From NCBI GenBank assembly GCA_902806085.1, contig CADCVH010000031.1, positions 79,950-112,134 on the forward strand: DNA of 32,185 bases, written 5' to 3'. Origin of the DNA: an uncultured Rubrobacteraceae bacterium (GTDB lineage Bacteria > Actinomycetota > Rubrobacteria > Rubrobacterales > Rubrobacteraceae). A program made the translations under genes and the position numbers. Positions within the stretch are counted from its first letter, which is position 1. Every line of letters starts with the position of its first letter. Below, piece by piece: positions 1-32,185 of this stretch. The notes beneath the pieces were generated by a model. The model was not told the origin of the DNA and searched no databases. It saw nothing but the letters and a program-made list of their open reading frames with translations.

Positions 1-1058
1 CGCTGGCCGGCTCCGCCCGGCGCGCGCGACCGCTCGTGGTCGCCAACAAGAGCACGGTCCCGGTTGGGAGCGGCGATTACGTCTCCGCGCTCATCCGTGA
101 GGGGGCCGACGAGGTGGGGGGGACCCGTCCCCCGGAAGGGGTGCGGTTCGGGGTCGCCTCCAACCCGGAGTTCTTGCGGGAGGGGAGCGCCGTCTACGAT
201 TCGTTGTTCCCGGACAGGATCGTGGTGGGGGCGGAAGAGGATTGGGTGGTGGGCGTCATGCGGGAGTTGTACGGGCCCGTGATCGAGCAGGGCTTCTCAG
301 TGGAGATGGACCCCCGCCCGAGGGTGACCGTCCCGTTCGTGGTGACGGACCTCGCCAGCGCGGAGATGATCAAGTACGCCGCCAACGCCTTTCTCGCGAC
401 CAAGGTCAGCTTTATCAACGAGATCTCCGACCTCTGCGAGCTGACGGGGGCCGACGTGGGGAGCGTGGCGACCGGGATCGGGCTCGACGGGCGTATCGGG
501 CCGCGCTTCTTGAACGCCGGGATCGGCTGGGGCGGCTCCTGCCTGCCCAAGGACGTCGCCGCCCTCCGCGCCGTGGCCCGCGAACACCACCACGAGACGG
601 GGCTCCTCGACGCCGCGGTCGCCGTGAACGACCGCCGGCGCGGGCGCGTGATCTCGAAGCTCCAACACGACCTCGGCGCGCTCAGCGGCAGGCGCGTGGC
701 GCTCCTCGGCCTCGCCTTCAAGCCGAACACCGACGACCTGCGAGAGGCCCCGAGCCTGGATATAGCGGCGGAGCTCTCCTCCCTCGGCGCCAAGGTCGTC
801 GGATACGACCCCGTGGCCGCCAAGGCGGCCTCCCGAACGGCGCCGGACCTGCGGGTGGCCTTCGACCCCCACGAGGCGCTCGAAGGGGCTCACGCCGCCG
901 TCGTGGTGACGGAGTGGTCGGAGGTGCGCAACCTCGACCTACGCCGCGCGGCCTCGCTCATGCGGGAGCCGAGGCTCCTGGTGGACGGCCGCAACGCCAT
1001 AGATCCCGCCGCCGCCCGCGAGGCCGGCCTTCTCTACAGGGGCTTCGGGCGTGGCTGA
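1..1058 (+). CDS. ugd: UDP-glucose 6-dehydrogenase (UDP-glucose/GDP-mannose dehydrogenase family), 5'-truncated by window edge
   Basis: Oxidises UDP-glucose to UDP-glucuronate with two NAD+ in the cytoplasm. The reading frame is open back to base 3 and already encodes family sequence ([12 protein letters not shown] at bases 36-71), so the N-terminal Rossmann half lies upstream of the window and the GTG at 36 is not the true start. Visible landmarks are the [10 protein letters not shown] segment, the central helix ending [17 protein letters not shown], and the active-site stretch [12 protein letters not shown], whose Cys is the thiohemiacetal nucleophile. The C-terminal domain [16 protein letters not shown] follows. 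The TGA stop overlaps the start of the next gene by 8 bases, so the two are probably translationally coupled. The family also includes GDP-mannose dehydrogenase; the UDP-glucuronate-using neighbour favours UDP-glucose. Confidence 0.9.
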
Positions 1059-2028
1059 GGCCGGGAGGCCCCGCGCGCTCGTGACGGGCGGCGCCGGCTT
1101 TCTAGGCAGCCACCTCTGCGCGCGCCTGCTCGCGGAGGGCTACCGCGTCGTGTGCGCGGACAACCTCAGGACGGGTTCGCTGGAAAACGTGGCCCGCCTC
1201 GCGGACGACCCGAACTTCGAGTACCTGGACCACGACGTTACTCTGCCCATCGAGATCCGCGGAGAGCTCGACGAGATCTACCACCTAGCCTCCCCCGCGA
1301 GCCCCACGGACTTCGAGCGCATCCCTATCCCGATCCTCAAGGCCGGCGCCCTCGGCACCTACAATGCCCTCGGCCTCGCGAAGGCCCGGAACGCCCGCCT
1401 CCTGCTCGCCTCCTCCTCGGAGGTCTACGGAGACCCCCTCGTCCACCCGCAGCACGAGGACTACCGCGGCAACGTGGACCAGGTCGGCATCCGCGGCGTC
1501 TACGACGAGGCCAAGCGCTACGCGGAGGCCATAACCATGGCCTACCATCGCCACCACAAAGTAGACACCCGCATCGCGCGCATCTTTAACACTTTCGGCC
1601 CCTCTATGCGCCCCGACGATGGGCGCCTCGTCCCGAGCTTCGCCTGCCGCGCGCTGGCCGGGGAGCCCCTCCTCGTCCACGGCGACGGCTCCCAGACGAG
1701 GAGCATCCAGTACGTGGACGACCTGACCGACGGCTTCCTGCGCCTGATGGAAAGCGCCGAGACCCGCCCCGTAAACCTGGGCAACCCCGCCGAGATGACC
1801 GTGCTGCAGATAGCCGAGATGGTCCTGGAACTCTCCGGCAGCAAGGCCGGCATCTCCCACGGGCCGCTGCCCCCGGGCGACCCCAAACGCCGCTGCCCGG
1901 ACATAACCCGGGCCCGCGAGGCCCTCGGCTGGGAACCCCGCATCTCCCCACGCGAGGGCCTCGAAAAGACCCTGGCATGGTTCGCCAAACACCCCAATCG
2001 CCGGGAACGGCCCGTCTCCGGCCGATAA
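1051..2028 (+). CDS. uxs: UDP-glucuronic acid decarboxylase (UDP-xylose synthase), extended SDR family
   Basis: Converts UDP-glucuronate to UDP-xylose and CO2 through a bound NAD+ cycle. The protein is 325 aa. It opens with the Rossmann motif [13 protein letters not shown], then has the UXS-type substrate loop [13 protein letters not shown], the Ser of SSSEVYGDP, and the catalytic YDEAK (YxxxK). The run [18 protein letters not shown] is characteristic of UXS rather than of GalE or dTDP-glucose dehydratase. The GTG start at 1051 lies inside the preceding ugd gene, and together the two make the UDP-Glc to UDP-GlcA to UDP-Xyl route for exopolysaccharide or cell-wall glycans. The Shine-Dalgarno is weak (AGGGG), which suits translational coupling. 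Another NDP-sugar epimerase is possible, but the ASPASP and DDGR signatures make UXS most likely. Confidence 0.88.
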
Positions 2029-2046
2029 ACGCCGGAAGGGGCTATT

Positions 2047-2068
2047 TAAACGGATAACGGTCCGTTTA
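2047..2068. promoter_or_regulatory. Perfect 8-bp inverted repeat after uxs
   Basis: The arms TAAACGGA (2047-2054) and TCCGTTTA (2061-2068) flank a 6-base spacer, 19 bases after the uxs stop and between two converging genes. It could be a weak bidirectional terminator, although no T-tract follows, or a TetR-like operator. A second inverted repeat, TCTAAA/TTTAGA, lies at 2108-2126 around a GGAGG core. The rest of the 182-base gap (2029-2210) shows no gene. Confidence 0.4.
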
Positions 2069-2210
2069 TGGTATGCGTCTACCGCTCGGTGTGCAGCGAG
2101 GATTGTCTCTAAATGGAGGCTTTAGAACTGGGGCTCAGCGCTTGCTTTGACCCCGGAGGTAGTGAAGACGGCGTGGCTCGGCGGCGGGGTTGCCCTCTGC
2201 CAGCGTCACT

Positions 2211-3311
2211 TCATCCGTTCCCTTCGGCCGGCCCGGATCGCAGGGCGTCGGCCACCCGGAAGGGGTCCGAGGCTACGACCGAAGCGGCGTAGAGCTCCAT
2301 CGCCCCGATGTCCGAGGTGCGGTTGGCCGGGTCCCCGCGGTCGACGACGTGGACGACGGTCGGGAAGCCCGACCAGTCCTCGTCGGCGGGCGCGAGCGGC
2401 GGCATGTAGAACGCGACGTTGAAGGCGCGGACGCCGAGGAGCCGGACGTAGTCCCGAAGCAGGGCCCCGACGGTTCGGTGCAGGGCCGCGTCCCCCGGGT
2501 CGGCGCCGATCACGACGAGCTCCTTCTCCTTTACCGGGGTGAGGCTTGCAAACGCCCGGACGCCGGCCTCGGCCGGGAGACCGAGGCCTAGAGCGCTGTG
2601 GACCCTGTGGAGGTCCCCGAAGTAGTCCGAGCCGTGTTCGGAGCGGTAGCCGGCGGCGGCGCGGCGGAGGCGTTCGACCTTCGGGTAGTGGGAGCCGCGG
2701 GTGGCGGTAACCTGGGCGTGGCCGTGGATGATGGAGCCCCCTGCCCGCCAGAGGCAGTTCCACATCAAGAACGGGTACTTCGCCTCCGGGTCCGCTTCGA
2801 GCGCTTTACGGGACCACTCCAGGCCTACGGAGACGTAGTCCGAGACCTTCCCGGGGGTGAGGTGGAGGGGGTTGTGGTCGTCGAAGACGACGACGCCGTG
2901 GAAGCCGTCGTACTTGGCGATGTTGGAGGCGGTGGTGGCGTGCTCGCCCCTCACGCGGCCGAAGACGTCGGCGGGGGTCCCCTCCTCGGGCCGGCAGAAC
3001 GGGTCGCCCTCGGTGGCCGCTATCTCCCGGTCGAGGTCGAGGCTGACGCCGGTGTCTAAAGGCCGGGAGGCGCGCAGCCCGTTGAAGAGGGTGCCTGCCA
3101 GGGTGACGCGGTTCGTGACCTTGACGATGCGTTGCTCCGTCACGGCGTCCACGGAGCCGAAAGACTTCTCGATCCAGGGCTTCATGCCCTCCGGCGGGTC
3201 GAGCCGGCCGGTCGTGGCGGAGGCGTCGAGGAGGCGTTCTGCGAGGGCGCGGTCCCCGGGCGGGAGGCCTTCGATCAGGGCCGGCAGGTCTGTGATACTG
3301 GGCTCCGTCAT
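2211..3311 (-). CDS. GalT/HIT-superfamily nucleotidyltransferase-like protein
   Basis: This 366-aa protein resembles galactose-1-phosphate uridylyltransferase. The nucleophile region reads GGSIIHGHAQVT, that is His-x-His-x-Gln, the HIT-superfamily active site in which the second His is transiently nucleotidylated. Upstream are GalT-like segments DPFCRPEEGTP and ASNIAKYDGFHGVVVF, and near the C-terminus RTSDIGAMELYAASVV. The usual paired zinc-binding CxxC of classical GalT is not seen; only a single Cys occurs in DPFC. The ATG at 3311 has AGGAGA just upstream. It is the last gene of the minus-strand run that includes the SPS-like genes, so a sugar-1-phosphate/UDP-sugar exchange role is plausible. 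The true substrate is unknown, and an ADP-sugar or ADP phosphorylase role is an alternative. Confidence 0.7.
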   Translation of the reverse strand: MTEPSITDLPALIEGLPPGDRALAERLLDASATTGRLDPPEGMKPWIEKSFGSVDAVTEQRIVKVTNRVTLAGTLFNGLRASRPLDTGVSLDLDREIAATEGDPFCRPEEGTPADVFGRVRGEHATTASNIAKYDGFHGVVVFDDHNPLHLTPGKVSDYVSVGLEWSRKALEADPEAKYPFLMWNCLWRAGGSIIHGHAQVTATRGSHYPKVERLRRAAAGYRSEHGSDYFGDLHRVHSALGLGLPAEAGVRAFASLTPVKEKELVVIGADPGDAALHRTVGALLRDYVRLLGVRAFNVAFYMPPLAPADEDWSGFPTVVHVVDRGDPANRTSDIGAMELYAASVVASDPFRVADALRSGPAEGNG

Positions 3312-3347
3312 CTCTCTCCTAAGCGATCTAACAAACGACGCGGCACA

Positions 3348-4040
3348 TTATGCAGGCCCGGCGCTGCCGCCGTGCGCCCGGAGTCCGGCCGAGGCGCTTC
3401 CCGCCTCGTGGTCCGCCGCCCGCATCCACAGAACCGCGCCGAGCAGGATCCAGCCCGACCCTTGCAGCGCCACCAGCGCCAGGAACGCCGCCCACCCCCA
3501 CCCCGCTGGGCCGAACAACGTCTGCAGCAAGAACGAGAGCAGCGTCATGGCGCACAGGACGACGGGTAGGATGCTCCACGCTCTCAGGGCTCGCGCCCGG
3601 ACGACGGCCGCGCCCAGAAGCAGCAGGCCGCCCGCGAGAAAGGCGTCCTCTACCCTGTCGAACGTTACCTCGGGAAAGATAAGGTTCGGCGGCGGGCCGG
3701 TCTGATCCGGCGAGAGGAACGCCTTGTAGGCGACGTACGCTATGGAGAAGACGACGTAGGAGGCCGAAGCTACCGCGGACGCGCCGGCGAGCAACGGGCC
3801 GAAGAGCCCGAGGCCCGAGCGTCGGCCGAGCAGGGCGTAGAGGCCGGCGAGCGCCACGAAGAAGAGAACCGCCACGAGCACCCCGAAGAGGTCCAGCGCG
3901 AAGCCGATAATGGCGCGGGCGGCCCAGTTCGAGGCCGGCAACGCGAAAAGGAGGAGGTAGATCGCGTTTATCACCCCGAACACCGCGCCGCCGAACGCGG
4001 CGGCTACCCCACCAAGCCGAACCCAGTTCGCTAGGGACAA
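3348..4040 (-). CDS. Uncharacterised integral membrane protein
   Basis: A 230-aa hydrophobic protein with about six predicted membrane segments: for example VAAAFGGAVFGVINAIYLLL near the N-terminus, then a helix containing FGVLVAVLFFVALAGLYALL, and a pair near the C-terminus. A short polar loop with SPDQTGPPPN lies mid-protein. I chose the TTG at 4040 because GAAGGAGAG sits about nine bases upstream; an in-frame upstream ATG would add a basic leader that overlaps the neighbouring small ORF and has no ribosome site. I do not recognise the family. It lies 36 bases upstream of the GalT-like gene and could be co-transcribed with it. Confidence 0.65.
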   Translation of the reverse strand: MSLANWVRLGGVAAAFGGAVFGVINAIYLLLFALPASNWAARAIIGFALDLFGVLVAVLFFVALAGLYALLGRRSGLGLFGPLLAGASAVASASYVVFSIAYVAYKAFLSPDQTGPPPNLIFPEVTFDRVEDAFLAGGLLLLGAAVVRARALRAWSILPVVLCAMTLLSFLLQTLFGPAGWGWAAFLALVALQGSGWILLGAVLWMRAADHEAGSASAGLRAHGGSAGPA

Positions 4041-4086
4041 GAATTCTCTCCTTCGGGTCGGGGTTCGAAGTCTCCGCCCGGACCGG

Positions 4087-4356
4087 TTACGGCCGAGGTC
4101 CAAAGCTCGTGACGCCCCCGGTTACCACCAGCGCAAAACCGCGGGCTACGAAGAGGCCGGCCCAGAGGCGCAGGATGTCGGCGAGCGTCGCCTGCTCTTC
4201 GGACAGGAAGTTTGCCAGGGAGCCGAAGAGGGCGCCCATCCCTTCCAGGACGCCGAAAGGCAGAGAGGCTGCGACGTTCCCTCCGGGGTCTCCGGTTACG
4301 GAGGCGAGGCCGGAAGGGATCATGCCGAACGAGCTCACCAATTCCACCAATTCCAC
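4087..4356 (-). CDS. Small hypothetical protein, 89 aa or shorter
   Basis: An open frame of up to 89 codons ends 46 bases before the TTG start of the membrane protein. It encodes a mildly hydrophobic protein with one possible membrane stretch (LWAGLFVARGFALVVTGGV). The N-terminus is uncertain. Several GTG and TTG codons occur in a repetitive stretch (4337-4380), and an internal ATG (FGMIPSG) is also possible. A GGAGG precedes the repeated TTG/GTG codons at a usable distance. I know no homologue, and its reality rests on position and codon use only. Confidence 0.4.
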   Translation of the reverse strand: MELVELVSSFGMIPSGLASVTGDPGGNVAASLPFGVLEGMGALFGSLANFLSEEQATLADILRLWAGLFVARGFALVVTGGVTSFGPRP

Positions 4357-4380
4357 CAGCCTCCACCGGCCTCCACCGGC
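4337..4380. repeat. Micro tandem repeats, 9 bp x2 and 10 bp x2
   Basis: ACCAATTCC occurs twice in tandem (4337-4354) and CTCCACCGGC twice in tandem (4361-4380). They lie at the 5' end of the 89-aa minus-strand ORF and multiply its possible start codons. This looks like replication slippage. Confidence 0.6.
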
Positions 4381-4409
4381 GGCGCGAGGACGCGCGGAAG
4401 ACGTAGGAT

Positions 4410-4438
4410 TTCACTCTTTTTGGTGCCCGGCGAGTGAA
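4410..4438 (-). terminator. Inverted repeat downstream of the SPS-PfkB fusion gene
   Basis: TTCACTC (4410-4416) and GAGTGAA (4432-4438) are perfect 7-base arms around a 15-base loop, 21 bases past the stop of the fusion gene on the minus strand. There is a T-run inside the loop on the plus strand but no T-tract after the stem on the minus strand, so intrinsic termination is uncertain. It may be a processing or attenuation structure. Confidence 0.35.
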
Positions 4439-4458
4439 CCCTTCTCCCCTTCCACAGG

Positions 4459-6927
4459 CTACGCCCTCTGGCCGGCGCCCCGTTCGAGCCGCCGGTAGAT
4501 GGCCCCGCGGTCGATCATGCGCTCCACGTGGCCTTCTACGCCGAGCTTGAGCGCGGCTACCTCGTGGGCGAAGCGCACGCTCGTCGGCCAGTCCTTGCCG
4601 TCCAGGTGCGCGACGAGCAGCGCCGACCAGAACGCGTCGCGGGCGCCGGTCACGCTCTGCACGTCCACCTTTGGCAGGGGGCCAACACGCTCCACGGAGG
4701 AGCCGTCCGAGACGTCGACCACGCCGCCGCTTCGGGTCATCACGACCACCTCGGCCCCGAGGTCGTGGAAGGCGTCGAGGCAGGCCTCCTCGAGCGCGTC
4801 GTCGTCCATGTTCGGGTCGAAGAGGCGGCGGGCGTCTTCGAGGGACGGCTTGACGACGGTGACGTAGGGGAGGACCTCGGCGAGCACCTCCCAGGCCTCC
4901 TCCCGGTCGGGCCAGACGCGCGGGTCGTAGTTCGGGTCCAGGGAGACGACCTTGCCGAGCCTCGCGCCGAGCCGCATCGCCCGCCTCACGGCGAGCCGCT
5001 GCGGGTCTCGGGAGAGGGCGAAGGCCGAGGTGTGAACGGCCCGCGCCCGCTCGACGAGCTCGTCCGGGACCTCCCTTATGTTCAGCAGCGCGTCGGCGCC
5101 CCGGTTGACCTGGAAGTCCGGTACGTTGACGGTCCTGGTGACGAAGGCGCTCGTGGTCGGCTCCCCCGCCGCGCGGTGGACGCCCTCCGTGGAGACGCCG
5201 TGGCGCCCCAGTTGGTCCTCCACGAACTCGCCGAAGTAGTCGGTGCCGACCTTCGTGACCACGGCGGACCGGCCGCCGAGCTTGGCGACGTAGACGGCGA
5301 CGTTGGCCGGCTGGCCGCCCAGGTAGCGCGAGAACCTGTCGGCGGTCCTGAGCGAGATCCTGAACTCGTGCGAGATGAAATCCACGAGCGATTCCCCCAC
5401 CGCGAGCACGTCGAGCCCGAAGTACAGGCCGTCCAGCGTCTCGAGCGAGGCCCCCTCTTCGGAGGCGGGGTCGGTGAAGTACGCCGGGATCTCCAACCGC
5501 GTCTCCGGCGCCCGGATGCCGTCGGCCGAACCCCCGTCTTCGACCCTCCCCCCGCCCGCCATGGCGCCCAGGTACCCCTCCGCCGTGCGCTCCCAGGTGT
5601 ACTTCGCCAGCACGCGCCCGTAGCCGGCCTCGGCGAAGCGGCGCCAGCGCTCTGCGTTGCCCACGACGGAGTACAGGCCTGCGGCCACCTCCTCCGGGTC
5701 GCCCGGGTCCACGAGGACGCCGTACTCCTCGTCCCCCTCGCGCAGGGACTCGCTCGGCCCCCCGTTCTTCGTGACGACCGCCGGCAGGCCCGCCGCCATC
5801 GCCTCCAGAGGCGCGAGCCCGAACGGCTCGTAGTTGGCCGTGAGCGCGAAGACCGAGCGCCGTTCGGAGAGGAAGCGGTAGGCGGCGGCCAGGCGCCGCT
5901 GCCCCCGGACCGCGAACATCGAGACCATGCCGCGCATCCGGGCCCGGTCTATCGTCCCCATGATGCCGTCGAGCACGGCCCGCTCCCCCTCGTCTGCGTC
6001 CCTGTAGTCTTCGAGCGGGTTCTCCATGTTGCCCGTGAGGATGACCAGGTTCGCGCCCCCGCGCAGGGTCGGGCTGCTGGCGAAGGCCTCGACGAGCGAG
6101 AGGTGGTTCTTCTTCGGGTCGAGCCGGCTGGAGGCGACGACGCAGGGCAGGCCCAGCCGGTCGGGGGCGAGGTCGCGCTCCAGGCAGGCGCGGACGTGCT
6201 CGCGCACGGCGCTCTCGTCGTCGGTGCGGGAGTTTTTGTCGAAGATGTGCATTGCCACGCCGGGGGGCACGGCGGCGAAGCGGGCGCCGTCCGTGGGGTC
6301 CACGGCCCCGCGGTACGCGTTGTGGGTGTACTGTACGAACCGCTCCTGGCCCGTGCTCGTGACGTTGACCCGCGAGCGGTTCATCGCCAGCCTCTCGGCC
6401 ACGATGCGCTTGGAGAAGTGGTACTTCTCGTCCGTCCGCGCGACGTCGCGGCGGCGCACGCCCATCTTGTCCATCTTCTGGGCGCCCAAAGAGTGGGCCG
6501 TGAAGCTGAACGGTACGCCGGTCCTCTCCTCCACGAGCGCGGCGCACAACCCCCCATCCCCGTAGTGGGAGGTGACGGCGTCGGGCAGGGAGCCCTCGCG
6601 CTCGTAGAGCGAGATCAGGTTCGGGACGAACTCCGTGCCAAGGTACGGCCAGAGCTCTTCTTTGGGCAAAAAGCGGTCGGGGCCGCAGGGGATACGGAGG
6701 ATGCGCACGTTCGGGGCGTCCGGGTAGGCGTCGGCCGTGGCCCCGAACTCGGGCCAGCCCGGGTCGATGACCTGCCGCGTCACGATGTCCACCCTGTGGC
6801 CGAGGTTGCCCATCGCGAGCGCGAGCTCCTTGACGTAGACGAGCTGGCCGCCGAAGTCCGGGTGGGCTGTCCAGTAGGAGTCTTCGGGATCGAAGTTGCC
6901 CTGCGGGTTGATAAACGCTACGTGCAT
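4459..6927 (-). CDS. Bifunctional-looking fusion: sucrose-phosphate-synthase-like GT4 glycosyltransferase + PfkB-family sugar kinase
   Basis: The 822-aa protein has two domains. Residues 1 to about 490 are an SPS-like GT-B enzyme (UDP-glucose + fructose-6-P to sucrose-6-P). They begin HVAFINPQGNFDPEDSYW, contain HPDFGGQLVYVKE, FLPKEELWPYL and HYGDGGLC, and have the retaining-GT pair E367/E375 in EPFGLAPLE. The tail IPAYFTDP (480-487) matches the natural C-terminus of stand-alone SPS enzymes such as that of Halothermothrix orenii (from memory). Residues about 504-815 are PfkB: LAVGESLVDF, RYLGGQPANVAVYVAKLGG, SLDPNYDPRVWP, VVKPSLEDA. The anion-hole motif reads TGARDAF (R763, D764) where TGAGDAF is expected. 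The catalytic Asp is kept but the invariant Gly is Arg (codon at 4639-4641). The ATG at 6927 follows AGAGG. The gene lies 19 bases after a paralogous GT gene. Confidence 0.88.
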   Translation of the reverse strand: MHVAFINPQGNFDPEDSYWTAHPDFGGQLVYVKELALAMGNLGHRVDIVTRQVIDPGWPEFGATADAYPDAPNVRILRIPCGPDRFLPKEELWPYLGTEFVPNLISLYEREGSLPDAVTSHYGDGGLCAALVEERTGVPFSFTAHSLGAQKMDKMGVRRRDVARTDEKYHFSKRIVAERLAMNRSRVNVTSTGQERFVQYTHNAYRGAVDPTDGARFAAVPPGVAMHIFDKNSRTDDESAVREHVRACLERDLAPDRLGLPCVVASSRLDPKKNHLSLVEAFASSPTLRGGANLVILTGNMENPLEDYRDADEGERAVLDGIMGTIDRARMRGMVSMFAVRGQRRLAAAYRFLSERRSVFALTANYEPFGLAPLEAMAAGLPAVVTKNGGPSESLREGDEEYGVLVDPGDPEEVAAGLYSVVGNAERWRRFAEAGYGRVLAKYTWERTAEGYLGAMAGGGRVEDGGSADGIRAPETRLEIPAYFTDPASEEGASLETLDGLYFGLDVLAVGESLVDFISHEFRISLRTADRFSRYLGGQPANVAVYVAKLGGRSAVVTKVGTDYFGEFVEDQLGRHGVSTEGVHRAAGEPTTSAFVTRTVNVPDFQVNRGADALLNIREVPDELVERARAVHTSAFALSRDPQRLAVRRAMRLGARLGKVVSLDPNYDPRVWPDREEAWEVLAEVLPYVTVVKPSLEDARRLFDPNMDDDALEEACLDAFHDLGAEVVVMTRSGGVVDVSDGSSVERVGPLPKVDVQSVTGARDAFWSALLVAHLDGKDWPTSVRFAHEVAALKLGVEGHVERMIDRGAIYRRLERGAGQRA

Positions 6928-6946
6928 CCGCCCATCCTCTCTGTCG

Positions 6947-8437
6947 TTACCCGGTCCGGGGCCCTGGCCGGGCCTCCCAGTCCCGCAGGCGCGGGAGCTC
7001 CGCCGGGGCGGGCCGCCGGGCGAAGTCTGGGATGGGGAAGGAGGGGTCCCCGCCTCGTTCTCCCCTCCGGGCCTCCTCCGCCAGTTGCAGGTAGCCCTCG
7101 GCGGTGCGGCGCCAGTTGTACAGGTCGTGGGACCTTTCGAGGGCCCTGTCGGCGTAGGACTTCCAGGTCTCCCGGTCCGAGAGGAGGCGCAGCAGCTTGG
7201 CGGCTATGTCTTCCGGGTCGTGGGGGTCCACGAGGAGGCCGACCCGGCCGCCGTCGGTGGTCTCCTGCGGGCCGCCGTTCTGCGTGGCGACCACGGGGAG
7301 GCCGACGGCCATCGCCTCGACCACCGTCATGCCGAAGGGCTCGTGCTCGGCGGGGAGGCAGAAGACGCCGCCCGTCTCCGCACCCCAGCGGTAGAGGGCC
7401 GCAAGGGCCGTTTGCCCCGAGAGGCCGAAGGCTGAGATGCCGCCCCACAGGTCCGCGCGGTCTACGGTCGAGATCAGGTCTTCCAGGATGGGCCGCTCCT
7501 CGTCGGCGGCTTCGCCCGGCTCGCGCAGCGGGTCGTCGAGGCCGCGCGTGATGACGAGCAGGTTGGCCCTCTCCCTGAGCTCGCCGCTCCCGGCGAAGGC
7601 CTCGACGAGCGCCCGGTGGTTCTTCTTCGGGTCGAGCCGGCTCCAGGCGATGACGGCCGGCAGGTCCCGCCGGTCGGGGTCGATGTCCCGCTCGTGGGCG
7701 GCCCGGATGTTTTCGCGCGTCTCGTCTTCTTGCGGTCCTCGCGCCCCGGGGTCGAAGATGTCGAAGTCGACGCCTGGCGGTATCACGGCGAAGCGCGCGT
7801 CGTCCCGGACCTCCACCGCGCCGCGGTAGGCCGGGTGGTCGTACTGCTCCCGGCGCTCGGCCTCGCTGTTGGAGACGATGGCCGCCGAGCGGGCCATCGC
7901 CGCGCGCTCGGCCCCGATCCTCGCCCCGAAGTTGTACCGGGCGTCCGCCGCCGGCAGGCCGCCCTCGTCCTCCATGAGCGGGTCCAGCTTCCACGCGCCG
8001 AGCGAGTGGCCGGTGAAGGTGAACGGCCTGCCCGAAGGCCCCTCCAGCAGCGCCGCGCAGAGGCCGCCATCGGCGTAGTGCCCGGTCCAGAGGTCGGGCC
8101 AGCGGCCCTCCTCCCGGTAGAGCGCGGCCACGCCCTCCGCCCATTCGCCCAGGTAGGGCCAGAGCTCCTCTTTGGGCAGGAAGCGGTCCGGACCGCACGG
8201 CACGCGCAGGATCCGGACGTTCTCGTCGCCCGGGTACGCGTCGTCCTCACCGGAGAACTCGGGCCATTCGGGGTCGGTTACGCGGCGGGTGAGGATGTCC
8301 GCGTGGTGGCCCATCCTGCCGAGCGCGCGGGCCACCTCGCGCACGTAGACGAGCTGGCCGCCGAAGTCGGGGTGGGAGGCCAGGTAGCTGTTGTTCGGGT
8401 CGAAGTTCCCCTGCGGGTTCACGAAGGCGACGCGCAT
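6947..8437 (-). CDS. Sucrose-phosphate-synthase-like GT4 glycosyltransferase
   Basis: A 496-aa GT-B glycosyltransferase, paralogous to the first domain of the following fusion protein. It shares VAFVNPQGNFDPNNSY, HPDFGGQLVYVREVA, PCGPDRFLPKEELWPYL, HYADGGLCAALLE, SRLDPKKNHRALVEAF, and the acidic pair E366/E374 in HEPFGMTVVEAM. It is expected to transfer glucose from a nucleotide sugar to a sugar phosphate. It has its own short tail without a kinase domain and lacks the exact IPAYFTDP end, reading FPIPDFARRPAP instead. Its ATG is 10 bases after the pfkB stop with no close ribosome site, which suggests coupling. Sucrose-6-P synthesis is the family expectation; two diverged copies side by side suggest either different acceptors or hetero-oligomers. 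Mannosylfructose-phosphate synthase is a related alternative. Confidence 0.82.
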   Translation of the reverse strand: MRVAFVNPQGNFDPNNSYLASHPDFGGQLVYVREVARALGRMGHHADILTRRVTDPEWPEFSGEDDAYPGDENVRILRVPCGPDRFLPKEELWPYLGEWAEGVAALYREEGRWPDLWTGHYADGGLCAALLEGPSGRPFTFTGHSLGAWKLDPLMEDEGGLPAADARYNFGARIGAERAAMARSAAIVSNSEAERREQYDHPAYRGAVEVRDDARFAVIPPGVDFDIFDPGARGPQEDETRENIRAAHERDIDPDRRDLPAVIAWSRLDPKKNHRALVEAFAGSGELRERANLLVITRGLDDPLREPGEAADEERPILEDLISTVDRADLWGGISAFGLSGQTALAALYRWGAETGGVFCLPAEHEPFGMTVVEAMAVGLPVVATQNGGPQETTDGGRVGLLVDPHDPEDIAAKLLRLLSDRETWKSYADRALERSHDLYNWRRTAEGYLQLAEEARRGERGGDPSFPIPDFARRPAPAELPRLRDWEARPGPRTG

Positions 8438-8447
8438 CTTGTCGTAC

Positions 8448-9443
8448 TCAGCTCCCTTCAGGTTTCTTTTTCTCTTTACCGTTGGCTTCGCCGGCTTCCC
8501 CGTCCAGGCTGGCGTAGATACCCCCGCGGTCGATGTCCGCGGGGAGGGGGCCCTTGGTCGTGAGCTTGCGCTCGACGATCTCGCGGGCGAAGAGGACGGA
8601 GCGTTCGACCTCGTTGCCGTCCAGGAGCGCCGTGAGGAAGCCGGCCCAGAACGAGTCGCCCGCGCCGGTGGCGTCGACGACGTCGACGGGGCGGACGGGG
8701 ACGTGGGCCGTGATCTTGCCGTTCTCGGAGACCAGGTTCCCCTCGACGCCCATCGTGAAGATGACGGTCTCGGGGCCGAGGTCGTGGAACATCTCTATGT
8801 ACTGCTCGGGCTCGTAATCCGGGCCGAAGACCCGGCGGGCGTCGTCCGCGGAGGGCTTGGTCATGTTGACGTGCTTGTAGGCCTCCCGGATCACGCCGAG
8901 CGCCTCCTTGTAGTCCGGCCACACGCGCCGGCTGTAGTTGGGGTCGAGCGAGACGATCTTGCCCATCTCCCGCGCCCTGCGGAAGGCCCCGATGACGGCC
9001 GAGCGGCACGGCTCGCGCGAGAGGGCGAAGGTCGAGGAGTGGACGACCTTCGCGCGCTCTATGGCCTCGTCGGGGATCTCCTTGGTCTCCAGCAGGTAGT
9101 CGCCGATGCGGAACTCCTCGAAGTCCGGGGTGGTCGCGGTCGAGGAGACGAAGATCACGGTCGTGTTCGTCCGGTGGTCCATCTGCAAGTATTCGGTGAC
9201 GACCCCGTGGCGCTGCAGCTCGCTCTTCAAAAACTTCCCAAACGCCCCGATGCCGGTCTTGGCGATCACCGCCGACCTCCCCCCGAGCTTGGAGACGTAC
9301 ACCGCTATGTTGGCCGGCGAACCGCCCAAATAGCGCTTGAACGTGGTCGCGTTGCTTAAAGTGTCGGTCTTCTCGGCGGAGATAAAGTCCACCACCATCT
9401 CGCCGACGGTGAGGACGTCCAGGTGCTGCCCGGGGGAAACCAT
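8448..9443 (-). CDS. PfkB-family carbohydrate kinase (fructokinase-like)
   Basis: This 331-aa ribokinase-family enzyme transfers ATP phosphate to a sugar. It shows both PfkB signatures: the N-terminal KRYLGGSPANIAVYVSKLGG and the C-terminal DATGAGDSFWAGFL with intact GAGD. SLDPNYSRRVWPD and MTKPSADDARR match the kinase half of the adjacent fusion protein, so the two kinases are paralogues. In other bacteria SPS genes are often linked with a fructokinase that supplies fructose-6-P, which is the likely role here. The C-terminus is a charged, Lys-rich tail ending KKKPEGS. The ATG at 9443 has no obvious ribosome site. A TAGAGT hexamer 12 bases upstream would allow a nearly leaderless transcript, but its -35 is poor. 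Confidence 0.82.
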   Translation of the reverse strand: MVSPGQHLDVLTVGEMVVDFISAEKTDTLSNATTFKRYLGGSPANIAVYVSKLGGRSAVIAKTGIGAFGKFLKSELQRHGVVTEYLQMDHRTNTTVIFVSSTATTPDFEEFRIGDYLLETKEIPDEAIERAKVVHSSTFALSREPCRSAVIGAFRRAREMGKIVSLDPNYSRRVWPDYKEALGVIREAYKHVNMTKPSADDARRVFGPDYEPEQYIEMFHDLGPETVIFTMGVEGNLVSENGKITAHVPVRPVDVVDATGAGDSFWAGFLTALLDGNEVERSVLFAREIVERKLTTKGPLPADIDRGGIYASLDGEAGEANGKEKKKPEGS

Positions 9444-9516
9444 ACCGCGTAGGTTACTCTACCTGCCCCGCCCGTACAGACGGCCCGCCGAGACCGGGTC
9501 CCCTAACGAACGGCCG

Positions 9517-9987
9517 TCAGGCCCGGCAGCCGCCGCCTTCGCCCCGCAGGCCCTCGCGAAGGAGCCCCAGCAGCCGGACGAGCTCGCGGCGGTCTTCCTC
9601 CGTGAGCCCGGCGAAGAGCTCCGCCACAGCCCCCCGGTGCTCGTCGTAGAGGGTGTCCATCGTCCGACCGCCCTCTTCGGTCAGCTCTACGACGGTCGCC
9701 CGCCTGTCCGTGGGGTGGGGGAGGCGCCTGACGAGGCCCTCCTCCTCGAGGGCGTCCACCAGGGCCGTGACGTTGCGCCGCGTGACCCCGAGCTCGTCGC
9801 TTATGCCGCTCATGATCTTGGGCCCCCCGCAATGCAACGCCCCGAGCAACCGCATCCGCGCGTAGCTTACGCCCGACTCCTGCATCCGCGAGCGTGCCCA
9901 CTTCATGTACGCCGGCCCGAAAGCGGCGAACTCGTCCACCAGCCGCAGCGAGAGATCCCCCACAGCCCCCGGACTCACCTTGCCCAC
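9517..9987 (-). CDS. MarR-family transcriptional regulator
   Basis: A 156-aa winged-helix repressor-type protein. The DNA-binding core reads ISDELGVTRRNVTALVDALE, followed by the wing GLVRRLPHPTDRRATVVELTEEG, and the flanking helices typical of MarR dimerisation are present. The GTG at 9987 (GTG GGC AAG) is the most upstream start; a second GTG four codons in cannot be excluded. It sits divergently from the SDR/ABC exporter operon and 73 bases upstream of the pfkB-SPS operon in the same direction, so it may control either or both. Its own promoter is visible in the divergent region. The ligand is unknown. Confidence 0.85.
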   Translation of the reverse strand: MGKVSPGAVGDLSLRLVDEFAAFGPAYMKWARSRMQESGVSYARMRLLGALHCGGPKIMSGISDELGVTRRNVTALVDALEEEGLVRRLPHPTDRRATVVELTEEGGRTMDTLYDEHRGAVAELFAGLTEEDRRELVRLLGLLREGLRGEGGGCRA

Positions 9988-10031
9988 TTTTCACCCCACA
10001 CGAAGCCCATGCTACCAACTCCCTTTGCCGC

Positions 10032-10081
10032 ATCTTACGCGTTGACGTTCATTGTTGTCAATGTTATTGTGTATAATTACA
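10032..10081. promoter_or_regulatory. AT-rich divergent control region with marR promoter and palindromes
   Basis: On the minus strand TTGACA (10056-10061) and TAAGAT (10032-10037) with 18-base spacing form a good sigmaA-type promoter for marR. Two palindromes overlap it: CATTG-N4-CAATG (10050-10063), covering the -35, and TGTATAATTACA (10070-10081), which contains TATAAT usable as a plus-strand -10. The AT-richness contrasts sharply with the surroundings. MarR autoregulation and control of the divergent SDR operon is the likely purpose. The remaining bases to 10251 hold the long leader of the SDR gene and no gene. Confidence 0.6.
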
Positions 10082-10251
10082 TTATATCGGCTGCGGCGAT
10101 CGCTTTGGTCCGGGCGGTCGCGGTATTGGGCGCTAAAGGTGGGCCCGTTTACGGACGTTCGGCGCGGTGGGGTGGAGACTCGGGCCTGGCGTTTGTGGTC
10201 AGGGTATAGACTCTGGACGCGCGAGGAATTCGGAGTTTTAGAGGAGCAGGT

Positions 10252-11112
10252 TTGGATAACATCGGCATGGGCGGGAAGGTGGCGCTGGTCACGGGCGGGA
10301 CCTCCGGCATCGGGAAGGCTACGGCGATCGCGCTCTCCGCGATGGGGGCCGACGTCGTCGTGGTCGGCCGCGACCGCGAGCGGGGCGAGGAGGCGGCGGC
10401 GGAGATACGGGCCCGGACCGGTGGCAGGGTGGACCTGGCGCTCGCGGATCTCGCCTCGCAGGCGGGGGTGCGCGCGCTCGCTGAGGGGTTTCGTCGTCGC
10501 TACGACAGGCTCGACGTGCTCGTCAACAACGCGGGGCTCGTGCAGAGCCAGAGGACCGAGACCCCGGACGGCCTCGAGACCACCTTCGCAACAAACCATT
10601 TGGCGCCCTTCCTGCTGACCAACCTGCTGCTCGACATGCTCAAGGAGAGCGCGCCGAGCCGGGTGGTCACCGTCTCCTCGGAGGCCGAGCGGGGGGGGAA
10701 CATCGACTTCGACGACCTGCAATCCAAGAAGAACTACAGGGGCTTCCCGGTCTACGGGATGACCAAGCTCGCCAACATCATGTTCACCTACGAGCTGGCG
10801 GAGCGGTTGGAGGGGACGGGGGTCACGGCCACCTGCATGCACCCGGGGGCGGTCAACACCAGGTTCGGTACGAACAACAGGGGGCCGATGACGATCCTGT
10901 TCCGGCTCTTCAAGCCGTTCATGAGGGCGCCAGAGCAGGGGGCCGACACCGTGATCTGGCTCGCCTCCTCGCCCGAGGTGGAGGGCGTGAGCGGCCGGTA
11001 CTACTCCGACCGCAAACCCGTCGAGCCGAAGAAGATCGCCAACGACCCCGCCGCCCGCCGCAGGCTCTGGGAAGAGAGCGAGAGGCTCACGGGCCTCGGG
11101 GTGACGGCGTAG
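10252..11112 (+). CDS. Short-chain dehydrogenase/reductase (classical SDR, retinol-dehydrogenase-like)
   Basis: A 286-aa NAD(P)-dependent oxidoreductase. It shows the cofactor motif TGGTSGIGKA, VVVVGRDRERGEEA after beta-2 (the Arg suggests NADPH), the NNAG motif, the catalytic Ser in VTVSSEA, and the YGMTK YxxxK pair. The region between resembles retinol dehydrogenase/WW-oxidoreductase-like SDRs (TFATNHLAPFLLTNLLLD). Its substrate cannot be told. The TTG start at 10252 is supported by GAGGAG five bases upstream. The stop overlaps the GTG of the ABC ATPase by one base, so this heads the exporter operon and may modify the exported or sensed compound. Confidence 0.85.
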   Translation: MDNIGMGGKVALVTGGTSGIGKATAIALSAMGADVVVVGRDRERGEEAAAEIRARTGGRVDLALADLASQAGVRALAEGFRRRYDRLDVLVNNAGLVQSQRTETPDGLETTFATNHLAPFLLTNLLLDMLKESAPSRVVTVSSEAERGGNIDFDDLQSKKNYRGFPVYGMTKLANIMFTYELAERLEGTGVTATCMHPGAVNTRFGTNNRGPMTILFRLFKPFMRAPEQGADTVIWLASSPEVEGVSGRYYSDRKPVEPKKIANDPAARRRLWEESERLTGLGVTA

Positions 11113-12101
11113 TGGGGCGCGACCGCGGGATAGCGGTCGAGGGGCTCGTCCGGGAGTTCAAGAAGGGACCCAAGGCCGTCGACGGCATCGACCTGCGCGT
11201 CGAGCCGGGCGAGGTCTACGGCTTTCTCGGCCCCAACGGCGCCGGCAAGTCCACCACGGTCCTGATGCTGACGACCCTGCTGCCGCCGTCGGGCGGGACC
11301 GCCAGGGTCGCGGGCTACGACATCGTCAAGGAGGGGCCGCAGGTGCGGGCCTCCATCGGGGCCGCGCTGCAGGAGGCGGCCCTCGACCCTTTTCTGACCG
11401 GCCGGGAGCACTTGAACCTGCAGGCCGCGTTGCACGGTATTTCGCGGTCGGACCGCCGGAAGCGGGGGAACGCGCTCTTGGAGCGGGTCGGGCTTCAGGA
11501 GGCGGCCGACCGGCGGGTGCGGGGTTACTCCGGCGGGATGAAGCGCAGGCTCGACTTAGCACTCGCGCTCGTTCACGGGCCGCAGATACTCTTCCTCGAC
11601 GAGCCGACGACGGGGCTCGACCCGCAGAGCCGAAGCGCCCTGTGGAGCGAGGTCAGCCGGCTCGCCAGGGACGAGGGCGTCACGGTGTTTCTGACGACGC
11701 AGTACCTCGAAGAGGCCGACGTTCTCGCCGACCGGGTCGGGATCATCGACCGGGGCAGGATCGTGGCCGAGGACACGCCGGAGGCGCTGAAGGCCGAGAT
11801 CGGGCGCCCCAGCGTCGAGGCGACGCCGGCGAGCCCCGGCGAGCGTGACGCGGTCGTGGGGGTGCTCGTCCGGTTCGGGGAGGAGATCCCCTCCCAGCCG
11901 GGCACGGTGGCCGTCCGCCTCTCCGGCGGCGCCTCCGGCCTCGCCGACGTCGTGCGCGCCCTGGACGCGGAGAACCTCAAGGTCTCCAACCTCCGCCTGG
12001 AGGAGCCTAGCCTCGACGACGTCTTTCTCGCCAAGACCGGACGCTCGCTCGAAGGCGCCGGGGACGGGGATGAGACCAACGCAGAGGAGGCGCAAGGATG
12101 A
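11112..12101 (+). CDS. ABC exporter ATP-binding protein (DrrA-like)
   Basis: A 329-aa ABC ATPase of the antibiotic/daunorubicin-resistance exporter type. It has Walker A GPNGAGKST, the signature YSGGMKRRLDLALAL, Walker B ILFLDEPTTGLD, and the H-loop region FLTTQYLEEAD, in which Gln replaces the common His (TTQ rather than TTH), as in DrrA proteins. The C-terminal roughly 90 residues form the DrrA-type regulatory tail ending near LRLEEPSLDDVFL. It powers the two permeases encoded immediately downstream; its stop overlaps the next ATG (ATGA). The exported substrate is unknown. Confidence 0.9.
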   Translation: MGRDRGIAVEGLVREFKKGPKAVDGIDLRVEPGEVYGFLGPNGAGKSTTVLMLTTLLPPSGGTARVAGYDIVKEGPQVRASIGAALQEAALDPFLTGREHLNLQAALHGISRSDRRKRGNALLERVGLQEAADRRVRGYSGGMKRRLDLALALVHGPQILFLDEPTTGLDPQSRSALWSEVSRLARDEGVTVFLTTQYLEEADVLADRVGIIDRGRIVAEDTPEALKAEIGRPSVEATPASPGERDAVVGVLVRFGEEIPSQPGTVAVRLSGGASGLADVVRALDAENLKVSNLRLEEPSLDDVFLAKTGRSLEGAGDGDETNAEEAQG

Positions 12102-12874
12102 CGGGCGCTTCGTTTCTCACGCAGGTCGTGGCGCTCGCCAGGCGCTCGACGGTGCGGACCCTGCGCCAACCGGCGGTCATCGTCTCGGCGTTGCTCTTCC
12201 CGATGATGTTCTTCTCCATAAACGCGAGCGGCCTCGACGCGGCCTCGCGGTTGCCCGGGTTCCCGGACGCCCCGTACCTGGACTTCGCGTTCGCGTTTCC
12301 GCTGATTCAGGCCTCCCTTTTCGGGGCGATCACGGCCGGCAGCGACCTCGCCCGCGACATCGAGAACGGCTTCTTCGACCGCCTCTCCCTCACCCCGATG
12401 CGCCCCGCGGCGCTCCTGAGCGGGATGCTCGCGGGCGTGGTGGCCCTCGGGCTCATACAGGGCGTCGTGTTCCTGGCCTTCGGGCTCCTGATGGGCGTGA
12501 GCATCAGCAGCGGCATCCCGGGGATGCTCGTGATCGTGGCGCTCACGGTGCTCGTCGCCCTGGGCTTCGGCGGCCTCGGCGCGATGCTCGCGATACGGAC
12601 CGGCTCCGTCGAGGCGGTCGAGAGCGCCTTCCCGCTCTTTTTCGTGGCTATCTTTATGTCTTCCATCAACCTGCCGAGGAACCTTATAGAGCAGGACTGG
12701 TTCCGGTTCATAGCCACCGTCAACCCGATAAGCTACCTCGTAGAGGGCATCCGCAGCCTGGTCATCACCGGCTGGGACGGGCAAGCTCTATTGCTCGGCT
12801 TCGGCTGCGCGGCGGCGCTCGTGGTGCTCGCCATCGGCGGGGCGGCGGCCTCGATGCGGACGAGGGTGGCCTAG
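12098..12874 (+). CDS. ABC-2 type exporter permease (DrrB-like), first copy
   Basis: A 258-aa membrane protein of the ABC-2 family with about six membrane segments. The N-terminal ARRSTVRTLRQPAVIVSALL is the usual cytoplasmic lead into helix 1. The conserved D-x-E-N-G-F-x-D-R-L region (SDLARDIENGFFDRLSLTP) follows helix 2, and INLPRNLIEQDWFRFIATVN precedes the last helices. It probably pairs with the second permease as a heterodimer driven by the upstream ATPase. Start and stop overlap or nearly touch the neighbours, consistent with a single transcript. Confidence 0.87.
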   Translation: MTGASFLTQVVALARRSTVRTLRQPAVIVSALLFPMMFFSINASGLDAASRLPGFPDAPYLDFAFAFPLIQASLFGAITAGSDLARDIENGFFDRLSLTPMRPAALLSGMLAGVVALGLIQGVVFLAFGLLMGVSISSGIPGMLVIVALTVLVALGFGGLGAMLAIRTGSVEAVESAFPLFFVAIFMSSINLPRNLIEQDWFRFIATVNPISYLVEGIRSLVITGWDGQALLLGFGCAAALVVLAIGGAAASMRTRVA

Positions 12875-12875
12875 G

Positions 12876-13640
12876 ATGGGCGGGTTCTTCGCGGTCGCGT
12901 GGGCGGTCGCGGGCAGGCAGACGTACAAGTACTTCACCAACCCGGCGTTTCTGGCGCCGGCGCTCTTCCCGCTCTTCTTTTTCGTCGCCTTTGCGGGCGG
13001 GCTTACGCGGGTGGGGGACATACCCGGCTTCAACTACGCGGCGGGCTACATCGCGTTCCAGTACGTGTGGGCGCTTTTGCAGGCAGTCACGATGGGCGGG
13101 GCGTTCACGGGGTTCTCCATAGCGAGCGACTTCGAGAACGGCTTCGCCAGGAGGCTCATGCTCGCGGCGTCCAACAGGTACGGGATCATCCTGGGCTACA
13201 CGCTGGCCTCGCTCGTGCGGGCCTTCATGACCGGGACGCTCGTCACCGGGCTCGCGCTCATAACGGGCATGCCCATAACCGGGGGCTTCGACTTTTTCGG
13301 CCTGATAGCCCTCGCCATCCTGGCGAACATCGCCGCGACCCTCTTCGGGGCCGGCATCGCGATGATGCTGCGCACCCAGCAGGCGGGGCCCGTTATACGG
13401 ACGCCCATCTTCCTCGTGCTGTTCCTCGCGCCGGTCTTCGTCCCGCTGAACCTGCTTACGGGTTGGATCGAGACGGTAGCCCGCCTGAACCCGTTCACCG
13501 CCATCCTCGACGCCGCCCGCGGTTTCTTAGCCGGAGACCCGCAGAACGTCGTCCCGGCCTTCGCCATAAGCGCCGCCCTGATCCTGGCCCTCTCCCTCTG
13601 GGCCGTCTTCGGCCTCCGCCAGGCCGAGAAGGCGGGTTAG
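12876..13640 (+). CDS. ABC-2 type exporter permease, second copy
   Basis: A 254-aa paralogue of the preceding permease with the same plan: basic N-terminus QTYKYFTNPAFLAPALFPLF, the conserved SDFENGFARRLMLA motif, about six helices, and VPLNLLTGWIETVARLNPF before the last helix. Only one base separates it from the preceding stop. Two distinct permeases with one ATPase imply a heterodimeric exporter. The next gene starts one base after its TAG. Confidence 0.87.
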   Translation: MGGFFAVAWAVAGRQTYKYFTNPAFLAPALFPLFFFVAFAGGLTRVGDIPGFNYAAGYIAFQYVWALLQAVTMGGAFTGFSIASDFENGFARRLMLAASNRYGIILGYTLASLVRAFMTGTLVTGLALITGMPITGGFDFFGLIALAILANIAATLFGAGIAMMLRTQQAGPVIRTPIFLVLFLAPVFVPLNLLTGWIETVARLNPFTAILDAARGFLAGDPQNVVPAFAISAALILALSLWAVFGLRQAEKAG

Positions 13641-13641
13641 G

Positions 13642-14190
13642 TTGGCCCGGGGTCGCCCCTACAACGCGGCCATCGCCGCGCCCCAGAAGTGGGTCACGAA
13701 GCTCCACGCCGCCCTCTTCCGCGTCACGGACGGCAAGGTCGGCGGCCGGGTGGTCGGCAGCCCCGTCCTCCTCCTCGTCACCACCGGGCGCAAGAGCGGC
13801 CTGCGGAGGACCACGCCCCTGCTCTACCTCGAAGACGGGGAACGCCGGGTGATCGTCGCCTCCAACGGCGGCGCCGCGAAGCACCCCGTCTGGTGGCTGA
13901 ACCTGCGGGCCAACCCCGAGGCGACGGTCGAGATCGGGGGCCGCAAGACCCCCGTCCGCGCCACGGAGGCGCAAGGGGAGGAGAGGGCGCGTCTCTGGAA
14001 GAGGCTGGTCCGGATGTACGGGCCTTACGAAAATTACAGGAAAAAGACCGACCGCGAGATCCCCGTGATCCTGCTCGAACCCCTCGAACAGGGTGGCCCG
14101 AAGCCCACAGAAAGGACCCATCGTGAAGACGATCGACCGCGAAGAGCTCCGGCAGAAGATAGAACGCGGAGACGACTTCCTCCTCCTTGA
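13642..14190 (+). CDS. Deazaflavin (F420)-dependent nitroreductase family protein (DDN/PNPOx-like)
   Basis: A split-barrel flavin/deazaflavin protein of the mycobacterial Ddn family. The core shows TTGRKSGLRRTTPLLYLEDG, ASNGGAAKHPVWWLNLRANP, VEIGGRK, and the C-terminal RMYGPYENYRKKTDREIPVI. F420-linked redox on a small molecule, or quinone protection, is the family expectation. The TTG start at 13642 is one base after the preceding stop with GAGAAGG upstream. The core should end near LLEPLEQ (about 14085), but the frame runs on for 36 Pro/Arg-rich residues into the rhodanese gene. That tail is read from another gene's sequence and suggests a lost original stop. Confidence 0.85.
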   Translation: MARGRPYNAAIAAPQKWVTKLHAALFRVTDGKVGGRVVGSPVLLLVTTGRKSGLRRTTPLLYLEDGERRVIVASNGGAAKHPVWWLNLRANPEATVEIGGRKTPVRATEAQGEERARLWKRLVRMYGPYENYRKKTDREIPVILLEPLEQGGPKPTERTHREDDRPRRAPAEDRTRRRLPPP

Positions 14191-14443
14191 GGTGCTCGGC
14201 GAAGCGTCGTACAACCGGGAGCACTTGCCGGGTGCGGTCCGGTACGAGGACCGCGCCCAGGTGTACGGGCTCGCGCCTGACAGGGGCGCGGAGATCGTCG
14301 CCTACTGCTCCAACTTCAACTGACACTCCTCGACGCGGGTCGTCCGTGGGCTGACGGCCGAGGGTTACGAGAACGTCTCCGATTACGAGGGCGGCAAACA
14401 GGACTGGGTCGAGGCCGGCCTCCCCACCGAAACCGGGGGCTGA
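14123..14443 (+). CDS. Rhodanese-domain sulfurtransferase with in-frame TGA at a Cys position (candidate selenoprotein or point-mutated gene)
   Basis: Read through one TGA (14321-14323), this frame gives a complete 106-residue single-domain rhodanese. It contains TIDREELRQKIERGDDF, a degenerate GHLPGA-type turn (REHLPGAV), the active-site YCSNFN, then TGA, HSSTRVVRGLTAEGY, and the C-terminal GGKQDWVEAGLP. The first Cys (residue 62) is the usual persulfide-forming nucleophile. The TGA is codon 67, where related proteins usually have a second Cys (CX4C). Everything after the TGA is well-preserved family sequence ending in a normal TGA at 14441. The GTG at 14123 follows AAAGGA; it overlaps the nitroreductase tail. 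If TGA is a true stop, the product is a useless 66-residue fragment. Selenocysteine, a recent nonsense mutation or a sequencing error are the options. Confidence 0.65.
14338..14359 (+). promoter_or_regulatory. SECIS-like hairpin downstream of the in-frame TGA
   Basis: GGTCGTC (14338-14344) can pair with GACGGCC (14353-14359), seven pairs with one G-U. The 8-base apical loop is CGTGGGCT, with a G in its second position. The loop begins 21 bases after the TGA, within the distance range described for bacterial SECIS elements. GC-rich coding sequence forms such stems easily, so this is only compatible with selenocysteine insertion. Confidence 0.35.
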
Positions 14444-14519
14444 GACGTTGATGCTCCGTCTGCCCTCCAGGGCCACGAAAAGCTAGTCCGGCCCCGGCCG
14501 GATAAGGGGGAGACCTCGT

Positions 14520-15212
14520 ATGCCAGACACCCTGGGCGATACCGCGCCGCGCCCCGTCCAGAAGGAGCCAGAAAGGTTCCGGACCCCGCGCCTGATCGTG
14601 GCGGCGAACGTCGCGTTGGCGGGGCTGTTGACCGTCCTGTCGCTCGCGGGGCTCGTCGGGGTGACGGACCCGAGCGCGTACCTCGGCACGGTCCTTCTCG
14701 CGGGCTCCCTCCTTCCGTCGAACCTCCTGCGCCTCGGGTGGTTCTCCCGGAGCAGGCGGTTGCGGGCGCTGGCGAGGCTGCGCAAGCCCCTCGGCGTCGG
14801 CGCGGGCGTGTGGTTCGTGGTGCACTCCGTGGCGAGCGTGTGGGAACACTTCGACCTCTCGGCGGCGCTCGGACCGCAGTTCGCCAGGACCGGCATCGTC
14901 TTGGGCCTCGTCGCGACGCTGGTGTTCGTCTGTATGCTCGCGACGTCCACCGGCCGGGCGCAGCGGGCGCTCGGCGGCAACTGGAAGCGGCTGCACCGGC
15001 TGGTGTGGTTCGCCGTCCCGCTGTCGCTCGCGCACGCCCTCGTGTCGGGCGGGTTGGAGCCGCTTGCCATCCTTCTCTACGGGGGGATCATGGCCTTCGC
15101 CGCCTTCGAGTACCGCGCGCTTACAAAGCGCGGCGCCGGCGGGGCGCGGACCCACCTGGTCCTCGTCGGCGCGGGTACGTTGGCGTCGGCCCTGATCTAC
15201 GTCGCGCTGTAG
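14520..15212 (+). CDS. Ferric-reductase-like / MsrQ-type heme membrane protein
   Basis: A 230-aa membrane protein with about six helices. The pattern resembles the ferric reductase-like transmembrane domain seen in MsrQ (YedZ). Candidate heme-ligand histidines lie in VVHSVASV, WKRLHRLVWF and LSLAHALV, and RALGGNWKRLHRLV is typical of this group. Such proteins pass electrons across the membrane, for example to a periplasmic methionine-sulfoxide reductase. No MsrP partner is present in the window. GGGGGAG sits seven bases before the ATG, and a GC-rich palindrome (14487-14502) precedes it. The N-terminal 20 residues are polar. The assignment to MsrQ rather than another b-type cytochrome is tentative. 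Confidence 0.65.
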   Translation: MPDTLGDTAPRPVQKEPERFRTPRLIVAANVALAGLLTVLSLAGLVGVTDPSAYLGTVLLAGSLLPSNLLRLGWFSRSRRLRALARLRKPLGVGAGVWFVVHSVASVWEHFDLSAALGPQFARTGIVLGLVATLVFVCMLATSTGRAQRALGGNWKRLHRLVWFAVPLSLAHALVSGGLEPLAILLYGGIMAFAAFEYRALTKRGAGGARTHLVLVGAGTLASALIYVAL

Positions 15213-15235
15213 GTTCGAAACCCGGAGGGAGAACG

Positions 15236-15937
15236 ATGAAGGTCATAGAAGCCAGGGAACTAAAGAAGATCTACGGCCGGGGAGAGGGCCGGGTGGAGGC
15301 CCTGGCCGGCGTCAGCCTGGACGTCGAGCCCGGCGAATGGGTCTCCGTGGTAGGTCCGTCTGGGAGCGGCAAGAGCACGCTTATGAACCTGCTGGGGCTG
15401 TTAGATCGGCCGACCTCGGGCTCCTACGTGTTAGATGGGCGCGAGGTCTCCGGCCTGGCGGGCGGGGACCTCGCGCGGGCGCGGCGGGAGTTGATCGGGT
15501 TCGTCTTCCAGAGCTACAACCTCCTGCCCCGCCAGAGCGCCCGCCGGAACGTGGAGCTTCCGCTCGTCTACGCCGGGATGCGCGGGGCCGAGCGCCGGAA
15601 GCTGGCGCTCGGGGCGCTGGAGCAAGTCGAGCTCTCCGATCGGGCCGGGCACCGGCCGCCGGAGCTCTCCGGGGGGCAAAAGCAGAGGGTCGCCATAGCG
15701 CGGGCGCTCGTTGGCCGCCCGGCGATGCTGCTCGCCGACGAGCCGACGGGAAACCTGGACACGAAATCCGGGGCGGGGATACTCGACCTTTTCGGGGAGC
15801 TCAACGCCTCCGGGGTGACGCTCATCGTGGTCACGCACGATCCGGAGGTCGCCCAGAGGGGCGACAGGATCGTGGACATCAGGGACGGCCTGGTGTTCGC
15901 CGACGAGCGGTCGCGCGGTGTGGAGGTCGGGGAGTGA
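15236..15937 (+). CDS. MacB/LolD-type ABC transporter ATP-binding protein
   Basis: A 233-aa ATPase of the mechanotransmission (MacB/LolD) class. Motifs are Walker A GPSGSGKST, Q-loop FVFQSYNLLPRQSARRNVELP, signature LSGGQKQRVAIARAL, Walker B MLLADEPTGNLD, and H-loop VVTHDPEVA. The FQSYNLLP and DEPTGNLDT strings are diagnostic for this class. The ATG at 15236 follows GGAGGGAG. It overlaps the downstream permease start and together they form a type VII ABC system. No membrane-fusion (MacA) gene is visible next to them. Confidence 0.92.
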   Translation: MKVIEARELKKIYGRGEGRVEALAGVSLDVEPGEWVSVVGPSGSGKSTLMNLLGLLDRPTSGSYVLDGREVSGLAGGDLARARRELIGFVFQSYNLLPRQSARRNVELPLVYAGMRGAERRKLALGALEQVELSDRAGHRPPELSGGQKQRVAIARALVGRPAMLLADEPTGNLDTKSGAGILDLFGELNASGVTLIVVTHDPEVAQRGDRIVDIRDGLVFADERSRGVEVGE

Positions 15938-17313
15938 GGAGGACTTTGCAGATCGCCGGCATGGGCCTCTCCGGGCTGCTCGTCAATTGGGGGCGCACCA
16001 TCCTGACCATGCTCGGCATCGTGATCGGGGTGGCCGCCGTCGTGCTGCTCGCCTCTTTAGGAAACGGGATACAGAAGAGCATCTCGGGCCAGATAAACGA
16101 CCTCGGCCCGAACCTGATCACCGTAAGCCCCGGCACGAGCGGCGAGCAGGACGGCGGGGACAACGGCCCGTTCGGCGCCGCGGCGGCGAGCACCCTGAAG
16201 CCTGAGGACACGCGGCTGGTCGAGGATCTCCCGGGCGTGGCTGCGGCCTCCTCCAACGTCTCGACCGTGGCGCCTGTGGAACGGGAGAGCGTCTCGTTCA
16301 GCGGCGTGGACCCTTCGTACAACGAGATTCGGGCCGTCGGCCTCGCCGCCGGACGTTTCGTGGAGGGGCGCGGCGAGGTCGTGCTCTCGGAGGCCGACGC
16401 GAGGAGGCTCCTCGATTCGGGGCCCGGCGAGGCCGTCGGAAAAACCTTGCCCGTCGGGACTCCACCCGAAGACGCGCCAGAACGGGACCCCGAGCGGGAC
16501 CCCGAGCGGGGCCAGAACCGACTCCCCGAACGGATCCCCGAACGGATCCCCGAACGGCTCCGCGAGCAGATCCCCGAGCGGCTCTCAGAGGACGCCGCGC
16601 CCGAGCAGGCGCGGGAACCGCGGCAAGAGCCCGCACCCGAGCCCGTCAGAAGATACGACGTGGTCGGGGTGGCCGAGGCGTCGGACGTGGAGTTCGGCCC
16701 GCCCATCCCCGAGGCGTCTTACGTGGCGACCGCGGACGCGCTGGAGATCTCCGGCGTGGAGACCGTGGGGCAGATCGTGGTGCAGGCCGAGAACGCCGGC
16801 GCGGTGGACCGGGTGGTGGGCGGGATCGGGAAGGAGTTGAGGGCCGCCCACGGCGGGGCGAGAGACTTCTCCGTGATCACGCAGCGGGAGCTGCTCTCCA
16901 CGTTTACGGAGATCACGGACCAGCTCAAGATCTTTCTCGCGGGGATAGCGGGGATTTCGCTGCTCGTCGGCGGCATCGGGGTGATGAACATCATGCTTGT
17001 CTCGGTGGCCGAGAGGACGAGGGAGATAGGCGTGCGCAAGGCCCTGGGGGCCACGAACGCGGACGTGCTCTTCCAGTTCCTCCTCGAGGCGATCCTGCTC
17101 TCCCTGATCGGGGGCGTCATAGGCGTGGCGGTCGGCGTCGTCGGCGCGGCCGTCCTGCCGGAGATCCTGACGGACCTTCCCCCGGCGGTGGTCACGGGCA
17201 ACGAGGTCGCGCTCGCCTTCGGGGTGTCGGCCCTGATCGGGGTGGTCTTCGGCGTCCTCCCCGCCTACCGCTCCGCCCGCCTGCAACCCGTCGAGGCGCT
17301 GCGCAGGGAGTAG
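15934..17313 (+). CDS. MacB-family permease (FtsX/MacB type) with PERx-repeat insertion
   Basis: A 459-aa permease starting GTG (15934) inside the ATPase stop. It has an N-terminal membrane helix (TMLGIVIGVAAVVLLASLG), a large extracytoplasmic MacB periplasmic core domain, and three C-terminal helices. The first of these bears GGIGVMNIMLVSVAERTREI and is followed by GVRKALGATNADVLFQFLLE, the FtsX-like motif; it ends LPAYRSARLQPVEALRRE. It works mechanically with the preceding ATPase to move or release a substrate at the outer face. Residues 182-217, in the extracytoplasmic domain, are nine consecutive tetrapeptides of the form PERx, followed by a Pro/Glu-rich linker. This insert is not part of the family fold as I know it. 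Confidence 0.9.
   Translation: MRRTLQIAGMGLSGLLVNWGRTILTMLGIVIGVAAVVLLASLGNGIQKSISGQINDLGPNLITVSPGTSGEQDGGDNGPFGAAAASTLKPEDTRLVEDLPGVAAASSNVSTVAPVERESVSFSGVDPSYNEIRAVGLAAGRFVEGRGEVVLSEADARRLLDSGPGEAVGKTLPVGTPPEDAPERDPERDPERGQNRLPERIPERIPERLREQIPERLSEDAAPEQAREPRQEPAPEPVRRYDVVGVAEASDVEFGPPIPEASYVATADALEISGVETVGQIVVQAENAGAVDRVVGGIGKELRAAHGGARDFSVITQRELLSTFTEITDQLKIFLAGIAGISLLVGGIGVMNIMLVSVAERTREIGVRKALGATNADVLFQFLLEAILLSLIGGVIGVAVGVVGAAVLPEILTDLPPAVVTGNEVALAFGVSALIGVVFGVLPAYRSARLQPVEALRRE
16477..16584 (+). repeat. Nine in-register 12-bp coding repeats (PERx)
   Basis: Nine consecutive 12-base units, typified by CCCGAACGGATC and CCCGAGCGGGAC, lie within the MacB permease gene. They translate as PERD, PERD, PERG, QNRL, PERI, PERI, PERL, REQI, PERL. 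The period is exact, and units 5 and 6 are identical, implying recent slippage or expansion, while units 4 and 8 have diverged. Confidence 0.9.
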
Positions 17314-17409
17314 AATCGTGGGATTGCGCGGGAAGGTCCGGGCTTTTCCGTCCGGGTCCGGCTATTCGAGGGATAGATCCGAGAAGATGATTTCGGGGAG
17401 AGGCGCTTG

Positions 17410-19308
17410 ATGGCGGGTTCGTTGCGGGGCAGGGAGTGGGGGACGGGGCTGGCGGTGGCGGGGCTTATGCTCGCGCTGTTTCTGGTGGCGCTGGACCAGA
17501 CGGTCGTGGGTACGGCGCTGCCCCAGATCATCGCCGACCTCGAAGGGTTCGAGCTGTACGCCTGGGTGACGACCGCGTACCTTCTCGCCTCCACGGCCAT
17601 GATCCCGGTAATAGGCAAGCTCGGCGACGTCTACGGGCGCAAGTGGTTTATCGTCGGCGGCGTCGTGGTCTTCCTGATCGGCAGCGCCCTTTGCGGCGCG
17701 GCCTGGGGGATGCTCGAGCTCATAATCTTCCGCGGCGTCCAGGGGCTCGGGGCCGGCATGATCTTCGCAAACATCTTCACGAGCGTCGCGGACATCTTCC
17801 CCGACCCCGCGCGGAGGGCGAAATACCAGGGCCTCTTCTTCGCCGTCTTCGCGCTCTCGAGCGTCATCGGCCCGACCCTGGGCGGTTGGATCACGGACAA
17901 CCTCGACTGGCGGTGGGTCTTCTACATCAATATTCCCCTCGGCCTGGTCTCGCTCGTCGCCCTCCCGCTGGTCCTGCGCCAGAGCGCGGCCCGGACGGGG
18001 AGGGTCAAGATCGACTACCCCGGCGCCGCCACGGTAACCGCCTCGGTGGTCGCCCTCCTGCTCGCCCTCTCCTGGGTCGGCGAGGGCTACGACTGGGGGG
18101 CGACCCGCGTCGTCGCCGGTTTCGTCGCCTCCGCGGTCCTGCTGGCGCTGTTCGTGCCGCTGGAGCTGCGGGCCGAGGAGCCGGTCATCCCGCTCTCCCT
18201 GTTCAAGAGCCGGACCTTCACCTCGGCGGCGCTTCTGATGTTCTTCGTCGGTATCGGGATGTTCGGCATCATCTTGTACACCCCGCTCTTCGTGCAGGGC
18301 GTCCTCGGCGAGTCGGCCACGAACTCCGGAACGGTCCTGACGCCGCTCGTTTTCGCGATGACGGCCGTCGGCATCGTGGGCGGCCAGATCATCGCCCGCG
18401 TCCGCCGCGTCAAGCCGTTTACCCTCTTCGGCACGGTCGTCATGACCTTCGGCGTCTACCTCCTGACGACCCTGGGCACGGGCTCCTCTACCGGCACCGT
18501 CGCGCTTTTTCTCACGGTCACCGGGCTCGGCCTCGGGCTCATCATGCCGACCGCGACGCTCGCCGTGCAGAGCACGGTGGACCGCCAGCTGCTCGGCGTC
18601 GCGACCTCCGCCACGCAGTTCATCCGGTCCATAGGGTCCACGGTCGGGACGGCGGTCGTCGGGTCTCTGGTCACCTCGGGCTACGCCAGGGACCTCCGCG
18701 CCGACGCCCCGCCGCAGGCGCCCGACAGGCTCGTCTCCGCCCTGGACAACCCGCAGGCGCTCGTTAGCGACGAGGCCCGCGCCGCCCTCTCCCGCGCCGT
18801 CTCGGAGGTCCCCGGCGGCGAGGGGGTCCTGAACGGCGTCCTCTCCGCCGCCCGAGGCGCGCTCTCCGGGGCCATACACGCCGGCTTCGTCCTGATCCTG
18901 TTCACCACCGCCGCCGCCATCGCCGCCGCCCTCCTTATGAAGAACCTGAAGCTCGAAGACCCGGCCGCCCTGGCGGCCCCGGAGGACGCCGCCCCCGCCG
19001 CCGACCCCGCCCTCACCGCGACCCTGGCCGCCGCCCTGGAGTCCGACGCGACCGGCGACGAGGACCGCACCCTCGCCCGCTTCCTGCGCTCCCTAGAGAC
19101 CTCCGCCCCGCCGAAACCCGAAGAGGCCGCCGCGCTCGCGGGCGTCGCAGACCGCATCGAGTCGGGCAACGGGGACTACCCGGCTCTCGTCCGGGCCGCC
19201 GCGGAGCTCTCCGGCGGCCACGACGGCGACGAGCGCGAGCGGGCCGCCCACGCCTCCAGGACCGTCATCCGGCCGCTCGCCGCGCGCGGGGCGGACGGCC
19301 CCCGGTAG
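17410..19308 (+). CDS. MFS drug exporter, DHA2 (EmrB/QacA) family
   Basis: A 632-aa proton-coupled exporter with about 14 membrane helices. It starts GLMLALFLVALDQTVVGTAL (helix 1 with motif D1, LDxTVV) and has motif A GKLGDVYGRKWF, motif C-like ALSSVIGPTLGGWI, and DWRWVFYINIPLGL. Beyond the last helix (FVLILFTTAAAIAAALLM) is a roughly 140-residue Ala/Pro-rich cytoplasmic C-terminal extension with a probable helical bundle, longer than in typical family members. The ATG at 17410 is preferred over the TTG one codon earlier because GGGGAGAGG is better spaced. Substrates are probably hydrophobic cationic compounds, but this is not readable from sequence. Confidence 0.9.
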   Translation: MAGSLRGREWGTGLAVAGLMLALFLVALDQTVVGTALPQIIADLEGFELYAWVTTAYLLASTAMIPVIGKLGDVYGRKWFIVGGVVVFLIGSALCGAAWGMLELIIFRGVQGLGAGMIFANIFTSVADIFPDPARRAKYQGLFFAVFALSSVIGPTLGGWITDNLDWRWVFYINIPLGLVSLVALPLVLRQSAARTGRVKIDYPGAATVTASVVALLLALSWVGEGYDWGATRVVAGFVASAVLLALFVPLELRAEEPVIPLSLFKSRTFTSAALLMFFVGIGMFGIILYTPLFVQGVLGESATNSGTVLTPLVFAMTAVGIVGGQIIARVRRVKPFTLFGTVVMTFGVYLLTTLGTGSSTGTVALFLTVTGLGLGLIMPTATLAVQSTVDRQLLGVATSATQFIRSIGSTVGTAVVGSLVTSGYARDLRADAPPQAPDRLVSALDNPQALVSDEARAALSRAVSEVPGGEGVLNGVLSAARGALSGAIHAGFVLILFTTAAAIAAALLMKNLKLEDPAALAAPEDAAPAADPALTATLAAALESDATGDEDRTLARFLRSLETSAPPKPEEAAALAGVADRIESGNGDYPALVRAAAELSGGHDGDERERAAHASRTVIRPLAARGADGPR

Positions 19309-19309
19309 C

Positions 19310-19873
19310 GTGGAGACCTACTCGCACGCCTTCTTTACCTGGGCGCTCGCCAAGCACGGCGTAAAGGCCGGGCGGGCCGCCGGAATAGCGGGCGCCGTCG
19401 GCGCCTGCTTCCCGGACCTGCCCTCCTTCGCCGGCACCGCCTACTACATAGGTCCCGCGTACCTGCGGGACGGATGGTCCTCGATGGACACGGAGAGAGT
19501 CCTCGACGCCATCTACTTCTCCGGCCCGTTCGGCGGGACGGGCAGCGTCCTCCATTCCGCCGTCCCGGTCGTGGCGCTGCTCCTCCTGTACCGGATCCTC
19601 CGTCTCGGGCCCCGGGACCGCCGAAAGATACTCCTGTGGTTCCTTCTCGGCTGGCTCGGCCACACCATCGCCGACTTCTTTACGCACGTGGACGACGTGC
19701 GCCCGCTCTTCTGGCCCCTCTCGAACTGGACGTGGTCGAGCCCCGTCTCCTACTACAACAGCGCCTACTACGGCAGGCAATTCTTCCTCGCCAACCACGG
19801 CCTGATGCTCCTTACGATGGCCGCCTTGCTCGTCGGGCGCCTGCGTCGCCGGGCCGGGGCCCGGACCCCGTAG
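19310..19873 (+). CDS. Membrane-bound metal-dependent hydrolase-like protein (YdjM/DUF457-type)
   Basis: A 187-aa membrane protein with three or four hydrophobic segments. Metal-ligand-like residues sit in SHAFFTWALAKH, SVLHSAVPVV, GHTIADFFTHVDD and ANHGLMLL. The HxxxD...H arrangement at WLGHTIADFFTHVDDVRPLF, followed by PLSNW, resembles the YdjM/DUF457 group annotated as membrane-bound metal-dependent hydrolases. The biochemical role of the group is unknown to me. The GTG start lies one base after the exporter stop, so it is probably co-transcribed. Confidence 0.7.
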   Translation: METYSHAFFTWALAKHGVKAGRAAGIAGAVGACFPDLPSFAGTAYYIGPAYLRDGWSSMDTERVLDAIYFSGPFGGTGSVLHSAVPVVALLLLYRILRLGPRDRRKILLWFLLGWLGHTIADFFTHVDDVRPLFWPLSNWTWSSPVSYYNSAYYGRQFFLANHGLMLLTMAALLVGRLRRRAGARTP

Positions 19874-19874
19874 G

Positions 19875-19904
19875 TTCCATCCTCGCCGGGCGATTTGGTA
19901 CACT
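19875..19904 (+). promoter_or_regulatory. Probable tRNA-Ser promoter
   Basis: TACACT (19899-19904) is a good -10 hexamer 16 bases before the mature tRNA 5' end. The -35 candidate TTCCAT (19875-19880) at 18-base spacing is weak. Confidence 0.4.
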
Positions 19905-19920
19905 CGGGGCCGTCGCTCCT

Positions 19921-20011
19921 GGAGAGGTGTCCGAGTTGGCCGAAGGAGCGCGATTGGAAATCGCGTAGGCGGTGTTAAGCCGTCTCGAGGGTTCGAATCC
20001 CTCCCTCTCCG
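19921..20011 (+). tRNA. tRNA-Ser (anticodon GGA)
   Basis: The acceptor stem GGAGAGG (19921-19927) pairs with CCTCTCC (20004-20010), followed by discriminator G. The anticodon arm is CGCGATT-GGA-AATCGCG, giving GGA, which reads UCC/UCU serine codons. There is a long class II variable arm, and the T-arm is GAGGG-TTCGAAT-CCCTC. CCA is not encoded. A short inverted repeat (ATCTAC/GTAGAT, 20020-20033) follows at once. Confidence 0.96.
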
Positions 20012-20134
20012 CTCTCTCTATCTACGGGTAGATCACGACACGCGGTCAGCGAAAGAAAAGAGGGCCCCGGACGGCTCCGAGACCCTGTTTACCGCAACCG
20101 TACCACAATCCGTCAGCCTAATGTTTCGTCCATC

Positions 20135-20311
20135 GTGCCTGTCAATGCGAAACTGGCCCGCAGGGCGGCGGGCTTCCGCACCGGAGATCTACTGGAGGAC
20201 GTGGCCTCCGCCACGAAGTTCGCGCTCCACTCCATCTCCCGCCGGTACCGATCCCTCACCGAGAAGATCCGCGAGCTCGACGGCCAGCCCGGGCGGCTGG
20301 TGACCGAGTGT
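20135..20311 (+). pseudogene. IS110-family transposase remnant
   Basis: About 59 codons here resemble the mid-region of IS110/IS116/IS902 transposases: LARRAAGFRTGDLLEDVASA followed by TKFALHSISRRYRSLTEKI and RELDGQPGRLV. The N-terminal DEDD catalytic part and the C-terminal transposase_20 domain are both absent, so this is a dead fragment. It lies 124 bases past the tRNA-Ser gene, marking this side as a former insertion zone. No ends or target duplications can be recognised; IS110 elements usually lack terminal inverted repeats. Confidence 0.65.
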
Positions 20312-20417
20312 ACGGACAGGGGCTTCGCAGCCGGTCGTACACAAGGGAAGGATGGTACCCCCGCGAACGTGCTGCGCCCCGTTGCGGGCCGCCCCCGCCG
20401 GATCGGGTCGCCGGGAG

Positions 20418-20618
20418 CTAAGCCTCCGGGGCAGACGGGGACAGCATGTCCTTGCGTTCGAAAGCCTTGCCGCATCCTGGGCAGCTCCCGATCCGTTGGG
20501 AGTAGGTCTCGCTCGTCTTTTCGTCGTCGAAGAACACCCATCGGGTCCCCCCGCCTGCCCACCAAATCTCCCCCCAAACGTCCACACCTTGTCGGCACGA
20601 GCAACGTAGCCTCGTCAT
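20418..20618 (-). CDS. Small zinc-ribbon-like protein, 66 aa
   Basis: The frame begins MTRLRCSCRQGVDVWGE and contains WAGGGTRWVFFDDEKTSETY and CPGCGKAFER. Two Cys pairs (CSC and CPGC) could coordinate one zinc. A GGAGG nine bases before the ATG supports translation, which few random frames here have. I do not recognise a named family. The role may be regulatory or redox, but that is a guess. It lies antisense to, and just beyond, the IS110 remnant. Confidence 0.55.
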   Translation of the reverse strand: MTRLRCSCRQGVDVWGEIWWAGGGTRWVFFDDEKTSETYSQRIGSCPGCGKAFERKDMLSPSAPEA

Positions 20619-20705
20619 AAGTTCGAGCCTCCCTCTCGGTCTTCGATGCCCCCCGGGAACCCGGTAGGGGCGACTTCGGCCCCCGTGAGCGTCCGCCTGT
20701 GATAA

Positions 20706-20801
20706 ATACTATAGTATCATGAGAGGCGAAAGGCCTAGCGCTCGTCCGGGTGTGTGAGAGGACCATTACCGGAACTTCGTCCCGGGGGTTCTCCGAAGTT
20801 C
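20706..20801. promoter_or_regulatory. Palindromes in the 296-base gap between the zinc-ribbon gene and the second marR
   Basis: ATACTATAGTAT (20706-20717) is a perfect 12-bp palindrome in an AT-rich pocket about 90 bases upstream of the zinc-ribbon gene, and could be an operator overlapping a -10 region. A second inverted repeat, GAACTTCG (20772-20779) with CGAAGTTC (20794-20801), encloses a 14-base loop and could form a hairpin. Nothing else coding is visible between 20619 and 20914. Confidence 0.4.
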
Positions 20802-20914
20802 ACGTAACCGACTAGGTTGCTAGCCAGGTGGCGGCCCCCACCCCGCGACGAGCACCCGCACTAGACTTCCACCGTGCAATCCTGCGAACATCCTACCCTC
20901 ATCCACCCAACCTC

Positions 20915-21400
20915 CTAGGAGGCGGACTCGCCCAGTTCGCTGGCCAGCCAGCCGGGGATGCTCGAGAGGGGATACCCGGAGCCGACGAGCCTGGCGAGCT
21001 GGGCTTCCAACACCTCGAGCTCTTCGGCGCCGATCTGCCGGCCCCAGTGGGCGCGGACGTCGTCGAAGAGCGCCTGCCCCACGGTCAGCAGCTCGTCGCC
21101 GCGCCGGGTGATGCGCAGACGCTTGCGGCGCGCGTCGTCCGGGTCGCTCTCTCGTCGTATGTAGTCGTGGGTTTCGAGAAAGGCGATGGTCTTGGCCGCC
21201 GCCTGCTTGGAGACCCCCAGGCTCCGGCCCAGGTCCGAGGCGGTGTCGGCCCCGGCGCCGATGGCCCGCAGGGCGAACTCATGAACCGGGCGGACCCCGC
21301 CGTGGCCGCGTTCGGCCAACTCCCGCTGCACGGCGTCGACCATCGAGCGAAAGCCGCCGAGCAGCAGCAGCGCCAGTTCGGCACCAGAAGACTCAGGCAT
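20915..21400 (-). CDS. MarR-family transcriptional regulator, second copy
   Basis: A 161-aa winged-helix regulator. The recognition region is ASDLGRSLGVSKQAAAKTIA, with the wing DYIRRESDPDDARRKRLRIT and flanking dimerisation helices. It is divergent from the epoxide-hydrolase-like gene, with two related inverted repeats in the 98-base gap, the classic layout of a repressor controlling its neighbour and itself. It is clearly different from the other MarR at 9517-9987. The ligand may be a substrate of the adjacent hydrolase. Confidence 0.85.
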   Translation of the reverse strand: MPESSGAELALLLLGGFRSMVDAVQRELAERGHGGVRPVHEFALRAIGAGADTASDLGRSLGVSKQAAAKTIAFLETHDYIRRESDPDDARRKRLRITRRGDELLTVGQALFDDVRAHWGRQIGAEELEVLEAQLARLVGSGYPLSSIPGWLASELGESAS

Positions 21401-21433
21401 GGGCCCCGACGCAGGAGAACCGCGCCGCCGGGG

Positions 21434-21479
21434 TAGACAACCTGGTTAACCATCTGCTAAAATAGACAACGTTGTTGTT
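21434..21479 (+). promoter_or_regulatory. Twin MarR-type operators overlapping a strong promoter
   Basis: The two half-palindromic sites TAGACAACCTGGTTAAC (21434-21450) and TAGACAACGTTGTTGTT (21463-21479) share TAGACAACnTnGTT, and site 2 contains the perfect palindrome ACAACGTTGT. The promoter is TAGACA (21434-21439), an 18-base spacer and TAAAAT (21458-21463), each 5/6 to consensus. Site 1 covers the -35 and site 2 the start of transcription, so bound repressor would block RNA polymerase. Confidence 0.7.
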
Positions 21480-21498
21480 CATCGACATGGAGGTTACC

Positions 21499-22383
21499 AT
21501 GATCGTCGCCGCCGAGGGGGCCACCGTCCCCGAAGTCACCCACCGCCGCGTAAGCGTCAACGGCACGGAGCTGCACTACGTCTCGGCCGGCACGGAGGGG
21601 TCCGCCGTGCTGCTCGTCCACGGTTTCCCCGAGACCTGGTGGGCCTTCCACAAAGTCATCCCCCGGCTCGCCGAGAGCCACCGCGTGTTCGCCGTGGACC
21701 TGCGCGGCTTCGGGGACTCCGGCCACGGGGGAGGGCCCCAGGACAACGCCACGCTGGCCGAAGACCTGCACCAGCTGATCGGGCGCCTCGACGTCGGGGG
21801 CGTCCACCTCACGGGCCAGGACGTCAGCGGGCCGGCGACCTTCCGCCTCGCGTCCGAGTACCCGGACCAGGTCCGCAGCTACGCCGCGATCGAGACCACC
21901 CTGCCCGGGTACGGCATGGAGGCGCTCGCCGACGTCGCCCGCGGCGGCCTCTGGCACGTCGGCGTCATGGCCGCGCCCGGCATCCCCGAGCTCCTGATCG
22001 GCGGGCGCGAGCGCGACTTCCTCGCCCGCTACGCCTTCCCGGCCCTCAGCGCCGATCCGGGCGCGGTGACCGACGCCGACATCGAGGAGTTCACCCGCGC
22101 CTACGCCCAGCCGGCCGGCTTCGACGGCGCCGGCGGCGTGTACCGGTCGATGCTCCGGGAGGGCGAGGACATCCGGGCGCTCGCGAAGGAGCCGCTGGCC
22201 ATGCCGGTGCTGGCCGTCGGCGCCCTAACGGGCGACTTCACCGCGGCGACGATGCGTCAGGTTGCGACCGGCGTGCGGGCGGTCCACCTCGAGGGCGTCG
22301 GTCACTACGTGGCGCTGGAGGCTTCCGACCAGCTCGCCGAGGTCCTGCTCGGGTTCTACCGCGACATCGACGCCAACGTCTGA
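21499..22383 (+). CDS. Alpha/beta-fold hydrolase, epoxide-hydrolase/dehalogenase-like
   Basis: A 294-aa alpha/beta hydrolase. The oxyanion-hole loop is LLVHGFPETWWAF. The nucleophile elbow reads TGQDVSGPATF, so the nucleophile is Asp (as in epoxide hydrolases and haloalkane dehalogenases), not Ser. The C-terminal His is in EGVGHYVALE. The second GG of the usual GHDWGG elbow is altered here (QDVSG). I prefer the ATG at 21499 because GGAGG lies five bases upstream; ATG at 21487 is in frame but less well placed. The gene is under the twin operators and divergent from marR. A role in detoxifying an epoxide or halogenated compound is inferred. Its stop codon lies in a 13-bp tandem repeat. Confidence 0.82.
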   Translation: MIVAAEGATVPEVTHRRVSVNGTELHYVSAGTEGSAVLLVHGFPETWWAFHKVIPRLAESHRVFAVDLRGFGDSGHGGGPQDNATLAEDLHQLIGRLDVGGVHLTGQDVSGPATFRLASEYPDQVRSYAAIETTLPGYGMEALADVARGGLWHVGVMAAPGIPELLIGGRERDFLARYAFPALSADPGAVTDADIEEFTRAYAQPAGFDGAGGVYRSMLREGEDIRALAKEPLAMPVLAVGALTGDFTAATMRQVATGVRAVHLEGVGHYVALEASDQLAEVLLGFYRDIDANV

Positions 22384-22407
22384 CGCCAACGTCTGACGCC
22401 AACGTCT
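22369..22407. repeat. 13-bp tandem repeat x3 across the hydrolase stop codon
   Basis: GACGCCAACGTCT occurs three times without mismatch (22369-22381, 22382-22394, 22395-22407). The gene's last codons and TGA lie across the first junction, so the repeat duplicates the gene end. Confidence 0.95.
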
Positions 22408-22490
22408 GACGTCACCGCGCGGCCCTTATGCTGCCGGCTCTCTCGTCGCCTGGTGCTCCTCGACCGCCCTCTCGTGGCGGCGACCGCCCC

Positions 22491-22680
22491 GGCGAGCTGC
22501 TGCGCGTGGTGTCCGGCCTGCTTTCGGGAGCTTCTCGGTCCTGCTCCTCGCGCAGTCGGTGCTGACCGGGCAGTGGGGGTGGCCCTGGCGGGCGGTGTTC
22601 GGCCTGGCGCTGGGCGCCGTAGTCCTCGTGGCGGGGTACTTCTACGGCCCGGACGAAGGACCCGACCCCGAGGGTAACCC
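22491..22680 (+). pseudogene. Frameshifted remnant of a small membrane protein
   Basis: One frame gives GELLRVVSGLLSG and then, after a frame change near 22526-22540, another gives SFSVLLLAQSVLTGQWGWPW followed by a hydrophobic helix (FGLALGAVVLVAGYFYG) and an acidic tail. Joined, they would make a plausible one- or two-helix membrane protein. Separately neither frame has a start with a good ribosome site. No family is recognised, and it could be noise in a GC-rich gap. The surroundings 22408-23066 otherwise hold a hairpin and a tandem repeat and no clear gene. Confidence 0.35.
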
Positions 22681-22770
22681 CTCGTCGGATCGGGGCCCCA
22701 GTAAACTGGGTGTCAACCCACCTTCCGAAGGAGTTTTTCAACAGGCTGACCTCTTCTTAAAGGTTCGGGT

Positions 22771-22793
22771 GGCGGGCTTCCCGGAAGCCCGCC
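22771..22793. terminator. Strong GC-rich hairpin
   Basis: GGCGGGCTTCC and GGAAGCCCGCC form an 11-base palindromic pair around a single C, giving about ten pairs with a 3-base loop. There is no T-tract on either side, so it may act as a transcript end or processing structure rather than a textbook intrinsic terminator. Confidence 0.45.
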
Positions 22794-22905
22794 TGGATTA
22801 CTTGATCTCGCCGGTTTTGAGAGCTCCCCGCGACGGGTAAGGGTTGGCTACCAAGCCCGGAGCTCTGAGCTTCTTCGGGCGGCTTCGTGGGGAGATCGGC
22901 GCGGC

Positions 22906-22947
22906 GGGTTCGCCGAGTCGGGTTCGCCGAGTCGGGTTCGCTGAGTC
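22906..22947. repeat. 14-bp tandem repeat x3
   Basis: GGGTTCGCCGAGTC is repeated three times (22906-22919, 22920-22933, 22934-22947), the last with one C to T change. It lies in the non-coding gap upstream of the 23067 gene. Confidence 0.95.
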
Positions 22948-23066
22948 GATAGGGAAGGGGCCGAAATAGGGGGAGGTGGACACGCCTTGCTCGCGGCGGG
23001 CGGGTGTCAAAGACGGTCCCTATGGAGGGGTCTCAGGAAGGGAAAGCGATGCGGGGAGGGACAACC

Positions 23067-23549
23067 ATGACCATCGGTGCGGCGGCGCGCGGGCTGGCGG
23101 CGGGCCTGGCTGGGGTCGCGGCGATGACCGCCGCGGAGAAGCTGGAGCAGGCGCTCACCCATCGGCCCAACTCTTTCGTGCCCGGGCACACGATGGAGCG
23201 GCTACTGCGGCTCCCGAGCAGGCCCGACGAGGAGCGGCTGTGGATGAACTGGGCGATGCACTGGGGCCAGGGCGTGCTGCTCGGCGCGGTGCGGGGGCTT
23301 ATGGCCGAACGCGGGCTGCGCGGTCCCGTCGGGTCGTTCGTGTTCATGAACCTTCGCCTGCTCAACGATCAGACCCTGGAGAATGCTACAGGCGTCGGCG
23401 CGCCGCCGTGGACGTGGCCCATCGACGAACAGGCCATCGACCTCCTGCACAAGGCGATCTACGCCTTTGCCACGGGGGCCGCCGCCGACCGGCTCGTCGC
23501 AGGCCCCGCGGGCATCCCTGCCCCGCGCGAGCGCTGGACGGCACGGTAG
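23067..23549 (+). CDS. Conserved hypothetical protein, 160 aa
   Basis: It begins MTIGAAARGLAAGLAGVAAM, a probable N-terminal membrane helix, followed by TAAEKLEQALTHRPNSFVPG, WMNWAMHWGQGVLLGAVRG, LNDQTLENATGVGAPPWTWP and LLHKAIYAFATGAAADRL. The pattern of conserved Trp/His/Asn residues and several amphipathic helices suggests a membrane-associated protein, but I cannot name a function. Start choice: ATG at 23067 has GGAGG seven bases upstream; ATG at 23049, also with a fair site, would add six residues. It appears monocistronic. Confidence 0.75.
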   Translation: MTIGAAARGLAAGLAGVAAMTAAEKLEQALTHRPNSFVPGHTMERLLRLPSRPDEERLWMNWAMHWGQGVLLGAVRGLMAERGLRGPVGSFVFMNLRLLNDQTLENATGVGAPPWTWPIDEQAIDLLHKAIYAFATGAAADRLVAGPAGIPAPRERWTAR

Positions 23550-23774
23550 CACGGTGGGCCCGTCCACCGGAGTGATTAGAAAAACTACCCACGGAATGCC
23601 GCGCATCGGCGCTTGCCGGAGTAGGGTCGGGGGTTGCCCGGGGCGCGTGCGGCGAGGATACTTCCGGCAACGGGCGGGAAAGTAGGCGAGGGAACACGCT
23701 TTTCGGCGGGCAGAAGGAGGATTCGCCGGTAGAGGGCGGTTATCCGGTGGCCGGTCGTTGAGGCCGGTGGGCGC

Positions 23775-23793
23775 GTCCCCGTCTTTCGGGGAC
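23775..23793 (+). promoter_or_regulatory. 5'-leader hairpin upstream of the sugar porter
   Basis: GTCCCCG (23775-23781) and CGGGGAC (23787-23793) form a 7-bp stem with loop TCTTT, ending 19 bases before the ATG and just before the ribosome site AAAGGAAG. It could be a leader terminator or a structural element. The rest of the 263-base gap (23550-23812) shows only GGCCGGT-rich short repeats and no gene. Confidence 0.4.
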
Positions 23794-23812
23794 CGATGGG
23801 AAAGGAAGCGGC

Positions 23813-25228
23813 ATGTCTGCGGGAAGTGCTAGCGCGGGGACAGCTGAGAGGCGGAGGTTCGTAAACAGGGCGGCCGCGATCACGGCCACGGGGGGGTTGC
23901 TCTTCGGGTACGACACGGGCGTGATCTCGGGCGCCCTGTTGTTCATCAGGCAGGACTTCGAGCTGACGACCTTCCTGGAGGGCATCATCGTCAGCTTCCT
24001 GCTCGTCGGTGCCATGGTCGGGGCGCTCTCGGGCGGGCCGCTCTCCGACCGGATCGGGCGCAGGCCCACCACGCTCATCGCCGCCATCATCTTCGCGTTG
24101 GGGGCGGTGGCGGTGGCGTTCGCGCCGAGCGTGGTGATCATAATCCTCGGCCGCTTCTTGCTTGGCCTGGGCGTCGGGCTCGCGTCGATGATCGTGCCGC
24201 TCTACATCGCCGAGATAGCCCCGGCCGACAGGCGGGGGGCGCTCGTCTCGCTCAACCAGCTCATGATCACCATAGGCATCCTGCTCTCCTACATCGTGGG
24301 CGTCCTCTTTACGCCCATCGAGGGCTGGCGCTACATGTTCGGCGTCGCGCTCATACCGGCCCTCGTCCTCGGCATCGGTATGTTCTCGCTGCCCGAGAGC
24401 CCGCGTTGGCTCTTCGAGCACGGCCGGTTGGACAAGGCCCGCGAGGTGCTAGGCCGCTCCCGGAGCCCGGAAGAAGTGAACCAGGAGCTTCAGGAGATGC
24501 AGGACATAAAGAACCAGGAAGGTAATCAGGAGCGGGTCTCGTACTCGGAGCTTCTGGCGCCCTTCGTCAGGCCGGCGCTCATCATCGGCATCGGGCTCGC
24601 CATCTTCCAGCAGATAACCGGCATCAACACCGTGATCTACTACGCGCCCACGATCCTGCAGGGCGTCGGCTTCTCGGAGGGCGGGGCCATCGCGGCCACG
24701 GCCCTCGGCGTCGGCGTCGTCAACGTCGGTTTCACCATCCTGGCCGTCCGGATCATCGACCGGGCGGGCCGCAAGCCGCTGCTCCTCATCGGGCTCGTCG
24801 GCATGGTCATAAGCCTCGCGCTTCTCGGCACGGTCTTCGCCTCCGGCGCCACCGGGGACAACTCGACCGTCCTGTCCGGCTTGCTCGCCACCGCGTGCCT
24901 GGCGGTCTACATAGCCTCGTTCGCGATCAGCCTGGGGCCGGTGTTCTGGTTGATGATCTCGGAGATCTACCCGTTGAGGATCAGGGGTACCGCCATGAGC
25001 GTGGCCTCCATCGCCAACTGGGGCTCGAACTTCCTCGTCGCCCTGATGTTCCCGGTCTTGCTGGCGGCCCTCGGCGGCGCGGCCCTGTTCTGGATATTCG
25101 CCGTGCTCGGCATCGTGGCCTGGGTCTTCATCTACTTCCGGGTGCCCGAGACCAAGGGCCGCTCGCTGGAGGAGATAGAGGCCAGCTTCCGCGGCACGAC
25201 GGTCAGCGGCTCCGGCCGCGTCAGCTAG
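23813..25228 (+). CDS. MFS sugar porter (sugar:H+ symporter)
   Basis: A 471-aa, 12-helix transporter of the sugar porter family. Signatures in order: GGLLFGYDTGVISGALLFI (helix 1), DRIGRRP (loop 2-3), PLYIAEIAPADRRGALVSL, LPESPRWLFEHGR at the end of the N-half, QQITGINTVIYYAPTILQ (helix 7 sugar-binding QQxxG), DRAGRKPLL, and PETKGRSLEEIE after helix 12. Such proteins import monosaccharides or small oligosaccharides with protons. Being first in an operon with a GH65 phosphorylase, it may carry the disaccharide or its hexose product. The next gene starts 15 bases after its stop. Confidence 0.93.
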   Translation: MSAGSASAGTAERRRFVNRAAAITATGGLLFGYDTGVISGALLFIRQDFELTTFLEGIIVSFLLVGAMVGALSGGPLSDRIGRRPTTLIAAIIFALGAVAVAFAPSVVIIILGRFLLGLGVGLASMIVPLYIAEIAPADRRGALVSLNQLMITIGILLSYIVGVLFTPIEGWRYMFGVALIPALVLGIGMFSLPESPRWLFEHGRLDKAREVLGRSRSPEEVNQELQEMQDIKNQEGNQERVSYSELLAPFVRPALIIGIGLAIFQQITGINTVIYYAPTILQGVGFSEGGAIAATALGVGVVNVGFTILAVRIIDRAGRKPLLLIGLVGMVISLALLGTVFASGATGDNSTVLSGLLATACLAVYIASFAISLGPVFWLMISEIYPLRIRGTAMSVASIANWGSNFLVALMFPVLLAALGGAALFWIFAVLGIVAWVFIYFRVPETKGRSLEEIEASFRGTTVSGSGRVS

Positions 25229-25243
25229 GAAGAGAGGAGGGCT

Positions 25244-26026
25244 ATGGGTTTTCGAGGCGCGATCTTTGACGTGGACGGCGTGCTGGTGGACTCGCCGCAC
25301 GAGCAGGCCTGGCGCGACGGCCTGCAGCAACTGATGGAGAACGACTGGGCCGACATCGCCGGGGAGACCTCGTACTCGCCGGACAAGTTCACCCCGGAGG
25401 TCTACCAGAGGGAGATGTCCGGCAAGCCGCGCTACAAGGGCGCCCAGGCGGCGCTGGAATACTTCGGGGTGCCCGACGCCGAGGAGCGGGCACAGGAGTA
25501 CGGGGACCGCAAGCAGGTGATGATCGTCGAGCTGATCGAGGCGGGCCAGTTCCACGCCTACCCCGATGCCCTGCGCTTCGTCCTCGCCGTCAGGGACGCG
25601 GGCCTGCGCATAGCGGCGGCCTCCTCCTCCAAGAACGCCAACGCCTTTCTGGAGAGGATCCGGCTCGACCAGTTCGTCGAGGAGGAGGGCCTCGACTACG
25701 GCTTCGTGAGCCCCGGCTACACCCTGCTCGACATCCTCGACGCGAACGTCAGCGGGCGGGACTTCGCGCAGGGCAAGCCGCACCCGGAGATCTTCCTGAC
25801 CGCCGCGCAGGAGGCGGGGGTTTCGCCCGATGAGGCCTTCGTGGTGGAGGACGCCGCGAACGGCGTGCAGGCGGCGAAGGCCGGCAACATGCAAGCTCTC
25901 GGCCTCGCGCGGGCCGACGACGAGCAGTTGCTGGCCGACGCCAACGCCGACCTCGTCGTCACCAGCCTCGACGACGTCTCCCCCGAGGCGCTCGCCGAAG
26001 GCCGCCTGGAGAGGTCGGGACGCTGA
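25244..26026 (+). CDS. HAD-superfamily beta-phosphoglucomutase-like enzyme
   Basis: A 260-aa HAD phosphotransferase. Motif I is FDVDGVLVDSP (D9 nucleophile, D11 acid/base), motif II AASSSKNAN, motif III GKPHPEIFL (Lys), and motif IV VVEDAANGVQAA. These match beta-phosphoglucomutases, which convert beta-Glc-1-P, the product of inverting GH65 phosphorylases, to Glc-6-P. It is about 40 residues longer than a standard beta-PGM, with extra sequence in the cap and before GKPHP (FVSPGYTLLDILDANVSG). AGAGGAGG precedes the ATG. The same HAD type forms the N-terminal domain of mycobacterial OtsB1 fusion proteins, as recalled. Confidence 0.85.
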   Translation: MGFRGAIFDVDGVLVDSPHEQAWRDGLQQLMENDWADIAGETSYSPDKFTPEVYQREMSGKPRYKGAQAALEYFGVPDAEERAQEYGDRKQVMIVELIEAGQFHAYPDALRFVLAVRDAGLRIAAASSSKNANAFLERIRLDQFVEEEGLDYGFVSPGYTLLDILDANVSGRDFAQGKPHPEIFLTAAQEAGVSPDEAFVVEDAANGVQAAKAGNMQALGLARADDEQLLADANADLVVTSLDDVSPEALAEGRLERSGR

Positions 26027-26072
26027 CCGGGGCGCTGACGGGCCGGGGCCCCTGGGTGCGAGGAGGTAAGGG

Positions 26073-27041
26073 ATGAACGCCATAGGGGTTGACGTCGGGG
26101 GGACCAAGATCGCCGCGGCGGTGGTCTCTCCGGAGGGCAAGGTCCTCAACGAGGTCAGGTACCCGACCCAGGCGGTCCCGCCGAACCGCCTGGTCGGGAC
26201 CATCGCGGGGGCGATCACGGAGGTGAAGGACGGCTTCGAGGTCGGCGGCGTGTGCCTGGCGGTCCCTGGCCTGATCATGGCATCGGTGAACACGGTCATC
26301 TTCTCCCCCAACCTGCACGAGATAGAGAACATCCGCCTGGACGAGGAGATAGGCGGCAGCACCGGGATGCGCGTCACGGTCGAGAACGACGCGAACGCGG
26401 CGGCCTGGGGCGAGTTCCGCTACGGGGCCGGCAAGGACGTGGACCACCAGATCTTCATAACGCTAGGGACCGGGGTCGGCGGCGGGGTCATAATGCACGG
26501 GGTGCTGCTGCGGGGCGCCCAGGGCGCCGGCGGCGAGCTCGGGCACGTCACCCTCGACCCGGAAGGCCCGGTCTGCGGCTGCGGCAACCACGGCTGCCTG
26601 GAGGCGCTCGCCTCGGGCACCGCCATCCAGCGCCGGGCCCGGGAGTTCGCCAACGACCGGCCGGGCTCGGCCCTGGGGCGGCTCGCCACCGAGCGGCAGG
26701 TACTCGGGGAGGACGTGACGCGGCTAGCCGGGGAGGGGGACGAGGCCTCGATCTCGGTTTTGGAGGAGACCGGGCGGTGGCTCGGCATCGGGGTGGCCGG
26801 GTTCGTGAACATGTTCAACCCGGAGGTGATCGCCATCGGCGGCGGCGCCTCGCGGGCCGGGGAGTTCATCCTGGGACCCGTGCGCAAAGAGGTGCATGAG
26901 AGGGCCCGTTCGCCCTCGCGGGACCTCGTCGAGATCAAAGAGGCGACCCTCGGGCCCGCCTCCGGCGTGCTCGGCGCCGCCGCCCTCGCCCGGGGGGAGG
27001 ACGGCGAGTACGTGCTCGGCCCGTCGAGGCGCGTTACGTGA
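26073..27041 (+). CDS. ROK-family glucokinase
   Basis: A 322-aa ROK kinase, expected to phosphorylate free glucose with ATP. It shows the ATP-binding VDVGGTKIAAA, VENDANAAAWGE (catalytic Asp), LGTGVGGGV, the sugar-binding GELGHV, the zinc-binding CGCGNHGCLEALAS, and AIGGGAS near the end. It is an enzyme rather than an NagC/XylR-type repressor because no N-terminal helix-turn-helix is present. GAGGAGGT lies close to the ATG. The stop overlaps the start of the trehalose-phosphatase gene. It would use the glucose released by the GH65 phosphorylase. Confidence 0.92.
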   Translation: MNAIGVDVGGTKIAAAVVSPEGKVLNEVRYPTQAVPPNRLVGTIAGAITEVKDGFEVGGVCLAVPGLIMASVNTVIFSPNLHEIENIRLDEEIGGSTGMRVTVENDANAAAWGEFRYGAGKDVDHQIFITLGTGVGGGVIMHGVLLRGAQGAGGELGHVTLDPEGPVCGCGNHGCLEALASGTAIQRRAREFANDRPGSALGRLATERQVLGEDVTRLAGEGDEASISVLEETGRWLGIGVAGFVNMFNPEVIAIGGGASRAGEFILGPVRKEVHERARSPSRDLVEIKEATLGPASGVLGAAALARGEDGEYVLGPSRRVT

Positions 27042-27868
27042 GGGGAGATGGGGCCGCGGTCCGGCCCATCGGGGACCTGCCGCACGCGCTGGACGACGGC
27101 GACCGGCTGGCCCGGGACCTCTCTGGCAGAAAGCCCGCCGTGTTCCTCGACTACGACGGCACGCTGACGCCCATCGTTGACCGTCCGGAGGACGCGGTGA
27201 TCTCCGGTAGCATGCGCGAGGCCGTGCGCGGGCTGGCCGCGCGCTGCCCCGTGTGCGTGGTCAGCGGGCGCGACCGCCCCGTGGTCCAGAAGCTCATGGG
27301 CGTGGACGACCTGATCGTGGCCGGCAGCCACGGCTTCGACATCTGGAGCCCGGCGGGGGGCGAGATCCGCCGCGAAGAGGGCGGGGACTTCGCAACGCTG
27401 CTCGGAGGCGTGGAGGCGCGCCTTCGCGAGGCGCTGGGCGCGATAGACGGCGCCCTCGTCGAGCCGAAAAAGTCCTCCGTGGCCGCCCACTACCGGCTCG
27501 TCCCCGAAGACGAGCGGCCCAAGGTGGGTCGCGTCGTCGAGGAGGTCCTGGCCGAACATCCCGGCGAGTTGAAGGTGACGCCCGGCAAGATGGTCTACGA
27601 GGTCCAGCCGAACATCGACTGGGACAAGGGGAAGGCCGTCCTGTACCTGCTCCGGGCGCTCGGCCTCGACGGTGACGACGCGGCGCCCATCTACCTGGGC
27701 GACGACATAACCGACGAGCACGCGTTCGAGGCGCTCTCGGGCGGGGGCATCGGCGTCTTCGTGGGCCGGGCCGACGACCCCGAGACCGCCGGGAGGACGA
27801 CCTCCGCGGACTACGCGCTGCACACCTTCGAGGAAGTGGAGCGCTTCCTGGACACCCTCGCGCGCTGA
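27038..27868 (+). CDS. otsB: Trehalose-6-phosphate phosphatase-like protein (OtsB family)
   Basis: A 276-aa HAD phosphatase. The nucleophile motif is VFLDYDGTLTPI, followed by CVVSGRD, AGSHGFDIW, the substrate-cap stretch EPKKSSVAAHYR, GKMVYEVQP, DWDKGKAV and the Mg-binding LGDDITDEHAF. All are standard for trehalose phosphatase. The GTG start at 27038 overlaps the ROK stop (GTGA). No trehalose-6-P synthase (OtsA) is present; instead it precedes a GH65 gene, and the pair resembles the middle and C-terminal parts of mycobacterial OtsB1. Whether it is an active phosphatase in a catabolic operon or a regulatory/structural partner is open. Confidence 0.88.
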   Translation: MRGDGAAVRPIGDLPHALDDGDRLARDLSGRKPAVFLDYDGTLTPIVDRPEDAVISGSMREAVRGLAARCPVCVVSGRDRPVVQKLMGVDDLIVAGSHGFDIWSPAGGEIRREEGGDFATLLGGVEARLREALGAIDGALVEPKKSSVAAHYRLVPEDERPKVGRVVEEVLAEHPGELKVTPGKMVYEVQPNIDWDKGKAVLYLLRALGLDGDDAAPIYLGDDITDEHAFEALSGGGIGVFVGRADDPETAGRTTSADYALHTFEEVERFLDTLAR

Positions 27869-27922
27869 AGGCCGCCCGCGACGGCGAACGGCAAGGCCGG
27901 CATAAGGATAGGAAGGATCTGC

Positions 27923-30310
27923 ATGACGAACTGGACGCTCGCATACGACAGCTTCGACCCCGCGGGGGAGGGCCTGCGCGAGGCGTTGACCTCCACCGGC
28001 AACGGCTACTTCTGCACCCGGGGGTCGCTCACCTGGTCAGAGGCCGACGGGGTGAGCTACCCCGGCACCTACACCCACGGCGGGTTCAACCGGGAGACCA
28101 CCATCATGGCCGGCGTGCCGGTGCTCAACGAGGATCTGGTCAACCTCCCGAACTGGCTCCTGCTCGAGATGCGCATCGAGGGGGAGGAGGCCGTCGACAT
28201 GAACAACGTCGAGGTGCTCTCCTACCGGCAGGAGTACGACGTCCGGTACGCCGCGCTCGAGCGCACCACGAGGTTCCGCGACCGGGCGGGCCGCGAGACC
28301 ACGCTTGAGACCCGCCGCTTCGTCAGCATGGCCGACATGCACCAGGGGGCCATGCAGTGGACCATCACCCCGGAGAACTGGTCCGGCAGGGTCGAGATCA
28401 TATCCGCGCTCGACGGCCGGGTTACCAACAAGGGCGTGGCCCGCTACCGGCAGCTCGAAGGTCGCCACCTGGACCCGGTGACGCCGCGCACTTTCGGACC
28501 GGAGATCATCGCGCTCGAGGTCAGGACCCGGCAGTCGCGCTTCTACGTCGCCGAGGCGGCCCGCACCCTCGTCTACGCCGAGGGGCCCGACCCTGACGTC
28601 GAGCGCAGCCTCTACCAGATGCAGGACTACATCCACCAGGTACTCTCCTTCGAGGTCGACCAGGGCAAGCCCGTGCACGTGGAGAAGATGGTCGCCTTCC
28701 ATACCTCGCGCGACGCCGCCATCAACGAGCCGCTGGCGAACTCGGGGAAGGCCGTCGGCCGCTACGGGACCTACGACGAGGCCTTCGAGCGCCACAGGCG
28801 GGCGTGGGACGAGCTGTGGGAGATCTGCGACGTGCGGGTCCCCAAGGACGATCGGGTCCAGCTCCTGCTCAGGCTGCACATCTCGCACGTCCTGCAGGTC
28901 TGCTCCCCGCACACCGCCGACCTCGACGCGGGGGTACCGGCGCGCGGCCTGAACGGCGAGGCCTACCGCGGGCACATCTTCTGGGACGAGCTCTTTATCT
29001 ACCCGTTCCTCAACTTCAGGCTTCCGGAGATAACGCGCGGGCTCCTGATGTACCGCTACCGCCGCATGAACGAGGCCCGCGCCGCGGCCAAGGGGGCCGG
29101 GTTCAAGGGGGCGATGTTCCCCTGGCAGAGCGGCTCGGATGGCCAGGAGGAGACCCAGACCGTCCACATCAACCCGAAGTCCGGGAAGTGGGAGCCCGAC
29201 CTCAGCCACAACCAGCGCCACGTCAGCGCGGACATCTTCTACAACGTCTGGCGCTACTACGAGGCGACGGGGGACGCGGAGTTTTTGATCGACTACGGGG
29301 CCGAGATGATGCTCGACATCGCGCGCTTCTGGGCCTCCATCGCGCACTACAACCCCGACCGGGACCGGTACGAGATCCATGGCGTCATGGGCCCGGACGA
29401 GTTCCACGAGAAGTACGCGGGCTCCGACGAGGAGGGCCTGAGGAACAACGCCTACACCAACGTCATGGTCGCCTGGCTCTGCGGGATCGCCCTCGAGGTG
29501 CTAGACCTTCTCTCCGAGCGTCGCCGAAACGCGCTGCGCTCCTCTATCGGCCTGACGGACGAAGAGGTGGAGAAGTGGGGCGAGATGTCCCGCAAGATGT
29601 TCGTGCCGTTTCACGGCGACGGGCTCATAAGCCAGTTCGAGGGCTACGAGGACCTGGAGGAGCTCGACTGGGACCACTACCGCGAGGAGCACGGCAACAT
29701 CCAGCGCCTCGACCGCATCCTGCGCGCCGAGGGCGACGACCCGGACAAGTACAAGCTCACCAAGCAGGCCGACGCCGTGCTGCTCTTCTTCCTCTTCTCC
29801 GAAGACGAGTTGAAGGGCTTGCTCGGGCGCCTCGGTTACGACTACTCCACCGAGATGGTGAGCCGTAACACCGAGTACTACGACCAGAGGACCTCCCACG
29901 GCTCCACGTTGAGCTTTATCGCGCACGCCGGCATCCTGGCCGAGATCGACCCGGAGAGCTCCTGGGAGCGGTTCATGGTGGCGCTGGAGAGCGACGTAGG
30001 GGACGTGCAGGGCGGCACCACCCAGGAGGGCATCCACCTTGGCGTGATGGCCGGGACTCTGGACCTGATCCAACGCGGCTACCTCGGGACCGACATCCGC
30101 GACGGGGCGCTCCACTTCGACCCCAAGCCCGTCGGGAACCTCGACGGCCTGTCGTTCCCCATGAAGTTCCGCGGTACATCGCTCAATGTCGAGCTGGAAG
30201 GCGGCAAGCTGTCGGTCGCCGCCCAGGCGGACGGCCAGCCCGTCGAGGTCCGGGTGGGGGACGCGACCGAAAAGATCGAAGCCGGCGAACGCCGCACTTT
30301 CGACTTTTGA
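27923..30310 (+). CDS. GH65 family disaccharide phosphorylase (trehalose/kojibiose/maltose phosphorylase-like)
   Basis: A 795-aa GH65 protein of normal length. It has an N-terminal beta-sandwich (WTLAYDSFDPAGEGLREAL, GNGYFCTRGSL), an (alpha/alpha)6 barrel with HIFWDELFIYPFLN and MFPWQSGSDGQEETQ, and the general acid E493 in GVMGPDEFHEKYAG. The phosphate-binding stretch is TSHGSTLSFIAHA, then QGGTTQEGIHLG and a C-terminal beta domain. It phosphorolyses an alpha-glucoside with inversion to beta-Glc-1-P and glucose (or another sugar). GPDEFHE and the conserved STLS favour phosphorylase over hydrolase. AGGAAGGA precedes the ATG. The substrate cannot be fixed by eye; trehalose is suggested by the neighbouring otsB. 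Confidence 0.9.
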   Translation: MTNWTLAYDSFDPAGEGLREALTSTGNGYFCTRGSLTWSEADGVSYPGTYTHGGFNRETTIMAGVPVLNEDLVNLPNWLLLEMRIEGEEAVDMNNVEVLSYRQEYDVRYAALERTTRFRDRAGRETTLETRRFVSMADMHQGAMQWTITPENWSGRVEIISALDGRVTNKGVARYRQLEGRHLDPVTPRTFGPEIIALEVRTRQSRFYVAEAARTLVYAEGPDPDVERSLYQMQDYIHQVLSFEVDQGKPVHVEKMVAFHTSRDAAINEPLANSGKAVGRYGTYDEAFERHRRAWDELWEICDVRVPKDDRVQLLLRLHISHVLQVCSPHTADLDAGVPARGLNGEAYRGHIFWDELFIYPFLNFRLPEITRGLLMYRYRRMNEARAAAKGAGFKGAMFPWQSGSDGQEETQTVHINPKSGKWEPDLSHNQRHVSADIFYNVWRYYEATGDAEFLIDYGAEMMLDIARFWASIAHYNPDRDRYEIHGVMGPDEFHEKYAGSDEEGLRNNAYTNVMVAWLCGIALEVLDLLSERRRNALRSSIGLTDEEVEKWGEMSRKMFVPFHGDGLISQFEGYEDLEELDWDHYREEHGNIQRLDRILRAEGDDPDKYKLTKQADAVLLFFLFSEDELKGLLGRLGYDYSTEMVSRNTEYYDQRTSHGSTLSFIAHAGILAEIDPESSWERFMVALESDVGDVQGGTTQEGIHLGVMAGTLDLIQRGYLGTDIRDGALHFDPKPVGNLDGLSFPMKFRGTSLNVELEGGKLSVAAQADGQPVEVRVGDATEKIEAGERRTFDF

Positions 30311-30347
30311 GGCCCGCAGGGGTCACGGCGAGGGAGGAGAGTCTCTG

Positions 30348-31754
30348 GTGAAGCGCATAGTCATTTTCGGGGCCACCGGGGACCTCACGGCCCGGTACCT
30401 GCTCCCCGCCCTCGCGAAGCTCTACGAGGCGGGCGACCTTCCCGACGGGATCAAGATCATCGGCGTGGACCGCAGGGAGTGGAAAAACGACAAGAACGGC
30501 TTCCGCCGCCTGGTGCTCGACAGCCTGGAGCGCCACGCTTCTGGCATCTCCGCCAGCGCCCGCGCGAGGATGGTCACCGAGGTCCTCGAGTACCGCCGGG
30601 CCGACGTGACGGACGCGGGGAGCGTGATCTCGGCCCTGGAGCCCCTGACTGAACCGATCCTGGCCTACCTGGCCCTGCCGCCCGCCGTCTTCGCCCCGAC
30701 GCTCGAAGCCCTGAAGAAGGCCGGCCTGCCGGAGGGGAGCCGGGTCGCCATCGAGAAGCCGTTCGGGGTGAACCTGGAGTCGGCCCAGGACCTCAACCGG
30801 CTGCTGCACGAGTTTATGCCGGAGAAGGACATCTACCGCATAGACCACTTCCTGGCCTGGCAGCCGTTCCCGACGATCATGGGCCTGCGCTTCGCCAACG
30901 GCATCCTGGAGCCGCTCTGGGACCGCAACTACATAGAGCGCGTGGAGATCCTGTGGGAGGAGACGCTGGCGCTGGAGGGCAGGGCCGGCTACTTCGACCA
31001 CGCTGGGGCGTTCAAGGACCTGATCCAGAACCACCTCCTCCAGCTTCTCTGCCTCACCGCGATGGAGGCGCCCACCGCCCTCCACCGCCGCAACCTGCGC
31101 GACCGCAAGGTGGACGTCCTGCGGGCCATCCGGCACCTCTCCCCCGAGGAGGCGAAGACCCACACCGTGCGCGCCCGCTACGGGGCGGGCAGGATCGGGG
31201 AGAAGGAGATCCCCGCCTACACGGCCGAGGAGGGCGTCGATCCAGGCCGGGGGACCGAGACGTTCGCCCAGGTCACGTTCATGATCGACAACCTGCGCTG
31301 GGCCGGGGTGCCTTTCGTGCTGCGCGGCGGCAAGGCCCTGGGCCACTTCAAGGGCGAGATCGCGGTCCACTTCAAGCCGGTGCCCCACCTCGCCTTCCAG
31401 CGCGCGCAAGACCCGCGGCCCAACGTGCTCCGCGTCAGGCTCGGGCCGGACAGGGTAACCCTGAACCTGAACGTAAATGGCCCCTACGACCCCTTCGACC
31501 TCGAAAGCATAGAGCTCGGCGCGGACTTTGCCCCGCAGGAGTTCTTCGCGGCCTACGAGCGCCTGTTCCTCGATCTCGTCGAGGGGAACACCACCCTCTT
31601 CGTCCGGGCCGACGAGGCCGAAGAGTCGTGGCGGGTGGCGGCCCCGATCCTGGACGCCTGGGAGAAGGATCTGGTGCCGCTCCTGGAGTACCCTGCCGGA
31701 TCGGACGGCCCAGACGAGGCGTATTTGTCGCCGGGACGGGCCGGCGCCGGATAA
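30348..31754 (+). CDS. zwf: Glucose-6-phosphate dehydrogenase family protein with altered substrate site
   Basis: A 468-aa G6PDH homologue starting GTG at 30348 after GGAGGAGAG. It keeps the nucleotide motif FGATGDL, EKPFG (K137), the catalytic pair D166 (RIDHFLAW) and H229 (LIQNH), GRAGYFDHAGAF, and PFVLRGGK. By eye against the Leuconostoc enzyme, the substrate-binding K21 is Y17, the RIDHYLGKE motif is RIDHFLAWQ (so Y179 is F168 and K182 is W171), and K343 falls at F334 (with K335 adjacent). The dehydrogenase chemistry seems intact while phosphate binding looks weakened, so it may act on a different sugar or sugar phosphate. It lies 37 bases after the GH65 stop, and its own stop falls in a 12-bp repeat. 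Confidence 0.85.
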   Translation: MKRIVIFGATGDLTARYLLPALAKLYEAGDLPDGIKIIGVDRREWKNDKNGFRRLVLDSLERHASGISASARARMVTEVLEYRRADVTDAGSVISALEPLTEPILAYLALPPAVFAPTLEALKKAGLPEGSRVAIEKPFGVNLESAQDLNRLLHEFMPEKDIYRIDHFLAWQPFPTIMGLRFANGILEPLWDRNYIERVEILWEETLALEGRAGYFDHAGAFKDLIQNHLLQLLCLTAMEAPTALHRRNLRDRKVDVLRAIRHLSPEEAKTHTVRARYGAGRIGEKEIPAYTAEEGVDPGRGTETFAQVTFMIDNLRWAGVPFVLRGGKALGHFKGEIAVHFKPVPHLAFQRAQDPRPNVLRVRLGPDRVTLNLNVNGPYDPFDLESIELGADFAPQEFFAAYERLFLDLVEGNTTLFVRADEAEESWRVAAPILDAWEKDLVPLLEYPAGSDGPDEAYLSPGRAGAG

Positions 31755-31833
31755 CGAACGTGATAACGAACGTGATAACGAACGTGATAACGAACGTGAT
31801 AACGAACGTGATAACGAACGTGATAACGAACGT
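31750..31833. repeat. Seven perfect 12-bp tandem repeats
   Basis: GATAACGAACGT is repeated seven times without a mismatch (31750-31833) and the G6PDH stop TAA (31752-31754) is inside the first unit. A 12-bp period is divisible by three, so open frames run through it on both strands (ITNV; ITFV), but no ribosome site suggests translation. It may be an operator array, a spacer or a recent slippage product. Confidence 0.97.
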
Positions 31834-31873
31834 TCCCGGCACCCGAAACCGAAGAAGAGAAGGAGGTTATCCC

Positions 31874-31978
31874 GTGCGCCCTGGCGGGTCCCGAACGTCG
31901 AGAGCAGGAGGATGGACCGGCATATCCCTACTGCCGGTGCGCGTCGAACGGGTGCCCGACACGGAAGGCGGCGAATGA
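31874..31978 (+). CDS. Possible 34-codon leader/coupling ORF
   Basis: A GTG at 31874 is preceded by a near-perfect ribosome site (GAAGGAGGT, ending seven bases before the start). The frame encodes a 34-residue Arg/Gly-rich peptide with TGISLLPVRVERV in the middle and ends TGA at 31976-31978, overlapping the ATG of the next gene as ATGA. The layout fits translational coupling or an upstream regulatory peptide. The composition is not clearly coding and no homologue is known to me. Confidence 0.35.
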   Translation: MRPGGSRTSRAGGWTGISLLPVRVERVPDTEGGE

Positions 31979-32185
31979 GCGGGCCTTTACGGGTAACGAC
32001 TCTGGGCGAGGCGCTGGTCGTGATGGACCCCCTCTCGGGGGGGCCGCTCAGGCACGTCAACACGTTCGAGAAGCACCTTGGCGGGGCGGAGTTCAACGTG
32101 GCCGTGGGCCTCTCGCGTCTCGGGCACGGGGTTGGGTTAGCGGGCGGGCTCGGGGACGACGAGTTCGGGGAGGAGATCCTGGCAT
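31975..32185 (+). CDS. PfkB-family kinase, 2-keto-3-deoxygluconate-kinase-like, truncated by window edge
   Basis: Only the first 70 codons are in the window. They read VTTLGEALVVMDP, FEKHLGGAEFNVAVGLSRLG and AGGLGDDEFGEEIL, the N-terminal PfkB signature with the GGAxFNVA form common in 2-keto-3-deoxygluconate kinases. The ATG at 31975 has GGAAGG six bases upstream; an in-frame ATG at 31912 touches its GGAGG and is unlikely. If it is KDG kinase, it would feed a semi- or non-phosphorylative Entner-Doudoroff route, which fits the preceding atypical G6PDH homologue. Fructokinase is an alternative. Confidence 0.75.
   Translation, partial: MSGPLRVTTLGEALVVMDPLSGGPLRHVNTFEKHLGGAEFNVAVGLSRLGHGVGLAGGLGDDEFGEEILA

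Follow-up and report, generated by a model that had tools for sequence, protein, structure and literature searches.

A sucrose-phosphate-synthase-type glycosyltransferase fused to a degenerate PfkB domain in Rubrobacteraceae

The fusion gene and its operon

The window, a stretch of 32,185 nucleotides from an uncultured Rubrobacteraceae bacterium, carries on its minus strand a gene for a MarR-family regulator, followed in order by a free PfkB fructokinase (P0004), a free GT4 enzyme resembling sucrose-phosphate synthase (SPS; P0003), a protein joining an SPS-type GT4 domain to a PfkB domain (P0002) and a conserved protein of 366 amino acids (Table 1). From their coordinates, the gaps between P0004, P0003 and P0002 are 10 and 19 nt. 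P0002 is a single unbroken open reading frame of 822 amino acids, as an earlier note on this DNA had described without giving the strand. A plus-strand open reading frame that overlaps the gene (4528-7551) has no family match in Pfam or NCBIfam.

Table 1. Features of the locus, followed by GalT-like genes that lie beside SPS genes at other loci
Feature	Position	Strand
MarR-family regulator, upstream of the operon, conserved in relatives	9520-9990	minus
P0004, free PfkB fructokinase, first structural gene of the operon	8448-9443	minus
P0003, free SPS-like GT4 paralogue, optional in relatives	6947-8437	minus
P0002, SPS-type GT4/putative pseudo-PfkB fusion protein, 822 aa	4459-6927	minus
SPS-type GT4 domain of P0002, residues 1-460	5548-6927	minus
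PfkB domain of P0002, residues 504-815, degenerate ATP site	4483-5418	minus
ATP loop, residues 731-736: TRSGGV instead of TxGxxG	4720-4737	minus
Cation site, anion hole and catalytic base, residues 758-764: SVTGARD instead of D[AVT]TGAGD	4636-4656	minus
Conserved downstream gene, 366 aa, tentative GalT/HIT-like motif	2211-3311	minus
GalT-like gene, locus L095	10408-11442	
GalT-like gene, locus L106	3840-4841	
GalT-like gene, locus L060	6635-7834	
GalT-like gene, locus L069	1348-2601	
GalT-like gene, locus L079	6647-7945	

The best match of P0002 residues 1-458 is the SPS of Halothermothrix orenii (2r60; phmmer E 1.7e-157), while residues from about 504 to 815 form a PfkB domain (Pfam PF00294, E 3e-49) whose best sequence match is H. 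orenii fructokinase (3hj6; E 1.2e-50). Both halves are modelled confidently by AlphaFold (mean pLDDT 87, pTM 0.85), with disorder predicted at residues 459-474. The IPAYFTDP tail, correctly recognized earlier as native to the SPS domain, begins at residue 480, and since the tail of H. orenii SPS aligns in register nearly up to the start of the kinase, P0002 looks like a complete SPS followed by a complete kinase. No internal stop interrupts the junction among the copies of 15 of the 36 family genomes, one of them a two-contig genome. An assembly or frameshift artefact is ruled out by these copies and by those in separate Chloroflexota metagenome-assembled genomes (MAGs).

The free kinase P0004 has intact motifs (TMGVEG and DATGAGD) and matches H. 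orenii fructokinase better (E 9e-76) than the fused domain does. A free intact kinase adjoins the fusion in all 14 Rubrobacteraceae and Chloroflexia loci. Two Anaerolineales genomes with the fusion encode a free GAGD kinase elsewhere in the genome, and no free kinase is adjacent at L056, the sole Anaerolineales locus flanked on both sides. P0003 is 53% identical to the fused SPS domain; its catalytic residues are conserved, but it has diverged in the acceptor-side loops (HYADGG, GAWKLD), where the fused SPS retains the H. orenii pattern, and may possibly use a different acceptor or donor. Its counterpart is absent beside the fusion in L047, L048, L050 and L053, and thus the kinase and the fusion constitute the core pair.

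Relatives of the 366-amino-acid gene, 72-90% identical, occur in all nine Rubrobacteraceae fusion loci with enough flanking sequence. The protein has no match in Pfam or NCBIfam; its GGSIIHGHAQ motif resembles the HxHxQ of GalT/HIT nucleotidyl transferases, and in a profile comparison it weakly matches GalT-like genes (hhalign E 6e-5, prob 64). Such genes adjoin SPS at Bacillota and Chloroflexota loci without this fusion, the similarity in Chloroflexota being weak. Together these hint at a recurring module of fructokinase, SPS and a GalT-like protein. Between the fusion and the 366-amino-acid gene lies an open reading frame resembling a membrane protein (window 3351-4121, minus strand) that lacks a family match and has a weak counterpart at the same place in one relative locus only (L044).

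The two halves of the protein

The P0002 model shows the GT-B fold of SPS in its first half (against 2r60: Z 43.0, rmsd 4.2, 448 aligned, 51% identity). The E-X7-E motif is kept as E367 and E375, and the equivalents of G33, Q35, K96, Y128, H151, S152, K157, R180, E184, R270 and K275 are identical in P0002 and H. orenii SPS. These eleven were chosen from the H. orenii SPS structure as residues of the fructose-6-phosphate (F6P) and NDP-glucose sites. The SPS half scores 276 bits against NCBIfam TIGR02472, for which the curated cut-off is 576. The missed cut-off was dropped as an argument against SPS after a control with H. orenii SPS, which has been solved structurally and also falls below it at 322 bits; thus the cut-off is not decisive for this SPS subfamily. 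Judged by its residues, the SPS half would be catalytically competent. Candidates for a sucrose-6-phosphate phosphatase partner are limited to weak PF05116 matches in the host and related genomes, with none in the operon.

The PfkB fold is predicted to be intact in P0002 (Z 32-37 against solved PfkB kinases). Residues of the kinase half were compared between 17 fused and 53 free SPS-linked kinases. The ATP loop TxGxxG, which reads TRSGGV in P0002, lacks both glycines in all 17 fused proteins (S733 and a residue other than glycine at 736), while both are present in all 53 free kinases. Position 758 is serine or asparagine in 17 of 17 fused proteins and aspartate in every free one. The earlier note had drawn attention to the GARD sequence in place of GAGD, which is indeed found at residues 761-764 (R763 codon CGC, window 4641-4639), and to the loss there of an invariant anion-hole glycine. 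That glycine is present in 53 of 53 free kinases and changed in 16 of the 17 fused proteins, but arginine is not its universal replacement (R in 14, S in 2, and G in one, L055), and the note had missed both the universal TRSGG and the change of D758 to serine or asparagine. The derived fused proteins read GARD, GGRD, GGSD or GGGD. The loss of ordinary kinase activity, which the note had raised as a possibility, appears probable.

On the fructokinase of V. cholerae, the lesions of P0002 map to G236, G239, D260 and G265, of which G236 belongs to the ATP loop and D260 is the cation-loop aspartate of the ribokinase family. G239 contacts the ADP ribose and G265 forms part of the anion hole; N49, D26 and D30 bind the sugar, D172, N174, K201 and E206 the Mg water, and D266 is the base (PMC6240065, PMC2651755). 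The equivalents of N49, D172, N174, K201, E206 and D266 are unchanged in 17 of 17 fused proteins, as are E512 and D516, the counterparts of D26 and D30. P0002 itself keeps E512, D516, N542, D664, N666, K693, D698 and D764 and differs at contact positions 539 and 668. Position 539 touches fructose (A46 in V. cholerae) and is glutamine in 16 of the 17 fused proteins but serine or alanine in most free kinases, so the ligand of the fused domain may differ from fructose. R176 of V. cholerae is not kept in the fused kinases, nor in the free kinases of Chloroflexota and Actinomycetota. A di-glycine motif near the N-terminus of the domain (G537, G538) occurs in all 17 fused proteins. At the putative lid-dimer interface, F565 and F595 are largely common to free kinases, whereas Y564, Q606 and V607 differ.

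Distribution and descent of the fusion

The family was sampled through 36 genomes in the GTDB grouping, whose named relatives are Rubrobacteraceae. The fusion is present in 15 of them, including 9 of 9 in the genus of the host, and three of the 15 copies are cut by contig ends. It was found in none of 24 genomes sampled from other families of the same phylum. GARD is the reading in every family copy long enough to include the motif. A wider scan of 84,980 species genomes recovered fusions in MAGs labelled Chloroflexia or Thermobaculum (GGRD), in Anaerolineales (VIGGSD and VIGGGD) and in Thermoflexales. In most other Chloroflexota matches and in the Bacillota matches, SPS and kinase are separate and adjacent, and these kinases all read TGAGD. 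No relative of the fusion was found on viral contigs. Since the substitution is lineage-wide, the possibility that Arg763 is a sequencing error or an isolated variant, which the earlier note had named as grounds for discarding its reading, is ruled out.

The fused kinases form one clade in the tree (bootstrap/SH-aLRT 100/100) with a long stem and short tips. At its base stands the Thermoflexales fusion, which is split across two contigs (L058 and L121). If a sequencing-adapter tail is ignored, the two contig ends have ten bases in common, and the reading frame runs on across them. The end of the public contig at which the gene is split (L058 3376-3388) resembles a Nextera adapter (CTGTCTCTTATAC). 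The basal protein already has TRSGG together with an intact DRTGAGD, and thus the ATP loop was altered first and the anion hole later. No other close fructokinase was seen in this genome, which is fragmentary and a single case.

The fused kinase domain is under purifying selection and is not decaying. Median dN/dS over eight pairs, computed on domain columns only, was 0.081 for the fused and 0.082 for the free kinase, against 0.113 for the SPS domain of the fusion. Because its dN/dS equals that of the free kinase, the fused kinase domain has a sequence-dependent function. A useless remnant, the redundant kinase half of an SPS on its way to being lost, could explain the damaged motifs beside an intact kinase, but the range of dN/dS (0.07-0.14), the identity of 72-92% across genera and the restriction of truncations to contig ends contradict it and make it very improbable.

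A fusion of reverse order, fructokinase with intact GAGD and then SPS, occurs in Anaerovirgula multivorans (L095 7959-10418, 820 aa). Its junction reads YNLWGDKTMHV where the kinase of relatives has a stop, so that a recent stop-loss or a sequence error is possible.

Possible functions of the fused kinase domain

A kinase that makes F6P, joined to an enzyme that consumes it, had been proposed in the earlier note to be a channeling enzyme. That simple reading is weakened by the operonic kinase of the 14 Rubrobacteraceae and Chloroflexia loci: an intact free fructokinase is encoded there, so F6P does not have to come from the fused copy. The favored explanation, which is probable though by no means assured, is that P0002 combines an intact SPS with a pseudo-fructokinase serving as a regulatory or docking domain. 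The C-terminal domain is most likely a pseudokinase in which phosphotransfer is lost, having given up its nucleotide side (ATP-ribose loop, cation site and anion hole) while retaining the sugar pocket, the Mg-water ligands and the catalytic aspartate. Fructose would be phosphorylated by P0004, and the fused domain would most likely bind fructose, or F6P by means of R763 in the old gamma-phosphate site. Ligand binding would then control the SPS half, or the domain would dock P0004 as a mixed lid-to-lid dimer, or both. A role for R763 in holding the phosphate of F6P is guessed from where the residue lies, and both the choice of ligand and the choice between allostery and docking as output are likewise guesses. 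In its most specific form, in which the domain is a receptor for F6P (or fructose), the anion hole has become a phosphate-binding arginine site and SPS is set allosterically by its own substrate, the proposal is tentative and rather doubtful; if true, sucrose synthesis would be regulated by an architecture of a new kind, in which the intact free kinase makes the F6P. The catalytic aspartate and Mg ligands, kept in 17 of 17 fused proteins and unneeded by a pure sensor, count against the pseudokinase reading. The fused domain may also dock P0004 by way of the lid dimer, or may keep some residual or unusual kinase activity.

A pure scaffold, in which the pseudokinase takes the place of one subunit in the fructokinase dimer and tethers the free kinase to SPS so that F6P is passed directly, with sugar binding incidental, is unlikely. 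Fructokinases dimerize through the lid (PMC6240065), and the SPP-like domain of plant SPS has been proposed to bind SPP (PMC4493782); the operonic kinase of the 14 Rubrobacteraceae and Chloroflexia loci and the largely shared F565 and F595 are also consistent with such a role. The divergence of Y564, Q606 and V607 and the locus L056 speak against it, and it leaves the conservation of the sugar pocket unexplained. The retention of that pocket and of the metal ligands favors ligand sensing over mere scaffolding. The domain could instead be half of an active but unusual bifunctional enzyme that phosphorylates fructose or another sugar, from a different donor or slowly with ATP, and feeds SPS. This is also unlikely: the conserved aspartate and Mg-water ligands, a dN/dS as low as that of the free kinase and the GAGD of the basal member fit it, but every derived member lacks the ATP-loop glycines and the cation aspartate and usually the anion-hole glycine, and the operon already encodes an intact kinase. 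Less likely again is a GT4 half that, instead of being an SPS, makes another hexosyl-fructose phosphate (from GDP-mannose, for example), in a pathway that the kinase domain would also serve. Donor specificity is unreadable from sequence, neither the operon nor the genome yielded a strong sucrose-6-phosphate phosphatase, and the TIGR02472 score is low; however, that of H. orenii SPS is just 322 bits, and every ligand residue checked is common to the two.

The closest solved relatives by sequence are H. orenii SPS and fructokinase (51% and 31% identity on the P0002 model), and their genes are neighbors in related Halanaerobiales. Unlike the halves of P0002, these are separate proteins and the kinase motifs are intact. 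A close precedent is offered by the bidomain SPS of cyanobacteria and plants, in which a degenerate enzyme of the neighboring pathway step is fused and the active copy is separate (PMC9971976, PMC4493782). In Synechocystis the fused SPP domain of SPS is inactive and SPP is encoded separately (PMC9971976). The fused partner there is the downstream HAD phosphatase, whereas in P0002 it is the upstream PfkB kinase, and P0002 may best be read as the mirror image of the Synechocystis enzyme with its dead SPP domain. Taken together, the two cases suggest that SPS has on two occasions taken on an inactive partner enzyme for control or docking.

Both domains belong to well-known families. Their joint architecture was not found described, in agreement with the earlier note, in a search of the open-access literature, and searches on Rubrobacter SPS and on PfkB pseudokinases returned nothing on point. 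The path of degeneration is unusually clear: the series from a free pair through fused GAGD, GGSD/GGGD and GGRD to GARD traces the successive steps by which the ATP site disappeared. P0002 would be a bacterial case of a metabolic enzyme bearing a conserved pseudo-copy of the preceding enzyme of its pathway. The plant proteins FLN1 and FLN2, another close precedent, have the PfkB fold, lack fructokinase activity and carry an altered G/AXGD motif (GSGD, A/QSGD) (PMC5864856). Unlike P0002, they are part of the plastid RNA polymerase and not fused to SPS, have lost the sugar-binding residues that P0002 keeps, and differ from it in which position of the motif is changed. SPS and fructokinase are co-transcribed in the spsA-sppA-frkA-amsA operon of Synechococcus PCC 7002 (PMC11046441), which differs from the present operon in that the two are unfused and in that it also holds SPP and amylosucrase.

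Follow-up and report, generated by a model that had tools for sequence, protein, structure and literature searches.

A probable selenocysteine-containing rhodanese with a CX4U active-site loop in Rubrobacteraceae, and related forms in other bacteria

Introduction

Predictions of rhodanese selenoproteins go back to 2005 (PMC1088965, PMC2398784), and a review of 2026 lists 119 prokaryotic selenoprotein families, with five rhodanese forms defined by the motifs UxxS, UxxG, CxU, UxxG and UxxxxU (PMC13188914). Forms 1, 2 and 4, which include the Sargasso Sea and GOS sets, carry selenocysteine (Sec) in a rhodanese domain, in motifs (UxxS or UxxG) that start with the Sec and have no Cys before it (PMC1088965, PMC2398784, PMC13188914). 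In form 3 (NF041203, rhodanese_LYCAU) a Cys is followed by Sec two residues later, whereas form 5 (NF045694, TsoB), a rhodanese/DsbD fusion-like protein of 572 positions, has two Sec residues five positions apart. Neither a CxxxxU rhodanese nor a rhodanese-CBS form was found among the 119 families of the 2026 review (PMC13188914), and a search of the open-licence literature returned no paper on a CxxxxU rhodanese. In a survey of 2006, five selenoproteins were attributed to R. xylanophilus, and SelD is named there as a loss in sister organisms.

The gene described here lies in a stretch of 32,185 nucleotides from an uncultured Rubrobacteraceae bacterium (the window; contig CADCVH010000031.1). 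It encodes a single-domain rhodanese of 106 residues that keeps the catalytic-position Cys62 and has an in-frame TGA, read as Sec, five residues later. It therefore differs from forms 1, 2 and 4 in the preceding Cys and from form 3 in the spacing, although rhodanese_LYCAU is its best NCBIfam match (45.4 bits, with a cut-off of 115). TsoB has the nearest motif, but the present protein has only one Sec and scores 33.0 bits against a cut-off of 805 for that model. All three CX4U groups described below stayed under the cut-off of every NCBIfam 2026 model. The CX4U rhodanese is thus absent from the current selenoprotein catalogue, although individual RefSeq entries may already carry the U.

Results

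Reading frame and domain of the rhodanese gene

The features of the locus are the following, all on the + strand:

13642-14190, +, gene of the F420H2-dependent quinone reductase family, immediate upstream neighbour (PF04075, 148.9 bits)
14109-14116, +, ribosome-binding site AGAAAGGA, 6 nt before the GTG start, identified in the sequence
14123-14443, +, predicted gene of a selenoprotein with a single rhodanese domain, 106 codons and a stop, with Sec at codon 67
14306-14308, +, codon 62 (TGC), Cys at the catalytic position in the active-site loop, from the alignment
14321-14323, +, codon 67 (TGA), read as Sec (CX4U), from orthologues and from Cys in the paralogues
14338-14359, +, SECIS-type hairpin, stem 14338-14344/14353-14359 and loop 14345-14352, from comparative data
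14441-14443, +, true stop codon TGA, from the sequence; the orthologue alignments end at about this point

Translation from the GTG at 14123 revealed the TGA of codon 67 as the sole interruption of the frame, without any frameshift. The Pfam rhodanese model (PF00581) matched residues 6-97 across this TGA in a single stretch, with 44.1 bits against a cut-off of 22.2. The continuous domain and the normal second stop proposed in the first-pass annotation were both borne out. The same was true of the ribosome-binding site that it had assigned to this start, and A/G-rich stretches also precede the starts of orthologues in the alignment. The active-site loop reads Y-C62-S-N-F-N-U67-H-S-S; C62, at its head, is nearly invariant in the family alignment, as expected for a rhodanese. 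The earlier reading of the loop as CX4U, with Sec in place of a second Cys, was also correct; paralogues carry Cys at this position.

Conservation of the TGA in orthologues

When the family was searched, frame-intact orthologues with a single TGA were found in 22 of 39 Rubrobacteraceae genomes, and a residue-level check of the orthologues placed the TGA at site 67. Among 23 distinct close orthologues this codon was always TGA, and never TAA or TAG. As the genomes sharing it include assemblies of one to four contigs (G011, G041, G195, G053 and G237), assembly error does not explain the TGA, and a misread codon is judged from the sequences to be a very unlikely source of it. A scan of GTDB contigs recovered TGA at codon 67 in named Rubrobacter, in Rubrobacteraceae MAGs and in four Acidobacteriota MAGs; the codon is therefore not restricted to one strain, whereas a TGA confined to this strain would, by the first-pass annotation, have refuted its reading.

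The ratio pN/pS, calculated over 22 distinct orthologues, was 0.427 upstream of the TGA and 0.463 downstream, a pattern that translation of both halves would produce. In paralogues from Rubrobacteraceae and from other organisms, site 67 is Cys, encoded by TGC or TGT. These paralogues (for example YCSNRACQNS, CX4C) are about 40-54% identical and often occur in the same family of organisms. In a gene tree of 85 domains and 104 columns, from which column 67 was left out, the Sec and Cys rows clustered strongly, with 6 changes compared to a mean of 17.7 after shuffling. The tree is poorly resolved, with many open forks, and is compatible both with an ancestral Sec and with its repeated origin.

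No TGA orthologue was found in several nearly complete, selB-positive members of the family (G026, G065, G087, G098, G119 and G216), and the rhodanese is therefore regarded as an accessory selenoprotein. In one relative (G206) the reading frame is also broken at another point, 5' of the TGA. In a sister species (G076), which shares its genus with the TGA-bearing G053, the orthologue (L044, 1498-1812; AENLRD) has Ala in place of Cys62 and Asp in place of Sec67, and its stem is weakened to 5 of 7 pairs, while the genome keeps selB. This orthologue has likely lost catalysis, and the joint loss of both residues suggests, at the level of sequence comparison, that they cooperate.

A SECIS-type hairpin downstream of the TGA

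A hairpin starts 14 nt past the UGA. Its stem has 7 bp (GGTCGTC/GACGGCC) and its loop of 8 nt (CGTGGGCT) is separated from the TGA by 21 nt; C and G, with which the loop begins, are invariant across the TGA sequences. The position of this element, its loop distance and the G at the second loop position had been described exactly in the first-pass annotation, and the stem is now backed by covariation. In 29 distinct TGA sequences, 98% of the stem cells were paired, and four of the seven stem pairs changed on both sides, as in the replacement of U-A by C-G at one pair in 13 sequences. None of 500 shuffles reached any of five stem measures, and partners slid along the sequence paired in 9-68%.

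The corresponding positions of 17 Cys paralogues were paired in only 42% of cells. Therefore, the hairpin signal is tied to the UGA and not to the protein family. Synonymous divergence was also low in the hairpin codons 72-79 (pS 0.165), whereas codons 80-103 gave 0.457 and the upstream part 0.604. In single-sequence folding of the window RNA, the stability of a 56-nt segment containing the stem was not above that of shuffled sequences (z +0.74), and a 42-nt segment, which folded differently from the stem, gave z +0.39. The case for the hairpin is therefore comparative and not energetic, since the RNA alone folds no better than shuffles.

Selenocysteine machinery in the host genome

The host genome (4.41 Mb in 133 contigs) contains selA (486 bits), selB (316 bits against a cut-off of 242), a tRNA-Sec gene and selD. 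The selA, selB and tRNA-Sec (selC) genes adjoin one another on one contig (C130), and ARAGORN identified the tRNA-SeC with the anticodon tca; selD lies on another contig (C74) and has one in-frame TGA of its own, in the motif AGUGSK. All four genes that the first-pass annotation had proposed to look for were thus found, including selB and selC, whose absence it had named as a refutation.

Within the family, selB was above the cut-off in 29 of 39 genomes, the remainder being mostly incomplete drafts; among 296 sampled Actinomycetota genomes it was present in 176, and TGA forms of any group were present in 52. The selB gene was detected in 46 of the 52 TGA-bearing genomes and in 130 of the 244 without a TGA form (Fisher p 9e-7), in tallies compiled by hand from the searches, with the selB cut-off taken at about E 1e-72 where bit scores were unlisted and with one genome (G231) entered from the search table only. 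In the six TGA-bearing genomes where selB was not found above the cut-off, all were drafts of 73-94% completeness. Of the four Acidobacteriota MAGs with a TGA orthologue, three have selB and the fourth does not.

Gene neighbourhood and other features of the window

The F420H2-dependent quinone reductase family gene is conserved next to the rhodanese, on its upstream side, in many orthologous loci. In the window the last 68 bases of the reductase frame lie within the rhodanese gene; most of the relatives compared show no such overlap, their reductase frame stopping short of the rhodanese start. Whole or in part, the window and about nine other loci share the gene order SDR, ABC ATPase, two ABC-2 permeases, F420H2-dependent quinone reductase family protein and rhodanese; the Acidobacteriota loci do not have this order. 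The neighbourhood is no more than faintly suggestive of a redox link.

Directly downstream of the rhodanese gene is a gene for a ferric-reductase-like membrane protein (14520-15212; PF01794, 40.3 bits). Elsewhere in the window, a perfect 12-bp tandem repeat (GATAACGAACGT, 7 copies, 31750-31833) lies near the end of a frame read from its translation as glucose-6-phosphate dehydrogenase-like, and degenerate 12-bp repeats at 16477-16584 encode a Pro-Glu-Arg rich stretch in a gene read as a MacB-like permease.

Other CX4U rhodaneses

A search of the phylum for TGA rhodaneses yielded a second group, in which a rhodanese with the motif YCWDxxUDMSPRAAWRL is followed by CBS domains (Pfam). A dedicated search detected this fusion in 35 of the 296 sampled Actinomycetota genomes (hand count), and each of the 37 fetched copies that covered the site and matched the fusion had TGA there. 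A 7-bp hairpin (CGAGCCG-CGTGG-CGGCTCG) lies 3' of the fusion TGA and was 99.6% paired over 36 distinct sequences. Its stem hardly varies: a single pair changed on both sides, a value reached by 20 of 500 shuffles, which is weak covariation, and a double change from C-G to U-A was seen in three sequences of a wider set of copies. The loci of this group, L078-L103 and L126-L155, belong to other Actinomycetota. From these sequence data, the rhodanese-CBS fusion is probably a widespread, unannotated selenoprotein.

The third group is an N-terminally extended CX4U rhodanese (YCNDYTUEAS), represented by two loci (L076 and L077) in two genomes of one family. Its N-terminal part of about 280 residues was read from the sequence as acetyltransferase-like. 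On balance, we favour the view that the single-domain, CBS-fusion and N-extended forms make up a large uncatalogued set of Sec-dependent sulfur-transfer proteins in Actinomycetota and some Acidobacteriota.

Predicted structure

The AlphaFold model has an intact rhodanese fold (pLDDT 95.2), in which the loop carrying Cys62 and Sec67 sits between the strand 57-61 and the helix 69-79. The same fold is found in E. coli GlpE, in the Francisella structure 6mxv and in the B. halodurans structure 3nhv (Z 16.5-16.6, 1.4-1.9 Å rmsd), and also in the rhodanese domain of YgaP; of all solved structures, GlpE-like rhodaneses came closest to the model. All of these differ from the present protein in being ordinary Cys rhodaneses, and by alignment the loop of 6mxv is two residues shorter.

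Discussion

Taken together, the continuity of the coding frame, the conserved UGA, the covarying hairpin, the Sec machinery and the Cys counterparts make this gene very probably a genuine selenoprotein with Sec at residue 67, and the insertion of Sec at codon 67, judged from the genomic evidence, is close to certain. SelB with Sec-tRNA(UCA) would bind the hairpin and deliver Sec to this codon. Reading the TGA as a real stop, in a decayed or truncated rhodanese or through a sequencing error, would be in keeping with the break that it makes in the frame, with the further break in G206 and with the loss of both active residues in G076. A stop, however, would hardly recur as TGA at the same codon in the 23 close orthologues, followed by sequence under purifying selection, a covarying hairpin and a conserved end; a pseudogene and a sequencing error were both rejected on these grounds, and the probability left to them is minimal. 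Conservation of the coding frame beyond a UGA is not enough to identify the amino acid, and a suppressor tRNA or a reassigned code could in principle insert Trp, Cys or Gly. This is just as improbable, given a whole Sec system, a hairpin tied to the UGA, paralogues with Cys at the site and an ordinary TGA at the end of the same gene, and on these four points the reassigned code was discarded.

The function is less settled. A rhodanese cysteine of the Cys62 type is expected to accept sulfane sulfur. In the catalytic scheme that we propose, drawn entirely from the position of the two residues in the loop and from knowledge of the family, a donor would pass sulfane sulfur (or selenium) to Cys62, which would hold it as a persulfide; Sec67, in the same loop, would attack this persulfide so that sulfide is released or the sulfur handed on. 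The resulting Cys62-Sec67 selenenylsulfide would then be reopened by a thiol reductant. The enzyme might thus be a reductive sulfurtransferase or persulfide reductase, with Sec67 as the resolving residue for the Cys62 persulfide, a tentative assignment to which we give slightly less than an even chance. Two chalcogen residues on a single loop could also form a redox sensor or relay that cycles with oxidants, sulfur transfer being incidental; the F420H2-dependent reductase family gene upstream and the CBS fusion of the second group, whose CBS domains would couple the sensor to nucleotides, fit this picture. It appears rather unlikely, as the active members keep the rhodanese fold and the catalytic-position Cys, and as the F420 link comes from a neighbourhood that is not universal. 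Rhodaneses are also able to bind selenium, and Cys62 and Sec67 could bring zero-valent selenium to SelD as a selenopersulfide. In addition, tRNA 2-selenouridine synthase uses a rhodanese domain (Wolfe et al. 2004, cited in PMC1794560). Such a delivery role is improbable, since the rhodanese contig is distinct from those of selA-selB-selC and selD, and since the nearly complete selB-positive relatives without an orthologue place the protein outside the core selenium machinery.

Under the proposed persulfide reductase scheme, Sec would stand at the resolving and not at the catalytic position, which, if true, would be a new use of selenium in sulfane-sulfur chemistry. Sec replaces the second Cys of the rhodanese loop while the catalytic Cys is kept, and the Cys counterparts, with TGC or TGT at site 67 and without the conserved hairpin, are found in the same organisms; this natural Sec/Cys pair is a ready comparison for what selenium adds to sulfur-transfer chemistry. 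Gene-calling programs for which every TGA is a stop cut such genes to fragments of 66 residues or miss them, so that a whole set of selenium enzymes can go unnoticed. Their recognition would enlarge the known selenoproteome of Rubrobacter and of other Actinomycetota.
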